A stretch of 64,000 nt of DNA from contig NZ_JACVXB010000006.1 in NCBI RefSeq assembly GCF_014596945.1, positions 125,770 through 189,769 on the forward strand, in the 5' to 3' direction. Source of the DNA: Aestuariibaculum sediminum (GTDB lineage: Bacteria; Bacteroidota; Bacteroidia; Flavobacteriales; Flavobacteriaceae). Below, piece after piece: positions 1-64,000 of this stretch (position 1 is the first letter of the stretch; every line of letters begins with the position of its first letter). The notes under the pieces are model-generated. The model ran no database searches and was not told the origin of the DNA. It worked only from the letters and a program-made list of their open reading frames with translations. A program made the translations under genes and the position numbers.

Positions 1-1
1 A

Positions 2-283
2 AATGGCTTTATAGAAGATCTACCAGATTTATTTGCCGAAAAGTCAGTACAATTGTATCAGGAGGAAAGTCTTTGGAGAAATAAACAATTAAAGGGTTTC
101 GAAATTATTAAAAAGAGATTTGACGCTGCTAAGCATCAGAAAAATTTATTAGCTGTATTAGTAGAAACCGAAAAGAATCTACCAAATCATCGATTAAATA
201 ATTTCACCGGACAAATGCTTCAGCATCACGCCATGCAAAGCACAAAGTATATGAGTAAGTGGATTGAGGAGAAAAATAAATAA
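2..283 (+). CDS. Probable glycosyltransferase, C-terminal end (5' truncated by window)
   Basis: The reading frame is open from the first bases of the window to the TAA at 281-283, so this is the 3' end of a longer gene whose start lies outside. The visible 93 residues are helical, charged and end in a basic tail with MSKWIEEKNK. From memory, the pattern of an LYxxxxLW helix, then G(F/I)EIIxxRF, then an HHxxxSTKYMSKWIE tail is what flavobacterial GT4-type glycosyltransferases look like at their C-terminus. No catalytic motif is visible because that part is missing, so the family call is a moderate inference. Confidence 0.5.
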   Translation, partial: NGFIEDLPDLFAEKSVQLYQEESLWRNKQLKGFEIIKKRFDAAKHQKNLLAVLVETEKNLPNHRLNNFTGQMLQHHAMQSTKYMSKWIEEKNK

Positions 284-287
284 TTTT

Positions 288-857
288 CTACTTCAAATCA
301 GATAAATCTAACCATTCAAAATTAGATAGTTTTATGCCCACTGTGCAATCGTCCATACAACCATCAGGGATATAATAACAATCTTTAATAATGTCGTTGC
401 TATCGTAATTAAAAACCACCTTATTGTCGGAAGCGTCTACCGAAAGGTACTCCCTTAAACAGGAATCGTAAAGGTTGTCTATAGTTATTGCCGGTGCACC
501 TGATGCATGCGTGTTTAAAGCTGTTTTATTTTCAGTGAAATTCTCTAAAACAATTCTGTTTTCGAAACCCAGATAATGTCCTGTATCTTCATTAAATAAC
601 GAATAAGATTCGTGAACTCTCGAGAAAACTATTCCGTTTATAACCGTAATCGTTGTATTCGTACCTGAACCAAATACAGAGCGGGTACTTATTGTGTATT
701 TATACGAATTGCCATTGGAATCTTTTAAATTATTCCATTGGTCTAAACTTATTCTATAATCGATAAGACTTTCGGCTTTAGTTGCTCGATTACCATCACA
801 ACTTAAATAAATAAAAGCTAAAAGAGATAGCGTGAGGGCAACAAATTTCTTTTTCAT
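288..857 (-). CDS. Exported lipoprotein, paralogue of the next gene (DUF6174-like)
   Basis: I choose the internal ATG at 857 (189 aa), not the upstream one at 944, because it gives a signal peptide beginning MKKKFVAL and ending in a lipobox, LSC, at about residues 17-20. The mature protein holds the pattern LDQWNNLK...YKYTIS...ITVINGIVFSR, then a TIDxLYxxCL helix, and ends with two Cys-containing turns (CYYIPDGCMDDC) before a GIKLSNFEWL tail. It resembles the DUF6174 type of small secreted proteins (short W...Y.YT...V..G.V core), but I am not certain of the family. It follows its paralogue (935-1522) on the same strand and is probably co-transcribed. Function unknown. Confidence 0.7.
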   Translation of the reverse strand: MKKKFVALTLSLLAFIYLSCDGNRATKAESLIDYRISLDQWNNLKDSNGNSYKYTISTRSVFGSGTNTTITVINGIVFSRVHESYSLFNEDTGHYLGFENRIVLENFTENKTALNTHASGAPAITIDNLYDSCLREYLSVDASDNKVVFNYDSNDIIKDCYYIPDGCMDDCTVGIKLSNFEWLDLSDLK

Positions 858-934
858 AAATCCTTTTCTTCTTTGTTTAGGGATCCTAAAAATAAGAAAA
901 AGGTTGCTATTTGTCAAGTTATTCAATTTTAAAC

Positions 935-1522
935 TTATAACCATTTAAAGTTAGTGAGCTTAATACCGGTGTAACAATTGTCTGAGCAAAGGTTAGAGGT
1001 ATAATAACAATTTTTTAAAAGGTTGAGATCGTCAACTTCGAAAACTATATTATTTGTTAATGCATTTACAGTCAAGTATGTGTTTAGGCAAGTGTTATAA
1101 AGTTCGTCTATAGTCAAGGCGGGAGCAGCATAACAATATGAAATCGAATTTAAATCGTCTTCACTGGCTTCACAAGAATGAGAGCCAATATTAGATATGT
1201 CTTCAATAAAAGAAGTTAAAATAATTCGATTTTCATATTTCAAACGGTTATTGTCCTCATCATATAACGTGTACTCTTCATAAACTCTGGAAAATACAAT
1301 TCCTTTTTTAACCGTGATTTTAGTTTGGTTCAAATAACCTAAATTAGTTTTCGAACTTACGGTATACATATAAGAACTGGTATGCGAACGTTTTAGATTT
1401 TGCCAATGATTCAAACTCATTTTAAAATTTGAAAGTAATTCGGTACCGGAAGTGTCCTCAATATCGTTGGAACAATTTAAGAATAAAAGTACGCATGTTA
1501 TTAAAAAGGGTTTCTTAAGCAT
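935..1522 (-). CDS. Exported lipoprotein, paralogue of the previous gene (DUF6174-like)
   Basis: 195 aa with a short signal peptide and lipobox (LNC at about 15-17). It is clearly homologous to the gene at 288-857: both have LxxWxNLK, SYxYT(V/I)S, (I/K)TV..GIVFSRV(Y/H)E, a (L/I)TIDxLYxxCL helix, an N(K/N)(V/I)VF strand, and a terminal CYY...C..(D/N)C motif with GIKL(S/T)NF(K/E)WL. This copy carries an extra Cys-containing insertion around residues 118-130. The two genes probably arose by tandem duplication. Lipoproteins of this kind sit in the outer membrane; the role is unknown. Confidence 0.75.
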   Translation of the reverse strand: MLKKPFLITCVLLFLNCSNDIEDTSGTELLSNFKMSLNHWQNLKRSHTSSYMYTVSSKTNLGYLNQTKITVKKGIVFSRVYEEYTLYDEDNNRLKYENRIILTSFIEDISNIGSHSCEASEDDLNSISYCYAAPALTIDELYNTCLNTYLTVNALTNNIVFEVDDLNLLKNCYYTSNLCSDNCYTGIKLTNFKWL

Positions 1523-1679
1523 TTATAGACGGTTTAAAGTCTGCCAAGGTACGTTTGTGTCTTATTGTTAAAGTCATGAAAGTTTTAATAAAACGTTAAG
1601 AATAGTTTTTTTCAATGTTATTTTACCGTAGCTAATTAGAAGGCTTTTTGCTAGTTTTGCAGCTTTAAATTTCACAAAT

Positions 1680-3317
1680 ATGATTTCAGTTGATGCTTTA
1701 GCGGTAGAGTTTGGAGGAAGCGCTTTATTTAGCGATGTATCTTTTACGATAAATGAAAACGATAAAATTGCTTTAATGGGCAAGAATGGTGCAGGAAAGA
1801 GTACAATGATGAAGATAATAGCCGGCGAACAAAAGGCAACACGTGGTCATGTGCGATTTCCTAAAGACGTTGTTATAGCTTATTTGCCTCAACACTTATT
1901 GACGGAGGATAACTGTACCGTTTTTGAAGAAGCCTCAAAAGCCTTTAAACATATTTTTGAAATGCGCGATGAAATGGATCGCTTAAATAAAGAATTAGAA
2001 ACACGCACCGACTACGAGTCGGATGCGTATATGAATATCATAGAAAAAGTTTCCGATTTAGGAGAGAAGTTCTATGCGCTTGAAGAAATTAATTACGATG
2101 CGGAAGTGGAAAAAGCTTTGCGCGGACTTGGTTTTAAAAGAGAAGATTTTACAAGGCTTACCAGCGAATTTAGTGGAGGATATCGCATGCGTATAGAATT
2201 GGCGAAAATACTGCTACAAAAACCCGATTTAATTTTACTGGATGAACCTACAAACCACATCGATATCGAATCGGTAATTTGGCTGGAAGATTTTTTAATA
2301 AACAAAGCAAAAGCAGTAATGGTTATTTCGCACGATAAAGCCTTTATCGATAATATTACCAATCGTACCATAGAAGTTACTATGGGCCGCATCTACGATT
2401 ATAAAGCGAACTATTCTCATTATTTACAATTACGCGAAGACCGAAGGGCGCATCAATTAAAAGCTTACGAGGAGCAACAAAAGTTTATAGCAGACAATAA
2501 AGCGTTTATTGAGCGATTTAAAGGAACATACTCTAAAACTAATCAAGTTAACTCGCGGGAGCGCATGCTTGAAAAGTTGGAAATTATAGAGGTAGATGAA
2601 GTTGATAATTCGGCCTTAAAATTACGTTTTCCTCCGGCGCCACGATCTGGAGATTATCCGGTAACAGTAAAGGATTTATCAAAATCTTACGACGACCATA
2701 TTGTGTTTAAAAATGCAAGTATGTCTATATCCAGAGGAGAAAAAGTTGCTTTTGTAGGGAGAAATGGAGAAGGTAAATCGACCATGATTAAAGCTATTAT
2801 GGGAGAAATTGATGTAGAAGGTCAATGCGGTTTAGGACATAACGTCAAGGTGGGATATTTTGCGCAAAACCAAGCCTCGTTGTTAGATGAAAACTTAACC
2901 ATTTTTCAAACAGTTGATGAAGTTGCCGAAGGAGATATTCGAACACAAATTAAAAATATATTGGGAGGATTTATGTTTAAAGGCGACGATATCGACAAAA
3001 AGGTAGGCGTGCTTTCAGGTGGCGAAAAAACCCGTTTAGCCATGGTGAAATTGCTTTTAGAGCCTGTAAACCTCCTTATTCTCGATGAGCCAACCAACCA
3101 TTTAGATTTAAAGTCGAAAGATGTATTAAAGGAAGCTTTAAAGAATTTTGATGGAACGCTAATTTTGGTTTCTCACGATCGTGATTTTCTTCAGGGGCTT
3201 TCAAATAAAGTATTCGAATTTAAAGACCAGCGGGTTATTGAACATTTCGAAACGATTGACGATTTCTTAACACGTAATCGCATTGAGAGCTTAAAACAAA
3301 TCGATTTAAAGGTATAA
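1680..3317 (+). CDS. ABC-F family ATPase (ribosome-associated, energy-dependent translation factor type)
   Basis: 545 aa with two ABC ATPase domains and no membrane segments. Domain 1 has Walker A GKNGAGKS at 34-41, the signature FSGGY at 164-168 and Walker B LILLDEP at about 184-190. A charged linker, about residues 240-320, carries the usual ABC-F arginine- and lysine-rich hairpin. Domain 2 has Walker A GRNGEGKS at 360-367, LSGGE at 445-449 and LILDEP at 466-471. ABC-F proteins bind the ribosomal E site and modulate peptide-bond formation or antibiotic release. Length and motifs fit the YbiT/EttA-like housekeeping class more than a resistance protein, but the subfamily cannot be fixed here. 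A -7-like TAGTTTTG lies at 1652-1659. Confidence 0.93.
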   Translation: MISVDALAVEFGGSALFSDVSFTINENDKIALMGKNGAGKSTMMKIIAGEQKATRGHVRFPKDVVIAYLPQHLLTEDNCTVFEEASKAFKHIFEMRDEMDRLNKELETRTDYESDAYMNIIEKVSDLGEKFYALEEINYDAEVEKALRGLGFKREDFTRLTSEFSGGYRMRIELAKILLQKPDLILLDEPTNHIDIESVIWLEDFLINKAKAVMVISHDKAFIDNITNRTIEVTMGRIYDYKANYSHYLQLREDRRAHQLKAYEEQQKFIADNKAFIERFKGTYSKTNQVNSRERMLEKLEIIEVDEVDNSALKLRFPPAPRSGDYPVTVKDLSKSYDDHIVFKNASMSISRGEKVAFVGRNGEGKSTMIKAIMGEIDVEGQCGLGHNVKVGYFAQNQASLLDENLTIFQTVDEVAEGDIRTQIKNILGGFMFKGDDIDKKVGVLSGGEKTRLAMVKLLLEPVNLLILDEPTNHLDLKSKDVLKEALKNFDGTLILVSHDRDFLQGLSNKVFEFKDQRVIEHFETIDDFLTRNRIESLKQIDLKV

Positions 3318-3405
3318 ATCCTGCATCCGTCTAATAAAGAGATGGAAACCATATTTTTATTCTATTTTTAGGGTAAATAATTTAAACACCCTAATAGAAA
3401 GTTTT

Positions 3406-4854
3406 ATGAAGCACCTTTTTTATTGCATTCTGTTTGTTGGATTGTGGTCATGTAAGCAAGCAGAAAATCAACTAGTAAACAAGCAAGAAAAACCTAATGT
3501 GGTCTTGTTTTATTTGGATGATAGTGCTTATGGAGATGTAGCACATAATGGTAATCCTACAATTAAAACACCCAATATTACTAAGCTTAAAGAGAGCGGT
3601 GTTAATTTTACACAGTTTTATGTTTCGGCAGCTGCGTGCTCAGCATCAAGATATTCGTTACTTACAGGGCGGTATCCTGGCAGGTCTGGTTTAGGTTGGT
3701 GGGTTATTTCCCCTGGCACGAAAAGGTATTTACATACAAATGAACTCACCTTAGCCGAAGGTTTAAAATCGGTAGGTTACAAAACAGGTATGTTTGGGAA
3801 GTGGCATTTAGGAACCCCAAACGAAAAGAATAATTTTACACCAGACGCATTACCATTAGCTCATGGTTTCGATGAATGGCTAGGAACTAATGTTTCTCAT
3901 GATTACAATAACGCCATGCTACTAAAAAGTGATCCTAACGGTAACCAGCCAGCGAAGGGATATAGTATAATTGCTAAAAACTTACCTTCTGATACGTTAA
4001 CCTCCCAATCGTTAACCGGAGTGTGTACTAAGGCAGCAGTAGAATTTATACAGAAAAACAAGTCAAATCCATTTTTTGCTTACATACCATATAATATGCC
4101 GCATTTAGGGCTATTTGTAAGTGATAGATTTAAAGGTGTATCACGTAATGGTGAGTTAGGCGATGTCATGGAGGAATTAGACGCTGCTATTGGTGAGGTT
4201 TGCAATGCCCTTGAAAAAGCGGGTGTTCGCGATAACACCATTGTAATTTTTTCTTCAGATAATGGTCCCTGGGTAAAATGGAGTACAGTGGCTGAAAGTG
4301 AGAAGTATGGAGATACACGTTTAAAGGTGGGCTATGCAACACCGTTTCGTGATGGAAAAGGTTCTACTTGGGAGGGCGGCCATCGTGTACCAGGCATTAT
4401 TAGTTGGCCTGCAAAAATTAAGGGCAATAGAAACGAGCAAACGCCCATAACCACTTTAGATATTTTACCAACGATACTTTCAATAGCAGGGGCAGACTTG
4501 CCTAAAGACAGAACTATAGACGGTAGAGATTTAAGTGCATGGTTAACCAATGAATCTACTGATAAAGCACCAGAAGAATTTAAATTCTTCTATTCTTACG
4601 ATGATAATATGCCATCGGCAATACGAAAAAATGCATGGAAATTACATACCCGTATTGGTTCTCAAACAGGTAATAACTATGGTTATGAAGTTTCAAAGGA
4701 AGCTCCTATTTTATTTCAAGTAGAGCAGGATTTAGGTGAGCGTATTGATGTAGCTGAAGAAAAAACAACACTGGTAGGCGAATTACTGACGGAGTTTAAT
4801 GCGTTTGAAGAACAACTAAAATCGGAAGGTAGTTTCTGGGATGATAAGCAGTAG
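3406..4854 (+). CDS. Family S1 sulfatase lipoprotein (formylglycine type)
   Basis: 482 aa. An N-terminal lipobox (L13-W-S-C16) predicts an outer-membrane or periplasmic lipoprotein. The S1 fold is recognised from the metal-binding pair D38-D39 (FYLDDSAYGD), the maturation motif C78-S-A-S-R with the following LLTGR, the GKWHLG motif and the late SSDNGPW metal site. Cys78 would be converted to formylglycine by an anaerobic or FGE-type maturase encoded elsewhere. Enzymes of this family release sulfate from sulfated glycans or arylsulfates, common substrates of marine flavobacteria. No TonB/SusD pair or glycoside hydrolase is adjacent, so the substrate is open. The gene ends just before a strong bidirectional terminator. 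Confidence 0.93.
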   Translation: MKHLFYCILFVGLWSCKQAENQLVNKQEKPNVVLFYLDDSAYGDVAHNGNPTIKTPNITKLKESGVNFTQFYVSAAACSASRYSLLTGRYPGRSGLGWWVISPGTKRYLHTNELTLAEGLKSVGYKTGMFGKWHLGTPNEKNNFTPDALPLAHGFDEWLGTNVSHDYNNAMLLKSDPNGNQPAKGYSIIAKNLPSDTLTSQSLTGVCTKAAVEFIQKNKSNPFFAYIPYNMPHLGLFVSDRFKGVSRNGELGDVMEELDAAIGEVCNALEKAGVRDNTIVIFSSDNGPWVKWSTVAESEKYGDTRLKVGYATPFRDGKGSTWEGGHRVPGIISWPAKIKGNRNEQTPITTLDILPTILSIAGADLPKDRTIDGRDLSAWLTNESTDKAPEEFKFFYSYDDNMPSAIRKNAWKLHTRIGSQTGNNYGYEVSKEAPILFQVEQDLGERIDVAEEKTTLVGELLTEFNAFEEQLKSEGSFWDDKQ

Positions 4855-4887
4855 AAAAAGTTCTCATTAAGTTCAGTATTATTGCAA

Positions 4888-4935
4888 ATAAAAAAAAAAC
4901 CGATTGAAAATTAAAACATTCAGTCGGTTTTTTTA
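4888..4935. terminator. Bidirectional Rho-independent terminator
   Basis: A-tract, stem ACCGATTGAA / TTCAGTCGGT (one G-T pair), T-tract. It lies between the convergent sulfatase and Hsp20 genes and serves both strands. Confidence 0.85.
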
Positions 4936-4952
4936 TGTTATGTAGACGAAAA

Positions 4953-5363
4953 TCAGGCTTTAGATTTATATAAGTCGAAGCTTAATATTTCATTTTTATA
5001 ATCTACATCTATTTCGTTTTTACGAACATCATCAGGTAAGTCGAATTTACGCTTGAATAATGCAGACGGGTAGCAGTAATAATGTTTTGAATCAGAATTT
5101 TTATTCTGATTGTTGCCGTGTCCAATGCGTTCTGTAGTTACAACAAGTTTATCGCCAGAAATATAAAAGTTAAAATCATCTTTTATGTAACCTGGAATTT
5201 TCAATTCGTAATGATAACACGTGGCAGTTTCTTGTACTTTGGTTTCAGGTAACTCAGATACTTTTGCTAATTTCTCTTTTTTTTGTTGAATTTCTAAGTC
5301 TTTTTGTCGCCTGTAATAGGAGGAATGCGAGTGTTTGTTGTCTTCTTTAATTTGTGATAGCAT
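4953..5363 (-). CDS. Small heat-shock protein, Hsp20/alpha-crystallin-like
   Basis: I choose the ATG at 5363 (136 aa, MLSQIKED) because the upstream extension is not protein-like for this family. After a charged, probably coiled N-terminus (residues 1-45) comes a single alpha-crystallin-type beta-sandwich: YHYELKIPGYIKDDFNFYISGDKLVVTTER is read as the core, followed by the strand RKFDLPDDVRKNEIDVDYKNEILSF. This order and the L-P-x-D-V turn match Hsp20 proteins, which hold unfolding proteins without ATP. The usual C-terminal IxI anchor is absent or very short. No stress operator is visible. Confidence 0.75.
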   Translation of the reverse strand: MLSQIKEDNKHSHSSYYRRQKDLEIQQKKEKLAKVSELPETKVQETATCYHYELKIPGYIKDDFNFYISGDKLVVTTERIGHGNNQNKNSDSKHYYCYPSALFKRKFDLPDDVRKNEIDVDYKNEILSFDLYKSKA

Positions 5364-5554
5364 GGTAATGTTATTAGTTTTAGTTTGTTGTAGAAAAAAT
5401 AAAGACATTGCATAAGCTCGTAAGCTTGCATTAGGGAACAATGGTAATTGGTTGGTGTCACAGAAGTGAACTTAAATATAGAAAAAAAATTAACAAAAGT
5501 TAAATTTTTGATGCTAAAACCTTGTTAATTAATAGGATAATGTTTTGTAATCGA

Positions 5555-6247
5555 TTAATCTTGAAGTAGCTCCATAAATGTTTTGATACCTAAAGTTGCA
5601 CTTTCTGGAATAACAGTTAATGTAGCGTGACTATCAATATTTGGTTTTGGGTCAATAAAGTAGGTATGTGTATTTGAGGGGATGTAATGGCGCAAGCCTG
5701 CAGCGGGATAAACTTGCATTGAGGTTCCAATGATAAGTAATATGTCTGCGGTTTCACAAATTTGCATTGCTTTTTCAATCATTGGCACTTCCTCACCAAA
5801 CCAAACTATATGCGGTCGCAACTGATACCCCTTTTTACAAGTATCACCAATTTTAAGGTCTGTCTTCCAAGGTATAATGTCAGAAGCATCATAGGTGCTT
5901 CTTACTTTAAGCAATTCACCATGTAAATGAATCACGTTGCGACTACCAGCTCGTTCATGTAAATCGTCAACATTTTGTGTGATAATAGATACCTGATAAT
6001 ATTTTTCTAAAGCAGCTAATGCCTGATGCGCCGTATTAGGTTCTACTTCAAAAAGTTGTTTTCTACGTTGATTGTAAAAGTTTAAAACTAATTGTGGGTC
6101 AGCTTGAAAACCTTCTGGGGTGGCCACTTGCATAACATCATGTCCTTCCCATAAACCATTTTCGTCTCTAAAGGTTTTTATACCACTTTCGGCGCTCATT
6201 CCGGCCCCTGTAAGAACAACGAGGTGTTTTAACTTTCCTTTTTCCAT
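5555..6247 (-). CDS. cobB: NAD-dependent sirtuin deacylase, class III (SIRT5/CobB-like), zinc-cysteine-poor
   Basis: 230 aa. NAD site GAGMSAESGI at 14-23 with TFRD at 25-28; TQNVDDLH at 90-97; catalytic H109 in HLHGE; RPHIVWFGE at 144-152; late GTSMQVYPAA. Tyr58 and Arg61 (Y-x-x-R) form the acyl-pocket pair known from SIRT5-type desuccinylases, so removal of acidic acyl groups from lysine is likely. The structural zinc tetrad of typical sirtuins is missing: between 112 and 150 only Cys137 remains. It overlaps the 3' end of the upstream gene (6229-7455) by 19 bases, so the two are translationally linked. Confidence 0.92.
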   Translation of the reverse strand: MEKGKLKHLVVLTGAGMSAESGIKTFRDENGLWEGHDVMQVATPEGFQADPQLVLNFYNQRRKQLFEVEPNTAHQALAALEKYYQVSIITQNVDDLHERAGSRNVIHLHGELLKVRSTYDASDIIPWKTDLKIGDTCKKGYQLRPHIVWFGEEVPMIEKAMQICETADILLIIGTSMQVYPAAGLRHYIPSNTHTYFIDPKPNIDSHATLTVIPESATLGIKTFMELLQD

Positions 6248-7455
6248 GTTTTATAAGGATTTGATTGAACTAATCCGCTCAATTCATTTTGCCCCTCTTC
6301 ATCCAAGGATTCTATAAAATCTATCATTTCATTTTTATCGTAACCATCTTCAATTAATTGATTTAAAAAAGATGCGCAGGTATCATAATCCTGTAACAGA
6401 GCTAAACATACCAAATAGCTGGCATGACCTTGAAAGAAATCGGCATAATTATCTGATATAAATTTGTAGAGGGGTAGTGCAGCACTATAATTTTCTCTTT
6501 CTAATTCGATATTACCTTTCATTAAATTTAAAAAGTCATCTTCGGTATCTGATTGCAATTTTTCTAACAAATTAAGAGCTTGGTCATAGGATTTGTTTAG
6601 TATATGATAATCAATTTGCGTTAGGTATAGCGTTGGGTCGTTGGGATACTGGTCTATAATTTGCTTGGTTGCTGCTTTATACTCTTCATTTCCAATTTTA
6701 GAGGCACACATACTTTTTATAATCAATAGATATTTGTCGTTACCTAATTCACCTTCTATTGAGTTTAAAGTTTTGTAAGCGTTTGCATAATCTTGGTTAT
6801 TGTATTTATTGACGCCATCGGCTAATTTGATAAAGTTTTTGGTTGTAGCGTCGTCAAAAATATTTAGAAGGCTTTCTTTTGGTAAACTATATAAGAATAA
6901 TTTGTTAAAGGTTTTGGTGAGTGTTTCGCCCGAAAGAAATACGTAAATATCGTTAAAGACGAGCTCGTTGTCCTTTTTAGCAATCGTATATTCGTGATAA
7001 TTCACGCCAGATTCAGGCGTGTATAGCCGGAATAGCATGTAATAGGTTTGTACATCGCTGTAATAGCCGTAATTTAAAAAGTTATAATAACCGCCATTTT
7101 CAACCTCAGACATAATTTTTTCGGGTAAAAAGGTTAATTTACTTTTTATGCTTTTAGCGAAATCTTGTTTATAATTTTCCTGCGATTCGGGTGTTTTTAC
7201 GCTGGTAATGGCCGTATTTATAAAATGGTTTTTATCGAAGTGTTCCATAAAGGCATTAACATCACTACTGTTGATAGCTTCTTCAATACTATAACCTAAA
7301 TCTACAACTAAGCTGTCGTTTTCGGCATTGTTAAAAAGGTGATTACTATCTTTAATTTGTTGGGCTTTCCTTCCTGTGCGAGAGGTTTGTGAAAAGGAAA
7401 TGAGATGAAAACTTAGAAATACGATAATTGCTAGTTTGAAATTTTGCGGGGTCAT
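6229..7455 (-). CDS. Secreted TPR-like repeat protein
   Basis: I choose the ATG at 7455 (408 aa); earlier codons would run into the divergent trmH gene. Residues 1-22 form a signal peptide ending near SFS-QTS. The N-terminal half is alpha/beta with a YSIEEAINSSDVNAFMEHFD region that looks like a DUF-type stalk. The C-terminal half has helix pairs spaced about 34 residues (NNQDYANAYKTL, NEEYKAATKQI, KSYDQALNLLEKL, ENYSAALPLYKFI, DYDTCASFLNQL), which reads as tetratricopeptide repeats. It probably works in the periplasm as a scaffold. It is transcribed just ahead of the sirtuin. Confidence 0.75.
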   Translation of the reverse strand: MTPQNFKLAIIVFLSFHLISFSQTSRTGRKAQQIKDSNHLFNNAENDSLVVDLGYSIEEAINSSDVNAFMEHFDKNHFINTAITSVKTPESQENYKQDFAKSIKSKLTFLPEKIMSEVENGGYYNFLNYGYYSDVQTYYMLFRLYTPESGVNYHEYTIAKKDNELVFNDIYVFLSGETLTKTFNKLFLYSLPKESLLNIFDDATTKNFIKLADGVNKYNNQDYANAYKTLNSIEGELGNDKYLLIIKSMCASKIGNEEYKAATKQIIDQYPNDPTLYLTQIDYHILNKSYDQALNLLEKLQSDTEDDFLNLMKGNIELERENYSAALPLYKFISDNYADFFQGHASYLVCLALLQDYDTCASFLNQLIEDGYDKNEMIDFIESLDEEGQNELSGLVQSNPYKTWKKES

Positions 7456-7493
7456 AAGTAAATTAATAGATTCGTATAAATATAATTGTTTTA

Positions 7494-8147
7494 ATGATAG
7501 ACCAAAAACTTTTAGAATATTTAGAAGGTTATTTAACCGAATCGCGTCGTGAAAAATTTCGTCAGGTTTTGGCCCAGCGTACAAAGCATTTTACCGTAGC
7601 TACCGAGGATGTGTATCAGCTGCATAATACAAGTGCCGTAATACGAAGTTGTGATGTGTTTGGTATTCAGGAAGTACATATTGTAGAAGAGCGAAACTCT
7701 AAGCGCATAGATCGCGAAATTGCTATGGGAGCCCAAAAATGGGTGGACCTCAATAGATATCATACCGTTAAAGACTGTATAGGTAGCTTAAAGCAAAGCG
7801 GGTATCAAATAGTAGCCACAAGTCCACATGCCAGCGATTGCAATTTGCAGGATTTCGATGTAAGTAAAAAATCTTGTTTTTTCTTTGGTAGAGAAACCGA
7901 AGGCTTGTCGGATGAAGTTTTAAATGCGGCTGATTGCTATTTAAAAATCCCTATGTACGGTTTTACTGAAAGTTTAAATATTTCGGTAAGTGCAGCAATA
8001 ATATTGCAACAAGTGACATATAATTTAAAACAGAGCGATTTAAACTGGCGACTAACCCCAGAGGAGCAACTTGAAAAACGTTTAGACTGGGTTAAAAAAA
8101 CAATTAAAAGTTACGACGATATTGTTGCGCATTATTACGCCAATTAA
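7494..8147 (+). CDS. trmH: tRNA (guanosine-18-2'-O)-methyltransferase TrmH (SPOUT)
   Basis: 217 aa. TrmH methylates the 2'-OH of G18 in the D-loop of tRNA with S-adenosylmethionine. The SPOUT motifs are visible: motif 1 LHNTSAVIRSCDVFG (about 43-57), motif 2 FFFGRETEGLSDEV (about 129-142), and motif 3 IPMYGFTESLNISVSAA (about 152-168), which forms the trefoil knot. The N-terminal segment TRKHFTVATEDVYQ-like and the C-terminal TPEEQLEKRLDWVKK match TrmH proper and not RlmB. It diverges from the TPR protein across 38 bases, and its stop overlaps the convergent 8144-8926 gene by 4 bases. Confidence 0.93.
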   Translation: MIDQKLLEYLEGYLTESRREKFRQVLAQRTKHFTVATEDVYQLHNTSAVIRSCDVFGIQEVHIVEERNSKRIDREIAMGAQKWVDLNRYHTVKDCIGSLKQSGYQIVATSPHASDCNLQDFDVSKKSCFFFGRETEGLSDEVLNAADCYLKIPMYGFTESLNISVSAAIILQQVTYNLKQSDLNWRLTPEEQLEKRLDWVKKTIKSYDDIVAHYYAN

Positions 8148-8902
8148 TCAGTGTTAAAGTGGTTAACGTCTTTTGTGTTTGGTTCATTAAACACCCTGCT
8201 AAATTTAACTAAAGAATCCAGTAGAATCATATGATTTTCTTTAGAAAGTAGTTTGGCATTCAATTGTTTGGATCCGCAGAAGTCAAAAAATAAAGGAATA
8301 TCTTTTGTTTTAATGTCTAGATTTTCTCTTAATAAGGTTTCAGTAAATAAATTATTTTTATTGAATAAGGCATAGTAACCCTTGTAGTCTATTGGTTCTG
8401 GTGGTTTTACTTTTTCTCTCTTTTTAATTTTAAATAGACTTCTAATAAGGTCGGGCAATAAAGTTAAGTCGCCCCTTGGGTTTGGTGGCGGACTATATAA
8501 ATAGGGCCTGTTTTTCATATCATTTAATAATTGTTCTCCCAAATTCGAAGAATATACTTTTGCATTAAATGTTTTTGCCTTAGGACTGTTTGTAATGTTA
8601 ACCGCATTTAATTTATTAATGTTAATCTTGAGCTCAATGACATTTGTATCCTTAAAATGATTTTCTTTTACCACTAGTTTTTGGTGTTCGTAAAATTCAG
8701 AAGAAAATAAAAGCGTATCGTTAATGGATGCCCATATAGAAAATTCTCCATTTTCGGAAGTGTAAGTGTAATCTTTTGATGTTACATTGAATACCCCAAT
8801 ATTTTTGGCCACGGATTTATAATCGTAAACAATGCCTTTAAGGGTTTGCCCTGTTAAACACGCAGGAAATAATAAAAGTATCATTAGTTTTTGAAAACTC
8901 AT
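8144..8902 (-). CDS. Exported carboxypeptidase-regulatory-like domain protein
   Basis: Three in-frame ATGs are possible (8926, 8908, 8902). The last gives MSFQKLMILLLF, a compact signal peptide ending near LTGQ, so I use it. The mature N-terminus (TLKGIVYDYKSVAKNIGVFNVTSKDYTYTSENGEFSI to DTLLFSS) is the flavobacterial CarboxypepD_reg-like beta-sandwich fold. The rest (a helical, Lys/Pro-rich tail about residues 105-252) matches nothing I know. It is a distant paralogue of the gene at 9062-9826 upstream on the same strand. Such proteins often accompany TonB receptors, but none is adjacent. Function unknown. Confidence 0.75.
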   Translation of the reverse strand: MSFQKLMILLLFPACLTGQTLKGIVYDYKSVAKNIGVFNVTSKDYTYTSENGEFSIWASINDTLLFSSEFYEHQKLVVKENHFKDTNVIELKININKLNAVNITNSPKAKTFNAKVYSSNLGEQLLNDMKNRPYLYSPPPNPRGDLTLLPDLIRSLFKIKKREKVKPPEPIDYKGYYALFNKNNLFTETLLRENLDIKTKDIPLFFDFCGSKQLNAKLLSKENHMILLDSLVKFSRVFNEPNTKDVNHFNTD

Positions 8903-9012
8903 AAACATGGTTGTTAGTTTAATCATGTTTAAATTAGTTTACTAGGATGTAAGAAAAGTATATTTTATGAAAGTTTAACGTGGTAATTAACAGTTTTTAA
9001 GATGTAATAAAT

Positions 9013-9043
9013 AAAAAAAGGAAGCACATGGCTTCCTTTTTTA
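9013..9043 (-). terminator. Rho-independent terminator
   Basis: Stem AAGGAAGC / GCTTCCTT with loop ACATG, flanked by A and T tracts. It lies just downstream of the minus-strand gene 9062-9826 and separates it from 8144-8902. Confidence 0.8.
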
Positions 9044-9061
9044 TAAAAGTATTATTAAGGC

Positions 9062-9826
9062 TTAACGCGATCTATTTAATAGTTTGTATTCTTCGTAACA
9101 TTCGCTAATGGCATCCAGTATTTGTAGGTCGTTAGCGGTTTGTATAAACTCTTTTGAGTAGTTACACTGGCTTACAATTTCGTCTAAATCAATACGGTTT
9201 ATATTTAATAAAGCCATAAGCATTTCTCTATCAAAGCGCGAAGCTAGCAGGTTTCTAATTTCGTCATCCTGTTTCATCTTTTTTAGCTTTCGCATTTCAT
9301 TTGGTTTTTTTCCAAATACACGATGTAAAAAGTCGGCAGGATTAAAGATTGAACCTACAATTCTAGAGAGCGATCCACGCGAATTCGCCTCATAGCCAGT
9401 ACTTGATAATCCGGATATATTGTATCTGTAATTATCATTAATAATGGGAACTTGCTTTATGTCTACTTCTAAATAACCCGTTAATCGTAATTGGTTTACA
9501 ACAACCTCTTCAAGCGCCAAGGCTAGCTCGGTTAACTCGATGGTTGCCGAACCAAACTTAATCCAGTCGTTTGTTACCCTAACTTTAATCGATTTAAAAC
9601 CTAAAAAAGACAAGTGTAATGTGTCGTTTGGTTTGGCTTTAATTTCAAACTCACCTTGTTTGTTTGTTGCTGTACCAACTACCTGATTAAGGTTAACAAT
9701 ATTTACGTTTTCCAGAGGCTTTTTGTCTGAAGAATTCACTATTACTCCTAATACCTTTTCAGATTCTTGTGCAATACTTATAGTTGAAAAAACTAGAAAT
9801 AAAAGGAGTAGTAGGTAATTTTTCAT
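9062..9826 (-). CDS. Exported carboxypeptidase-regulatory-like domain protein
   Basis: 254 aa with a clear signal peptide ([13 protein letters not shown] to SIAQ). Residues 24-105 are a CarboxypepD_reg-like domain: VLGVIVNSSDKKPLENVNIV, then GTATNKQGEFEIKAKPNDTLHLSFLGFK. After EEVVVNQ comes a 140-residue helical tail with many Arg/Lys (MRKLKKMKQDDEIR, FDREMLMALLN, ILDAISECYEEYK). The tail has no membrane segment, so the protein is probably periplasmic. The same architecture (regulatory domain plus helical tail) is seen in the downstream gene. Function unknown. Confidence 0.8.
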   Translation of the reverse strand: MKNYLLLLLFLVFSTISIAQESEKVLGVIVNSSDKKPLENVNIVNLNQVVGTATNKQGEFEIKAKPNDTLHLSFLGFKSIKVRVTNDWIKFGSATIELTELALALEEVVVNQLRLTGYLEVDIKQVPIINDNYRYNISGLSSTGYEANSRGSLSRIVGSIFNPADFLHRVFGKKPNEMRKLKKMKQDDEIRNLLASRFDREMLMALLNINRIDLDEIVSQCNYSKEFIQTANDLQILDAISECYEEYKLLNRSR

Positions 9827-9926
9827 GGATCTTTAAAAACGCTTGTTAGTTCATAAAAGTACTAAACAAATGAATAAAACAAGGTGTCTGTAAAACTTTT
9901 TGACTAAAAATTAACAAAATTAAGAC

Positions 9927-11729
9927 CTATCGTCTTGAGCGTCTTGGTCTTGAAATTTTTTGATTATTCGATTTTGATTCGCCACCCGAACGACGTCCGG
10001 ATTTATTATTTCTTTCACCTTTAAACTCTCCCGAACGTCTAGAGCGTGTTTCTTTTTTACCGCCACGACGATCTCCACGAGGAGCACCAGAGCGTTTTCC
10101 ACCACGTCTTCCGCCACCACGATTTTCAGATACTTCTACATTTACGAAACGACCTTCATGTTTAAAATCGGTAAAGTGTGCTAATACTTTTTCTCTTAAC
10201 TCATTTTCTGTATTAAAGAACGAGAAACTGTCTTTGGTTTCTACTTTAAACACATCATCACGACCTAAATCCAGTTGTTCCTTTAAAAAGTCTTTAAGCT
10301 TCATCCAGTCGAAACCATCTTTCGAGCCGACATTGATAAAGTAACGTGTTGAATCGTTTTTACCACCTTTATAGTCGCGTTCGCTTTCATCGCGGTTGCT
10401 GCCTTCAGAAACATTAAGGTCTTTCGATTTTTGATAGTAATTAAAGAAACGCGTGAACTCAACAGAGAATACTTTCTTAATTAATTCTTCTTTAGTAGTA
10501 TCTTCAAATAATTCATTAATACTGCTTAAGTATTTATCAATTTCGTGATTAACTTCAGTATTATGAATTTTATTGGCTAGCGACATCAGTTGCACTTCGC
10601 AAATTTCCATACCGTTAGGAATGTCTTTTTTGTCGAATTGCTTTTTAATAATGCGCTCTATACTTTTAATTTTACGTACTTCACTTTTAGAAACAATAAC
10701 CATTGAAACCCCAGTTTTTCCAGCACGTCCGGTTCGACCAGAACGGTGTGTATAGGTTTCTACTTCGTCTGGTAATTGGTAGTTAATTACGTGAGTAACA
10801 TCGTCAACATCAATACCACGCGCAGCTACATCGGTAGCTACCAGCATTTGAATTTGATTTTTACGGAAAGCGTTCATCACCAAATCACGTTGGTTCTGAC
10901 TTAAATCTCCATGTAATGCACCTGCATTGTAACCATCTTCAATAAGTTGTTCGGCAACTTTTTGGGTGTCGCGTTTTGTTCTACAGAAAACCACCGAAAA
11001 AATATCTGGATTGGCATCGGCCAAACGTTTTAAAGCTTGATATCGGTCTCTGGCATTTACTAAATAGTATTCGTGCGATACATTACTAGAGCTTTCATTT
11101 TTATTACCAACAGTGATTTCCTGAGGTTTATGCATGAAGTCTTTTGCAATGGCAGCTACTTCTTTTGGCATAGTAGCAGAAAATAACCAGGTGCTTTTAT
11201 CTGCAGGCGTATGCGATAAAATCGCGTTGATATCTTCTTTAAAGCCCATGTTTAGCATTTCGTCGGCTTCATCTAAAACAGAGTATTCAATTTTAGTTAT
11301 GTCAACCATATTACGGCTAATCATATCTTTCATTCTACCAGGCGTAGCAACTATAATTTGTGCACCACGCTTAACGTCTCTTGCCTGTTCCGAAATACTA
11401 GCACCACCGTAAATAGCGACAACGTTAAGTCCGTTACAGTATTTACCGTAAGCTTTTAACTCATTTGTTATTTGTAAACAAAGTTCTCGCGTAGGCGATA
11501 AAATTAATCCTTGTGTAGTACGACTGTTTAAATCTATTTTTTGAAGCATTGGAAAACCAAAGGCAGCAGTTTTACCTGTACCCGTTTGCGCTAAAGCCAC
11601 TAAATCGCCTTCCGTCTCTAATAAAAGCGGAATAGCCTTTTCTTGAACTTCACTTGGTTTTTCAAAACCTAAATCTGTAATTGCTTGTAATAGGTCGTTG
11701 TTAAGACCTAAATCTTGGAATGTGCTCAT
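9927..11729 (-). CDS. DEAD-box RNA helicase with DbpA-type RNA-binding domain and RGG-rich tail
   Basis: 600 aa. Motif order: Q motif (FEKPSEVQ, 22-29), Walker A AQTGTGKT at 47-54, PTREL at 79-83, DEAD at 153-156, SAT at 184-186, then the second RecA domain with VFCRTK, VATDVAARGID and HRSGRTGRAGK. A helical spacer leads to a DbpA-like RRM (RYFINVGSKDGF to VNVEVSE, about 465-550). The last 50 residues are Gly/Arg/Ser-rich, a typical RNA-contacting tail. It resembles CsdA/DeaD proteins that unwind mRNA or help ribosome assembly in the cold. A candidate promoter about 200 bases upstream implies a long 5' leader, in keeping with post-transcriptional control. Confidence 0.93.
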   Translation of the reverse strand: MSTFQDLGLNNDLLQAITDLGFEKPSEVQEKAIPLLLETEGDLVALAQTGTGKTAAFGFPMLQKIDLNSRTTQGLILSPTRELCLQITNELKAYGKYCNGLNVVAIYGGASISEQARDVKRGAQIIVATPGRMKDMISRNMVDITKIEYSVLDEADEMLNMGFKEDINAILSHTPADKSTWLFSATMPKEVAAIAKDFMHKPQEITVGNKNESSSNVSHEYYLVNARDRYQALKRLADANPDIFSVVFCRTKRDTQKVAEQLIEDGYNAGALHGDLSQNQRDLVMNAFRKNQIQMLVATDVAARGIDVDDVTHVINYQLPDEVETYTHRSGRTGRAGKTGVSMVIVSKSEVRKIKSIERIIKKQFDKKDIPNGMEICEVQLMSLANKIHNTEVNHEIDKYLSSINELFEDTTKEELIKKVFSVEFTRFFNYYQKSKDLNVSEGSNRDESERDYKGGKNDSTRYFINVGSKDGFDWMKLKDFLKEQLDLGRDDVFKVETKDSFSFFNTENELREKVLAHFTDFKHEGRFVNVEVSENRGGGRRGGKRSGAPRGDRRGGKKETRSRRSGEFKGERNNKSGRRSGGESKSNNQKISRPRRSRR

Positions 11730-11927
11730 TCTTTTTTATAAGTATTCGATTATGTTATGTAGTGCTACATAAGAAGTGAATCGACATACTTAAACCTAAA
11801 CCTCTTGTAACACATCCTCACTCTGAGGAATTTCGTGAAATTCAATTTAATTTACCGTTTAATGGTTTTGAGGAACAAACCTTGAAAATATTATCAAGCA
11901 GTTGTTCGGGTTTTGAATTTCAAGCGG

Positions 11928-11956
11928 CAAAGATAGACTTTTTTTTCTTAGCACAA
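11928..11956 (-). promoter_or_regulatory. Promoter for the DEAD-box helicase (Bacteroidota type)
   Basis: Read on the minus strand: TTG (11956-11954), 18 bases, TATCTTTG (11935-11928). This matches the flavobacterial TTG-N17-23-TAnnTTTG rule. Transcription would start near 11922, giving a leader of about 190 bases before the ATG at 11729. Confidence 0.6.
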
Positions 11957-12018
11957 TCGACAAGATGTGTCGGTGTTTATTAATTTTAAGTTAAATGAAT
12001 TTTTAGGCCTCCTGTTAT

Positions 12019-12100
12019 GGCGTAACCCTTTGAGTCAGGATATTCGCTGCAAGTCCGCGCTCGTACCTCGCTGTGGGCTTTCCACTGCTATCCCTAACGC
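12019..12100 (-). ncRNA. GC-rich structured intergenic element, flavobacterial repeat family type
   Basis: About 82 bases of much higher GC content stand out in an otherwise AT-rich gap, 26 bases after the lysR stop. On the minus strand it starts GCGTTAGGGATAG and ends GGGTTACGCC; the ends GCGT/ACGC pair. It carries the internal blocks GGAAAGCCC, GAGCGCGGACTTG and CGAATATCCTGA. From memory, elements with GCGTTAGGGAT at one end, an AAAGCCC block and a (G)GTTACGCC end recur at many places in flavobacterial genomes, often after a gene. The Rfam identity is not known to me. The strand is inferred from this orientation. Confidence 0.55.
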
Positions 12101-12125
12101 AAAAAAAGAAATCGAATATGTAAAA

Positions 12126-13007
12126 TTATTTAATCAGACTAAGCACATGATTTAAAATAGGGTTTCTATTATTTTGATTCCAAACAGCCGAAAGCACCGT
12201 GCGCTGCTTTATGTTATGGAGTTCTATAAATTCAATAGAAGAAATCGATGGATTTTGTAGTGATTTAGGAACAATGGAAATCCCAAAATTGTTTTCAACA
12301 AGTTTATAAATAGAATCGGCATGGATGGTATTATGAGACACTAATGGCGAGAATCCGCTGTCATGAAAAATTTCCATAACCACTTCATAGTACGACGAAC
12401 TGTACTCAGGGTCGAACAATATAAAATGTTCATGTTGTAGTTGACCTAAGCTTTTGAAATTACTACTATTAATAGCATGATCTTTTGGTAAAACCAGACA
12501 AAATGGCTCTTTCAGTACAGGAACAGACATTAAACCTTTTGGTACCCGTTCTAAACGCACAAATCCGATATCGATATCTTGAGACATTAAACCTTCAATT
12601 TGTTTTTTATTATCCATTTCTTTCAGGCTGTAAAGAATGTTAGGGTGTGACTTTGTAAATTTTAACAACAAATCGGGTATAATGTGTTGCATAGCGGAAC
12701 CCACATAACCCAAGTTTAATTGTCCTTCTTTGCCGTCTTCCAGTAATTTTGCATGATTCAAAATACCATCCAGACTTTTTAGGTTTTTCGATAATTCTTC
12801 TTTTAGGTATATACCGGCAGAGGTTAGTTTTACTTGGCGGTTATGCCTGTCAAAAAGTTTAACCTCAAGACCATCTTCCATGTCTTTAATCTGGCGACTC
12901 AACCCTGGCTGTGATATGAAAAGTTTTTCTGCAGCTTTTCGAAAATGAAGTGTTTCAGCGACAGCTAAAAAATACTTAAGGTGTCTTAATTCTATTTGAT
13001 AACTCAT
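12126..13007 (-). CDS. LysR-type transcriptional regulator, probable regulator of the hut operon
   Basis: 293 aa. An N-terminal winged helix-turn-helix (residues 4-65: LRHLKYFLAVAETLHFRKAAEKLFISQPGLSRQI, then LEVKLFDR) precedes a type-2 periplasmic-binding-fold effector domain (about 95-293, GQLNLGYVG to GISIVPKS). It is transcribed divergently from hutH across only 92 bases, the classic arrangement for a LysR protein controlling its neighbour. A 17-bp palindrome and overlapping divergent promoters lie in that gap. The inducer is probably histidine or urocanate; that part is inference from context. Confidence 0.9.
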   Translation of the reverse strand: MSYQIELRHLKYFLAVAETLHFRKAAEKLFISQPGLSRQIKDMEDGLEVKLFDRHNRQVKLTSAGIYLKEELSKNLKSLDGILNHAKLLEDGKEGQLNLGYVGSAMQHIIPDLLLKFTKSHPNILYSLKEMDNKKQIEGLMSQDIDIGFVRLERVPKGLMSVPVLKEPFCLVLPKDHAINSSNFKSLGQLQHEHFILFDPEYSSSYYEVVMEIFHDSGFSPLVSHNTIHADSIYKLVENNFGISIVPKSLQNPSISSIEFIELHNIKQRTVLSAVWNQNNRNPILNHVLSLIK

Positions 13008-13023
13008 AGTTATTATTTGTTTG

Positions 13024-13040
13024 TAATAATGGTATTATTA
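13024..13040. promoter_or_regulatory. Candidate LysR operator (17-bp palindrome)
   Basis: TAATAAT-GGT-ATTATTA, perfect 7-base arms. It sits where the -33 element of the hutH promoter should be, which suits activation by the LysR protein, whose sites are T-N11-A palindromes. Confidence 0.5.
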
Positions 13041-13045
13041 AGTAT

Positions 13046-13074
13046 CAAATTTATCGATAATTTTGTAAACACAA
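13046..13074 (-). promoter_or_regulatory. Promoter for the LysR regulator
   Basis: Minus strand TTG (13074-13072), 18 bases, TAAATTTG (13053-13046), 39 bases before the lysR ATG. It overlaps the hutH -7 element on the other strand. Confidence 0.55.
13058..13065 (+). promoter_or_regulatory. Candidate -7 element of the hutH promoter
   Basis: TAATTTTG, 34 bases before the hutH ATG. No TTG is found 17-23 bases upstream, only TTA inside the palindrome at 13024-13040, so the promoter looks weak and activator-dependent. Confidence 0.45.
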
Positions 13075-13099
13075 TCATATTCAATTTAATATCACGAAA

Positions 13100-14590
13100 A
13101 TGTTCATATACGGTATAGATAAATTAACAGTAGATAAAGTCCTTGAAATAGCTTCAGGTAAGGAAAAAGGCGGCTTAACAGATTACGCCATTGCCAAGGT
13201 TAACGAATGTAGGTCAAAGGTTGAGGTTATGGCAAATTCCAATAAGGCTGTATACGGTATTAATACCGGCTTTGGTCCTTTGTGTGATGTGAAAATATCA
13301 CCGGAAGAAACCAGTTTGTTGCAGAAAAACTTGTTGATAACACATGCTGTTGGTGTTGGGAATCCTATTGATAAAGATCTCTCAAAAATTATGCTCATCT
13401 GTAAAGCACATGCTTTAAGTCGCGGGTTTTCGGGAATCCGACTTGAGGTTATTGAGCGTATCATTTATTTTATTGAAAACGATTTGTTGCCTGTTGTACC
13501 CGAACAAGGTTCGGTTGGAGCGTCGGGCGATTTAGCGCCATTATCACATTTGTTTTTACCATTATTTGGTGAAGGTGAATTTTGGATTGGAAATGATATT
13601 ATTCCTGCGAAGGAAGTTTTGAAAGCACATAAATTAGAACCAATTGAGTTGGCGGCTAAAGAAGGTTTAGCGCTTATAAATGGCACGCAATTTATTTTAG
13701 CCCACGCCATAAAAGGCTTGAAGAAAATGGAGTATCTCCTCGATTTAGCCGATGTTGCTGGAGCTATGAGTTTAGAGGGATATCAGGGCAGTGCTTCCCC
13801 TTTTAAAGAATTGTTGCATAGTATTCGTCCGTTTAAAGGAAATTTAGAGGTGGCAGGGCGTATGCGCATGCTTTTTGAAAACTCTAATAATATCAAATCT
13901 CACGAAAACTGTGAACGCGTTCAGGATCCGTATTCTATGCGTTGTATCCCGCAAGTGCACGGCGCGTCGAGAAATGCTTATTATCATTTAAGTGAATTGG
14001 CGGAAATAGAAATGAATTCGGTTACCGATAACCCGATTGTTTTAAGTGAAACCGAAGCGATTTCGGGAGGTAATTTTCACGGACAACCGCTAGCCATGGC
14101 TTTAGATTATGCTTCAATTGCTGCTTCAGAATTAGGAAATATAGCAGACCGTCGTTGCTATTTATTATTAGAAGGAAAATTTGGACTACCTCGTTTATTA
14201 ACGGCTAGTGGCGGTTTAAATTCCGGTTTTATGATTCCGCAATACACTACGGCGGCTTTAGTTACCGAAAATAAATCGTTGTGTTTTCCTCCATCGGCAG
14301 ATAGTGTGCCAACCTCACTTGGGCAGGAAGACCACGTGTCTATGGGAAGTATCTCAGGACGTAAATTCAATCAGATTTTAGGCAATATAGAAAAGATTCT
14401 AGCCATAGAATTAATGTATGCCGCACAAGCCATGGAGTTCAGAAGACCAAATACGTTTTCTGTGATTTTAGAGCAAAACTTCAAAATTATAAGAAGTAAA
14501 GTGGCTAAGTTAGAAGAGGACCGTATTCTTAAAGACGACATTAATGCGCTCATTCAGTTAGTTAAAAATCAAGCATTCATTGTAAAATAA
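13100..14590 (+). CDS. hutH: Histidine ammonia-lyase
   Basis: 496 aa, normal for the family. It removes ammonia from L-histidine to give urocanate, the first step of histidine degradation. The tripeptide Ala141-Ser142-Gly143 (in GSVGASGDLAPL) cyclises into the MIO electrophile. Other family marks are NTGFGPL at 55-61, ALINGTQ, YSMRCIPQVHG, and SGGNFHGQPLA, followed by QEDHVSMGS near the C-terminus. It is the first gene of hutH-hutU-hutI; hutU follows after 6 bases. The divergent LysR gene is the likely regulator. Confidence 0.97.
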   Translation: MFIYGIDKLTVDKVLEIASGKEKGGLTDYAIAKVNECRSKVEVMANSNKAVYGINTGFGPLCDVKISPEETSLLQKNLLITHAVGVGNPIDKDLSKIMLICKAHALSRGFSGIRLEVIERIIYFIENDLLPVVPEQGSVGASGDLAPLSHLFLPLFGEGEFWIGNDIIPAKEVLKAHKLEPIELAAKEGLALINGTQFILAHAIKGLKKMEYLLDLADVAGAMSLEGYQGSASPFKELLHSIRPFKGNLEVAGRMRMLFENSNNIKSHENCERVQDPYSMRCIPQVHGASRNAYYHLSELAEIEMNSVTDNPIVLSETEAISGGNFHGQPLAMALDYASIAASELGNIADRRCYLLLEGKFGLPRLLTASGGLNSGFMIPQYTTAALVTENKSLCFPPSADSVPTSLGQEDHVSMGSISGRKFNQILGNIEKILAIELMYAAQAMEFRRPNTFSVILEQNFKIIRSKVAKLEEDRILKDDINALIQLVKNQAFIVK

Positions 14591-14596
14591 AACGCT

Positions 14597-16594
14597 ATGA
14601 CATTTCAAGAATTGATATTACAAGGTATTCCAAGTGAATTGCCACCACAATATAATTATCCACAGGATGCTAACAGAGCACCAAAACGAAAAGACATTTT
14701 AAACAAAGAGGAAAAGCAATTGGCCATTAGAAATGCGCTTAGGTATTTTCCAAAACAGTGGCATGAAATTTTAGCACCCGAATTTGCTCAGGAGTTGAAT
14801 GATTTCGGTAGAATTTATATGTATCGATTCAAGCCAACTTACAAAATGTATGCTCGAGGTATAGAAGAATATCCGGCAAGAACGGTTCATGCGGCAGCTA
14901 TTATGCTGATGATTCAAAATAATCTGGATCCTGCGGTAGCTCAACATCCTGAAGAATTAATAACCTATGGTGGTAATGGAGCTGTATTCCAAAACTGGGC
15001 ACAGTATTTATTAACTATGCAGTATTTGGCAACAATGACCGATGAGCAGACGCTTCATATGTATTCTGGGCACCCGATGGGATTATTCCCTTCTTCTAAA
15101 AATGCGCCTCGTGTTATTGTAACCAATGGTATGATGATTCCAAATTATTCAAAACCTGATGACTGGGAAAAATTTAATGCGCTTGGTGTTACGCAATATG
15201 GACAAATGACCGCAGGCTCATTTATGTATATTGGTCCGCAGGGTATTGTTCATGGAACAACCATTACTGTTATGAATGCTTTCAGAAAGAAGTTGCCAAA
15301 AGGAGAAACTCCCGAAGGCAAAATATTCTTAACAGCTGGTTTAGGTGGTATGAGTGGTGCGCAGCCTAAGGCAGGAAATATTGCGGGCTGTATCACTATT
15401 GCTGCTGAAGTAAATAAAAAAGCAGCAAAGAAGCGTCATGAGCAAGGTTGGGTAGATGTGTTGGTTGATAATTTAAATGATTTAGTATTACGTGTTAAAA
15501 CGGCTCAGGAAAATAAAGAAGTGGTTTCTATTGCTTACATAGGAAATGTTGTTGATATCTGGGAGCGTTTTTATGAAGAAGACATTTTTATTCATGTGGG
15601 GTCCGATCAAACCTCGTTACATATTCCATGGACTGGTGGTTACTATCCGGTTGGAATTTCTTATGAAGAATCCAACCGATTAATACGAGAAGAACCCGAA
15701 ATTTTTAAAGAAAAGGTGCAGGAATCATTACGCCGTCATGCTGAAGCCATAAATAAACATGCCGAAAGAGGTACTTATTTCTTTGATTATGGTAATGCCT
15801 TTTTATTAGAAGCGTCTCGTGCAGGAGCCGATGTGATGGCCGATAATAATATCGATTTTAAATACCCGTCATATGTTCAGGATATTCTTGGTCCTATGTG
15901 TTTCGACTACGGTTTCGGGCCATTCCGTTGGGTATGTACGTCCGGTAAACCTGAAGATTTAGATAAAACAGATGAAATAGCAATGACGGTGCTTCAGGAA
16001 ATCATGAAACATTCCCCTGAAGAAATTCAGTTACAAATGCAGGATAACATCACCTGGATAAAAGATGCTAAAAAGAACAAAATGGTTGTGGGCTCGCAAG
16101 CACGTATTTTATATGCCGATGCCGAAGGACGTGCTAAAATTGCTGAAGCTTTTAATAATGCCGTTGCAGCAGGACAAATTGGCCCAGTGGTTTTAGGTCG
16201 TGATCACCACGATGTTAGTGGAACCGATTCACCATATCGTGAAACATCTAATATTTACGATGGAAGTAAATTTACCGCCGATATGGCTATTCATAATGTT
16301 ATTGGTGATAGCTTTAGAGGAGCCACCTGGGTGTCTATACACAATGGAGGAGGCGTAGGCTGGGGTGAAGTTATGAATGGAGGTTTCGGAATGGTTTTAG
16401 ATGGTACCCCGGAAGCAGAGGCTAAACTTAAAAATATGTTATTTTTCGATGTAAATAACGGTATTGCCAGACGAAGCTGGGCTAGAAACGACGAAGCTTT
16501 GTTTGCCATTAAACGCGAAATGGAACGAACGCCTAATTTATCGGTAACAATGCCTAATTTAGTGGAAGATGATTTACTCGAAAACTTATTTTAA
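14597..16594 (+). CDS. hutU: Urocanate hydratase
   Basis: 665 aa. Converts urocanate to 4-imidazolone-5-propionate with a tightly bound NAD. Family motifs include YGGNGAVFQNW, SGHPMGLFPS, the Rossmann-like TAGLGGMSGAQPKA, and the active-site GPMCFDYGFGPFRWVC. It is about 100 residues longer than the Bacillus and Pseudomonas proteins (about 550-560 aa), with an extended N-terminal section (residues 1-70), which I take as the Bacteroidota form. Its TAA overlaps the hutI ATG (TAATG), so translation is coupled. Confidence 0.96.
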   Translation: MTFQELILQGIPSELPPQYNYPQDANRAPKRKDILNKEEKQLAIRNALRYFPKQWHEILAPEFAQELNDFGRIYMYRFKPTYKMYARGIEEYPARTVHAAAIMLMIQNNLDPAVAQHPEELITYGGNGAVFQNWAQYLLTMQYLATMTDEQTLHMYSGHPMGLFPSSKNAPRVIVTNGMMIPNYSKPDDWEKFNALGVTQYGQMTAGSFMYIGPQGIVHGTTITVMNAFRKKLPKGETPEGKIFLTAGLGGMSGAQPKAGNIAGCITIAAEVNKKAAKKRHEQGWVDVLVDNLNDLVLRVKTAQENKEVVSIAYIGNVVDIWERFYEEDIFIHVGSDQTSLHIPWTGGYYPVGISYEESNRLIREEPEIFKEKVQESLRRHAEAINKHAERGTYFFDYGNAFLLEASRAGADVMADNNIDFKYPSYVQDILGPMCFDYGFGPFRWVCTSGKPEDLDKTDEIAMTVLQEIMKHSPEEIQLQMQDNITWIKDAKKNKMVVGSQARILYADAEGRAKIAEAFNNAVAAGQIGPVVLGRDHHDVSGTDSPYRETSNIYDGSKFTADMAIHNVIGDSFRGATWVSIHNGGGVGWGEVMNGGFGMVLDGTPEAEAKLKNMLFFDVNNGIARRSWARNDEALFAIKREMERTPNLSVTMPNLVEDDLLENLF

Positions 16595-17832
16595 TGCGAA
16601 TACTATTTAAAAACATAAAAGAATTACTTCAGGTTCGGGAAACTTCGGTAGATTTTGTTTCTGGTAAAGAAATGAGCCAATTACCAACTATTAAAAAGGC
16701 CTATTTATTGGTTGAAGATGGCATTATTAAGGATTTTGGTGCTATGACTGATTTCTCAAATGTTGAAACAGACGAAGTTGTTGATGCCTCGGGTAAAATG
16801 ATATTACCAACCTGGTGCGATTCACATACCCATTTGGTGTATGCTGGAAATCGTGAAAGTGAGTTTGTAGATAAAATAAAAGGCTTATCGTATCAGGATA
16901 TAGCAAACAAAGGTGGAGGGATTTTAAATTCAGCCAAAAAACTACAGGAGACAACGGAAGACGATTTATACCAACAAACCAAAACCCGTTTAGATGAAAT
17001 CATCGCTTTAGGAACTGGGGCTGTTGAAATTAAATCAGGTTACGGTCTAACTGAAGGTTCCGAATTAAAAATGCTTCGTGTTATAAGGCGCTTAAAAGAA
17101 AACTATAGCTTACCAATAAAAGCGACATTTCTAGGGGCTCACGCGGTACCATCGGAATATAAAGATGATAAAGCTGGTTATTTAAATATGTTGGCAGAAG
17201 TATTGATGCCAAAAATTGCGGAAGAAAACCTAGCAGAATTTGTAGATGTGTTTTGTGAAGAAGGTTATTTTTCGGTTGCAGATACCGAGTTTGTTATGGA
17301 GGCTGGAAAGCGTCACGGATTAATACCTAAAATTCATGTGAATCAGTTTACCTCAATAGGCGGTGTTGAGTCCGGAGTAAAATTCAACGCACTTTCTGTA
17401 GATCATCTGGAAGAAATGACCGATGATGACATAGAAAATTTGAAAGGCACTAAAACTATGCCTGTTGCATTGCCAGGTTGTTCATTCTTCTTAAGTATTC
17501 CGTATACGCCAGCAAGAAAAATGATTGATTCTGGATTGCCATTGGCTTTAGCTACCGATTATAATCCAGGGTCTTCGCCTTCAGGAAATATGAACTTTGT
17601 GGTATCCGCAGCTTGTATTAAAATGAAGCTTACACCCGAAGAAGCTATCAATGCGGCAACTCTTAACGGAGCTTACGCTATGGGGCTTCAAAATCAAGTT
17701 GGAAGTATAACGAAAGGGAAGGATGCAAATTTAATTTTGACTAAATCGATAAATTCTTATAACTTTATTCCATATTCTTTTGGTGTTAATCAAATCGAAT
17801 CGGTTTATATAAAGGGAATACCTGTTGTATAA
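16594..17832 (+). CDS. hutI: Imidazolonepropionase
   Basis: 412 aa, amidohydrolase fold. Hydrolyses imidazolone propionate to N-formimino-L-glutamate. Metal ligands are visible: H78 and H80 (DSHTHLVYAG), H248 (IHVNQF), D322 (ATDYNPGSSPSGN); H271 fits the conserved active-site histidine. It begins with a 1-base overlap with hutU. No formimidoylglutamase (hutG) or hutF follows; the next gene is on the other strand after a terminator, so the last step must be encoded elsewhere. Confidence 0.96.
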   Translation: MRILFKNIKELLQVRETSVDFVSGKEMSQLPTIKKAYLLVEDGIIKDFGAMTDFSNVETDEVVDASGKMILPTWCDSHTHLVYAGNRESEFVDKIKGLSYQDIANKGGGILNSAKKLQETTEDDLYQQTKTRLDEIIALGTGAVEIKSGYGLTEGSELKMLRVIRRLKENYSLPIKATFLGAHAVPSEYKDDKAGYLNMLAEVLMPKIAEENLAEFVDVFCEEGYFSVADTEFVMEAGKRHGLIPKIHVNQFTSIGGVESGVKFNALSVDHLEEMTDDDIENLKGTKTMPVALPGCSFFLSIPYTPARKMIDSGLPLALATDYNPGSSPSGNMNFVVSAACIKMKLTPEEAINAATLNGAYAMGLQNQVGSITKGKDANLILTKSINSYNFIPYSFGVNQIESVYIKGIPVV

Positions 17833-17860
17833 ACTTTAATTAACTAAACTAAACTAAGTA

Positions 17861-17888
17861 AGGCGTGTTATTAAACACGCCTTTTTTA
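17861..17888. terminator. Bidirectional terminator between hutI and the M48 gene
   Basis: Stem AGGCGTGTT / AACACGCCT with a short loop and a T-tract. It closes the hut operon and can also serve the convergent M48 protease gene. Confidence 0.85.
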
Positions 17889-17910
17889 TATGTATTAGAG
17901 TTTTAAAGAT

Positions 17911-19143
17911 CTATCGTTTTAAATTCTTAATTCGTTGCAATAGGGTGGGGTGAGAGTAATGCATGAAAACGTATGCAGGATGAGGTGTTAAATTACTCAA
18001 ACTGTTTTTTGATAATTTCTTTAACGAGGTAATTAAAGGTTCTGCTTTGTAGGTAGTTTTAGCAAAATCATCTGCTTGGTATTCAAAAGCGCGAGATACC
18101 ATATTCATAATTAACCCTGTTATTTCAGATATTGGCGCATAAAGTAAACCAAAGGCAACGAGTCCAATATGGAAACTTGGTGTGTTAACGCCTAAAGCGT
18201 TTGAAAGTAGTGGATTAGAAATAAATAGCGACAACACATAAAGCATGATGCCGGTAAGTAAAACTGAAGAAATTAAATTAAAAATGATGTGTTTCTTTTT
18301 ATAATGCCCAACTTCGTGAGCCAGAACCGCCACAATTTCGTCGTCGTCTAAGTCGTTTATTAAAGTATCGTAAAGTGTTACCCGTTTTTTACTTCCAAAA
18401 CCAGAAAAATAGGCATTTGCTTTTGTGCTTCGTTTCGAGCCATCTATCACAAAAATTTTATCAAGTTTAAAACCAACGGTCTTGGCGTATTCCGAAATTT
18501 TATCGCGTAAACTTCCGGTTTCTAATGGCGTTTGTTTGTTAAATAACGGTACAATTAGTTTAGAATAAAACATATTCATAAATACCGTAAAAGCAGTCAC
18601 CAGCGCCCAGGCATAGAGCCAGAAATGGTCTCCAGTGGATTGGTAAAACCAAATGACTAATGCCAGAATACCTCCCCCAACGAAAACCATCATAAACCAG
18701 CCTTTAATTTTATCAAGCAAAAAGGTTTTTAAAGTTGTTTTATTAAATCCGAATTTTTCTTCAATAACAAAGGTGCTATAATATGAAAAGGGTGTTGTTA
18801 GGATATCGCTTCCAATCATGATGATTCCGAAGAAAATTAAAGCTACAATTATTGGATTCTCGCTATAACTTCTTGCTATGGTGTCTACAAATGCAAAGCC
18901 GTCTAAGAATAAAAAACCAAGTGTTAAAACAATGGAGAATGTTGATGTAATGATGCCAAATTTATATGTGGTAGCCTTATAGCGTTGCGATTTTTTATAA
19001 TCGTCTTCATCATAAACATCGTGTAATTCTTTCGGAAGTGTGTCATTGAAATGTTTAGCATTTAAGGCATCTAAAATTTTATCAACAATAAAATTGATAA
19101 TGATTATGGCTATAATAATATTAAATAGGGTAGTTGAGGTCAT
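17911..19143 (-). CDS. M48 family integral-membrane zinc protease (Ste24/CAAX protease-like)
   Basis: 410 aa with about seven membrane helices. The zinc site is H275-E276-x-x-H279 (LAHEVGH) with the third ligand E353 in EYQADD. An N-terminal extension (residues 1-160) with KGWF and SDILTTPFSYYSTFVIEEKFGFN is typical of the Ste24 branch and absent from HtpX. The family cleaves C-terminal or misfolded membrane proteins; bacteria lack prenylated CAAX proteins, so a quality-control role is likely. The start lies 3 bases after the stop of the upstream RNA methyltransferase gene, so the two form an operon. Confidence 0.93.
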   Translation of the reverse strand: MTSTTLFNIIIAIIIINFIVDKILDALNAKHFNDTLPKELHDVYDEDDYKKSQRYKATTYKFGIITSTFSIVLTLGFLFLDGFAFVDTIARSYSENPIIVALIFFGIIMIGSDILTTPFSYYSTFVIEEKFGFNKTTLKTFLLDKIKGWFMMVFVGGGILALVIWFYQSTGDHFWLYAWALVTAFTVFMNMFYSKLIVPLFNKQTPLETGSLRDKISEYAKTVGFKLDKIFVIDGSKRSTKANAYFSGFGSKKRVTLYDTLINDLDDDEIVAVLAHEVGHYKKKHIIFNLISSVLLTGIMLYVLSLFISNPLLSNALGVNTPSFHIGLVAFGLLYAPISEITGLIMNMVSRAFEYQADDFAKTTYKAEPLITSLKKLSKNSLSNLTPHPAYVFMHYSHPTLLQRIKNLKR

Positions 19144-19146
19144 GGG

Positions 19147-19944
19147 TTAATTAAAATTTCGTTGTCTTTTACATTCAAAAATTAGAATTCCAGCAGCTAC
19201 CGAGACATTCATGGAATCGATTTCACCCTGCATGGGGATAATAATATTTTGTGTAGCATGTTTTAGCCAGTTATCGCTTAATCCTGTGGCTTCAGTACCT
19301 ACAACTATGGCAGTTGGTTTGGTGAAATCTTGAGTGTGATAATTTACCGAAGCTTGTAAGGCGGCACAGTATATATTTATATTTTTAGATTTAAGGAAAG
19401 CTACGATATCGTCTGTACTGCCTGTAGCAATCTGGTTGGTGAAAACGCAGCCTACACTAGAGCGAATAATGTTTGGATTGTACAAATCGGTTTTCGGGTT
19501 CGCAATAATAACTGCGTCAGCATTGGCTGCATCGGCAGTTCGTAATAGGGCTCCAATATTACCTGGTTTTTCAGGAGCTTCGGCAACCAAAATTAAAGGG
19601 TTTTTTGATTGAAAGATTAAATCGTTAATAGTGTGATTTTTACTCTTTGCTACCGCCAAGAGACCCTCTGTGGTATCTCGATAAGCCAGTTTTTCATAAA
19701 CATCTTTCGAAACCTCAATGCTATTTGCGGCTAGATTTGAAAATGTGTCCAATTTGGTTTCAGATATCAAATCCGGATAATATAAAATGGTGTCTATCTT
19801 GTAGTTTCCTTTTACGGCCAAATTAATTTCTCGAATACCTTCAATTAAAAACAATCCCGATTTCTTCCGTTCCCGAGCTTTATCCTTAAGCTGAACGAGC
19901 TGTTTGATATAGGTGTTTTGTACACTGGATATTTGTTTCTTCAT
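19147..19944 (-). CDS. TrmH-family (SPOUT) RNA 2'-O-methyltransferase, rRNA type
   Basis: 265 aa from the ATG at 19944. The earlier ATG at 19971 is less likely because a -7-like TAATTTTG lies between the two (19960-19953, minus strand). An N-terminal SpoU substrate-binding domain (SGLFLIEGIREI, residues about 29-40) precedes the SPOUT core: PEKPGNIGALLRTADAANADAV, VVGTEATGLS, IPMQGEIDSMNVSVAAGI. It resembles RlmB/TsnR-like enzymes that methylate 23S rRNA; the exact nucleotide cannot be told. It is the first gene of a two-gene unit with the M48 protease. Confidence 0.85.
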   Translation of the reverse strand: MKKQISSVQNTYIKQLVQLKDKARERKKSGLFLIEGIREINLAVKGNYKIDTILYYPDLISETKLDTFSNLAANSIEVSKDVYEKLAYRDTTEGLLAVAKSKNHTINDLIFQSKNPLILVAEAPEKPGNIGALLRTADAANADAVIIANPKTDLYNPNIIRSSVGCVFTNQIATGSTDDIVAFLKSKNINIYCAALQASVNYHTQDFTKPTAIVVGTEATGLSDNWLKHATQNIIIPMQGEIDSMNVSVAAGILIFECKRQRNFN

Positions 19945-20026
19945 AAGGAACGCAAAATTAATGGTTTTCATGTAATTTAGTTAGTTTTTGGGCGACAAAG
20001 CCAATTAACCAATCAAAAATTATATT

Positions 20027-20809
20027 ATGAAATACATTTTAGTCTTTTTTACTTTTTTTGTAATGGTCTCATGTAAGCAAAAATCTAATACTCCTGGTTT
20101 AATTAGTAATAGAGATGAGAATGTTAATAGTTATCCAGAGTCTCTTCAAAAAATTTTCGAAGCACATGGCGGTCTGAGTCGATGGAAAGGGATGCGAAGT
20201 TTGGAGTTTACTATGTATAAACCGGATGGCGACGAAGTTACTTTGGTTGATTTAAAACAAAGGAAATCGCTTATATCAATGCCAAAACACAATTTGGGAT
20301 TCGATGGAAATCAGGTTTGGCTAGAAAATAAAGATACTGTTTCGTATAATGGTAATCCAAAATTTTATTATAATCTGATGTTTTATTTTATTGCGATGCC
20401 GTTTGTTTTGGCAGATGATGGGATTAGTTATTCGAAAGCGCAACCTTTGAATGTTGATGATAAAACCTATCCAGGAATTAAAATTTCATATGCAAATGGC
20501 GTAGGTGAATCATCAGATGATAACTATATTTTATATTTTGATGAAACCACTCATAAAATGGTTTGGCTGGCCTATACCGTTACTTATTTTTCGAAGGCGG
20601 AGTCGGATAATTTCAATTTTATAAAGTACAATCAATGGCAGGAAGTAAATGGATTGTTACTGCCTAAGGAATTACAATGGTATCGTGTTGATCAAGGTAA
20701 ACCTATAACAGTCGCTAATAAAGTGGATTTTGGAAATGTAAACATTTCAGAGGAGATACTTGAAAAATCTGTTTTTCAGATACCGGATAATGCTACAATT
20801 GTTAAATAA
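20027..20809 (+). CDS. Exported lipoprotein, DUF6503-like
   Basis: 260 aa with a lipobox (VSC at about 14-16) after a hydrophobic leader. The body begins with a helix holding the motif EAHGGLSRWKGMRSLEF, followed by an all-beta region (FDGNQVWLENKD, PGIKISYANG, YILYFDETTHKMVWL, LPKELQWYRVDQG). This is the pattern of the Bacteroidota DUF6503 family, which looks like a LolA/LppX-type half-barrel that could carry a lipid. It stands alone between a divergent methyltransferase and its own terminator. Function unknown. Confidence 0.75.
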   Translation: MKYILVFFTFFVMVSCKQKSNTPGLISNRDENVNSYPESLQKIFEAHGGLSRWKGMRSLEFTMYKPDGDEVTLVDLKQRKSLISMPKHNLGFDGNQVWLENKDTVSYNGNPKFYYNLMFYFIAMPFVLADDGISYSKAQPLNVDDKTYPGIKISYANGVGESSDDNYILYFDETTHKMVWLAYTVTYFSKAESDNFNFIKYNQWQEVNGLLLPKELQWYRVDQGKPITVANKVDFGNVNISEEILEKSVFQIPDNATIVK

Positions 20810-20837
20810 TTAAAAGATACAAGCGAGAAATGAAAGT

Positions 20838-20867
20838 AAAAGCTGTCTGTTAAGGCAGCTTTTTTTA
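20838..20867 (+). terminator. Rho-independent terminator
   Basis: Stem AAAGCTG / CAGCTTT with loop around TCTGTTAAGG, then a run of T, 29 bases after the lipoprotein stop. Confidence 0.75.
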
Positions 20868-21048
20868 TGAGGTATAATTATAAAAGTAGCAACTTGCCTT
20901 TATTTTTTTGGAGAATGCTATATGTTAATTAATTGTGTGGAAAATGAGGAGTAAAAATAACATTTTGTGCATTTCTTAAATGAAAGGTTATGCCAAAAGC
21001 AAAGCATAAATATTAATAACGAATTAAACTAAAAAAGACTTTTAAACA

Positions 21049-24000
21049 ATGAAGAATAAACTGCAATTTATAATCTTCATGTTGATTTTAGGCTTCGGTC
21101 TAACGCTTCATGCACAAAATAATTATACGCCCTACGACGATTTACCTGGTATTCCTAAAGATAATAAACCCGCTTATCAAGAGGATTATCCAGATTGGGC
21201 AAAACTTTTATATCGTTATCCTATAAACTTTAACGAATTAGAGCAAATGTACGCGGCTTACGATAAAACAATTCGTTCAATACCAAAATCAGATAGGGAA
21301 TTTAGGGCTATAGTTCGCTACTATAAGTTGTGGAAACCTATTGTTTTACAATATGTTGATGAAACAGGGGGAATAAATTTGCCCACCGATTCACCGCTTC
21401 AGGTTCTAAATAAAATGAATAGTTTAAAGACTACGAATCAAACTTCAGATGCATCAAACTCGAACTGGACTTTTTTAGGACCTAAAAACACATTTTGGTT
21501 AAATACAAATGTAACTGGACCAACTCCAGGAGTAGCACCTTGGCAGGTAAATGTATATTGTTTTGATGTCTTTAAAGGGAATTCAAATATTATATATTGT
21601 GGAACAGAAACCGGTTATGTAAATAAAACTACAGACGGAGGTTTAAATTGGAGTCTGTTAGCTCCTAATTATGTTTTTGGGGGCATACAGGCTATTTTAG
21701 TTCATCCAACAAATCCAGATATTGTTTATGTATCTTCCAATTCTAAAATTCATAAAACTACTGATGGAGGTTTAACATGGAATGCTATAAACACTAATTC
21801 TAATTTTAAGGCAAACCATATTATTATGGATCCCTCAAACGATAATAAATTAGTAGTTTCTTCAGATAAAGGGGTTTATGTTTCTACCGATGCTGGTGTA
21901 AATTGGTTGCAGAAAACAACTGAGATGACTTACGATGTTGAGTTTAAGCCAGGAGATAGCAATATTATTTATGCCATCTCCGAAGGTACAAGTTATTTTA
22001 AAGCTGTGTATTCAACGAATGGAGGTGATTCCTTTTCGAACATACCTAATTTTCCTTCCAACATTGTTAAAAATTCAGGAGGCTTATTGGCTGTAACACC
22101 TGCAAACAATAATATAGTTTTGGCAACTATGTTAAGTGAAAATAAAAAACCGTATTTATATAAAGGCGTTTTTGAGAATAATACCTGGATTTGGTCAGAA
22201 GTTATAGAATGCGCTACAAATACTTTCAAATATGATAATGGGCAAGGCTATTACGATTTGGTTTTAGAAATTTCACCTGCAGATGAAAACAAATTCATGG
22301 TGGGAACGACAACATTATTTAAAACAAATGATGGCGGAGTTAGTTTTGATGCCATTGGAGGGTATTTTGGAAGATTTCAAATTCATCCAGACATTCAGGA
22401 TATGAAATGGTTTGCAGATAATTCGGTTTGGCTAGCTACCGATGGTGGAATGAGTTTTTCCAACGACGCTTTCGAAACCGATTTTCAACCTAGAATAAAT
22501 GGTATTGTAGGATCACATATGTGGGGCTTTGATCAAGGTTGGAATGAAGATATTACTGTTGGGGGAAGATATCACAATGGGAATACCGCGATGGCTGATT
22601 TTTATAATGGTAAAGCATTAAGGATGGGTGGGGCCGAATCTCCAACAGGTTGGGTGCTACAAGGAAAAAGTCGTCAGGTAGTATTTAACGATTTAACCCC
22701 AAATGGGTTTATATTACCCGAAACTGCAGAAGGAATTGCAGAAGGAAGATTTAATATAGGAAAGTTTCCTAATATGCTTGAATATGGAAATAATCGAGGA
22801 AACTTAATTCATCATCCAAATTATCATGGCATTCTTTTTCTTGGAGAAGGTAATAGCGTATGGAAAAGTACTGATTCAGGTGTTAGTTTTAATGAGTTGG
22901 AAGCTTTCTCAGGTCAGGTATTATCGATTCAAATTAGTAGAGTAAACCCCAATATTATGTATGCTGATGTAAAAGGAGCCGGCTTATATAAAACAGAAGA
23001 CCAGGGGGAAACTTGGGTTTTGAAACCAGCATTGCATAGTGGCACAATGGGAGGAACTAAAATGCAAGGAAGAACTATTTTTAAGCTGTCCTTATTTGAA
23101 GAAAATACTATTTATACCTGTTATTCTAATGGTTTGGGGCAAAGCGTTAAAGGACAGGTTTTTAAATCAACTGATGGGGGAGACAGTTGGATTAATTGGT
23201 CTGGGGTGTTAGATGTGTATACAAAATGTCTGGCTATTCAACCTAGTAACGATGGAAAAGATTTAATTTATTTATTTACAAGTAAACGAGCAGGGGTGCC
23301 ATCGGGAGTGTTTTATCGAAAAAGCGATGCCACATCTTGGAGCACTTTCGCTAATAATTATCCAGGGAATTTTGATATTAATACAGCCATACCATTTTTT
23401 AGAGATGGGAAAATGCGTATTGCTGGTAATGGCGGTGTTTGGGAATCGCCGTTACAGGAACAAAATTATACGCCTATTGTAGAGCCTTGGGTGGATGGCC
23501 TTTCAAATAATTGTTATGATAATGTATTACAATTTGATGATCATTCAATAGTAAATCATAGCAATACAAGTTGGCATTGGGATATCTCACCGGCTCCAGC
23601 TTATATTAGTGATGCTAATGTTAGAAATCCACTGGTAAGACTTGGAGCTGCCGGAAGTTACAGTGTCACATTAACCCTTACGGTTAATGGTGTAGCGTAT
23701 TCTAAAACCATTGAAAATATGGTTACAACTACAACTTGTCCGTCGGTAAGTGATTGTTCAAATCCAGGAGAAATTCCACAAAGCGAATGGGCTTTGCTGT
23801 ATGTTGATAGCCAGCAAAACAGTACCGCAATTAATGCTTTTGATGGTGACCCAAATACACATTGGCATTCCAAATGGAGCCCAACCAACGATCCGCTTCC
23901 ACATGAAATTCAAATTGACCTGGGAGATAATTACAGTATTAGTAAGTTTACATATTTACCCAGACAGGATGGTAGTGCGAATGGTAAAATTAAGGATTTC

Positions 24001-25092
24001 GAGTTATATTTTAGTTTCGATAAGAATAATTGGGGTGATCCCAAATATACAGGACAGTTCATTAATTCATCAGCGGAACAAAGTGTAAATTTTTCAGAGG
24101 CTGTACAGGGCCGATATATGCGCTTAGTCGCTTTAAGTGAAGTTAACGGACAAGTGTGGACTTCGGTAGCAGAGTTAACTGTTAACGGATGCTATTTTGA
24201 TAATTGTCCAGGAATAGATAATGCAGATCAAAAGGATTTTGACGGTGATGGTATTGGAGATGCCTGTGACGACGATGTAGATGGTGATGGTGTTTTAAAT
24301 GAAAGTGACCATTGTCCTGAAACTCCACTCAGTGATTTTGTTGATGCCAATGGTTGTAGTTTAATTAATTTACCCAGTAATAACTTTAAAGTGCAAACTA
24401 TTGCAGAAACCTGCAAAGAAAGTGATAATGGTAAGCTAATAATTAAGTCACAAGATATCTCCTATAATTATGTTTTAACCTTGTCCCAAAATAATAATGT
24501 AATAGGAACTTATAATTTTTCTGATACGGTAGAAGTGACTAGTTTAATGGCTGGAAATTATACCGCCTGTATAACAATAAGCACCGAGCCAGATAAGTTT
24601 AAGCGATGTTTTGACGTGAAAATTACTGAGCCGGAAGATTTATCGGTATACGCTAAAATAGATAATGATAAAAAATCAATAGATTTTAAGTTAAATCATG
24701 GCGATGTTTATAATATTAATCTAAATGGAAAAACAATAACCACCTCCGAATCTGAAATATCAATCAATTTAAAATCAGGAACAAATGTATTACGTATAAC
24801 AACAGATAAAGCATGCCAAGGCGTATTCGAAAAAACAATTATGGTTTCAGATGTGGTAATGGCATTTCCTAATCCTTTCCATGATACGTTTAGCGTTTAT
24901 CTAGGAAATATTAATGAAAATATGGTTTCGATAAAGGTTTATTCAACAACTGGTAAATTAATTCAAATGCGAACGTTAGAGGTTAATAATGGACTGATAG
25001 TGGTTGATGGGACTCAGTTTCCGCAGGGCATGTATATGGTGAATGTAACCTCGAACAGTATCAATACAAATTTTAAAATTATCAGAAAATGA
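21049..25092 (+). CDS. T9SS-secreted multidomain protein: BNR/sortilin-like propeller, PKD-like, F5/8-C, thrombospondin-3 repeats
   Basis: 1347 aa. Signal peptide 1-22 (to LHAQ). Residues about 130-800 contain repeated TTDGGLNW / STDAGVNW / STDGGDSW Asp-box motifs, the mark of VPS10/sortilin or GH74-like beta-propellers. About 812-897 is PKD-like, 907-1047 an F5/8-type C (discoidin) carbohydrate-binding domain, 1050-1097 Asp-rich calcium-binding thrombospondin type 3 repeats ([14 protein letters not shown]). About 1267-1347 is a type A T9SS sorting domain (AFPNPF ... VYSTTGKLI ... [10 protein letters not shown]). It should be exported and attached to the cell surface. An enzyme activity cannot be proved. 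Its TGA overlaps the next ATG (ATGA). Confidence 0.85.
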
Positions 25093-25778
25093 AAAAGTTT
25101 TTAGTTATATATGTTAGTTTTCTAATATTTGGTTGTAGTAATGGTAGCGATTCAAGTGACGATGGGGAGGTGAAAGACCCTGCTGCTGCACTGCTTGTAT
25201 TTCCTGAACCGAACAGTGAATGTACAGAAGGTAGCAATAAAACAACCACACGCAGTACTATAAAATTTGAATGGAATTCTTCAATTAATACCGATAATTA
25301 TAATCTAGTTGTGAAAAACTTAGAGACAAATTCTGAAAATATTTATAACACAACTCAAACTTATAAAGAAGTAAGTTTAAGTAGAGGGGTTGCGTTTTCT
25401 TGGTATGTGGAATCTAAGTCTAATACATCAGACATTATAGCTAAAAGTGAGCTCAGGAAATTTTATAATGCGGGTGACGGGGAGCGTGCGTATGCACCTT
25501 TTCCTGCAGATATTATTGCACCATTGAATAACGAAACTTTATCTGAAACTACCATATTTTTAGATTGGAATACATCCGACCTAGATGGAGATGTCCTTTC
25601 TTATGATGTGTTTCTTGATACAGCTAATCCGCCTGCTTCGTTTAAAACCGGAATTACAGAAAGTAAATTAGAAGGGGTTCAGGTAGAAGCTAGTACAACA
25701 TACTACTGGAAGGTTTTAACGAGAGATGCACTAGGAAATGCATCAACTTCAGAAACGTATAGTTTTAAAATTGAATAG
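25089..25778 (+). CDS. Lipoprotein with two fibronectin-III-like domains, coupled to the T9SS protein
   Basis: 229 aa. The lipobox is FGC at about 14-16, followed by a Ser/Asp-rich linker ([11 protein letters not shown]). Two beta-sandwich domains of about 85 residues follow (about 45-125 and 135-229): [20 protein letters not shown] and [22 protein letters not shown], with [15 protein letters not shown]. The W...D.Y.. and Y.W.V...D..GN features are typical of bacterial FnIII or SusE-like domains. The gene overlaps the large secreted protein by 4 bases, so they are probably made together; the lipoprotein could hold the secreted protein or its ligand at the surface (inference). Confidence 0.8.
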
Positions 25779-25800
25779 AAGTTTGTAAGCATGTAATATA

Positions 25801-25836
25801 AATAAAGCTAAGAGACTTCAGTCTCTTAGCTTTATT
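25801..25836 (+). terminator. Near-perfect 36-bp palindrome, terminator-like
   Basis: Arms of 17 bases (AATAAAGCTAAGAGACT and its exact complement) around a 2-base centre at 25818-25819. It is 22 bases after the lipoprotein stop and ends 10 bases before the TonB receptor ATG. It is most simply a terminator, but the T-tract is short. Confidence 0.65.
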
Positions 25837-25846
25837 GTTTGTAATT

Positions 25847-28066
25847 ATGATCCTTAAAAAGAAAGTAACAATAATTAAGCGAGTAATAATTTTATTCCTG
25901 TTTTTAGGTTTTAATTTGGCTGGATTTGCACAGGCATGGCAGCCAATTATTAAAGAAGTTAAACTAGATAGAATTATTATTGGAGCTAAACGCTATAGCG
26001 ATTCAGTTAAAAAAGTTTCTCAAAAAATAATTAAAGTTTCAAAAGAAACTATTGAATTTCAAAACTTTCAAAATACCGCCGATGTTCTAGCCAATAGCGG
26101 AACAGTAACCGTTCAAAAATCGCAGCAAGGTGGTGGAAGTCCTGTTATAAGAGGATTTGAAGCTAGCAGAGTGTTATTGTTGGTAGATGGTATTCGAATG
26201 AATAACCTTATTTTTAGAAGCGGACATCTTCAAAATGTCATTACTGTAGATGAAAATATGCTTGAACAGGTTGATGTTCTTTTCGGGCCGTCATCAACGG
26301 TATTTGGAAGCGATGCGTTAGGAGGAGCCATTAATTTAAAGACAAAAAATGCCAGATTTATTTCTGAAACCAAAGGAAAGGAGTTTTCTGGTAGTGCAGT
26401 TGCAAGGTATAGTTCTGCTAATTATGAGAAATCATTCTACACGGATTTAAATATCGCTGGAGAAAAGTGGGCTTCATTAACAGCATTCTCACTTAACGAT
26501 TTTGACGATTTAAGAATGGGTGCAAAAAGAAATGGTAAAAATGATTATTTTGGTGAACGTCCATATTACGTGGAGAGTGAGCGTGGTGTTGATGAGGTTG
26601 TGGTTAATTCAAACAAATATGTACAGAAATTTTCTGGCTATAAACAATATAATGCGATGCAAAAATTGGTATATATGCCTAACGAAGTGACATCACATCA
26701 ATTAAACCTGCAGTTTTCAACGACTTCAAATATACCCAGATATGACCGCCTTACAGATTTAGTTGGTGGTCAATTAAAATACGCAGAATGGTATTACGGT
26801 CCGCAAAAACGATTTTTAGCAGCCTACCGATTTAAAAAACAAAAGGTACTTTTTAATAGCGACATGACGATAGGCTTGAGCTATCAAAATATTGAGGAAA
26901 GTCGAATGAATCGAAAATTTAATAATGATTTTAAAAAGAGCCAAATTGAAAAGGTAAATGTGTTTTCGGTTAATGTTGATTTAAATAAAACTGTTGGCAA
27001 AGGAAATTTATTATATGGCTTTGAAGTATTTCATGACCGTGTAAATTCTAGCGCAAAATTGAATAACAGGGTAACGGGATATGAAACACTAGCAGGGACG
27101 CGCTATCCTAATGGAAAGAATTATATGTTAAGAATGGATGCGTTTAGCACTTATCAGTCAAAATTATCAAAAACGACTACTTATAATTTTGGAGCTAGAA
27201 TAGGGTATAGTTTGTTAAGAAGTAATATTTCTGATAATACGGTATTTGTATTGCCTTTCAAAAAGATGAAGCAAAACAACGTAACCTATAGCGGCACAGC
27301 AGGAATCGTTAACAAATTAGGTAATTCGCGCGTGGTTTTTAATGTGTCATCAGCATTTCGAGTGCCAAATATAGACGATTTGGGAAAAGTATTCGATTCG
27401 GGTGGCGGTATCTTAATTGTGCCAAACCCTGAGATAAAACCTGAAAAAACAATCACTTCAGATGTGTCTTTTACAATAGGAGAGGGTAAAAACATAAAGT
27501 TTGAAGCCACATTTTTTTACACGCATTTTTTTGATGCTATTGTTACCGATAATTATACATTTAAGGGAGAGGATTCCATTGAGTATGAAGGTGAATTAAG
27601 TAATGTTTATGCGAATCAAAATAAAGGAAAAGCAAGAATATTTGGCGTGTCTTCTATTTTAAATTTGAAGTTAACTAAATCGTTAGAATTTACTGGTACA
27701 TTTAATTATACCAATGGAAGAATTTTAGATGAAGAATCGCCCTTAGACCATATTCCTCCTGTTTTTGGTAAATTAGGATTAAGATATAAATCCAACATCT
27801 ATGAAATTGATTTATATGCATTATACAATGGTAGAAAAGCTATTGAAGATTATTTTTTAAATGGTGAAGATAACGAACGTTATGCTCCTAAAGGCGGTAT
27901 GCCAGCCTGGTATACCCTTAATTTAAAAGGTGGGTATCATATATGCCCTCATTTAAATATTTATTCTGGCGTAGAAAATATTTGCGATACACAGTATCGT
28001 ACTTTTGCTTCAGGAATTAATGCTCCAGGAAGAAATTTATATCTTGGAATTAAGTATACTTTTTAA
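25847..28066 (+). CDS. TonB-dependent receptor, haemoglobin/haem type
   Basis: 739 aa from the ATG at 25847; the TTG at 25835 lies within the hairpin and is rejected. After a signal peptide (to about residue 27) comes a plug domain: TADVLANSGTVTVQKSQQGGGSP, VIRGFEASRVLLLVDGIRMNN, then LEQVDVLFGPSSTVFGSDALGGAIN. The RGFEASRVLLLVDGIRMNN pattern is that of haemoglobin/transferrin/lactoferrin receptors. A 22-strand barrel follows and ends in an aromatic terminal strand (LYLGIKYTF). Unlike many flavobacterial receptors it has no N-terminal carboxypeptidase-regulatory domain. It probably imports haem or another iron source; no Fur-like site is evident. Confidence 0.85.
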   Translation: MILKKKVTIIKRVIILFLFLGFNLAGFAQAWQPIIKEVKLDRIIIGAKRYSDSVKKVSQKIIKVSKETIEFQNFQNTADVLANSGTVTVQKSQQGGGSPVIRGFEASRVLLLVDGIRMNNLIFRSGHLQNVITVDENMLEQVDVLFGPSSTVFGSDALGGAINLKTKNARFISETKGKEFSGSAVARYSSANYEKSFYTDLNIAGEKWASLTAFSLNDFDDLRMGAKRNGKNDYFGERPYYVESERGVDEVVVNSNKYVQKFSGYKQYNAMQKLVYMPNEVTSHQLNLQFSTTSNIPRYDRLTDLVGGQLKYAEWYYGPQKRFLAAYRFKKQKVLFNSDMTIGLSYQNIEESRMNRKFNNDFKKSQIEKVNVFSVNVDLNKTVGKGNLLYGFEVFHDRVNSSAKLNNRVTGYETLAGTRYPNGKNYMLRMDAFSTYQSKLSKTTTYNFGARIGYSLLRSNISDNTVFVLPFKKMKQNNVTYSGTAGIVNKLGNSRVVFNVSSAFRVPNIDDLGKVFDSGGGILIVPNPEIKPEKTITSDVSFTIGEGKNIKFEATFFYTHFFDAIVTDNYTFKGEDSIEYEGELSNVYANQNKGKARIFGVSSILNLKLTKSLEFTGTFNYTNGRILDEESPLDHIPPVFGKLGLRYKSNIYEIDLYALYNGRKAIEDYFLNGEDNERYAPKGGMPAWYTLNLKGGYHICPHLNIYSGVENICDTQYRTFASGINAPGRNLYLGIKYTF

Positions 28067-29136
28067 TTTACTGATGAATTATAATCAAAATAATTACTTA
28101 ATAGAGCCACCACATAACTATAACTTTCCATGCCTTTTGTTTGCTGATTTGCTTTTAGATAATTACTGTAAAACAATTTAAAAAGGGGTTCAAATGGATT
28201 TTGATGTGCTTCCCAAAAATCTCGTGTTTCTTTGTAATTTTTTAAAATCCCTTCATTAACATCAGCTATTAAATCTTCATAAAGGCATTCGTCTCTTGAA
28301 TAAATTTCATTCAAACAGTAGCGTAAACCAAAGGTGTATCCTGCATAATTAAAGTATATGTCGTCATGATTAATAGCTGCGAGACAACCTATAAAATTAG
28401 CCTCATTTTCGGCGGCATAACCCAATTGATGAGCTATTTCGTGCGACGAAGTCGTGGGGATTTTAATGGTTGGGATTATGGCATCAACCTGAGCTTCATT
28501 TGTTAATGGGTTTAAGTAACCGCTAAACCCCATATAGGTTAGCGGATAACTAAAAAGTGATTTTTTAACGCTCTTTGGATGATAATCCAAATGAGGGAAA
28601 ATAGATTTCAAGTTTTGGTAACCCAGCGGAGCTAAATTCAAAATTTCCGATTTATTGTATGGTATTACTACCTTAACAGTATCGTTCTGAGTGATTTTTA
28701 GATGAATTTTGTTTGAAGTATTAATAAGTTTGTTGGTTACATCAACTAATTGCTCAGTGGTATAATCTGCATTTAAATTTAAATTTTTATGTAGTGGTAG
28801 TCGGTGGTAGTTTAGCCCCCAGCACAAATGAAACAAACCATAAACGATTGAAACTGCTGCAAAAATATCAATGAGCCATTGGATGGTATCGCGATAAACA
28901 CGTTTTCGATTTAAAAATAACCAACGTACAATGTAAATTAATGCTAAAGCATATATTACGTCTCCAAATGAAAAGGGGAACCATCCCAGAAAAAATCGAA
29001 ATATTTTAGAAATTAAAGGGTAAACACCATTGCTGTAATACGTTTCAATAAATTCAGGGTGCTTGGATAATAGTTTAACTAAAAGGTATTGCGGTACAAG
29101 AAGTAGGGCTATAATGGTTTTATTCTTTTTCGGCAT
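28063..29136 (-). CDS. DUF3810 integral-membrane protein with HExxH zinc motif
   Basis: 357 aa. Three N-terminal membrane segments (about 8-22, 55-72, 88-108) precede a soluble domain with H232-E233-x-x-H236 (TSSHEIAHQLGYAAENEAN) and nearby E243 and E245, plus YMGFSGYLNP at 201-210. This is the DUF3810 family of Gram-positive and Bacteroidota membrane proteins, which has gluzincin-type metallopeptidase features but no known substrate. Its stop overlaps the convergent TonB receptor stop by 4 bases. Confidence 0.85.
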   Translation of the reverse strand: MPKKNKTIIALLLVPQYLLVKLLSKHPEFIETYYSNGVYPLISKIFRFFLGWFPFSFGDVIYALALIYIVRWLFLNRKRVYRDTIQWLIDIFAAVSIVYGLFHLCWGLNYHRLPLHKNLNLNADYTTEQLVDVTNKLINTSNKIHLKITQNDTVKVVIPYNKSEILNLAPLGYQNLKSIFPHLDYHPKSVKKSLFSYPLTYMGFSGYLNPLTNEAQVDAIIPTIKIPTTSSHEIAHQLGYAAENEANFIGCLAAINHDDIYFNYAGYTFGLRYCLNEIYSRDECLYEDLIADVNEGILKNYKETRDFWEAHQNPFEPLFKLFYSNYLKANQQTKGMESYSYVVALLSNYFDYNSSVN

Positions 29137-29286
29137 GATTCAAAAATAATAAAAATAAGTGCCCGACAATCGGTAATTAAGTCTAGATTTTATTTAAGTT
29201 CAACTTTAATTTGTTTACTTAATTTTTTGTTATAATAACGATGCCACATCTACTAGCAGTAAATGTTAAAGTCATTACTGTTTTGT

Positions 29287-29294
29287 TACCTTTG
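29287..29294 (+). promoter_or_regulatory. Candidate -7 element for pepD
   Basis: TACCTTTG, 21 bases before the pepD ATG. No good -33 TTG is found at the right distance. Confidence 0.4.
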
Positions 29295-29315
29295 TAGTAA
29301 CAAAAAAATGATATA

Positions 29316-30785
29316 ATGAGTTCAGAAATAAGACAACTTCAACCCCAACAAGTTTGGAATAAATTTGCCGATTTAAATGCTGTGCCAAGGCCTTCTAAAA
29401 AAGAAGGTAAGGTTATTGCTTTTATGAAAGCTTTTGGTGAAAATCTAGGATTGGAAACTCTGGTTGATGCCGTTGGAAATGTGATTATTAAAAAGCCAGC
29501 AACGTCAGGAATGGAAGACAGAACGACCGTTGTTATGCAATCACATCTCGATATGGTACATCAAAAAAATAACGATACAGTTTTTGATTTTGAGACACAG
29601 GGCATCGATATGTATGTAGATGGAGATTGGGTTCGTGCAAAAGGCACAACCTTGGGTGCTGATAACGGTTTAGGCGTTGCTACAATAATGGCCGTTTTAG
29701 AAAGTGAAACGATTGCACATCCTGCTATTGAAGCTTTGTTTACTATCGATGAGGAAACAGGAATGACTGGAGCAATGGGATTAGAAGCAGGATTGTTGTC
29801 GGGTGGCATTCTTCTTAATTTAGATACAGAAGAAGATGATGAAATAGGCGTTGGATGCGCTGGTGGTATTGATATTACCGCAACCAGAGCATATGTTGAA
29901 GAAGAAACACCAGAGTTTAAAATAGGATTCGAGATTAAGGTAAAAGGGCTGCAGGGAGGCCATTCAGGAATGCAAATTCATGAAGGATTAGGTAATGCCA
30001 ATAAGATTATGAATCGTTTATTGTTTGACGGTTTTGAAAATTTTGGTTTACGAATTTCTCAAATAGAAGGAGGTAGTTTACGTAATGCTATTCCTCGTGA
30101 AAGTACGGCTATTGTTGCTATTGACGGGATTCATGAAGAAGCCTTTTTATTAGAAATGCAACTTTTAGCTGATACCATAAAAAGTGAGTATAAGACAATG
30201 GAACCAGATTTAGAAATAATCGTTTCTAAATGTGAGACACCAGAAAAAATAATGGATTTAGGTGTTCAGGAAGGTTTTACAAGAGCAATATATGCGGCGC
30301 ACAACGGCGTGTATCGAATGAGTGCGGATATTCCTGATTTGGTAGAAACATCAAATAATATAGCTAAAGTCGTTTTAAAAGAAGGAAAAATTCATGTTGG
30401 CTGTTTAACAAGATCTTCTGTAGAGAGCTCTAAAATGGATTTGGCCAACACTTTAAGAGCAACTTTTGAATTAACAGGATGCGAAGTGGATTTCTCAGGG
30501 GATTATCCTGGTTGGGCGCCTAATATGGATTCTGCTATTCTGAAGGTTATGACAAAATTGTATGAAGATTTGAATGGTGAAAAACCTCATGTTGCTGCAT
30601 GTCATGCTGGTTTAGAATGTGGCATCCTTGGTCAAAATTATCCAAATATGGATATGATTAGTTTTGGACCAAATATTAAGGGGGCACACTCACCCGACGA
30701 GCGTGCTCAAATATCTTCGGTTAAGAAATATTGGAATTTCGTATTAGAGATATTGAAGAATATTCCTGTTAATAATGTTAAATAA
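29316..30785 (+). CDS. pepD: Cytosolic aminoacyl-histidine dipeptidase (M20 family)
   Basis: 489 aa. Two-zinc dipeptidase that cleaves Xaa-His and other unblocked dipeptides in the cytoplasm; there is no signal peptide. M20 marks: SHLDMVHQ (first zinc ligand and catalytic Asp), LGADNGLG (bridging Asp), DEETGMTGA (catalytic Glu), LNLDTEED, then GGHSGMQIH in the lid domain and CHAGLECG and AHSPDE at the end. The first residues (LQPQQVWNKFADLNAVPRPSKKEGK) are typical for PepD. Length is normal. It is monocistronic. Confidence 0.95.
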   Translation: MSSEIRQLQPQQVWNKFADLNAVPRPSKKEGKVIAFMKAFGENLGLETLVDAVGNVIIKKPATSGMEDRTTVVMQSHLDMVHQKNNDTVFDFETQGIDMYVDGDWVRAKGTTLGADNGLGVATIMAVLESETIAHPAIEALFTIDEETGMTGAMGLEAGLLSGGILLNLDTEEDDEIGVGCAGGIDITATRAYVEEETPEFKIGFEIKVKGLQGGHSGMQIHEGLGNANKIMNRLLFDGFENFGLRISQIEGGSLRNAIPRESTAIVAIDGIHEEAFLLEMQLLADTIKSEYKTMEPDLEIIVSKCETPEKIMDLGVQEGFTRAIYAAHNGVYRMSADIPDLVETSNNIAKVVLKEGKIHVGCLTRSSVESSKMDLANTLRATFELTGCEVDFSGDYPGWAPNMDSAILKVMTKLYEDLNGEKPHVAACHAGLECGILGQNYPNMDMISFGPNIKGAHSPDERAQISSVKKYWNFVLEILKNIPVNNVK

Positions 30786-30936
30786 AACGTATTTCAACGT
30801 GATTATTTGCGTTTTATCGATATTTTATATATTTTAGTATCAGATTTTAAAAAGCATATTTTTTGAATGAAACATAAAGTAAGCCCCATAGGTCTCTAAA
30901 AAGAAACATTCAAATTTATGCTTTTCAAAATTAGTT

Positions 30937-31158
30937 TCATGGAACCGGGTCGTATCCCGAGCCACCCCAAGGGTGGCAACTACATATTCGTTTAATGGCC
31001 AACCAGCCACCTTTAAACACCCCATGCTTTTGAAGTGCTTCTTTGCTGTAATGTGAACAGGTTGGAGTGTATCTACAAGTTGCAGGTGTTAATGGAGATA
31101 TTACTGTTTGATATACTTTTATTAAAAAAATAAAAGGAGCAACAAGTAGTTTTTTCAT
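30937..31158 (-). CDS. yidD: Membrane protein insertion efficiency factor YidD
   Basis: 73 aa. An amphipathic N-terminal helix (residues 1-20, [17 protein letters not shown]) is followed by the conserved core [15 protein letters not shown] and [18 protein letters not shown]. YidD helps YidC insert membrane proteins. In many bacteria it sits with rpmH-rnpA-yidC; here it is isolated downstream of cysS on the same strand, separated from it by the hairpin at 31184-31237. Confidence 0.93.
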
Positions 31159-31183
31159 TGAGAAATAAAATTAAAACAGAATA

Positions 31184-31237
31184 AGTAAGAGCGGAATCAT
31201 ATCAATAAATTGCATTCGACTCCGCTCTTATTTTTTG
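31184..31237 (-). terminator. Terminator after cysS
   Basis: Perfect 10-base arms TAAGAGCGGA (31186-31195) and TCCGCTCTTA (31221-31230), 25-base loop, A/T tracts outside. The strand fits termination of cysS before yidD. Confidence 0.7.
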
Positions 31238-31241
31238 ATTA

Positions 31242-32723
31242 TTAATTTACAGAAAACGTTGTTCCGTCTTTGCCATCTTTTAACTGGATACCAGAATTAG
31301 CCAGTTCATCACGTATTTTGTCAGATAAGGCAAAATCTTTATTGGCTCGCGCTTCTTGTCTTAGTTGTATTAAAATATCAACGGCCGCCGATAATTTATC
31401 TGTACCTGAGTTTGTTTTGCTTACATTTTCAAGCCCTAATACATCGAAAGTGAAAATGTTAATAGTGTCCTTTAATGTCTTTAAATCGTTTTCAGTTAAT
31501 GTTGCTTTTCCGTCTTTAATTTGATTTATAAATTTTACTGCTTCAAATAAGTGGGCAATTAAAATTGGCGAATTAAAATCATCGTTCATAGCATCGTAAC
31601 AAGCCTTTTTCCATGCGTTAAGGTCTATTGTTGAAGCGCTTGAAGCTGTCAGACCATCTAACAAATTGATAGCTTCCATTAGCCTTAAAAACCCTTTTTC
31701 ACTCGCCAGTAAACCATCGTCAGTTAAGTCTAAAACACTGCGGTAATGTGCTTGAGCAATGAAAAAACGTATAACACTAGGAGCAAAAGCCTTACTGAAA
31801 AACTTATTGTTTCCAGAAAGCAATTCGTCTGGATTTACTGTGTTTCCTGTTGTTTTAGACATGCGCTGTCCATTAAGTTCCAGCATATTAGCATGCATCC
31901 AATAATTGACAGGAGTTTCTCCTTTGGCAGCTTCATTTTGAGCAATTTCACATTCGTGATGCGGGAATTTTAAATCCATACCGCCACCGTGAATGTCGAA
32001 TCGGTCACCTAAATATTTGGTGCTCATAGCAGTGCACTCAAGATGCCAGCCAGGAAATCCATCGCCCCAAGGTGAGGGCCAACGCATAATATGCTGAGGT
32101 TCTGCTTTTTTCCATAGTGCAAAATCCTGCGGATTCTTTTTGTCACTTTGTCCGTCTAATTCACGAGTGTTGTGAATTAAATCTTCCAACTTACGTTTAC
32201 TTAATTTTCCGTATTCGTGACTTTCATTAAATTTATGAACATCGAAATATACCGAACCATTAACTTCGTACGCAAAGCCATTATCGATAATATTTTTTAT
32301 AAGTTCTATTTGTTCTATAATATGTCCCGTGGCTGTGGGTTCTATACTTGGCGGAAGGAAATTGAACGTATTTAATATATTGTGAAAATCTACAGTATAG
32401 CGTTGCACAACTTCCATCGGTTCAATTTGTTCTAATCGTGCCTTTTTTGTGATTTTATCTTCACCCGCATCAGCATCATTTTCTAAATGACCTGCATCTG
32501 TTATATTTCTTACATAACGTACTTTATAACCTAAATGCTTAAGATACCTAAAAATCATATCAAAAGACATAAATGTTCTTACATTGCCTAAATGCACGTT
32601 ACTGTATACGGTTGGGCCACATACATACATGCCAACATGGCCGTCGTTAATAGGTTTAAAAAGTTCTTTCTTTCCTGTAAGTGAATTATAAATACTTATG
32701 TGTTGATCTTTAAAAAGCTGCAT
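31242..32723 (-). CDS. cysS: Cysteine-tRNA ligase
   Basis: 493 aa class I synthetase. It charges tRNA-Cys. Zinc ligands C35 (YVCGPTVY), C230, H255 and E259 are visible, as are the HIGH-type motif HLGN at 44-47 and a KMSKS-type motif RMSKT at 287-291. The C-terminal DALR-like and anticodon domain is complete (ending [11 protein letters not shown]). The length is slightly over the 460 aa of the E. coli enzyme. Confidence 0.97.
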
Positions 32724-32853
32724 TGATATGTGCGGTTTGTAGTTTAATGATTGAATTCAGGTTTTTATAAACGAATGTTGATAAGAGATCAATAAGGCAT
32801 ATCTTAATTCGTTAAAATCTTATTTAGATTCAACGCTTAAACTATAACATTAG

Positions 32854-33531
32854 TTAAAATTTGGTATCTAATTTTATGTAATCTAAAAACTCTCTTCGAA
32901 CGGCTTCTTCCTTAAATTTACCGCCAAATTCAGAGGTAACTGTACTACTTTCTATATCGCGAATACCTCTGGAGTTAACGCATAAATGTTTAGCGTCTAC
33001 AACACATGCTACATCTTCGGTGCCTAAAACGTCCTGAAGTTCTTTAACTATTTGAATGGTTAAGCGCTCTTGTACTTGTGGTCGTTTCGCATAGTAATCA
33101 ACGATACGATTCATTTTTGATAATCCAACAACTGAACCATTAGAAATGTAGGCAATATGTGCTTTTCCAACGATAGGGAGTAAATGGTGTTCGCACGTTG
33201 AGTAAACCGTAATGTTTTTTTCCACAAGCATTTCACCATACTTATACTTGTTGTCAAAAGTAGAAGCGCTAGGTTTTTTATTTGGATCTAAACCGCCAAA
33301 AATTTCTTTTACAAACATTTTTGCTACACGGTTAGGCGTACCTCTTAAACTGTCGTCGGTTAAGTCTAGCCCTAAGGTTTCCATAATATGACGGACATCG
33401 TCTTTTATAATTTCTATTTTTTCTTCATTAGAAAGCTTAAAAGCATCACCACGCATAGGAGTGTCTGATGAAGTTCCAATGTGGTCGTCTCCTAAAGATT
33501 CAAATTCTTCTATGTTATTCTCAATTTTCAT
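32854..33531 (-). CDS. folE: GTP cyclohydrolase I
   Basis: 225 aa. It makes 7,8-dihydroneopterin triphosphate from GTP, the first step of folate synthesis. Zinc ligands C113, H116 and C184 are present (STCEHHLLP; HLCVNSRG), with GLSKMNRIVDYYAKRPQVQERL as the core. The N-terminal 45 residues are a variable acidic extension. folP lies about 14 kb away, so the pathway is not clustered. A minus-strand -7-like TATCTTTG is at 33608-33601. Confidence 0.96.
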   Translation of the reverse strand: MKIENNIEEFESLGDDHIGTSSDTPMRGDAFKLSNEEKIEIIKDDVRHIMETLGLDLTDDSLRGTPNRVAKMFVKEIFGGLDPNKKPSASTFDNKYKYGEMLVEKNITVYSTCEHHLLPIVGKAHIAYISNGSVVGLSKMNRIVDYYAKRPQVQERLTIQIVKELQDVLGTEDVACVVDAKHLCVNSRGIRDIESSTVTSEFGGKFKEEAVRREFLDYIKLDTKF

Positions 33532-33693
33532 CTGTTCATTTCATTGTTGTTTAGTTGAATGATAATCATATCATTAACCAAAAAAATCACTTTAAGTTTG
33601 CAAAGATAAGCAAAACAGTTTTGTTATGATTTGTATTATTAAACAATTAATTTAGAGGGTCTGTCTGTTTTTATCTCTATTAATTACATTTAA

Positions 33694-33730
33694 AAAGAAA
33701 AAAGCCTGAATTTTAGTATTCAAGCTTTAT
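33694..33730 (-). terminator. Terminator after the FadL-like gene
   Basis: On the minus strand: AAAGCTTGAA, loop, TTCAGGCTTT (one mismatch), then a run of T. Confidence 0.7.
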
Positions 33731-33751
33731 GTATTGTTGATGTAATTCTTT

Positions 33752-35269
33752 TTATAAGTTAAAACTTAATGAAAAAGTAACGTTCGAATTGGTTTGGTCT
33801 ATTGAAGCTGTTTCTATTAAACCAACATTATATAGAGGTGTTTCAAATGAACGTTGTGCTTGGTCGAACGCGAGATCAAATTTTACGTTGCCAAAATTAT
33901 AACCGAGCCCAACAGAAAAACCGTTTAAATCGCCTACTGTTACCCCATTGGTGTATGGGCTTTCTTCATAGCGGTAACCACCTCTAAGGCTAAGTTGTTT
34001 TATTCTATATTCTCCTCCAATACGATATGTAGAAGCCGCCGTAAAAATATTGCTCATTATATTATTTTGGTCGGCATAAAAGGCATCGGAAGTTGGTTTG
34101 AATTTTGTGTTTCCATAATCTTTATACGAATAATCGAAACTTATCAAGCCTTGAGTACCAAAAATATAAGCTAAGCTTCCGGTTAATTTTCCAGGTGTTT
34201 GAAGTTGGTATTGCGGATAAATGTTAATGATTGACGGAAGGTATTCAACATCAGGTTCGGCAAGGTTTGTATTAATATATTGTGTGGTTTCTTCTCTTAT
34301 AGTATACCATGTTGGAGAATCGTAAGTAGCGCCGACTCTAAATTCATTCGTTACTTTTAATATACCACCTAGTTGAAAAGAAAACCCGTTACCAGTTGTT
34401 GATAAGGAATTGTCAAAATCAATAAATTCGATATCACCTCCATTAAAATTGTCTTCCATCAAGCTTGTTACACGATCATAATCAATAAAATGCGAATTTA
34501 AGTTAAGTCCTAAATACAAATTGTCTTGATATTGTGTGGCAAAATTAAATGATATTTTTCCATTATAACCAGTTGAAATATAGGCGTAATCGTGGGCAAA
34601 ATTACCCGTTGCAACATTAGCAACATAGGATGTGTTATCGTCAGTATCAGTAACAGGGTCTAAAACATACGCTTGGTAACCTAAAAAAGCTTGCTGGTGC
34701 CCAAATCCAAATCGAGATCCAATATCCTGATACGCATCTTCAATAAACCTGTCATTGAGTGAAATTTCATCTAAACGAACACCATTGGCGTAGTCATAAA
34801 AATAACTGGCTATAGAGTTGCTAAATTGACCATCATCGTTGGTGTTAGTTCCAATAGCATTCCATGCATTTTCATGGTTGTTTGTTTTCTCATAAGCGAC
34901 ACTCAAAGAAAATTTGCGCCACGGGGAATTATTCCGAGCAGCAAAAACAAAAGCCGCTCCACCTTGGTTTAAATCAAATTTAGAAGTGTTTATTTTGTTG
35001 AAACCATTAAAGTATTGGGTTTCATTTTTTACATCTGTATTTGACAGTGAAAAGGAAACATGACTGGCATTAAAAACGGCCGAGCTGGCAGGGTTTATAC
35101 TCACTGCACTCATATCGCCACCTAAGGCACCAAAAGCCCCGCTTAAAGCTCTAAAACGAGCGGTTCCCTGAATTTCATCCTGCGAGTATCGCAGGGCGTC
35201 ACTGATATCTTGGGCATTAATAGCACACACCGATAACATACCTAGTAGAAATAGGTTTAAGGTTTTCAT
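33752..35269 (-). CDS. OmpP1/FadL-family outer-membrane transport protein
   Basis: 505 aa. Signal peptide (MKTLNLFLLGMLSVCAINAQ) followed by DISDALRYSQDEIQGTARFRALSGAFGALGGDMSAVSINPASSA in outline: the ARxxxLGGAFxALGGDxSAxxxNPAG(S) pattern is the FadL/OmpP1 N-terminal hatch. The rest consists of beta strands with many aromatic residues and ends with VTFSLSFNL. FadL proteins take up hydrophobic compounds, such as fatty acids, through a lateral opening. It follows the Trp-repeat lipoprotein (35301-36425) after 31 bases on the same strand, so the two probably share an operon. Confidence 0.85.
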   Translation of the reverse strand: MKTLNLFLLGMLSVCAINAQDISDALRYSQDEIQGTARFRALSGAFGALGGDMSAVSINPASSAVFNASHVSFSLSNTDVKNETQYFNGFNKINTSKFDLNQGGAAFVFAARNNSPWRKFSLSVAYEKTNNHENAWNAIGTNTNDDGQFSNSIASYFYDYANGVRLDEISLNDRFIEDAYQDIGSRFGFGHQQAFLGYQAYVLDPVTDTDDNTSYVANVATGNFAHDYAYISTGYNGKISFNFATQYQDNLYLGLNLNSHFIDYDRVTSLMEDNFNGGDIEFIDFDNSLSTTGNGFSFQLGGILKVTNEFRVGATYDSPTWYTIREETTQYINTNLAEPDVEYLPSIINIYPQYQLQTPGKLTGSLAYIFGTQGLISFDYSYKDYGNTKFKPTSDAFYADQNNIMSNIFTAASTYRIGGEYRIKQLSLRGGYRYEESPYTNGVTVGDLNGFSVGLGYNFGNVKFDLAFDQAQRSFETPLYNVGLIETASIDQTNSNVTFSLSFNL

Positions 35270-35300
35270 ATATTTTTCTTTTTCTTTTTTTTATTGAATT

Positions 35301-36425
35301 TTATCGTCTTCCACCACTAGATGATCTAGAGCCTCCACTTGAACGACTGCTACTGCCAGATGATCTCGATACGCCAGAACTTGATCTGGAACTTGAACCA
35401 GAACTGTAGCTGCGACTTGGTGTGTAGCTGCCACTGTTCGAAGATGATCTTCTAGAATAGTTGCTATTGCTATTCGAGTTTGAAGGTGTGTAGCTTCTAC
35501 TTGTTGTTCTTCTAGTTGATGATGAAGCTCTTGAGGTAGAATTTCTAGAAGGTGCATATGTTGACGAGGAACGTCTTTGCGTTGTTGAGGTTGCACGTGT
35601 TCCATTCGTATTATAACTACGTCTGTCGGCACTAACACCATTTCTGTTAATACTGCTTCTTCGCGTTACATATTTAGATTGTGTGTCCGAATTGCTACTA
35701 CCTCTTCTGTTAACAGAAGAACTTGCAATCGCTCGGTTACTGTAGCTGCCTCTTCGGCTTGCACTGTAGGCAATATTTCTTCTATCGTATATTCCGTTAT
35801 TACCATAATAGCCTCCGTAATATCTTCCTCTGTATGGAGATCCATAATATCCCCAGCCATTATAATAAGGACCACACCAAAAAGGGTCATAAAAGCCCCA
35901 ATTGTTCCAACCCCAGTTGTTCCAGCCCCAACCTACAGTCCAATTGTTCCATCCATAATTCCACCCGTAATTCCAACCCCAATTGTTCCAACCCCAGTTG
36001 TTCCAGCCCCAATTATTCCAATAAGGGTCACCCCAGAAACCATAACCAGTGTTAAAATTAATGGTAACATTACTATTTTCTTGACCCCAGCCGCCATAAC
36101 CTTGATAGTCGTTTAATTGCGCGTCATCCTCTGTGTATCCTGTTGTTTCATAGTCATCGATATCGGTGAAAATTTCGCTGTTAGCAATAATTTGATCAGC
36201 TTCTATAGATTTATTTTTAAAGTAATTGGAGTAATAATTACTGTTAGAATTATCTTTTGGCACTTCAACAACAGCTGCTTCATAGCGGTCGTATTGTTCT
36301 GTGCTTCCGTAAATCCCATCATTAGCGCCAACATACTGATAAGAACTACATGAAGACAAGCCAATTACCAAGCCTAAAACGGCCAAGTATGGCATTTTCT
36401 TGATTAAGTAGTTGTTAAATTGCAT
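35301..36425 (-). CDS. Lipoprotein with Trp-Asn-Gly repeats and Ser/Arg-rich tail
   Basis: 374 aa. A lipobox SSC (about 24-26) follows a hydrophobic stretch. Residues 125-170 are made of tandem WNNWGWN / WNYGWN units, then GWGYYGSPYRGRYYGGYYG. The last 170 residues are Ser/Arg/Thr-rich (RRSSS, SRSSG) with no hydrophobic core, so likely disordered. Flavobacterial genomes often carry such a protein beside a FadL-like porin and proS. The role is unknown; the aromatic repeats could bind glycans or pack at the outer-membrane surface. The repeat DNA explains the long open frames on the other strand. Confidence 0.8.
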   Translation of the reverse strand: MQFNNYLIKKMPYLAVLGLVIGLSSCSSYQYVGANDGIYGSTEQYDRYEAAVVEVPKDNSNSNYYSNYFKNKSIEADQIIANSEIFTDIDDYETTGYTEDDAQLNDYQGYGGWGQENSNVTINFNTGYGFWGDPYWNNWGWNNWGWNNWGWNYGWNYGWNNWTVGWGWNNWGWNNWGFYDPFWCGPYYNGWGYYGSPYRGRYYGGYYGNNGIYDRRNIAYSASRRGSYSNRAIASSSVNRRGSSNSDTQSKYVTRRSSINRNGVSADRRSYNTNGTRATSTTQRRSSSTYAPSRNSTSRASSSTRRTTSRSYTPSNSNSNSNYSRRSSSNSGSYTPSRSYSSGSSSRSSSGVSRSSGSSSRSSGGSRSSSGGRR

Positions 36426-36440
36426 ATCATTCGATTTTTA

Positions 36441-36471
36441 TTGTTGAACATAACAAAAATAGTTAGTTTTG
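36441..36471 (+). promoter_or_regulatory. Promoter for proS
   Basis: TTG (36441-36443), 20 bases, TAGTTTTG (36464-36471), 53 bases before the proS ATG. A minus-strand -7-like TATTTTTG (36461-36454) for the divergent lipoprotein lies in the same stretch. Confidence 0.55.
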
Positions 36472-36524
36472 CGAAACTATTTCTATATTTAACATAATCA
36501 CAATATTTGTGCCAAAATACTAAT

Positions 36525-38003
36525 ATGAGTAAAAAACTTACCAGTAGAGCAGAAGATTATTCAAAATGGTATAACGAACTTGTAGTAAAGGCTGATTTAG
36601 CCGAGAATTCTGCTGTAAGAGGTTGTATGGTAATTAAGCCTTACGGATATGCTATTTGGGAAAAAATGCAGGCGGAATTAGACCGAATGTTTAAGGAAAC
36701 AGGACATGAAAATGCTTATTTTCCATTGTTTGTTCCAAAAAGTTTATTTGAAGCCGAGGAGAAAAATGCTGAAGGATTTGCTAAAGAGTGTGCTGTTGTA
36801 ACACATTACAGGTTGCAAAACGATCCAGATAAACCAGGTAAATTAAGAGTAGATCCAGAGGCTAAACTAGAAGAAGAACTTGTTGTTAGGCCTACTTCTG
36901 AGGCTATTATCTGGAATACCTATAGAAATTGGATACAATCCTACAGAGATTTACCCATATTAATTAATCAATGGGCAAATGTGGTTCGTTGGGAAATGCG
37001 TACTCGATTGTTTTTACGTACTGCCGAGTTTTTATGGCAGGAAGGTCATACAGCTCATGAGACAAAAGCTGAAGCATTGGCAGAAGCAAAAACGATGAAT
37101 AATGTATACGCAACTTTTGTAGAAAAATTTATGGCTATTCCTGTAGTTCAAGGAGTTAAAACTGAAAGTGAACGATTTGCAGGTGCCGAAGAAACTTATT
37201 GTATAGAGGCATTGATGCAGGACGGAAAAGCACTTCAAGCAGGAACATCACATTTCTTAGGGCAGAATTTTGCAAAAGCGTTTGATGTTAAGTATGCGAA
37301 TAAAGAAGGTAAACAGGATTATGTTTGGGCTACATCATGGGGTGTTTCTACGCGTTTAATGGGGGCATTAATTATGACTCACAGTGATGATAACGGTTTG
37401 GTATTACCTCCAAACTTAGCCCCAAATCAAGTGGTGATTGTGCCTATTTATAAAAACGAAGATCAATTATCAGAAATAACCGAAGTCGCTAATACTATCA
37501 TGAGCGATTTGCGAGCTAAGGGAATTACTGTAAAATTTGATAATAGAGATACACAGCGTCCAGGTGCTAAATTTGCACAGCATGAATTACAAGGTGTGCC
37601 TTTAAGAATTGCAATTGGACCTAAAGATCTCGAAAATGGTACAGTTGAATTAGCACGACGAGACACGCTTACCAAATCTATTGTAACATTAAATGAACTC
37701 GCAGTAACTGTCGAAGAATTGCTAAAGGAGATTCAAGAGACCTTATTTAATAAGGCATTAAACTTTAGAGATACTCATGTAACAGAGGTCGATACTTTTG
37801 AGGAATTTAAGAATGTTCTTGAAACGAAAACAGGATTTGTATCTGCACATTGGGATGGAACTAATGAGACAGAAGAGAAAATAAAAGAATTAACTAAAGC
37901 TACTATTAGATGTATTCCTTTGGATATGAAGGAGGAAGAAGGTGTTTGTGTGTATTCAGGTAAGCCATCAAAAGGACGCGTTTTATTTGCTAAAGCCTAT
38001 TAA
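36525..38003 (+). CDS. proS: Proline-tRNA ligase, type 3 (eukaryote/archaea-like)
   Basis: 492 aa from the ATG at 36525 ([11 protein letters not shown]). Class II synthetase; motif 2 region [24 protein letters not shown], then the anticodon-binding domain (VVIVPIYKN) and the extra C-terminal domain ending in a Tyr (GRVLFAKAY), which marks the type 3 proline enzymes that lack the INS editing domain. RPTSEAIIW at about 128-136 is the proline-pocket motif. Type 3 is normal for Bacteroidota. The two tRNA-Glu genes follow. Confidence 0.96.
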
Positions 38004-38037
38004 TTGAAAATTTTTTTAAAAAAAAATTAATTAGGTA

Positions 38038-38067
38038 TTGCAGCATTTAAAAAAAGGTGTAATTTTG
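38038..38067 (+). promoter_or_regulatory. Promoter upstream of the first tRNA-Glu
   Basis: TTG (38038-38040), 19 bases, TAATTTTG (38060-38067). It leaves an 85-base leader before the tRNA. Confidence 0.55.
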
Positions 38068-38152
38068 CAACCGCAATCGAGAAAATTGCCAGTTATTTGA
38101 AATGTATATTACGTTAGAATTGTAAAATTCTTTCTGCATTCAAAAATACAAT

Positions 38153-38224
38153 GGCCCGTTCGTCTATCGGCTAGGACGCCAGGTTTTCATCCTGGTAAGA
38201 GGGGTTCGATTCCCCTACGGGCTA
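38153..38224 (+). tRNA. tRNA-Glu (UUC), copy 1
   Basis: 72 bases, no encoded CCA. Acceptor GGCCCGT pairs with ACGGGCT (one G-T at the end); anticodon arm CCAGG-TTTTCAT-CCTGG gives anticodon TTC; T-arm GGGG-TTCGATT-CCCC. Identical to copy 2, 100 bases downstream. Confidence 0.97.
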
Positions 38225-38270
38225 CTAATTTTCTCAATTTAACAAAGTACATTAATTTATTGAAAAGAAG

Positions 38271-38301
38271 TTGTAAGTGTAATAAATATGTGTTACATTT
38301 G
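38271..38301 (+). promoter_or_regulatory. Promoter for the second tRNA-Glu and possibly rpsT
   Basis: TTG (38271-38273), 20 bases, TACATTTG (38294-38301), 23 bases before the tRNA. It fits the Bacteroidota consensus closely. Confidence 0.65.
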
Positions 38302-38324
38302 CGCTCTCGAAAAACAATAGTAAT

Positions 38325-38396
38325 GGCCCGTTCGTCTATCGGCTAGGACGCCAGGTTTTCATCCTGGTAAGAGGGGTTCGATTCCCCTACGGGCTA
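38325..38396 (+). tRNA. tRNA-Glu (UUC), copy 2
   Basis: Identical 72-base copy of the tRNA at 38153-38224 with its own promoter. Only 27 bases separate it from rpsT. Confidence 0.97.
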
Positions 38397-38423
38397 CAAT
38401 ATTTTAATAATATATAAAAGAAA

Positions 38424-38675
38424 ATGGCAAATCATAAGTCAGCATTAAAAAGAATTAGAAGTAACGAAGCTAAACGTTTAGTTAACAAGTATCAGCACAA
38501 AACCACTCGTAATGCTATCAAGAAATTACGTGAGTTAACTGATAAAAAAGAAGCAGAAGCTTTATTTCCTTCGGTTGTATCTATGTTAGATAAATTGGCA
38601 AAGAAAAACATTATTCATGCTAACAAAGCGGCTAACCTAAAATCTGGTTTAGCTAAGCACGTAGCTGCGCTTTAA
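38424..38675 (+). CDS. rpsT: 30S ribosomal protein S20
   Basis: 83 aa, basic and helical: [19 protein letters not shown] at the start is the S20 signature, with [16 protein letters not shown] and a final [15 protein letters not shown]. It binds 16S rRNA early in 30S assembly. Normal length. It follows the second tRNA-Glu and ends before a strong terminator. Confidence 0.97.
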
Positions 38676-38700
38676 TAGTTAGAATACATAATAAATATTT

Positions 38701-38733
38701 AAAAGCTTCTCTTTTAAGAGAGGCTTTTTTTGT
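38701..38733 (+). terminator. Terminator after rpsT
   Basis: AAAAGC-TTCTCTT / AAGAGAGGCTTTT stem with a short loop and a T-tract. Confidence 0.8.
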
Positions 38734-38871
38734 TATATATCAAGTATTTTTATTGCAGCTATTTGGTTATAATTTAATTAAATTGATTAGAAAAAATTCC
38801 GATTTTGTTTTCTAATGCTCTAAATTTGCAAAAGCAGAACATAGTTAAACTATTTATATAATATACGTCCT

Positions 38872-39231
38872 TTGGAAAATACTAAAGCCATAAAATTAAT
38901 TGATAAGATTTTAAATAATCTGGATCAATCAGGAATCAATACAGATGTATTAATTGATGACCTAAAAACATTAAGAGGCTATGCCTTAGAAGAGCAAATT
39001 CCTTTAGTTGTAAAAGTATTACGATTAACTTACGAGCATATTCAGGAAAATGAAACCTTTTTAATACCTATGCTTGAAGAGGAAGATGATGAATTTGAAA
39101 CAGAAGAAACAGCAGTTGAAAGTTCGCCTGTTGAAAGTTTAAAATATGTATTGTCTCTAATGAAAAATTTAGATAATAAGATTAATGTAGCAGACTTAAA
39201 AGAGTATAGAGATCTTTTAAATAACTTTTAA
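38872..39231 (+). CDS. Small acidic helical protein, unknown function
   Basis: 119 aa beginning with TTG at 38872 (MENTKAIKLIDKILNNLDQ). No ATG is available near the start and the -7-like TAAATTTG at 38821-38828 fits this start. The sequence is all helix: two amphipathic helices (residues 5-30 and 38-60), an acidic linker EEEDDEFETEE (about 66-77) and a further helix pair with VESLKYVLSLMKNLDNK. It has no signal peptide or membrane segment, so it is cytosolic. It lies convergent with rho across a shared terminator. I do not recognise the family. Confidence 0.75.
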   Translation: MENTKAIKLIDKILNNLDQSGINTDVLIDDLKTLRGYALEEQIPLVVKVLRLTYEHIQENETFLIPMLEEEDDEFETEETAVESSPVESLKYVLSLMKNLDNKINVADLKEYRDLLNNF

Positions 39232-39257
39232 TTTTTATTATTAGAATATAATTTGAA

Positions 39258-39293
39258 ACAAAAAAACCTTTCTGAAAAAGAAAGGTTTTTTTG
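39258..39293. terminator. Bidirectional terminator between 38872-39231 and rho
   Basis: AAAAAACCTTTCT / AGAAAGGTTTTTT with loop GAAAA; A and T tracts on both sides. Confidence 0.85.
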
Positions 39294-39311
39294 TTTTTAT
39301 TAAATCGGTTT

Positions 39312-40979
39312 TTAACCATTCATTGAGATTAAAAACTCTTCATTATTTCTGGTTTGTTTAACACGATCGTTAATAAATTCCATAGCTTCAACAGGGTTCA
39401 TATCTGCTAAATATTTTCTCATAACCCACATACGTTGTATTGTTGCTTCATCCAATAGTAAATCGTCGCGTCGTGTACTTGAAGACGTAAGGTCGATAGC
39501 AGGGAATATTCTGCGGTTGGCAATTTTTCTATCCAACTGAAGTTCCATATTACCGGTTCCTTTAAATTCTTCAAAAATAACCTCATCCATTTTCGAACCT
39601 GTCTCGGTTAATGCGGTCGCTATAATGGTTAGAGAACCTCCATTTTCAATATTTCTAGCTGCACCAAAGAAACGTTTTGGTTTATGTAAAGCATTAGCAT
39701 CAACACCACCACTTAATATTTTACCAGAGGCAGGCTGAACGGTATTGTAAGCACGAGCTAGTCGGGTAATGGAATCTAAAAGAATAACAACGTCATGGCC
39801 GCATTCTACTAAACGCTTGGCTTTTTCCAGTACGATATCGGCAATTTTTACGTGTTCATGAGCTTCTTTGTCAAATGTTGATGAAATAACCTCACCACGC
39901 ACGTTACGTTGCATATCGGTAACCTCTTCAGGACGTTCGTCGATAAGTAAAATCATTAAGTAAACTTCAGGGTGGTTAGCGGCAATTGCGTTAGCCACAT
40001 CCTTTAGTAACATGGTTTTACCCGTTTTAGGTTGCGATACAATCATACCACGCTGTCCTTTTCCTATTGGCGAGAACAAGTCCATAATTCTTGTAGAAAT
40101 CGTACTTTGCTTTTCAGCAATATTGAATTTCTCTTTCGGGAATAAAGGGGTTAAGTGTTCGAATGCTACACGGTCTCTAACCACTTCTGGTTTTTGACCA
40201 TTAATTTTATTAACCTTAATTAAAGGGAAATATTTTTCGCCTTCTTTTGGAGGTCGTACGTTTCCTAAAACAGTATCTCCTTTTTTTAATCCAAATAAGC
40301 GAATTTGCGATTGTGAAACATAAATATCATCAGGAGAAGATAAATAATTATAATCCGATGATCTTAAAAATCCGTAACCGTCCTGCATAATGTCTAAAAC
40401 ACCTTCACTTTCTATAATGGCATCAAATTCAAAATCAGGCTCGCGATAACGGTTTCGGTTATCTTTATTACCAGCTTCAACATTATTATTGTTGTTATTA
40501 TTTTTTTGGTTTTTGTGCTGGTTTTGTTTATGCTGGTTATCCTTTCGCTGGTTTTTGTTTTGATTATCCTTCTGGCGGTCTTGTGGTTGGTTATTACTCG
40601 ACTTAGGCTTATTTTGTTTCGGTTCGGGTTTATCCGATTTGTTTTCAGAAGCCGCTGGTTTTTCACTTGAAGGACTTTTTGCTGTAGGTTGCTTAGTTTC
40701 TACTTTTGCTTCCTTACTTACAGGTGCACTTTTGCTGCGTTGTACACGTTGTCTCGGTTTTTTGACTTCATTTTTAGGGGCTTCTTTAGTCTTAGGAGTA
40801 GCTGTTTCAGAAGAATCAACGACAGCTTTAACTGCTTTTGGGTCTGCAGCCTGATGGTCTAGTATTTGATAAACTAAATCCATCTTTTTTAAAGAACGAT
40901 ACTTAGGAATGTTCAGTTTTTTAGCAATCTCTTGTAAATCAGAGAGCTTTTTTGCGTTTAATTGAGAAATTTCAAACAT
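39312..40979 (-). CDS. rho: Transcription termination factor Rho, with long low-complexity insert
   Basis: 555 aa against about 420 in E. coli. The N-terminal SAP-like helix bundle ([31 protein letters not shown] in outline, 2-32) is followed by an about 110-residue Lys/Asn/Gln-rich insert (about 70-178, including a run of Asn), then the cold-shock RNA-binding domain ([20 protein letters not shown]), the P-loop [21 protein letters not shown] (Walker B), the Q-loop and the R-loop. It terminates untranslated transcripts. Inserts of this type are known in Bacteroidota and are disordered; they may add RNA binding or phase separation (inference). Confidence 0.96.
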
Positions 40980-41146
40980 TGATGTTTAATATAATATATT
41001 TTAGAATTTTAAAATTTGGGTTTTTCTGAAAAAAAATGATTTTATTCTGAAGAATTAACAACCTGTTAATGCGGCTGTTGAGAATTGTTATTGCAATTAT
41101 ACAACTTTATTTTAATTTTTTGTAGTAAAATTTTAAAAGAAACCAT

Positions 41147-41154
41147 TATTTTTG
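41147..41154 (+). promoter_or_regulatory. Candidate -7 element for the DUF4293 gene
   Basis: TATTTTTG, 21 bases before the ATG at 41176. A TTG at 41120-41122 is 24 bases upstream, one more than the usual spacing. Confidence 0.45.
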
Positions 41155-41175
41155 CCTTCGAGTTTAAAAAAACCA

Positions 41176-41586
41176 ATGATACAACGAATACAAACATTAT
41201 ATCTTTTATTAGCTTCAGCTGTATCTGCCGGCTTAATTTTTGTTTTTCATTTATGGATTACAGGAAATGATGTCGTGATTTATGCTAAGGATAATTTATT
41301 GTATTTGGCTTTGTTTTTGGCTTCGGCAGCCTTGTCGTTAGTCACTATATTTAAGTATAAAAACAGGAAGTCTCAATTTATGTTGGGGCGACTAAACATC
41401 ATATTAAACTTTATTTTACTAGGATTTTTTGTGTATCAATCTCTAAATTTATCTGGAGAAACTAACGTTTCAGAGAAAGGTATTGGGATGCTTCTTCCTA
41501 TCATTTCTATCGTATTTTTAGCTTTAGCCAATAAAGCAATTAAAAAGGATGAAGATCTTGTAAAATCTGTAGATCGATTGCGATAA
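41176..41586 (+). CDS. DUF4293 four-helix membrane protein
   Basis: 136 aa from the ATG at 41176 (MIQRIQTLYLLLASAVSAG). The TTG at 41152 lies inside the -7 element and is rejected. Four membrane segments are visible (about 8-28, 38-58, 75-95, 100-118). The first residues IQRIQT(L/I)YLLLA are the signature of the Bacteroidota DUF4293 family. Its function is unknown. It is divergent from rho and followed by a terminator. Confidence 0.88.
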   Translation: MIQRIQTLYLLLASAVSAGLIFVFHLWITGNDVVIYAKDNLLYLALFLASAALSLVTIFKYKNRKSQFMLGRLNIILNFILLGFFVYQSLNLSGETNVSEKGIGMLLPIISIVFLALANKAIKKDEDLVKSVDRLR

Positions 41587-41615
41587 ACCTAACATCTTAG
41601 TAGTATTAGTGCGTT

Positions 41616-41649
41616 AAAAACCCTTGGTATTTATATCGAGGGTTTTTTT
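41616..41649 (+). terminator. Terminator after DUF4293
   Basis: AAAAACCCTTGG / CGAGGGTTTTTTT with a TATTTATAT-type loop. Confidence 0.8.
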
Positions 41650-41771
41650 ATTTATGATGTTACCCTTTCGTTGGGTATGTGGCTACTTGGTCGCTTACCT
41701 AAATCCATAACAATAGAAAATAAGAAAAGTTACAAGTGAAAATTGTGAAAAATACGAACCTTGGTTGAAGT

Positions 41772-41803
41772 GTTCTCGAAGTACGCGAAATTATTTCGAG
41801 AAC
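41772..41803. repeat. Inverted repeat in the intergenic region
   Basis: GTTCTCGAA (41772-41780) and TTCGAGAAC (41795-41803), perfect 9-base arms with a 14-base spacer. The site is 65 bases downstream of the minus-strand phosphoesterase stop and could act as its terminator or as a protein-binding palindrome. Confidence 0.5.
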
Positions 41804-41867
41804 GTTCGGTTAGTTAAAAAGTCTAAAAGTAAAGTATTATTTTGCGCAAAACCCAAAGACCAAAGCA

Positions 41868-42365
41868 CTAATACCTATCTTCAAATTCAATAACCTCCAG
41901 ATTGTCTATTTTACCACTATCGATGGTGAATCGCAACATAGTGCGTACTTTATGAAAACCGTGTTTGCCTACAGCACCAGGATTCATATGTAATAGATTT
42001 AATGTTTTGTCAGGCATTACTTTTAAAATGTGCGAATGACCACAAATAAAAAGTTTTGGTGGATTTTCTTTTATAGCATCACGAACCCTCATGTTATAGG
42101 CATTTGGATAGCCACCAATATGGGTAATCCATACATCCACACCTTCGCACATAAAACGATTATTTTCAGGAAACTCGGTTCGTATTTCAGAATTATCGAT
42201 ATTGCCATAAACCGCACGAATCGGTTTTAGGGCTTTTATGGCATCGGTAACATGTAAGTCGCCAATGTCTCCTGCATGCCAAACTTCATCTACTTGCTTT
42301 ACATATTTTAAAATTTTTTCGTCAATATAACTGTGCGTGTCTGAAAGTAACAAGATTTTGGTCAT
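41868..42365 (-). CDS. YfcE-type metallophosphoesterase
   Basis: 165 aa calcineurin-like phosphoesterase. Metal ligands: D9 and H11 (SDTH), D33 (AGDIGD), N55 (GNID), H82, H110 and H112 (GHSH). The small single-domain form resembles E. coli YfcE, a phosphodiesterase with unknown natural substrate. It is monocistronic. A long gap follows on its upstream side. Confidence 0.92.
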   Translation of the reverse strand: MTKILLLSDTHSYIDEKILKYVKQVDEVWHAGDIGDLHVTDAIKALKPIRAVYGNIDNSEIRTEFPENNRFMCEGVDVWITHIGGYPNAYNMRVRDAIKENPPKLFICGHSHILKVMPDKTLNLLHMNPGAVGKHGFHKVRTMLRFTIDSGKIDNLEVIEFEDRY

Positions 42366-42617
42366 GCGTAGAATACTAATTTGGGTGTAAAAGTAGAGAT
42401 ACTAGTTATAGATACAAAGTTTAATTTGTTTCATTTATGGTTTTTTGTATTTTATTTTGATGCATAAATAAGAGGTGAAACTTAAATTTTATAACAAATA
42501 AATTCTTTGACAAAGCCTATAACTATTGCTATTAGCAGTAGTGTCATAAAATTGTCATATCGATTTTATGAGAAATCTTGATAATAATTTTTAGTTTGGC
42601 TGAAGAAAGTATAAAAT

Positions 42618-43229
42618 ATGGATAATAATTTACTGTCCCATAAAATTAAAAATCTCCGAAAAAGTAAAGGACTTTCTCAAGAAGCACTTGCTAATATAGC
42701 AGGATTAAGTTTAAGGACCATTCAAAGAATAGAAAATGAAAATAAAAACCCTTCAGGAGATACTATTAAAAGATTATCATCGGCTTTAGAAGTTTCCCCT
42801 GATTTTTTAATTGAATGGCAACCAAATGAAAACCCTAATTTTTTGCTAATACTTGCTTTATCTCCAATACTTTTCTTAGTCAATTCGTTTTTTGCTGTCA
42901 TAGTACCATTAATACTATGGTTATTAAAAAAGGATAGTGTTAAAGGTGTTAAGGAGCTTGGTGCAAAAGTTATTAAAATGCAGGTAATATGGATTGTAGT
43001 TTATTTTGCATTTAGAACTTTTAACTTTTTAAGATTGGATTATATAAGAAAAACAACAAAGCATTTTACTCAAGATGAATGGGATGCTTTTTTATTTGAT
43101 ATAGAAAGTCAGGCTTATTTAAAGTTAGGTTTTACATTGTTAAATGTAATCATAATATTTTATGTAACGTACAAGACATATTTGCACAACCAGTCAAACT
43201 ATCAAATATTAAAAATTAAAACAGAATAA
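42618..43229 (+). CDS. XRE-type helix-turn-helix membrane regulator
   Basis: 203 aa. Residues 8-62 form a Cro/C1-type HTH (LSHKIKNLRKSKGLSQEALANIAGLSLRTIQRIE in outline, followed by NPSGDTIKRLSSAL). The rest has about four membrane helices (75-100, 118-138, 158-182) and a DUF4870-like topology. A membrane-bound HTH protein could sense an envelope signal and control transcription directly. It is followed after 2 bases by a small lipoprotein gene, which may be the partner. Targets are unknown. Confidence 0.8.
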   Translation: MDNNLLSHKIKNLRKSKGLSQEALANIAGLSLRTIQRIENENKNPSGDTIKRLSSALEVSPDFLIEWQPNENPNFLLILALSPILFLVNSFFAVIVPLILWLLKKDSVKGVKELGAKVIKMQVIWIVVYFAFRTFNFLRLDYIRKTTKHFTQDEWDAFLFDIESQAYLKLGFTLLNVIIIFYVTYKTYLHNQSNYQILKIKTE

Positions 43230-43231
43230 TT

Positions 43232-43675
43232 ATGAAAAACCTTTTATTAGTATTTACACTTCTATCTATCATTTCATGTAAAAAAGAGAACTCAAAATCT
43301 TATCAAAATTTTATCGAACCATGTCGTTATAATGTTATAAGCTATCAAGTAAAGGATACCTCTTTTTTTAAAATAGTTGGAAATGTTATGCAAAATAAAA
43401 ATACCCATGTGCAAGTAAAGGGAGATTCTACTTTTGTTGTTTCTGAAGAATTAGGAGAATTGATATTTAATGGTAGTGATTTTAATTACAAGATAGAAAA
43501 AGACTCATTATTTCTCTATGATGGTAAAGTTAGCTTATCTTATAAAATATTGGATATTTATGCAAACGCAATTAGTATTCAGATTGATAATAACCCATAT
43601 TTGAATCGTATAGATTTTGTAAAGCCAAAAGATCAGAGAAGAAAGGTAGCTGAAGAGATTAAAATAGAGTTTTAA
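43232..43675 (+). CDS. Small lipoprotein, coupled to the HTH membrane protein
   Basis: 147 aa. Signal peptide with lipobox ISC (14-16), followed by KKENSKS and an all-beta body without motifs known to me (SYQVKDTSFFKIVGNVM, GKVSLSYKILDIYANAISIQ). It is cotranscribed with the membrane HTH gene (2 bases between). No family recognised. Confidence 0.7.
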   Translation: MKNLLLVFTLLSIISCKKENSKSYQNFIEPCRYNVISYQVKDTSFFKIVGNVMQNKNTHVQVKGDSTFVVSEELGELIFNGSDFNYKIEKDSLFLYDGKVSLSYKILDIYANAISIQIDNNPYLNRIDFVKPKDQRRKVAEEIKIEF

Positions 43676-43705
43676 GTAAATTTGCTTTTTCAAATCAGTT
43701 TATAT

Positions 43706-43797
43706 CGCGCTATGGATTGAGCGAAACCTTTGATCTGGCCAAATACCGTGATTAGCAAAATCTCGGACAAAAGGGTAACACCGAAACCCATCTTTTA
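43706..43797. other. Non-coding GC-richer block, possible decayed flavobacterial repeat
   Basis: A stretch with several G/C-rich words (GCGCTATGGATTGAGCG, CTCGGACAAAAGGGTAACACCG) in the otherwise AT-rich gap before truA. It has no long reading frame. The order GGATTG...GCGAAA...GGTAACACCGAAACCC recalls the element at 12019-12100 but is not the same. Confidence 0.35.
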
Positions 43798-43878
43798 ATA
43801 TAGAATTAAGACCTAGATTTTCGTAAGAATACTAAAACTGTCTATCTTTGCTAATTCATTAAAAATAATTGGGTTAAT

Positions 43879-44622
43879 TTGAGGTACTTTGTTGAGTTGT
43901 CATATAACGGAAGCGCTTATCATGGATGGCAAAATCAGCCAACAGCTATATCGGTGCAGGAGGTTTTAGAGAAAGGTATAAGTACTTTGTTAAAATGTCC
44001 CACAGCCGTTGTTGGTGCGGGTCGAACAGATACCGGCGTACACGCTACCCAAATGTTTGCGCATTTCGATACAGAAGAAATTTTTGATGCGGAGCAATTG
44101 GTCTATAAACTTAATGCTTTTTTGCCCAAAGATGTTGCTATACATGATATTTTTAAGGTAAAACCCGAGGCTCATGCACGTTTCGATGCGATTAGTAGAG
44201 CTTACTTGTATCGTATTGCATTGAAGAAAAATGTATTTAATGTAACGGCAGCATATTATGTGAAACAGCCTTTAGATGTTTCAAAAATGCAGGAGGCTTG
44301 CGAAATTTTGTTTGAGTATAATGATTTTCAGTGCTTCTCAAAGGTAAATACCGATGTAAAAACGTATCATTGTGAAATTATGAAAGCCGAGTGGTTTTTT
44401 AAAGATGACGAGCTGCATTTTGTTATTAAAGCCGATCGATTTTTACGCAATATGGTGCGCGCTATTGTGGGGACTATGGTAAATATTGGATTGGGTAAAA
44501 TAGAAGTAAATGATTTACACGCAATAATACAATCTAAAAACAGGAGTAAGGCTGGGTATTCGGTACCTGGACATGCTTTATATTTAACCCAAGTAGCTTA
44601 TCCTAACGATATAAGACTGTAA
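43879..44622 (+). CDS. truA: tRNA pseudouridine(38-40) synthase TruA, TTG start
   Basis: 247 aa beginning at TTG 43879 (MRYFVELSYNGSAYHGWQ in outline); the N-terminus matches the family exactly, and no ATG exists nearby, so TTG is the true start. The catalytic Asp is D51 in GAGRTDTGVHA. FLRNMVRAIVGTMV and the final SRSKAGYSVPGHALYL-like motif (KNRSKAGYSVPGHALYL) complete the fold. It isomerises U38-40 in the anticodon arm. A -7-like TATCTTTG lies at 43843-43850. The stop overlaps the next ATG (TAATG). Confidence 0.96.
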   Translation: MRYFVELSYNGSAYHGWQNQPTAISVQEVLEKGISTLLKCPTAVVGAGRTDTGVHATQMFAHFDTEEIFDAEQLVYKLNAFLPKDVAIHDIFKVKPEAHARFDAISRAYLYRIALKKNVFNVTAAYYVKQPLDVSKMQEACEILFEYNDFQCFSKVNTDVKTYHCEIMKAEWFFKDDELHFVIKADRFLRNMVRAIVGTMVNIGLGKIEVNDLHAIIQSKNRSKAGYSVPGHALYLTQVAYPNDIRL

Positions 44623-46391
44623 TGAGTAAAACAAAAGAAAACATTTTTGATTTTGTACTTTTTAAAAGACTATTTCAATATATAAAACCATACAATGTAG
44701 TATTTGTTGCCTTGGTGGTTTTAGTGGTGTTATTAGCAGCATTTAGTGCTGCAACGCCATATATAACAAAATACGCGATAGATAATAGTATAGAAATAAA
44801 AGCCTCTGAAAGCTTTTTGTATTATGTTCTTATCATGTTTGCTGTGCTCATTCTGCAAACCGTTTTTCAGTTAGCCTTTATTTATTATGCGGCTTGGTTA
44901 GGACAAAATCTGGTGGAGGATGTTCGGGTAAAATTATTTAATCACTTGCTTAAGTTTAAGATGAAGTATTACGACAACTCATCGGTAGGCGTGTTAATTA
45001 CCAGAGCAGTTACTGATATGGAGCGTATTGCCGATATTTTTGGTCAAGGTCTGTTTATGATTTTTAGAGACTTACTTACCATGGTGGTTGTTTTTGGTGT
45101 TATGGTTGTTATAAACTGGCGTTTAAGTCTCATCGTTTTTGTGATGTTGCCTATATTACTTTATGCCACGCGCGTGTTCCAGAAATACATGAAGGTTGCT
45201 TTTGAAGAAGTAAGAAACGAGGTTTCGAACCTAAATTCTTTCGTACAGGAGCGCTTAACAGGTATGAAGATTCTTCAATTGTTTACCCGTGAAGATGTGG
45301 AATACAAAAACTTTAAAGCTATAAATGAACGTCATAAAAAGGGTTGGTTAAAAACAGTTTGGTATAATTCCATATTTTTTCCTTTGGCTGATTTAGTTTC
45401 TTCGGTTTGTATAGGGGCAGTAGCCTGGTACGGTGGTTTAAGTATTGTGCTCGAGAATAACGAGGTGTCTCAGGGGGACTTAATAGCATTTATCATGTTT
45501 ATTCCAATGTTATTCAGGCCGTTGCGACAAATAGCAGATAAATTTAACACTTTGCAAATGGGCATGGTGGCTGCAACACGTGTTTTTAAGGTATTGGATA
45601 CGACATCGCAAATTGATGATACCGGAACGATAGTGGCTGAAAATTTTAAGGGTGATATTGCCTTTAAAAATGTTGTATTTAGTTATGTGGAAGATGAAGC
45701 TGTATTAAAGGGTATTTCTTTTGAGGTTAAAGCAGGTGAAACCATTGCGATTGTAGGAGCTACTGGAGCAGGAAAGTCTACTATAATTAACTTGCTTAAT
45801 CGTTTTTATGAAATAAAATCAGGAGAAATAGCTATTGATGATGTTAATATAAAAGATGTCACCTTAGCGTCATTACGAACGCAAATAGCAGTTGTTTTAC
45901 AGGATGTGTTTTTATTTGCTGATACGATTTTAAATAATATTACTTTAAATAATCCAGAGATTACTGAAACCCAAGTGGTAGAGGCTGCCAAAGAAATAGG
46001 CGTGCACGATTTTATTTCCAGTTTACCCGGTGGCTATCATTACAATGTAAAAGAACGTGGTGTTATGTTGTCATCTGGGCAAAGACAGTTAATTTCGTTT
46101 TTAAGAGCTTATGTTACCAACCCTAGTATTTTGGTTTTAGATGAAGCAACCTCTTCTGTCGATTCGTACTCCGAGCAACTTATTCAAAACGCTACCGAAA
46201 AAATTACAAAAAACAGAACGTCTATAGTTATCGCTCATCGTTTGGCAACTATTAAAAAAGCCGATAATATTCTGGTAATGGATGCTGGTGAAATTGTTGA
46301 ACAAGGTACACACGACGAACTTCTTAAAAAAGAAAACGGGTATTATAAAAACCTTTACGAAGTGCAGTTTTTACAGGAAGAAGTCGTTTAA
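44622..46391 (+). CDS. ABC exporter, MsbA-like (fused permease and ATPase)
   Basis: 589 aa. Six membrane helices (residues about 20-310) are followed by one ATPase domain: Walker A GATGAGKST (about 377-385), Q-loop VVLQDVFLF, signature LSSGQRQ (about 483-489; Gly-to-Ser variant of LSGGQ), Walker B ILVLDEATSSVD (about 502-513) and IAHRLAT. It works as a homodimer or heterodimer exporting lipids or drugs. It is coupled to truA by a 1-base overlap. The substrate is not evident. Confidence 0.93.
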   Translation: MSKTKENIFDFVLFKRLFQYIKPYNVVFVALVVLVVLLAAFSAATPYITKYAIDNSIEIKASESFLYYVLIMFAVLILQTVFQLAFIYYAAWLGQNLVEDVRVKLFNHLLKFKMKYYDNSSVGVLITRAVTDMERIADIFGQGLFMIFRDLLTMVVVFGVMVVINWRLSLIVFVMLPILLYATRVFQKYMKVAFEEVRNEVSNLNSFVQERLTGMKILQLFTREDVEYKNFKAINERHKKGWLKTVWYNSIFFPLADLVSSVCIGAVAWYGGLSIVLENNEVSQGDLIAFIMFIPMLFRPLRQIADKFNTLQMGMVAATRVFKVLDTTSQIDDTGTIVAENFKGDIAFKNVVFSYVEDEAVLKGISFEVKAGETIAIVGATGAGKSTIINLLNRFYEIKSGEIAIDDVNIKDVTLASLRTQIAVVLQDVFLFADTILNNITLNNPEITETQVVEAAKEIGVHDFISSLPGGYHYNVKERGVMLSSGQRQLISFLRAYVTNPSILVLDEATSSVDSYSEQLIQNATEKITKNRTSIVIAHRLATIKKADNILVMDAGEIVEQGTHDELLKKENGYYKNLYEVQFLQEEVV

Positions 46392-47173
46392 GCTAAATCA
46401 TTTTTTATTAATGTTTTTAAACCTTCCGTAGTGTCGAATACAATAAATTCACCATCCTTAAAATAAGATACTTGCCCGGTTTCCTCACTTACTACCAGTG
46501 CTAATGCATCGGTTTTTTCGGTAACACCAATCGCAGCTCGATGGCGTAATCCAAAACGTTTAGGAACCGTTTTTTCATTATTCAATGGTAAGATAACTCG
46601 TGTGGCTTTTACAATATTATTACTTACTATAATAGCCCCATCGTGTAATGGGCTATTTTTAAAAAATATACTTTCAATAATAGGTTGAGTAACTCTAATA
46701 TTCATTTCATCACCACTCGAGCTCAAAAAATCCAGATTGTTGTTTCGTTCAAAAACAATTAATGCCCCTGTGCGCGATTGCCCCATTTTTGTACAAGCCG
46801 ATATAATGGCGTCGACATTGGTTTCGTCTTCATTTTCCGTTTTCAAAAAACTGAATTGCTTTAAAAAATTTCTTCTGCGATTAAAATTAGTAGAGCCTAC
46901 CATAAGTAGAAACTTTCTGATTTCTGGTTGAAAAACAACAATAAGCGCAATGATTCCTACTTTCATAAAACCACCGAAAATCCCTGAAAGTAATTCCATA
47001 TTAAGGAACTCGGTTAACCGCCAAACCAAATAAATAATAATGATACCAATAAAAATATTGATGGCTACGGTGCCTTTAATGAGTTTATAAACATAATAGA
47101 GTAGAAGTGCTACCAGAATAACATCGATAATGTCTATAACTGAAAATTTTAAAAGGTCATTAAATATATCCAA
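46388..47173 (-). CDS. cdaA: Membrane diadenylate cyclase (c-di-AMP synthase)
   Basis: 261 aa. Three N-terminal membrane helices (about 14-28, 35-52, 67-82) precede the DAC domain with the catalytic D178-G179-A180 motif (SPLHDGAII) and R210-H211-R212 (GLRHRAAIG). CdaA makes c-di-AMP from two ATP. In Firmicutes it lies with ybbR and glmM; here it is downstream of folP on the same strand after 35 bases, an arrangement I know from other Bacteroidota. Its 3' end overlaps the ABC exporter stop by 4 bases. Confidence 0.95.
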   Translation of the reverse strand: MDIFNDLLKFSVIDIIDVILVALLLYYVYKLIKGTVAINIFIGIIIIYLVWRLTEFLNMELLSGIFGGFMKVGIIALIVVFQPEIRKFLLMVGSTNFNRRRNFLKQFSFLKTENEDETNVDAIISACTKMGQSRTGALIVFERNNNLDFLSSSGDEMNIRVTQPIIESIFFKNSPLHDGAIIVSNNIVKATRVILPLNNEKTVPKRFGLRHRAAIGVTEKTDALALVVSEETGQVSYFKDGEFIVFDTTEGLKTLIKNDLA

Positions 47174-47208
47174 GGTGAATGGGTTTTGGTAAATTTAGTA
47201 AAATAAGA

Positions 47209-48033
47209 TTAATTATTAAGAGCTTCTAAAAGCCGGATACTTTCCATAGCTTCCTTTACATCGTGAACTCTTAAAATATGAGCACCTTTTTGCAAAGCTA
47301 CGGTATTTAATACGCTTGTTCCGTTTAAAGCTTCTTGTGGTGTAATACGAAGTTGTTTGTATATCATCGATTTTCTAGATACGCCTACTAGTATAGGTTT
47401 TTCGGTTATTTTAAAGCGTTCTAAATGGTTTAATAGTTCGTAGTTTTGCTCTAAAGTTTTAGAAAAACCAAAGCCTGGATCTATAATCACATCAATAATC
47501 CCTAGTGCTTTTGCATTCGACATACGCTCTGAAAAGTAACTGAGTATATCTTGAACTAAATGGTCGTACTTGGTGAATTGTTGCATGTTTTGCGGTGTTC
47601 CTCGCATGTGCATCATAATGTAGGGCACACGGAGTTGCGCGATTGTTGGTAACATGTTTTCATCTAAAAGTCCAGCGGATATGTCGTTTATTATGGCAGC
47701 ACCCATATTTACAGCTTGTGTTGCAACTTTACTCCTAAACGTATCTATGGACAGCAAGGTGTCTGGAAATGAATTGAGTATTAATTCTATTATGGGCGTG
47801 ATACGTTTTAGTTCTTCATCTTCAGAAACAAAATCGGCATTTGGTCTTGAGCTATAGGCGCCAACGTCTATAAAAGTTGCTCCTTCAGATAACATGGTTT
47901 CGACATGTGTAAGAATATCCGATGCATTTTTATGTTTACCACCATCGTAAAAGGAATCTGGTGTAATATTTAAGATTCCCATAACTTTCGGACTCGATAA
48001 GTCGATAAGTTGCCCTTTGCAGTTTATAGTCAT
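47209..48033 (-). CDS. folP: Dihydropteroate synthase
   Basis: 274 aa. Joins pterin pyrophosphate and p-aminobenzoate in folate synthesis; target of sulfonamides. Motifs: MGILNITPDSFYDGG (about 18-32), INDISAG, MHMRGTP, DPGFGFSKT, and GVSRKS in the C-terminal barrel. Length is normal. It is the first gene of a pair with cdaA. Confidence 0.96.
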   Translation of the reverse strand: MTINCKGQLIDLSSPKVMGILNITPDSFYDGGKHKNASDILTHVETMLSEGATFIDVGAYSSRPNADFVSEDEELKRITPIIELILNSFPDTLLSIDTFRSKVATQAVNMGAAIINDISAGLLDENMLPTIAQLRVPYIMMHMRGTPQNMQQFTKYDHLVQDILSYFSERMSNAKALGIIDVIIDPGFGFSKTLEQNYELLNHLERFKITEKPILVGVSRKSMIYKQLRITPQEALNGTSVLNTVALQKGAHILRVHDVKEAMESIRLLEALNN

Positions 48034-48301
48034 GACGTTTGTAATATGGTTTTAATAAAACCTGTTGTTAGATTTTGAAATATGTTACGAGGATCAAATA
48101 ACGCATTTTTTCCAACCTTAGTTTATATGAATATTTTTACCAAAAATATGGAATCATTGTTAAAATAGAATAATGTAAATGTGAGGATTTACCAAGTGTA
48201 TTTCTAATTACTCCACCAGAATCGATTAAAATATGTGTAATAGCTATAGTAACTATCTTTATTATGGCATCTAGAATTAAAGTTAAATATTTTAGATGTG
48301 A

Positions 48302-48940
48302 TTAATCGAAAGTTGTTTCCCATTGGGTAGAATTATAAGCTTTAAAACAGAGTTCAATCTGGTCTTTTGTGTTTTTTTCTGTGGCCAGTAGGGGCAATTC
48401 ATTTAATGCAAAAAATCGACGCTCTAAAGTCTCGGAATTTGGAGTAAAGTCGCCGTCAACTATATCGCAAAGCACGAATATTTTACAAACACCATATGCG
48501 TATTCTGGTTTATTATGTTTTTTTCTATCCTGAACGGCAAGAATTTTTAATGGAATGGCGGTATATCCAGATTCTTCTTTTACTTCTTTAATTGTGTTTG
48601 ATTTTACAGATTCGTTCACATCTACCCATCCGCCTGGTAGTGACCAGGTGCCGTTTTTTTCTTTCACCAATAAAATTTTTTGATTTTGAATTATTACCGC
48701 CCTGGTATCTAGTTTAGGTGTTTGAAACCCTGTTTCATTACAAAATACCTCATTTACTTTATCGAAGGTCCAACCCGATTTTAAGCTCATTATTTCTGCC
48801 GAAATAGCTCGGATTCTTTCAAATCGTTCCAGGTCAAAAACATCTTTAGAGTAAGTTAGCCCTGCTTGGGCGATAAATTGTAATTCTATAGCCCAATCTA
48901 GCCATTGATTATCTTTTTTGTCGGGATATGGGTTTTGCAT
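48302..48940 (-). CDS. Nudix hydrolase with N-terminal Nudix_N-like domain
   Basis: 212 aa. The N-terminal 70 residues (LDWAIELQFIAQAGLTYSKDVFDLERF in outline) form the helical domain seen before ADP-ribose-type Nudix enzymes. The Nudix box lies at 104-126: G104-x5-E110-x7-K118-E119-V-K-E122-E123-x-G125-Y. The canonical Arg of the REUxEE motif is replaced by Lys118. Catalytic Glu residues are kept, so activity on a nucleoside diphosphate derivative is likely, but the substrate is unknown. Confidence 0.88.
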   Translation of the reverse strand: MQNPYPDKKDNQWLDWAIELQFIAQAGLTYSKDVFDLERFERIRAISAEIMSLKSGWTFDKVNEVFCNETGFQTPKLDTRAVIIQNQKILLVKEKNGTWSLPGGWVDVNESVKSNTIKEVKEESGYTAIPLKILAVQDRKKHNKPEYAYGVCKIFVLCDIVDGDFTPNSETLERRFFALNELPLLATEKNTKDQIELCFKAYNSTQWETTFD

Positions 48941-49113
48941 GAAATGTATTTAAATGATTTATTTGATTAAAATTGATATGGATTTATTAGGATAAAAATA
49001 CAGAAATACAATGGCGTAAGTCAAGGAATTTGAATATTAAAAAAACTTTAAGGCTTCAACTTTTGAACTTTAAACAATTTAAGCGAAATTTACCCAAAAT
49101 TCAAAATTTATTC

Positions 49114-49650
49114 ATGCAAGATACTTCAAAGCAATACGATGCTGTTATCGATACCTGTAAAAGTTTATTTGTCAAAAAAATGGCCGACTACGGTTGCGCC
49201 TGGCGCATAATGCGATTACCATCGTTAACCGATCAGATTTTTATAAAGGCGCAGCGTATTAGAAGTCTTCAGGAAAATGAAGTACGAAAGGTTGATGAAG
49301 GTGAGGTAAGTGAATTTATCGGGATTATTAATTATTGTATCATGGCCTTGATTCAAATTGATAAAGGTGTTGCCGAACAACCCGATTTAACTACAAATGA
49401 AGTAACCGAATTGTATGAAAAGCAGGTAGCCATAACTAAAAAGTTAATGGAAGATAAAAATCACGATTACGGCGAGGCCTGGCGCGATATGAGGGTAAGC
49501 AGTCTAACCGACTTAATTTTACAAAAACTATTGCGCGTAAAGCAAATTGAGAATAATTCTGGCAAAACACTGGTTAGTGAAGGTATTGATGCTAACTATC
49601 AAGATATGATTAATTATGCGGTTTTTGCCTTAATTCATTTAAACGCTTAA
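49114..49650 (+). CDS. DUF1599 protein (nucleotide-modification-associated), internally duplicated
   Basis: 177 aa from the ATG at 49114 (MQDTSKQYDAV). Two copies of one unit: residues about 20-80 (KKMADYGCAWRIMRLPSLTDQIFIKAQRI) and about 115-175 (DKNHDYGEAWRDMRVSSLTDLILQKLLRV), each with DYGxAWRxMR and SLTDxIxxKxxR. This is the DUF1599 family. It sits immediately upstream of a DoxX-like gene (stop and start 1 base apart), a linkage I recall from Bacteroidota. Role unproved. Confidence 0.88.
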   Translation: MQDTSKQYDAVIDTCKSLFVKKMADYGCAWRIMRLPSLTDQIFIKAQRIRSLQENEVRKVDEGEVSEFIGIINYCIMALIQIDKGVAEQPDLTTNEVTELYEKQVAITKKLMEDKNHDYGEAWRDMRVSSLTDLILQKLLRVKQIENNSGKTLVSEGIDANYQDMINYAVFALIHLNA

Positions 49651-49651
49651 T

Positions 49652-50746
49652 ATGAAGATTTTAGTAGCCCTTAGCAGAATATTTGTTGGTATATTATTTA
49701 TTATTTCAGGATTAATAAAACTTAATGACCCTTTAGGCTTCTCTTATAAGTTACAGGAATACTTTAGTCCAGATGTGTTGAATCTTCCGTTTTTTGAGCC
49801 TTATGCCTTAATAATATCAATCGTCGTTGTTGTGTTTGAAGTTATTTTAGGAGTGTTTTTACTTATTGGGTACAAGCCTAAATTTACAGTTTGGAGCTTA
49901 TTAGGAATGATTATTTTCTTTACATTTCTAACATTCTATTCAGCTTATTTCGATAAAGTAAAAGATTGTGGATGTTTTGGAGATGCCTTAAAACTAACAC
50001 CCTGGGAGAGTTTTACTAAGGATTTAATTCTGTTAATATTTGTTTTAATTTTATTTGTAGGCAAGCGTTATATCACCCCGGTATTTACAACTTTATATAC
50101 AACGGTATTGGCTTTATTAAGTTTTGTATTTTCATTATGGTTGGGGTATCATGTGTTAATGCATTTGCCAGTGGTCGATTTTAGAGCTTACAAAATAGGA
50201 GCTAATATAGAGGAAGGCATGACTGTGCCAGAAGATGCACCTAAGCCAGTTGTTGAATACCAATGGAAATTCAATGTAAATGGTAAGGACGAAGTAATTA
50301 CAACATTAGGTGATTACCCAACGGTAGAAGGTGATTACGTAAGCGTAGAGACAAAAGTTATCGACGAAGGGTACCAGCCACCTATTTACGATTTTTCTAT
50401 TGAAAGTGAAACTGAAAATTTAACATCGCAATTTCTGGCTGAAGATCGTTTAATCGTTATAATTTCATATAGTCTAGAGAAAATTGAAAAAGCCGGAGCA
50501 GAAGCTCTGAAAAGTTTCGTTAAAGAAGCTGAAAGCAAAGGGTTTAAGGTTATAGGGCTAACGGCTTCCGGAGAACCTGCAAAGCAAAGTATTAATAAAA
50601 CATATGGTTTAGATATTGCTTGGTATCTGTGTGATGAGAAAGCTTTAAAAACCGTGGTTAGAGCTAATCCTGGAATCATTGAATTGCAAAAAGGAACGAT
50701 AAAGCAAAAAGTACACTGGAACGATATTGATTCCTTTCAGTTATAA
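49652..50746 (+). CDS. DoxX/MauE-like membrane protein with thioredoxin-fold C-terminal domain (BT_3928 type)
   Basis: 364 aa. Four membrane helices in the first 150 residues with the DoxX-like LSRIFVGILFIISGLIKLNDP (1-28 region) and the CGCFGD motif at about 109-114 (KDCGCFGD), which may hold redox Cys residues. The C-terminal part (about 205-364) is soluble with a thioredoxin-like pattern (DRLIVIISYSLEKI, KGFKVIGLTAS, GLDIAWYLCDEKALKTVVRANPGI). It may pass electrons to periplasmic disulfide chemistry; inference only. It is cotranscribed with DUF1599. Confidence 0.82.
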   Translation: MKILVALSRIFVGILFIISGLIKLNDPLGFSYKLQEYFSPDVLNLPFFEPYALIISIVVVVFEVILGVFLLIGYKPKFTVWSLLGMIIFFTFLTFYSAYFDKVKDCGCFGDALKLTPWESFTKDLILLIFVLILFVGKRYITPVFTTLYTTVLALLSFVFSLWLGYHVLMHLPVVDFRAYKIGANIEEGMTVPEDAPKPVVEYQWKFNVNGKDEVITTLGDYPTVEGDYVSVETKVIDEGYQPPIYDFSIESETENLTSQFLAEDRLIVIISYSLEKIEKAGAEALKSFVKEAESKGFKVIGLTASGEPAKQSINKTYGLDIAWYLCDEKALKTVVRANPGIIELQKGTIKQKVHWNDIDSFQL

Positions 50747-50775
50747 AATAAAAACCATAATTAAAACCATAACGG

Positions 50776-51852
50776 CTGCTTAGTTATTTATTCAATAAAA
50801 TCACCTATGCCATGCTCACCTTATTTGGTGTGGTTACTGTGATATTCTTTTTATTTAATGTGCTCCCTGGAGACCCTGCACAAATGATGCTCGGACAAAA
50901 TGAGGATAGCAGCCAGTTGGCTATTGTTAAAAAAAAGTACGGTTTTGATAAATCGGTTAGTACCCAGTATTTATATTACTTAAACGATTTATCTCCTTTA
51001 TCATTTCATTCTGCTAAATCTGACCATTATACGTTTTTACAAGCTAATAAGTATAAAGCCACTCAATTATTTACCGTTGGTAGTATAACTACCGTAATAA
51101 AATGGCCTTATTTAAGAGAATCATTTACGAAACAAGGAAAAAAAGTGAGTCTGGTACTAGCCGAAACCTTGCCTAATACATTTGTTTTGGCTATATCTTC
51201 CATTACTATTGCTATAGTTATAGGTGTTTTGTTAGGTATAGTTTCAGCCTTGTTTAAGGATTCTTGGCTAGATAAATTTATTCAAATATTTAGTACACTC
51301 GGCATGAGTGTGCCTTCGTTTTTTAGCGCTATTTTATTTGCCTGGTTTTTTGGTTACGTATTACATGAATTTACACATTTAGAAATGACAGGAAGTTTAT
51401 ATGAACTGGACGATTTTGGTGAAGCAATGCATATAAAATGGAAAAATTTAATTTTACCAGCCATTGTTTTGGGTATTCGACCACTTGCCGTAGTGATTCA
51501 GCTCATGCGAAATTCATTGCTCGAGGTGTTTAGTCAGGATTACATACGAACAGCACGAGCAAAGGGGTTAAGTGAGTTTCAAATTATAAAGCGACATGCC
51601 GTGAAAAATGCTCTTAATCCAGTCGTAACAGCAATTTCAGGTTGGTTTGCTTCTATGTTAGCTGGTGCAGTTTTTGTAGAATATATTTTTGGATGGAATG
51701 GCTTAGGTAAAGAAATTGTAAATGCTTTAAATACATTAGATTTGCCTGTAATTATGGGTGCTGTATTAATTATAGCTCTACTCTTTATAATTATTAATAT
51801 TTTTGTAGACATAATTTACGTTTGGTTAGATCCAAAAGTTAAATTAAAATAG
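50776..51852 (+). CDS. Peptide ABC transporter permease (DppB/OppB-like), start codon uncertain
   Basis: 358 aa if started at CTG 50776, 346 aa from the first ATG at 50812. The codons upstream of the ATG encode LSYLFNKITYAM, which matches the normal permease N-terminus (xxYLxNKLLYxxLTLFGVVTVIFFLF), so the protein probably begins before the ATG; no ATG, GTG or TTG is available in that stretch. Six membrane helices and the EAA-type loop (RTARAKGLSEFQIIKRHAVKNAL in outline) are present, ending with the DppB-type WLDPKVKLK. The cognate DppC, DppA and ATPase genes are not in the window. Confidence 0.9.
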   Translation: MLSYLFNKITYAMLTLFGVVTVIFFLFNVLPGDPAQMMLGQNEDSSQLAIVKKKYGFDKSVSTQYLYYLNDLSPLSFHSAKSDHYTFLQANKYKATQLFTVGSITTVIKWPYLRESFTKQGKKVSLVLAETLPNTFVLAISSITIAIVIGVLLGIVSALFKDSWLDKFIQIFSTLGMSVPSFFSAILFAWFFGYVLHEFTHLEMTGSLYELDDFGEAMHIKWKNLILPAIVLGIRPLAVVIQLMRNSLLEVFSQDYIRTARAKGLSEFQIIKRHAVKNALNPVVTAISGWFASMLAGAVFVEYIFGWNGLGKEIVNALNTLDLPVIMGAVLIIALLFIIINIFVDIIYVWLDPKVKLK

Positions 51853-51966
51853 CTATCCTTTAATATAGTTATGAGGAACAAATAGGGATAGGAAATTAAA
51901 ACATAGCCTAGAGTTTAGGTGATTAAGTTTTAGTAGGAGTATAAAATTGCAATGAAAATTTAAATT

Positions 51967-52455
51967 ATGAGATTATTTATATTAAGTATTGTTTTTTGCA
52001 TCAATATGATGAGTTGTACAGCTCAGGAAAATCCAACAAAATTTTCCAAAGAAGCTTTAAACGATACGTTAATTGGTTTAGATGGTGAGACCTTAAAATT
52101 TAAAGACATCCTTAAAAAATATAAAGGAAAAACAATAGTTATGGATGTTTGGGCATCTTGGTGTCGTGATTGTTTAGAAGGTATGCCTAAAGTAAAGCAG
52201 TTGCAATCGGATTATGATGATGTCATTTATTTATTTTTATCGTTGGATAGGGGGCAAGATGCCTGGAAGCGAGGAATTAATAAATATAACGTAACAGGAG
52301 AACACTATTATATGTTATCAGGAAGAAAAGGACCTTTTGGTGCCTTTGCCGATTTAGATTGGATTCCACGATACATGGTGGTCGATAAGAAAGGAAAAAT
52401 TCAACTTTTTAGAGCCATTGAGGCCGACGACCAACGCATTAAAGAATTTTTATAA
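51967..52455 (+). CDS. TlpA-like thioredoxin lipoprotein
   Basis: 162 aa. Lipobox MSC17 after a hydrophobic leader, then a thioredoxin fold with the redox motif C66-R-D-C69 (WASWCRDC) and the cis-Pro loop WIPRYMVVD. Thiol reductase or resuscitation-type proteins of this class act in the periplasm on cytochrome or surface proteins. The neighbours (DoxX-like above, tpiA below after 48 bases) do not settle the substrate. Confidence 0.9.
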   Translation: MRLFILSIVFCINMMSCTAQENPTKFSKEALNDTLIGLDGETLKFKDILKKYKGKTIVMDVWASWCRDCLEGMPKVKQLQSDYDDVIYLFLSLDRGQDAWKRGINKYNVTGEHYYMLSGRKGPFGAFADLDWIPRYMVVDKKGKIQLFRAIEADDQRIKEFL

Positions 52456-52503
52456 CTAACTAATAATAAAAAAATCCCTTCAGTTAAACAGGGTTACACG
52501 AAC

Positions 52504-53253
52504 ATGAGAGCACAAATTGTAGCAGGAAATTGGAAAATGAACAACGATTTAAGTGAAACCGAATCGTTAATAACAAGTTTAAAAGGACAAACAAAAACGT
52601 CAAATGCCGAAGTTATGGTGGCTCCAACAGCCACAAATTTATTTTCGGCGTACAATAGTTTAAAAGGAACAGGTATTGAGGTAGTTGCTCAAAATATGCA
52701 CTTCGCTGCAAATGGCGCTTACACGGGAGAGGTTAGTGCAGCTATGCTTAAAAGCGTAGGTGTTCAAACTGTAATACTAGGTCACAGTGAGCGTCGCGAA
52801 TATTTTAACGAAACCGACGAGATGTTGGCTAAAAAGGTAGATGCCGCCCTAGAAAATAATATGCGTGTTATTTTTTGTTTTGGTGAAGAATTAGCCGATA
52901 GAAAATCAGAAAATCACGAAAATGTAGTTGAAAGCCAAATTAAAAATGCCTTATTTCATTTAGAAGCTTCGGCGTTTAACAATATTGTTTTAGCGTACGA
53001 ACCAGTATGGGCAATAGGTACAGGCGAAACAGCTAGTCCGGAGCAAGCTCAGGATATGCATGCTTTTATTAGAAAAACGTTAGCTAATCAATATGGAGAA
53101 GAAGTAGCTGATTCAGTTTCTATACTTTACGGAGGTAGTGTAAAACCAAACAATGCTCAGGAAATATTTTCTAAACCAGATGTAGATGGTGGGTTAATTG
53201 GTGGCGCCTCTTTGAAAGCTGAAGATTTCTTTGCCATTGTAAATGCATTTTAA
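52504..53253 (+). CDS. tpiA: Triosephosphate isomerase
   Basis: 249 aa. Interconverts dihydroxyacetone phosphate and glyceraldehyde 3-phosphate. Catalytic residues K11 (GNWKMN), H94 (LGHSERR) and E166 (YEPVWAIGTG), with loop 7 (YGGSVKPNN) and GGASL present. Standard length. In Bacteroidota tpiA often precedes prmA, as here. A hairpin lies in the gap to prmA. Confidence 0.97.
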   Translation: MRAQIVAGNWKMNNDLSETESLITSLKGQTKTSNAEVMVAPTATNLFSAYNSLKGTGIEVVAQNMHFAANGAYTGEVSAAMLKSVGVQTVILGHSERREYFNETDEMLAKKVDAALENNMRVIFCFGEELADRKSENHENVVESQIKNALFHLEASAFNNIVLAYEPVWAIGTGETASPEQAQDMHAFIRKTLANQYGEEVADSVSILYGGSVKPNNAQEIFSKPDVDGGLIGGASLKAEDFFAIVNAF

Positions 53254-53355
53254 TTTAAATATTCTGCTTTAACAAGTTTCAATATATAAATTATAGTAAA
53301 TATCTTTATAATCAGTTAATAAGCGAATAAGATTGATTTAAGATGAGTAATAATT

Positions 53356-53388
53356 AACCTCATGAGTTTTAAGAATTCATGAGGTTTT
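53356..53388 (+). terminator. Hairpin between tpiA and prmA
   Basis: Perfect 10-base arms AACCTCATGA (53356-53365) and TCATGAGGTT (53377-53386) followed by TTTT. It ends 15 bases before the prmA ATG, so it could terminate tpiA or act on the prmA leader. Confidence 0.65.
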
Positions 53389-53403
53389 AATATAAATAAT
53401 ATC

Positions 53404-54240
53404 ATGTCAAATATCATCTATATAGGATACGAATTTACCGTAACACCCCTACAGCCAGCAGTAGAAATTTTAATTGCCGAATTGGGGTATGCCGGCTTTG
53501 AAAGCTTTGTAGAAACTGAAACTGGAGTTACAGCATATATCCAAAAGGAGGAGTGGAATGAGCATGTTTTAAACGATGTTCAGATTTTAAATTCTGACCA
53601 ATTTGAAATAGACTACACGTTTAGTGAAATAGAGCAAACCAACTGGAATGAAGAATGGGAGAAAAACTTTAGTCCTATTGTGGTTGATGATGTGTGTTCT
53701 GTACGTGCGCCATTTCATGAAAAACCAGATACTACATACGATATCATTATAGAACCTAAAATGAGTTTTGGTACAGGTCATCATGAAACTACTCACATGA
53801 TGATTCAGCATATTTTAAACAATGACTTTGAAAATAAATCGGTACTTGATATGGGTTGCGGTACCGGTGTTTTAGCTATTCTGGCAGAAATGAAAGGCGC
53901 GAAACCTATCGATGCGGTCGATTACGATAACTGGTGTTATGTAAATAGTTTAGAAAATGTTGAGCGTAATCAGTGTCAGAATATAACGGTAATAGAAGGC
54001 GATGCCAGTGTTTTAACTGGTAAAAAGTATGATATTATCATAGCTAATATAAATCGTAATATTTTATTGCAGGATATGGCTACCTATGTGTCGTGTTTAA
54101 ATGAAAACGGAATCTTATTTTTAAGTGGCTTTTACAATGATGATATTCCTGTAATTCGGGAAGAATGTGAAAATTTAATGTTAAAATTTGTTGAAAAATT
54201 TGAGAGAAACCAATGGGTTGCTCTAAAATTTTTAAATTAG
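53404..54240 (+). CDS. prmA: Ribosomal protein L11 methyltransferase
   Basis: 278 aa. It trimethylates L11. An N-terminal ferredoxin-like L11-binding domain (to about residue 60) precedes the Rossmann methyltransferase domain with FGTGHHETT, DMGCGTGVLAI (about 148-158), VDYDNW and the NPPY-like IIANINRN. The PrmA order of FGTGxHxTT before the SAM motif is diagnostic. Shorter than E. coli PrmA (293) by a few residues. Cotranscribed with or shortly before clpS. Confidence 0.94.
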   Translation: MSNIIYIGYEFTVTPLQPAVEILIAELGYAGFESFVETETGVTAYIQKEEWNEHVLNDVQILNSDQFEIDYTFSEIEQTNWNEEWEKNFSPIVVDDVCSVRAPFHEKPDTTYDIIIEPKMSFGTGHHETTHMMIQHILNNDFENKSVLDMGCGTGVLAILAEMKGAKPIDAVDYDNWCYVNSLENVERNQCQNITVIEGDASVLTGKKYDIIIANINRNILLQDMATYVSCLNENGILFLSGFYNDDIPVIREECENLMLKFVEKFERNQWVALKFLN

Positions 54241-54333
54241 CAGTGTTATTATGTGTTAATAACGAGCTACTTAGCTTTTTTTGATGTGTTAAGTTGCCGT
54301 AATTAACTTTTAAAATGAGTAAAACCTTTATGT

Positions 54334-54609
54334 ATGAGTACTAGAGAAGAAGTTTCAGAAGAATTATTGTTGGAAGAAGAGGTATTAACGCAAAACGAAA
54401 TTGTTTTGTATAACGACGACGTTAATACCTTCGACCATGTTATTGAAACACTAATCTATGCCTGCGAACATACCGCAGAACAAGCAGAACAATGTTCTAT
54501 TATTGTTCATTACAATGGAAAATGTACTGTTAAAACAGGAGCTTACGACGATTTAAAACCTCGTTGTTCCATGCTACTTGATGCCGGTTTAAGCGCAGAA
54601 ATAGTATAA
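54334..54609 (+). CDS. clpS: ATP-dependent Clp protease adaptor ClpS
   Basis: 91 aa. It delivers N-degron substrates to ClpAP. The N-end-rule pocket motif VLYNDDVNTFDHVIETL (about 22-40) and HYNGKCTVKTGAYDDL (about 65-80) are typical. The acidic N-terminus (residues 1-20) is common in Bacteroidota. It follows prmA by 93 bases; the gap holds small hairpins only. Confidence 0.94.
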   Translation: MSTREEVSEELLLEEEVLTQNEIVLYNDDVNTFDHVIETLIYACEHTAEQAEQCSIIVHYNGKCTVKTGAYDDLKPRCSMLLDAGLSAEIV

Positions 54610-54615
54610 ATGTTT

Positions 54616-55029
54616 TTAATGAGGGAGTTTATTTTTCACAACTCCGTAAATAAATGTTCCGATAATAGCAGCTATTATAACAATAGCAATGGTGTAATAT
54701 CCTGCACCTAAAAGAATATACATTGGGCCAGGACATGCTCCTACTAATGCCCATCCTAATCCAAATATTGTCCCTCCTATAATGTAACGGGCAATACTTT
54801 TGTCTTTTTTAGGAACAAATATATCTGCACCTTTTATCGATTTGATTGTGCCACGTTTTGCTAGCTGTAAAAATAGAACACCAGAAGCAATTGCCGTGCC
54901 TATAATGCCATACATATGAAAGGATTGAAACCTAAACATTTCATAGATTCTGTACCAAGATACCGCTTCCGATTTTGTTAAAACAATTCCGAAAAATATA
55001 CCGACTAATAAAAATTTTATAAACTTCAT
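54616..55029 (-). CDS. YeeE/YedE-family half transporter (DUF6691), second half
   Basis: 137 aa, four to five membrane helices. The motif GACPGPMYILLGAGY (about 96-110) is the second conserved Cys site of the YeeE/YedE family, where Cys residues relay thiosulfate or selenite or another sulfur compound. It is the smaller half of a split carrier; the other half is upstream (55033-55590) with only 3 bases between, so they are cotranscribed and probably form one channel. No sulfurtransferase gene is adjacent. Confidence 0.87.
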   Translation of the reverse strand: MKFIKFLLVGIFFGIVLTKSEAVSWYRIYEMFRFQSFHMYGIIGTAIASGVLFLQLAKRGTIKSIKGADIFVPKKDKSIARYIIGGTIFGLGWALVGACPGPMYILLGAGYYTIAIVIIAAIIGTFIYGVVKNKLPH

Positions 55030-55032
55030 AAA

Positions 55033-55590
55033 TTAAAAAATTAAAGGTAAAATTAGGTTGGCCATTATTAAGCCTCCAACAAAAAATCCAATCACCGCTA
55101 TTAACGACGGAAGTTGTAAACTACTTAAACCGGTAATGGCATGGCCAGACGTACAACCACCAGCGTAGCGTGTTCCAAAACCAACAAGAAGACCCCCAAT
55201 AATTAAAAGTAAAAGTCCTTTCACTGAAGAAACTGCTTCAAGGCTAAACATCTCGTTTGGAACAAGTGTAGCACCAGCATTCTCAAACCCCATTTGTTGT
55301 AATTCTGCAACGGTTTGTGGATTTAAATCAATTACACTGTTGTCCGATAAATAATGAGTGGCAATAAAACCTCCAATAATAGCGCCTAATACTACGGTTA
55401 AATTCCACATTTGACTTTTCCAATCAAATTTGAAAAAATCAGAGAATTTATCAGCACCCATAATAGAACACATGGTTCTTAGGTTAGACGACATACCAAA
55501 GGTCTTTCCAAAATATAAAAGTAATGCCATTACTAAGGCAATAAGAGGGCCAGATACATACCATGGCCAAGGGCTTAAAATATAATCCAT
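55033..55590 (-). CDS. YeeE/YedE-family half transporter, first half
   Basis: 185 aa, about five membrane helices. Conserved Cys-containing loop RYAGGCTSGHAITGLSSL (about 142-160) and an early CSIMGADK (about 42-49). These are the N-terminal-type motifs of YeeE/YedE carriers for thiosulfate or sulfide. Paired with the downstream half gene. A -7-like TAACTTTG is on the minus strand at 55615-55608, 18 bases before the start. Confidence 0.88.
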   Translation of the reverse strand: MDYILSPWPWYVSGPLIALVMALLLYFGKTFGMSSNLRTMCSIMGADKFSDFFKFDWKSQMWNLTVVLGAIIGGFIATHYLSDNSVIDLNPQTVAELQQMGFENAGATLVPNEMFSLEAVSSVKGLLLLIIGGLLVGFGTRYAGGCTSGHAITGLSSLQLPSLIAVIGFFVGGLIMANLILPLIF

Positions 55591-55740
55591 TTATTTAATT
55601 TTTATTGCAAAGTTAAGAGAAGTGTAGTTTAATAATGTAATAAATGTTACCAAGTGAATTGTAGCTCTTTTAATAACGTATTAATTGTTAGTAGCTTATT
55701 GCTTTTGAAGGAAAAAAAACTAAAAATAATTTAAAATTAT

Positions 55741-55772
55741 TTGCATAAGATTTAATAAAAGTTCTATATTTG
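55741..55772 (+). promoter_or_regulatory. Promoter for tRNA-Arg
   Basis: TTG (55741-55743), 21 bases, TATATTTG (55765-55772), 14 bases before the tRNA. Confidence 0.65.
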
Positions 55773-55786
55773 CACCCACAAAAAAC

Positions 55787-55860
55787 GGCCACGTGGCGCA
55801 ACTGAATAGCGCACTTGATTACGGCTCAAGAGGTTCCAGGTTTGAATCCTGGCGTGGTCA
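55787..55860 (+). tRNA. tRNA-Arg (ACG), attachment site of the island
   Basis: 74 bases, no encoded CCA. Acceptor GGCCACG / CGTGGTC; anticodon arm CTTGA-TTACGGC-TCAAG gives anticodon ACG; T-arm CCAGG-TTTGAAT-CCTGG. It is intact. The 3' end CTGGCGTGGTCAC is repeated at 58400-58412, beyond the following island. Confidence 0.96.
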
Positions 55861-55861
55861 C
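55840..55861 (+). repeat. Left attachment repeat (tRNA 3' end)
   Basis: The T-arm and acceptor end of tRNA-Arg. It shares 13 identical bases (CTGGCGTGGTCAC) and a degenerate T-loop with 58391-58412. Confidence 0.6.
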
Positions 55862-55867
55862 TATAAG

Positions 55868-55896
55868 AACCCTGTAAATCATTGATTTTCAGGGTT
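55868..55896 (+). terminator. Hairpin after tRNA-Arg
   Basis: AACCCTG-T-AAATC-ATT-GATTT-T-CAGGGTT, followed by T-rich DNA. It probably ends the tRNA transcript after island insertion. Confidence 0.75.
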
Positions 55897-55917
55897 TTAT
55901 GCTTATATTTACTCCTG

Positions 55918-55950
55918 TTTGCACAACATCTGCACAACATTTGCACAGCA
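55918..55950 (+). repeat. Three tandem 11-bp repeats, left island end
   Basis: TTTGCACAACA, TCTGCACAACA, TTTGCACAGCA, back to back. Two related units recur at 58273-58294. They look like arm-type sites for a tyrosine recombinase. Confidence 0.75.
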
Positions 55951-56080
55951 ATTAAACTGTCTTAACATTCTTATTTTTAGAATTTTATACTATTTTAAAT
56001 GAATCCTAACTTTAATGTATCAATTTGTAACATTACCGAAATTAGTTAATTTTTAAATAGCTTGTCATTTATTATCAATT

Positions 56081-56108
56081 TTGATTTAAGAAAAATATTA
56101 TAAATTTG
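56081..56108 (+). promoter_or_regulatory. Promoter for the island membrane protein
   Basis: TTG (56081-56083), 17 bases, TAAATTTG (56101-56108), 40 bases before the TTG start codon. Confidence 0.6.
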
Positions 56109-56148
56109 ATTTAATTAATAAATTAAATCTCAGATAATCATTAGGCTT

Positions 56149-57003
56149 TTGAATAAAATCAGATTAATAAACATAGTTTTACTTACTATAGTTTTGATTC
56201 TAGTGTTCTTTAGTGGTACTTCAAAAGATTCTGTTTTATCTTTTCTTGGAGCAGCTATATTCTATTTTGTCATTTCCCATTTACTCGTAGGAGGGAATTT
56301 AGAGAAGAAAGGGTATTATATTCTTTTAGTCCTTTTGTATTTATCCATTTGGATATTTCCATTAATTCATTTTATGTTCTATAAGTATGATTTAAACCTA
56401 TATTATAAATCTGATTATTTTACAGATTCTGTAGAGTATAGGCTGGAACAAGAAAAGCATGATAAGATGTTTTCAGAAGTTAAACATAAAATAGTTGATA
56501 AAGCTTTAAGATTAGAGGATAGTCTTGTTTTAGGTGCTAATGACTATTTTTATTTTAAAAAATTAAATTATCTAGATAGTATTACAACAAATAGATTTGA
56601 TGGCACTGTAATAAAATCTAAGTCTGATTATTTAAGTTTAAAACCTGGACCTATGTCCGGAGGTGGTATTCATACTCAAGGTTTATATTTAGTGCTTTAT
56701 AAAAATAATCTTAAAATTAGATTAAAGTATGATATTGGGGATAGTAAAACTTTAGAAAGTCATCTTAAAAAGTATAGTCAAAATTATAAGAATTTTATAA
56801 ATCGTTATAATGATGTTTATGAAGAAATTGGTTTTATTGATTTTTGGCTTGCTTCTGTATCACTTTTTAAATTTTCTGAATTAATACCTAATTCAAACTT
56901 AACCAAATTGATTTGGTTAATTCAATCTGCCGTTTCATTCATCTTATTATTTTTTATATCAAATTCACTTCCCAAAATATCACTACAGACTAAAAAAGGT
57001 TAA
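56149..57003 (+). CDS. Island membrane protein with four membrane segments, unknown
   Basis: 284 aa beginning at TTG 56149 (MNKIRLINIVLLTIVLILVF); a consensus promoter precedes it. Three N-terminal membrane helices (about 6-21, 29-47, 57-76) are followed by an about 180-residue soluble, charged helical and beta region (Tyr- and Lys-rich, with LKPGPMSGGGIHTQGLYLVLYKNN) and a last membrane helix (about 259-276). I do not recognise the family. It is convergent with the SIR2-like gene, 32 bases apart. In defence loci, membrane proteins often serve as effectors or sensors; this is conjecture. Confidence 0.7.
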   Translation: MNKIRLINIVLLTIVLILVFFSGTSKDSVLSFLGAAIFYFVISHLLVGGNLEKKGYYILLVLLYLSIWIFPLIHFMFYKYDLNLYYKSDYFTDSVEYRLEQEKHDKMFSEVKHKIVDKALRLEDSLVLGANDYFYFKKLNYLDSITTNRFDGTVIKSKSDYLSLKPGPMSGGGIHTQGLYLVLYKNNLKIRLKYDIGDSKTLESHLKKYSQNYKNFINRYNDVYEEIGFIDFWLASVSLFKFSELIPNSNLTKLIWLIQSAVSFILLFFISNSLPKISLQTKKG

Positions 57004-57035
57004 CTAAAGTTAATTCGTTACATGCAAATATTAAG

Positions 57036-58148
57036 TTAGAAGACCATTTTTTCTGCTGATTTTGGATTTAAGAACTCATGAGGTATGTAGAATTGTTTTG
57101 GGATATCTCTATTTATAGTGACGCTATTGTTGTTTGAACCAAAAAAGGAATTCATAATATCGTCACTTGCTGCAGGGTCTTGATAAATTACTTCTGTTAA
57201 ACCTTTACCTCCTCTAAAAGAATCTATTAAGTCAGTATCGATTCTTCTGTTAAAAGCAGGAAAGGAATATCCTATTATAACGAGTACATCTGCTTCTGAC
57301 ATAATTTTTTTTGCAGCATCTCTATTTTTATTATTCTCCCAAGCATAATTTATATAATTCCTATACATTGATTTATGATCTCTGAAATCATTCACATTAT
57401 CAAGAATGTCTAATAAAAAATCTTCCTTTTTGTCGATTCGAGAATCCGATAATACACTAAAATGTTTGCTTTCATCTTTAAATACTCCACTGAATCCGTT
57501 TAAATGAATAATATCTCTTTTGACTCCAGGATAGTCTGTATTCAGAAAATTAAAAGATTTATTTACATTAATAAAATCACTTTCCTTATCCCTCATAAAA
57601 GTTTGATAAGCTTTTTCTAATTGTAAATCGTAATTCCAACTAATGAATGTGACATTTTCATTTAATTTGGGATTGCCGCCTTGTGTAGGTTCTAGCAAAA
57701 CTGATAATAAACTCAAATAACGTTTATCTATATTTGAATAATATTGTCTTTTATCTCTGTCCATAGGCTGGCCTTTGAAAAGTAAGTTTTCCCAAAAAGT
57801 AAAAAAAGTGCTAGCTGTGAATTTTAATCGGTCTAACTCATCAATTAATCCAAGTAAATATAGTCTTCGTGCATATATATCTAGAGATCCGAACTCCGTT
57901 GCTTTTAGTCCGAAATAGTATAAATCTTCTGCAACTTCATTTAGTTTGTTAGCTTCATGTTTTAATCTTTGGTATTTATCCTGATTTATTACATCTGTAT
58001 TTCCGATTATTGTTTTAATCTGATTAGAGGCTTCTATCATTCCATTTCCAAGTTTTTCTTGAATTGGTACGGCATTATAACTTGCTCCAGCCCCTAAGTA
58101 GTATACTATTTTTAAATTAGTTGTATCCGAATATCTTGATATAGCCAT
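57036..58148 (-). CDS. SIR2-like NAD-binding protein, candidate defence effector
   Basis: 370 aa. NAD-binding loop G19-A-G-A-S23 (YYLGAGASYNA), F168-I-S-W-N172-Y-D174 (the T-x-N-x-D site), H215-L-N-G218 (catalytic His) and VIIGYSFPAFNRRID at 290-304. These are the SIR2-like core residues of prokaryotic NADase effectors (SIR2_2 type), where the N and H are needed for NAD cleavage. A helical middle (residues 55-150) holds an SLDIYARRLYL motif. There are no zinc Cys residues and no membrane segment. It lies inside the tRNA-Arg island. An abortive-infection role is likely by family; the trigger is unknown. Confidence 0.8.
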   Translation of the reverse strand: MAISRYSDTTNLKIVYYLGAGASYNAVPIQEKLGNGMIEASNQIKTIIGNTDVINQDKYQRLKHEANKLNEVAEDLYYFGLKATEFGSLDIYARRLYLLGLIDELDRLKFTASTFFTFWENLLFKGQPMDRDKRQYYSNIDKRYLSLLSVLLEPTQGGNPKLNENVTFISWNYDLQLEKAYQTFMRDKESDFINVNKSFNFLNTDYPGVKRDIIHLNGFSGVFKDESKHFSVLSDSRIDKKEDFLLDILDNVNDFRDHKSMYRNYINYAWENNKNRDAAKKIMSEADVLVIIGYSFPAFNRRIDTDLIDSFRGGKGLTEVIYQDPAASDDIMNSFFGSNNNSVTINRDIPKQFYIPHEFLNPKSAEKMVF

Positions 58149-58272
58149 TTTTATTTGTTATTAGTTGAATAAAAGTAATAAATATATGTAAATGTTTTCT
58201 TTCTTTAACAGGTGGCTGTAGATAAATAAAATTCAATAAAAATATTTAAAATGTCTAGAAATTGATATTTGG

Positions 58273-58294
58273 TTTGCACGACATTTGCACAGCA
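58273..58294 (+). repeat. Two tandem 11-bp repeats, right island end
   Basis: TTTGCACGACA, TTTGCACAGCA. Same orientation and sequence family as the three units at 55918-55950. Confidence 0.75.
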
Positions 58295-58390
58295 ATTGTG
58301 TTATGTATTGATACCTAATATAACATAAATAGAGGCTATTATACTATTAACCTTTTATTTATGGGGCTTTGGCGTTCTATTTAGTACAAG

Positions 58391-58412
58391 GTTCGGAATC
58401 TGGCGTGGTCAC
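58391..58412 (+). repeat. Right attachment repeat, degenerate tRNA-Arg 3' end
   Basis: GTTCGGAATCTGGCGTGGTCAC. The last 13 bases equal the tRNA-Arg 3' end plus one base. The preceding part looks like a T-loop with an insertion and a deletion. No tRNA can form here. Confidence 0.65.
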
Positions 58413-58446
58413 AAAAGCTTCACTAGAAATAGTGGAGCTTTTTTAT
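58413..58446 (+). terminator. Hairpin terminator next to the right attachment repeat
   Basis: AAAAGCT-T-CACTA / TAGTG-G-AGCTTTT with a GAAA loop and T-tract, directly after the tRNA remnant. Probably the original terminator of tRNA-Arg before island insertion. Confidence 0.75.
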
Positions 58447-58677
58447 TCTACATTTGAATCATAATCTATCTATTTCTTATTCTATTAAAAATACAATGCG
58501 TGCTTTGTACTTTCTTAAATTATAGTGTTTTATAAAATTCGTATATAGGAATGCATTAAAGTAAAAAGTTTTCAAGTTTATTCAGATTTAATTTCTGTCA
58601 AAATTTTATGCTAAAGATTTTACTGCTTTTAAATAATTATCCTATTTTCGCTAGCATTAAATTAAATTATTGAATTC

Positions 58678-58854
58678 ATGAAAGAACTTATAGAACAAAT
58701 TACAGAACAATTCGAGGGATTTGCAAAAGACGCCAATGCGCAATTAGAAAGCGGAAATAAAGCTGCAGGAACAAGAGCGCGCAAAGCAACTTTAGAAATG
58801 ACTAAGTTAATGAAGGAATTTCGTAAAGTGTCTTTAGAGGCTTCAAAGAAATAA
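58678..58854 (+). CDS. Histone-H1-like small DNA-binding protein
   Basis: 58 aa: MKELIEQITEQFEGFAKD at the start, then the basic core GNKAAGTRARKATLEM and TKLMKEFRKVSLEASKK at the end. Short Lys/Arg/Ala-rich helical proteins with the GNKAAGTRARK core are annotated as histone H1 in flavobacteria. They probably bind nucleoid DNA. The gene has its own terminator and is monocistronic. Confidence 0.85.
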   Translation: MKELIEQITEQFEGFAKDANAQLESGNKAAGTRARKATLEMTKLMKEFRKVSLEASKK

Positions 58855-58878
58855 TTTACCTTTTACTTTATTAGTGTC

Positions 58879-58910
58879 ATCCCTTTAAGTTAATCTTAAA
58901 GGGATTTTTT
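58879..58910 (+). terminator. Terminator after the histone-like gene
   Basis: Perfect arms ATCCCTTTAAG / CTTAAAGGGAT with loop TTAAT and a T-tract. Confidence 0.9.
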
Positions 58911-59251
58911 CATTTTAAGAATATTCATTTGTCTTTTAATCTTCCATATTCTTTTCTATAAAGTTGGGGAGTAAACTAATGCTGTCTTGAAATTTTAGTT
59001 TACTTTAAGCAATATTTGATATAGTAATTAGTTTAATAAGATTTTAAAATGGTATTATTTGCAGTTTTTAATCGTTTTTACTTTGTTTTATAGTTGCTAA
59101 TAGTTTTTGTTATTTGAAGCGTGGTTCTTTAAGGTGTTTGTGTTCAGGTGTTTATGTGTAGTTTAATTAAATGTGTTTTTTACATTTAATATAAAATGTA
59201 ATTGATTATCTTGCACCCCGATTTTAATAATAAATAAGCTTTTTTTTATAT
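58911..59251. other. AT-rich upstream region of the TonB receptor
   Basis: 341 bases with no gene. The only structure I see is the inverted repeat at 59180-59201. No clear TAnnTTTG element with matching TTG is found; a weak TATCTTGC is near 59206-59213. Confidence 0.5.
59180..59201. promoter_or_regulatory. Inverted repeat, possible operator of the TonB receptor
   Basis: TTACATTT-AATATA-AAATGTAA, perfect 8-base arms, 50 bases before the receptor ATG, close to where the promoter should lie. Confidence 0.45.
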
Positions 59252-61759
59252 ATGAAATTAAATGCTTTGAGGTTAGTTTTTACCTTGTTTACCTTCAGTG
59301 TTTTAAATGCTCAAATTATTGGTAAGGTACAAGATGAAACGGAAAATTTTCCTTTAGAATACGCTACTATAGCCTTGTATGATCAAGACGATAAATCTTT
59401 AGTTACTGGAGTAATAAGTAAAGAGGATGGTACTTTTAAAATTGAAAAAATAAAACGAGGACTTTATTACATCGAAGCATCCTTTGTAGGGTATCAAACT
59501 AAAACAATTTCTAATATTGAAATTACAAAAGGTACTAAGCAAGTCAACTTAGGTGATATACAGTTAGTTTTAGGAAATCAGCTCAATGAAATTGAAATTA
59601 GAGCCGAACGATCAACCGTTATTAATAAAATAGATCGTCAGGTTTTCGATTCAAAAAGTTTTCAGTCTAGTCAAGGCGGTACAGCTACCGATGTTATAAG
59701 AAACCTGCCATCGGTGAGTATGGATGGTTTAGGCGAAATTAGCCTCAGGGGAAGTAAAGGTTTCGCCGTATTAATTAATGGAAAACCAGTCCAAGGTGAT
59801 GCACAAATGGTTCTTGGTCAATTACCAGCAAATACGATCGAGCGCGTTGAATTAATTACAGCACCATCGGCAAAATATGATCCGGAAGGAAAAGGCGGTA
59901 TTTTAAACGTTATTACCAAAAAAGGTGCTACAAATGGTACTTATGTACAAGTTGGAGTACGAGGCGGATTCCCTTCTATAGAGCCATATGATACACAAGA
60001 ACCAGCAAGACGATATGGTATAGATGCTACGGTAAATAATAAAACCGATAAGTGGAATTTGTCTTTAGGGGCAAGTTATCAAAGAAATGATAAAACAGGT
60101 AGACGCGAAGGTCAGCTGTGGATTGTTAATGAAAATGAAAATAAGCAAAGCTTTATGCCATCTGACGGAGAGCGTAGCTTTGATGATATTAATTTTAACG
60201 GACGATTTTCTGTAGATTTTACTCCCGATGAAAAGAATGAGTTCTCTTTAGGGTTTTTCGCAGGAGAGCATACCAAAGACCGTTTGGCCGATATTACCTA
60301 TTATGATAATCATGCAGTTTCTCCTATTGGAAGTGAAAACAGACTATATACGTTTTCATATTATAACCATAATTTAAGAACACGAAAAGGTGATTTTGTT
60401 TTGGGTAGTTTCGATTATAGTCACACATTTAATAATGAATCTAATTTAAAGACGTCAGCTTTATATGAATATACTTTTTTAGGCGGACCAACCTATAACG
60501 ATAATGTTGATACGCCAGCATATAATGAAATATATCAACAAGAATATAATACAAACGATAACCCCTTACACGGGGTAAGAGTAAATATAGACTATAAATG
60601 GAAACCGTTTACTTTTGGCGTTCTAGAAACAGGCTATCAGTTTAGAGAATTAGATCATAAGGGTGATTTTGTTTATGAACGTGATGGTATTGTGGTCCCT
60701 GAATTTTCTAGTAACATAGAATTGAAAAGAGTTATTCATTCTGGGTATGCGCAGTTAACAGGAAATTCTGGAGATTGGGATTATTCGGCTGGAGCTCGAT
60801 TGGAATCAATGGATAGAAATTATACCGAAGCTTTATTGAGTGATACAGCTCCTAATGAGTACACCTATGATTTTGTGAAATTATTTCCTTCAGCATCATT
60901 ACAATACGCTATTAATGAGGATACCAATTTAAAAGCAGCATATAGCAAACGTATAGAGCGCACAACAACTTTTAAAATGAATAGTTTTGCTGAACGTGAG
61001 CATTCAGAAGTATTTGAGCAGGGAGATAATCGCTTGCTGCCCGAGTTTATCGATTTGGTAGAATTGGGGGTAACTAAGGATTTCGATAATAAAAACTCTA
61101 TTTATGCAACTGCTTATTACCGAAAAACAGATAATGTTATTAACCGTGTAAATACATTGGCATATGAGAGTAATGGCGCTGTAATTGACAGTATTTTAAA
61201 TCGCGTGTATTCTAATGTGGGAAAAAGTAAAGCATATGGCTTGGAGTTAGGAGCACAATTTAAGGCCACAAAAAACTGGAGTAATTTTGTTGGCGCAAAT
61301 ATTTACAATTACGATATAAATGGAGAGTTTGTATTCAGGCATCGCGATGGTGTAACACGAACTTATGATGTAAATAGTAACAATACTATTTATTCCTTCA
61401 ATGTAAATTCGACGTATGCATTCTGGAAAAATGCAACAGCACAATTTACCTTCAATTATTTATCTGAAACGAATACAGCACAAGGTGAAGATTCAAGGTT
61501 TTATTCACCAAATTTAACATTAAAGAAAAGCTTTTTAGATAATAAATTAAATCTCACCTTACAATGGCAGAATATTGATATGGGAATATTAAACTCCAAT
61601 GAACAAAGTATTGCCACGACTCGGGCTAATGAGTTTTACACCTATACCAATTATGTATACGAGGTCGATGTTGTTACTTTAAACTTAACCTACACCTTTA
61701 ACAAGGTGAAAAATAAGGCTAAGTTTATTGAAAGTGAATTTGGTAAACGTGAATTTTAA
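59252..61759 (+). CDS. TonB-dependent outer-membrane beta-barrel receptor with carboxypeptidase-regulatory domain
   Basis: 835 aa. Signal peptide to about residue 20 (VLNAQ), then a CarboxypepD_reg-like domain (about 22-105: IIGKVQDETENFPLEYATIALYD ... DGTFKIEKIKRGLYYIEASFVGY), a plug domain (about 120-225: IRNLPSVSMDGLGEISLRG, FAVLINGKPVQGD, IERVELITAPSAKYDPEGKGGILNVITKKG) and an OMP_b-brl_3-type barrel to the end. It lacks a SusD partner. The following symporter and KdgF-like cupin suggest uronate or oligouronate uptake. Confidence 0.9.
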   Translation: MKLNALRLVFTLFTFSVLNAQIIGKVQDETENFPLEYATIALYDQDDKSLVTGVISKEDGTFKIEKIKRGLYYIEASFVGYQTKTISNIEITKGTKQVNLGDIQLVLGNQLNEIEIRAERSTVINKIDRQVFDSKSFQSSQGGTATDVIRNLPSVSMDGLGEISLRGSKGFAVLINGKPVQGDAQMVLGQLPANTIERVELITAPSAKYDPEGKGGILNVITKKGATNGTYVQVGVRGGFPSIEPYDTQEPARRYGIDATVNNKTDKWNLSLGASYQRNDKTGRREGQLWIVNENENKQSFMPSDGERSFDDINFNGRFSVDFTPDEKNEFSLGFFAGEHTKDRLADITYYDNHAVSPIGSENRLYTFSYYNHNLRTRKGDFVLGSFDYSHTFNNESNLKTSALYEYTFLGGPTYNDNVDTPAYNEIYQQEYNTNDNPLHGVRVNIDYKWKPFTFGVLETGYQFRELDHKGDFVYERDGIVVPEFSSNIELKRVIHSGYAQLTGNSGDWDYSAGARLESMDRNYTEALLSDTAPNEYTYDFVKLFPSASLQYAINEDTNLKAAYSKRIERTTTFKMNSFAEREHSEVFEQGDNRLLPEFIDLVELGVTKDFDNKNSIYATAYYRKTDNVINRVNTLAYESNGAVIDSILNRVYSNVGKSKAYGLELGAQFKATKNWSNFVGANIYNYDINGEFVFRHRDGVTRTYDVNSNNTIYSFNVNSTYAFWKNATAQFTFNYLSETNTAQGEDSRFYSPNLTLKKSFLDNKLNLTLQWQNIDMGILNSNEQSIATTRANEFYTYTNYVYEVDVVTLNLTYTFNKVKNKAKFIESEFGKREF

Positions 61760-61847
61760 GGCATTAAGAAAGTATTTTATATTTTAGGCGTTTGCAACCT
61801 AAAAAAACAAATTAAAACTAAATTGAATAAATAACTAAAATTAAATT

Positions 61848-63494
61848 ATGACTAATGGATTTCATTTTTGGGATTATGCCGTGTTTATTGCATATGCCCT
61901 GTTAATTCTCGGTGTCGGTTTATGGATGTCGAGAGACAAATCTGGACACGAGAAAAACGCTGAAGATTATTTTTTAGCAAGTAAATCTTTACCATGGTGG
62001 GCTATCGGAACCTCTTTAATTGCAGCAAATATTTCTGCTGAACAATTTATTGGAATGTCGGGCTCAGGTTTTGCACTTGGTTTAGCTATAGCTTCTTACG
62101 AATGGATGGCAGCTATAACGTTAATTATTGTTGGTAAATATTTTCTACCCATTTTTATTGAAAAGGGACTTTACACTATTCCAGAGTTTGTTGAAAAGCG
62201 TTTTTCAACAAACTTGAAAACCATTTTGGCGGTGTTTTGGATTGCCTTATATGTATTTGTTAACTTAGCTTCGGTTTTATACTTAGGTGGTTTGGCAATT
62301 GAAACCATTATGGGTGTAGATATGATGTATGCTATAATCTGTTTAGCTTTGTTTGCGGCAGCCTATTCATTGTACGGAGGTTTATCGGCAGTGGCATGGA
62401 CCGATGTAATTCAAGTGGTGTTTTTAGTGCTTGGTGGTTTAGCAACAACTTACTTAGCTTTAAATACAGTTTCAGATGGACAGGGGGTTTTAGCCGGATT
62501 TAATAAGGTGGTTGAAGCAGCTCCAGAAAAATTTCATATGATTTTAGATGAATTTAATGCCGATGGCAGTAGTAATTCTAATTATCTCGACTTACCAGGT
62601 ATATGGGTGTTATTAGGAGGTCTATGGGTTGCAAATATTTATTATTGGGGCTTTAACCAATATATCATACAAAGAACATTAGCTGCTAAATCTTTAAAAG
62701 AATCACAAAAAGGAATTTTATTAGCGGCATTTCTAAAAATTATCATTCCGCTTATAGTAGTAGTTCCAGGTATTGCTGCGTATGTTATTGTTAACGATCC
62801 ATCTATAATGGCAAGTCTAGGTGAAGCAGGTCAAATGAGTTTACCAAGTGCCGAGCAAGCCGATAAAGCTTACCCATGGTTGTTGCAGTTTTTACCTGTA
62901 GGTCTAAAAGGAGTGGCATTTGCGGCTTTGGCTGCTGCTATTGTTTCTTCGTTAGCATCCATGTTAAATTCGACGTCTACCATTTTTACAATGGATATTT
63001 ATAAGCAGTATATTAATAAGACGGCTAACGATAAGATGACGGTAAATGTTGGGCGTATTTCTGCTGCTGTAGCATTAATTATTGCGGTTGTTATGGCGCC
63101 ATTATTAGGAGGTATCGATCAGGCGTTTCAATTTATACAAGAATGGACCGGTATTGTTAGTCCTGGTATTTTAGCAGTCTTTATATTGGGATTATTTTGG
63201 AAGAAAACAACCAATAATGCGGCTATCTGGGGGGCATTACTTTCTATTCCAATCGCATTAGCTCTTAAATTCCTTCCAATTCCTGCATTGGAACCTTGGA
63301 TGCATCAAATGGGATTAACTGCGGTACTTACCATGTTAATTATCATTTTAATGAGTTATCTGCAAAACAAAGGTGCCGATGACGAGAAAGGTATTCCTGT
63401 TTCTAAAGAGTTATTTAAAACAACACCATTATTTAATATTGGTTCGTTTGTTGTAATCATTATAGTTTCAGTATTATATTGTATATTTTGGTAA
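61848..63494 (+). CDS. Sodium/solute symporter (SSS family, sugar or uronate type)
   Basis: 548 aa with about 14 membrane helices. The first helices (AVFIAYALLILGVGLWMSR, DYFLASKSLPWWAIGTSLIAANISAEQFIGMSGSGFA in outline) are the LeuT-fold, vSGLT-like signature, with the Na+-site pattern AAAIVSSLASMLNSTSTIFTMDIYK at about 362-385. Members of this branch carry monosaccharides, including uronic acid products of alginate or pectin lyases. It follows the TonB receptor by 88 bases and precedes a KdgF-like gene. Confidence 0.92.
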   Translation: MTNGFHFWDYAVFIAYALLILGVGLWMSRDKSGHEKNAEDYFLASKSLPWWAIGTSLIAANISAEQFIGMSGSGFALGLAIASYEWMAAITLIIVGKYFLPIFIEKGLYTIPEFVEKRFSTNLKTILAVFWIALYVFVNLASVLYLGGLAIETIMGVDMMYAIICLALFAAAYSLYGGLSAVAWTDVIQVVFLVLGGLATTYLALNTVSDGQGVLAGFNKVVEAAPEKFHMILDEFNADGSSNSNYLDLPGIWVLLGGLWVANIYYWGFNQYIIQRTLAAKSLKESQKGILLAAFLKIIIPLIVVVPGIAAYVIVNDPSIMASLGEAGQMSLPSAEQADKAYPWLLQFLPVGLKGVAFAALAAAIVSSLASMLNSTSTIFTMDIYKQYINKTANDKMTVNVGRISAAVALIIAVVMAPLLGGIDQAFQFIQEWTGIVSPGILAVFILGLFWKKTTNNAAIWGALLSIPIALALKFLPIPALEPWMHQMGLTAVLTMLIIILMSYLQNKGADDEKGIPVSKELFKTTPLFNIGSFVVIIIVSVLYCIFW

Positions 63495-63528
63495 TCTCAA
63501 CAGAATAAAATAAAAGATTTTTACCTCG

Positions 63529-63562
63529 TAAAAAGGTTGTGCATTTAGCACAGCCTTTTTTT
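63529..63562 (+). terminator. Terminator after the symporter
   Basis: AAAAAGG-TTGTGC / GCACAG-CCTTTTT with loop ATTTA. Confidence 0.8.
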
Positions 63563-63707
63563 GATTATTATAATCTAAAAAAAAAGGGAATCATAAAGTA
63601 GTAGTTTAATAGGTAAGGTTTATTTGAGACAACTATTAATTTGGTTTATGTTTAAATAGAGTCCTATTTTATTTAGAATATTTAATCAAACAATTGACGC
63701 AGTAGTC

Positions 63708-63715
63708 TATATTTG
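63708..63715 (+). promoter_or_regulatory. Candidate -7 element for the cupin gene
   Basis: TATATTTG, 19 bases before the ATG at 63735. No TTG at the usual distance. Confidence 0.4.
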
Positions 63716-63734
63716 TTTAAACTTTAAAGCGTTA

Positions 63735-64000
63735 ATGATGAAAACACCGAGTTCTAGTAGCATTTTTTTAATAGATAGCCATATCGAATGGGAAGACCTG
63801 GGCGAAGGAATAAAACGAAAAATTTTGGGGTATGACGATAATATAATGATGGTCAATGTTAGTTTTAATACAGGCGCAACAGGAGCCATGCACAAGCATT
63901 CTCATGTTCAGGTAACATACATTATAAGTGGTGAGTTTGAATTTACAGTAGGTGATGAGGTGAAACTTGTAAAGGCAGGAGATGCTCTATATATTCCTCC
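63735..64000 (+). CDS. KdgF-like cupin (3' truncated by window)
   Basis: The first 88 codons are visible; the start could be either of two adjacent ATGs (63735 or 63738). Motif H53-K-H55-S-H57-V-Q59 with the following YIISGEFEFTVGDEVKLVKAGDALYIP is the cupin core; the HxH...Q spacing equals that of KdgF, which linearises 4,5-unsaturated uronates from pectin or alginate. The end lies outside. It supports a uronate pathway with the preceding symporter. Confidence 0.85.
   Translation, partial: MMKTPSSSSIFLIDSHIEWEDLGEGIKRKILGYDDNIMMVNVSFNTGATGAMHKHSHVQVTYIISGEFEFTVGDEVKLVKAGDALYIP

Follow-up and report, generated by a model that had tools for sequence, protein, structure and literature searches.

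The 64,000-nucleotide stretch of Aestuariibaculum sediminum DNA that we analysed (the window) contains a small island, inserted at the 3' end of a tRNA gene, which is very probably an integrated element with the arm sites of an integrase and without the integrase itself. Arrays of tandem 11-bp units stand at both ends of the island, spaced as in larger elements that encode a tyrosine integrase, and its ends recur around unrelated cargo in other genomes. This arrangement leads us to infer that the arrays are bound by an integrase encoded elsewhere, on another element, which mobilises the cassette or did so in the past. That the cassette is actively moved in trans is a more tentative proposal, to which we would give a little less than an even chance.

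The island, its arrays and its cargo

The left array (55918-55950, + strand) consists of the units TTTGCACAACA, TCTGCACAACA and TTTGCACAGCA, in that order, and the right array (58273-58294, + strand) of TTTGCACGACA followed by TTTGCACAGCA; we propose that they are the P'-arm and P-arm integrase sites, respectively. Our pattern search confirmed the coordinates and the description in the first-pass annotation, which had reported three units on the left and two on the right, in one orientation and back to back without spacers. The first unit of the left array is an exact TTTGCACAACA and the remaining four of the five are each one base off. At up to one mismatch the whole window holds eight units, compared to a mean of 2.62 in shuffled sequence, and none of 100 shuffles reaches eight; since at least one of 300 windows simulated with a first-order Markov model does reach it, the number of units alone is weak evidence. 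Tandem adjacency is the strong, non-chance signal: there are three adjacent pairs in the window and none in the 300 Markov windows. The three further units (at 37572, 43181 and 43384) stand singly.

The target of the insertion is a tRNA-Arg(acg) gene found by ARAGORN (55787-55861, + strand), the 3' end of which forms the left attachment core. Sequence comparison revealed a 13-bp run at 55849-55861 (attL, + strand) identical to one at 58400-58412 (attR, + strand), the latter being a copy of the tRNA 3' end; the arrays do lie just inside attachment repeats, as had been claimed. In one of four congeners, G004, the same tRNA is followed by three bases and then by the 33 bases AAAAGCTTCACTAGAAATAGTGGAGCTTTTTTA that stand 3' of the core copy on the right side of the window island, which marks the right junction as a boundary of the insertion; further out than the 33 bases the two flanks cease to align, and in the other three congeners (G001-G003) the sequence 3' of this tRNA differs. 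The core copies and the G004 junction together define an island of 2,551 bp (55862-58412). Its insertion displaced by 2.55 kb a terminator-like hairpin native to the tRNA gene (58413-58442, + strand; terminator scan), which in G004 lies three bases behind the same tRNA. Right behind the tRNA in the window is an imperfect inverted repeat (87%; 55863-55900, positions 2-39 of the element in a self-blastn) that probably ends the tRNA transcript in place of the native terminator; the terminator scan gave no score for it. In G002 and G003 (loci L161 and L162), the sequence behind tRNA-Arg(acg) is unlike the island, and its tandem repeats differ from those in the window; integrase genes lie close by, and this site is apparently used by several element families.

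The island carries two open reading frames. The first (56149-57003, + strand) has a TTG start and encodes a putative membrane protein of 284 residues, with hydrophobic stretches near both ends as judged by eye. It has no match in Pfam, PADLOC or PHROGs, and its one match in NCBIfam, to TraY, is at chance level (E 0.02, 15 bits against a cut-off of 147). The second (57036-58148, - strand) encodes a SIR2-like protein of 370 residues, assigned from Pfam (SIR2_2, E 0.015, below the cut-off), PADLOC (SIR2, E 7e-4) and an alignment with four relatives. The motifs GAGAS, WNYD and GYS, which we take to be SIR2 signatures, are invariant across these five proteins, four of which weakly match SIR2_2. The four relatives were found in 299 genomes of the family, with the window's genome excluded. 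The closest of them (44% identical, in G011) adjoins genes that resemble type I restriction-modification genes on reading the sequence; in the sequence available around the four, no array or tRNA is close to any of them. Searches with the SIR2-like protein returned no match among plasmids, three Leptospira phages at 26% identity, and no convincing match among solved structures; a single-sequence structure prediction (mean pLDDT 31) was not used. Among the island's ORFs we recognised no integrase, relaxase or phage gene and no replication gene. The cargo would be anti-phage, with one of the two genes probably being antiviral.

Distribution of the arrays and their integrases

We scanned a collection of species genomes with TGCACAACATNTGCACAACA, which returned 67 stretches containing 68 exact arrays that could be scored. 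Of these, 37 lie 13-68 nt 3' of a tRNA gene on the same strand, most commonly at 55 nt (12 arrays), and they cover 16 tRNA species by anticodon; for random positions in the same stretches, 0.44 of 68 would be expected at a tRNA. Eleven others are found near the start of a tyrosine-integrase gene, seven within 66 nt and four at 193-376 nt. No array lies at both a tRNA and an integrase, and 20 lie at neither. Among these unplaced arrays, three have less than 140 nt of upstream sequence (L052, L065 and L070), one (L035) showed no tRNA after its upstream sequence was extended, one (L074) is the right end of a cassette described below (G021), one (L084) is the left end of a tandem element, and eight come from Actinobacteria or a cyanobacterium, groups outside our integrase model.

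The right end was sought at 41 tRNA-side loci, some of them one place represented twice and some cut by contig ends, and was absent from 31 within the sequence available. Two more arrays, at tRNA-Arg(tct) genes (L216 and L236; gaps of 56 and 58 nt), have no recognised integrase or right end in the sequence available and are possible further cassettes or long elements. At L077:1-1270, from a member of the Flavobacteriaceae, two arrays lie in front of a partial integrase; in contrast to the other elements, the tRNA-Arg(tct) close to it lies on the opposite strand.

A second sample of 361 class-level genomes was drawn regardless of mobile elements. Nine of them, including the window's own, match at up to two mismatches; the reversed control pattern has one match in the same sample. 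The other eight genomes contain 10 arrays, six of which follow a tRNA on the same strand (at 46-65 nt in five cases and at 169 nt in one), while three lie at the start of an integrase gene and one at neither. Enrichment at tRNA 3' ends and integrases, which the first-pass annotation had predicted, is what we observe, both in the collection (37 of 68 arrays against 0.44 expected, and 11 of 68 at integrases) and class-wide (9 of 10); the scattering of repeats that it named as the opposite outcome did not occur. Exact arrays are rare overall, being present in 3 of 395 genomes of the order and in 2 of 398 in the genus of G491. One array in G491 itself (L198:8053-8074), made of one exact unit and one unit with a single mismatch, has no tRNA or array-bearing (armed) integrase nearby and lies, by eye, between a gene for a Uma2-like nuclease and a YoeB-like toxin-antitoxin pair. 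At four loci (L021, L041, L044 and L071), to which no integrase could be assigned, actinobacterial tRNAs are followed at a similar distance by an array of the same kind, with TATGCACAACA as its second unit; arrays containing TATGCACAACA stand 3' of tRNAs in Propionibacteriaceae.

In the window's genus, a number of integrases have other tandem pairs of 11-12 bp at this position, in front of the start codon, GGGGCAACA and TAGTCCAT being examples (by eye; L164-L193). Given that integrases of a single genus differ in their pairs, such a pair would seem to be an arm site specific to its integrase, and matching each motif to the N-terminal domain of its integrase could yield a recognition code. A similar, oppositely oriented pair in G003 and G004 (L188 and L178) was set aside. 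A tree built from 47 integrases accounts for the 18 armed ones with 5 label changes, compared to 14.5 in shuffles, in a sample that is biased because most armed integrases were found through the motif; 12 of them, mostly from Bacteroidales, group together with modest support (87/89). The tree leaves out L046, L077, L187, L155, L156, L186, L192, L193, L030 and any sequence shorter than 350 residues. The L084 integrase, whose own arms differ and which belongs to the neighbouring tandem element, was rejected as armed and relabelled before the tree was built; it is still among the 16 rows of the integrase alignment (A1) and in the search model. To judge from the 5 label changes and the arrays at actinobacterial tRNAs, the motif marks several integrase lineages and not one. 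The proposal that it would serve as a tag for a family of elements needs correcting in that the motif does not single out one integrase clade.

The association with tRNAs and integrases, together with the spacing described below, supports the earlier interpretation of the arrays as recombinase arm sites. The related idea that they lie next to a recombinase gene holds for the 11 of 68 arrays found close to where a tyrosine-integrase gene begins. The island in the window encodes no recombinase, and its arrays therefore cannot be served from within it.

Cassettes without an integrase and elements with one

Besides the window island we found four relatives that lack an integrase, with sizes of 1.1-2.9 kb: one in the same genus (G004; 2,478 bp at tRNA-Arg(tct)), one in Algibacter sp. 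(G021; 2,397 bp at tRNA-Arg(tcg)), one in the same family (G109; 2,873 bp at tRNA-Arg(tct)) and one in Dysgonomonas sp. UBA5412 (G443; 1,122 bp at tRNA-Leu(taa)). The five cassettes come from two orders of Bacteroidota, each has both arms and both cores, and four of the five measure 2.4-2.9 kb; because they were found through the motif, their number and sizes represent a biased sample. Neither an integrase HMM nor tblastn with 53 integrase queries found a trace of an integrase in any of the five, the best E-value being 0.009, and 26 of the same 53 queries matched a control locus. The best hit, an integrase-like match of 48 residues in G109 (E 0.009 from 53 queries), was taken as chance. A candidate for a sixth cassette (L126:4062-4239, in G364) has a tRNA-Arg(tct), one degenerate array and no right end; it was not counted and is perhaps a half-erased site.

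These cassettes have ends in common around unrelated cargo. The left end of the window island (55868-55940, + strand) is 84% identical to that of the G021 cassette over 74 aligned positions, its right end (58273-58333, + strand; 61 bp) is 84% identical to that of the G004 cassette, and the left ends of G109 and G443 are 83% identical over 59 bp. The G004 cassette encodes an ApeA-like HEPN protein (Pfam ApeA_NTD1, E 2e-17) and a neighbour of 240 residues. In G021 there is a protein matching PADLOC RmrA (E 1e-57), which also shows a likeness to antitoxins in NCBIfam below the cut-off, and an unassigned ORF of 218 residues. The G109 cassette encodes a VF530-type DNA-binding protein (Pfam, E 6e-32) and has two ORFs without assignment. 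An HEPN-like RNxxxH motif is visible by eye in the G004 neighbour ORF and in a 248-residue ORF of G109. The two small ORFs of G443 have no Pfam or PADLOC assignment. Overall, the cargo matches a defence family in three of the five cassettes (the window island, weakly, G004 and G021) and not in the other two.

Nine integrase-bearing elements could be measured at both ends and span 7.2-17.7 kb, although in G049 and G467 the att copy on the right was identified from a 20-base match with 3 mismatches. Their layout is a tRNA (or tandem core), an array, cargo, an integrase gene pointing inward, a second array and the att copy. The spacing of the window island is similar to that of these elements and in places identical with it. 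The gap between the tRNA and the left array is 56 nt in the window and 47-68 nt in all elements but G467 (112 nt). From the right array to the att end there are 118 nt in the window, in G004, in G443 and in the integrase-bearing element of G470, 117 nt in G424, 128-129 nt in G109 and G021 (in G021, 118 nt if the last two of three units are counted) and 141-201 nt in the other integrase-bearing elements. With the ends joined, the two arrays of the window island lie 174 bp apart, the same distance as in G443 and in the G470 element, in both of which the right array is weak (7 mismatches in 22 positions). On an IMG/VR contig, both arrays stand 186 bp apart beside an integrase, not far from the 174 bp of the window island with its ends joined; this pair, in which no core was identified, might represent the unintegrated attP layout.

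The element in Dysgonomonas sp. HGC4 (G470, locus L214) and the G443 cassette match at both ends. It is 13.4 kb long, encodes a tyrosine integrase of 447 residues and uses the same tRNA-Leu core as G443. On the reverse complement of L214 (1-15947), two elements with different arm motifs stand in tandem at one tRNA-Leu core, and the G470 element is the one behind the other. Its left 80 bp are 92.5% identical and its right 305 bp 88% identical to those of the G443 cassette, the similarity at the right end reaching to 18 bp from the integrase start; between the ends, the two have only short matches in common. Of the second, 90-residue ORF of G443, 35 codons survive as a stub before the G470 integrase (15644-15748 of the L214 reverse complement), showing that the cassette and the element have exchanged or lost parts, and a shorter second fragment of this ORF is found near 13281. 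The shared ends of G443 would fit derivation from a larger element, and the relation could run either way. Searching 25 genomes of its genus for the G443 right end yielded no further copy, one 37-bp match apart. The G470 element is a likely helper type for the G443 cassette, and the two make a ready pair of cassette and helper type for a direct test of integration in trans.

Origin of the cassettes and comparison with known systems

In the mechanism we propose, the arrays would be arm-type sites of a tyrosine-integrase attachment system that reads, with the ends joined, P array, about 105 bp, core, 56 bp and P' array, as in a lambda-type attP. The island supplies in cis the core, both arms and the spacing that such recombination needs, with no recognisable integrase, transfer or packaging gene of its own; the integrase of another element would bind the arrays and core and recombine the circle with the chromosome. 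The cassette would reach a new cell together with an integrase-bearing element or through general uptake.

A strong competitor, itself not far short of an even chance, is that the island is a dead relic of a larger, integrase-bearing element from which the integrase was deleted, leaving it immobile, or mobile only in cis, once a second element has inserted beside it, as in the textbook route for cis-mobilizable elements. Such remnants are familiar, with cargo-bearing cis-mobilizable elements (CIMEs) of 1.2-13 kb described as common in streptococci (PMC7563491), and tandem insertion does occur in this group, as in the G470 element that stands behind another. No array-bearing helper was found in the window's genome (G000) either: an integrase search gave 14 match rows, some of them pieces of one gene, and none of the six integrase loci examined from these rows bears the array. 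A pattern search of the whole genome at up to three mismatches found no array outside the island, so that no resident helper is known; a missing array-bearing integrase would fit a past helper and a relic equally. Against decay stand the five cassettes from two orders that have both arms and both cores and no trace of an integrase, albeit in a sample found by motif, and the ends that the window island, G004 and G021 have in common around unrelated cargo, which independent decay does not readily predict. Nor did the pattern search and the ORFs of the window reveal a second array or integrase beside the cassette.

It is unlikely that the arrays bind a host or element accessory factor (IHF-, Fis- or Xis-like) and not the arm domain of an integrase. 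The motif does stand beside integrases that are just 14-22% identical to the first sequence of our alignment (one close relative at 64%), and it follows actinobacterial tRNAs, which is unexpected for a site specific to one integrase. However, a host factor would call for one motif per host, and several integrases of the window's genus carry, by eye, a pair that differs at this position; the armed integrases also cluster on the tree (5 changes compared to 14.5 when shuffled, in a biased sample). Tandem 11-bp units resemble iterons in form, and operator or iteron sites that regulate or replicate the cargo, with no role in integration, are a very improbable alternative: the array recurs at comparable distances from tRNA ends ahead of many different sequences, and the window island has no recognised replication gene. 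Single units do arise by chance, and chance as the source of the repeats near the tRNA is next to negligible given 0 tandem pairs in 300 simulations and 37 tRNA-side arrays against 0.44 expected.

Several known kinds of element differ from the window island. DDE-type non-autonomous transposons of the MITE-like kind have terminal inverted repeats; the window island has arrays in direct orientation and a core derived from a tRNA, and self-blastn finds no end-to-end inverted repeat. Phage satellites encode an integrase together with packaging or capsid-hijacking genes, and the two ORFs of the island have no such matches. Nor is it an IME or mobile genomic island, given that it encodes no integrase of its own. 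In lambda-type attP sites and the DR-2 repeats of Tn916, arm-type integrase sites are short repeats that flank the core. The window repeats are likewise found on both sides of the core and inside the element, with three tandem sites on one arm, a resemblance of position and spacing only; they differ in being predicted sites, with a sequence and spacing of their own, in an element without an integrase gene. The HGC4 element has the same left array and 174-bp inter-array distance as the window island, and differs in its 13.4-kb length, its 447-residue integrase and its tRNA-Leu core in place of tRNA-Arg.

Tycheposons, quoted in PMC10872708 as having a tyrosine recombinase and a size of 4-200 kb, are excluded as a class for an island of 2.55 kb with no recombinase. 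The 10K genomic island of Riemerella anatipestifer is, like the window island, a flavobacterial element at tRNA-Arg; it is 10 kb long, has a 53-bp att repeat and encodes its own tyrosine integrase, which integrates and excises it (PMC6764341), and the word 'arm' is absent from the main text of that report. The Pseudomonas tmRNA islands I23, I44 and I55 (PMC12595487) and the integrase-only defence islands of E. coli (PMC10121019) are described as defence cargo at a tRNA or tmRNA, with no transfer genes and with mobility that depends, or may depend, on other elements. They have their own integrase, whereas the window cassette has none.

By structure, the window island is best described as a CIME with its arms intact. 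CIMEs are defined as cargo-bearing elements that retain attL and attR and encode neither recombination nor transfer functions (PMC5704250, PMC7563491). The island has attachment sites at both ends (the 13-bp cores, both arrays and the empty junction in G004), no integrase or recombination gene by the integrase HMM and tblastn, and no conjugation or mobilisation gene in its two ORFs, the TraY match being at chance level; its 2.55 kb also fall inside the quoted range of 1.2-13 kb (PMC7563491). No parent ICE or IME was found. Solitary CIMEs at tRNAs are known from a tRNA-Lys survey in Streptococcus agalactiae (cited in PMC7563491), and the large streptococcal survey states that its own method is unable to find single CIMEs (PMC7563491). 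The arm-array tag, at its typical distance from a tRNA, finds solitary CIMEs without the help of an integrase gene, and does so here in Bacteroidota, a group for which a narrow literature search found no description of them. We also found no description of integrase-less cassettes with these arms in the open-access literature, and no paper on integrases, by title, among the listed open-access matches to the motif strings.

It is conceivable, though we hold the odds to be slightly against it, that these cassettes are scattered members of one class of minimal defence cassettes in Bacteroidota, which lack an integrase, hold one or a few cargo genes between standard ends (a tRNA core plus tandem TTTGCACAACA arms) and are integrated and excised in trans by integrases that larger elements with matching arms encode. 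If so, immune genes would circulate as parasites of other elements' integrases, and small islands without mobility genes, usually dismissed as relics, would be a route for the spread of defence genes. The window island differs from the streptococcal CIMEs in lying in Bacteroidota, in its intact arms, with spacing in common with integrase-bearing elements, and in ends that recur on cassettes around unrelated, often defence-like cargo (three of five).
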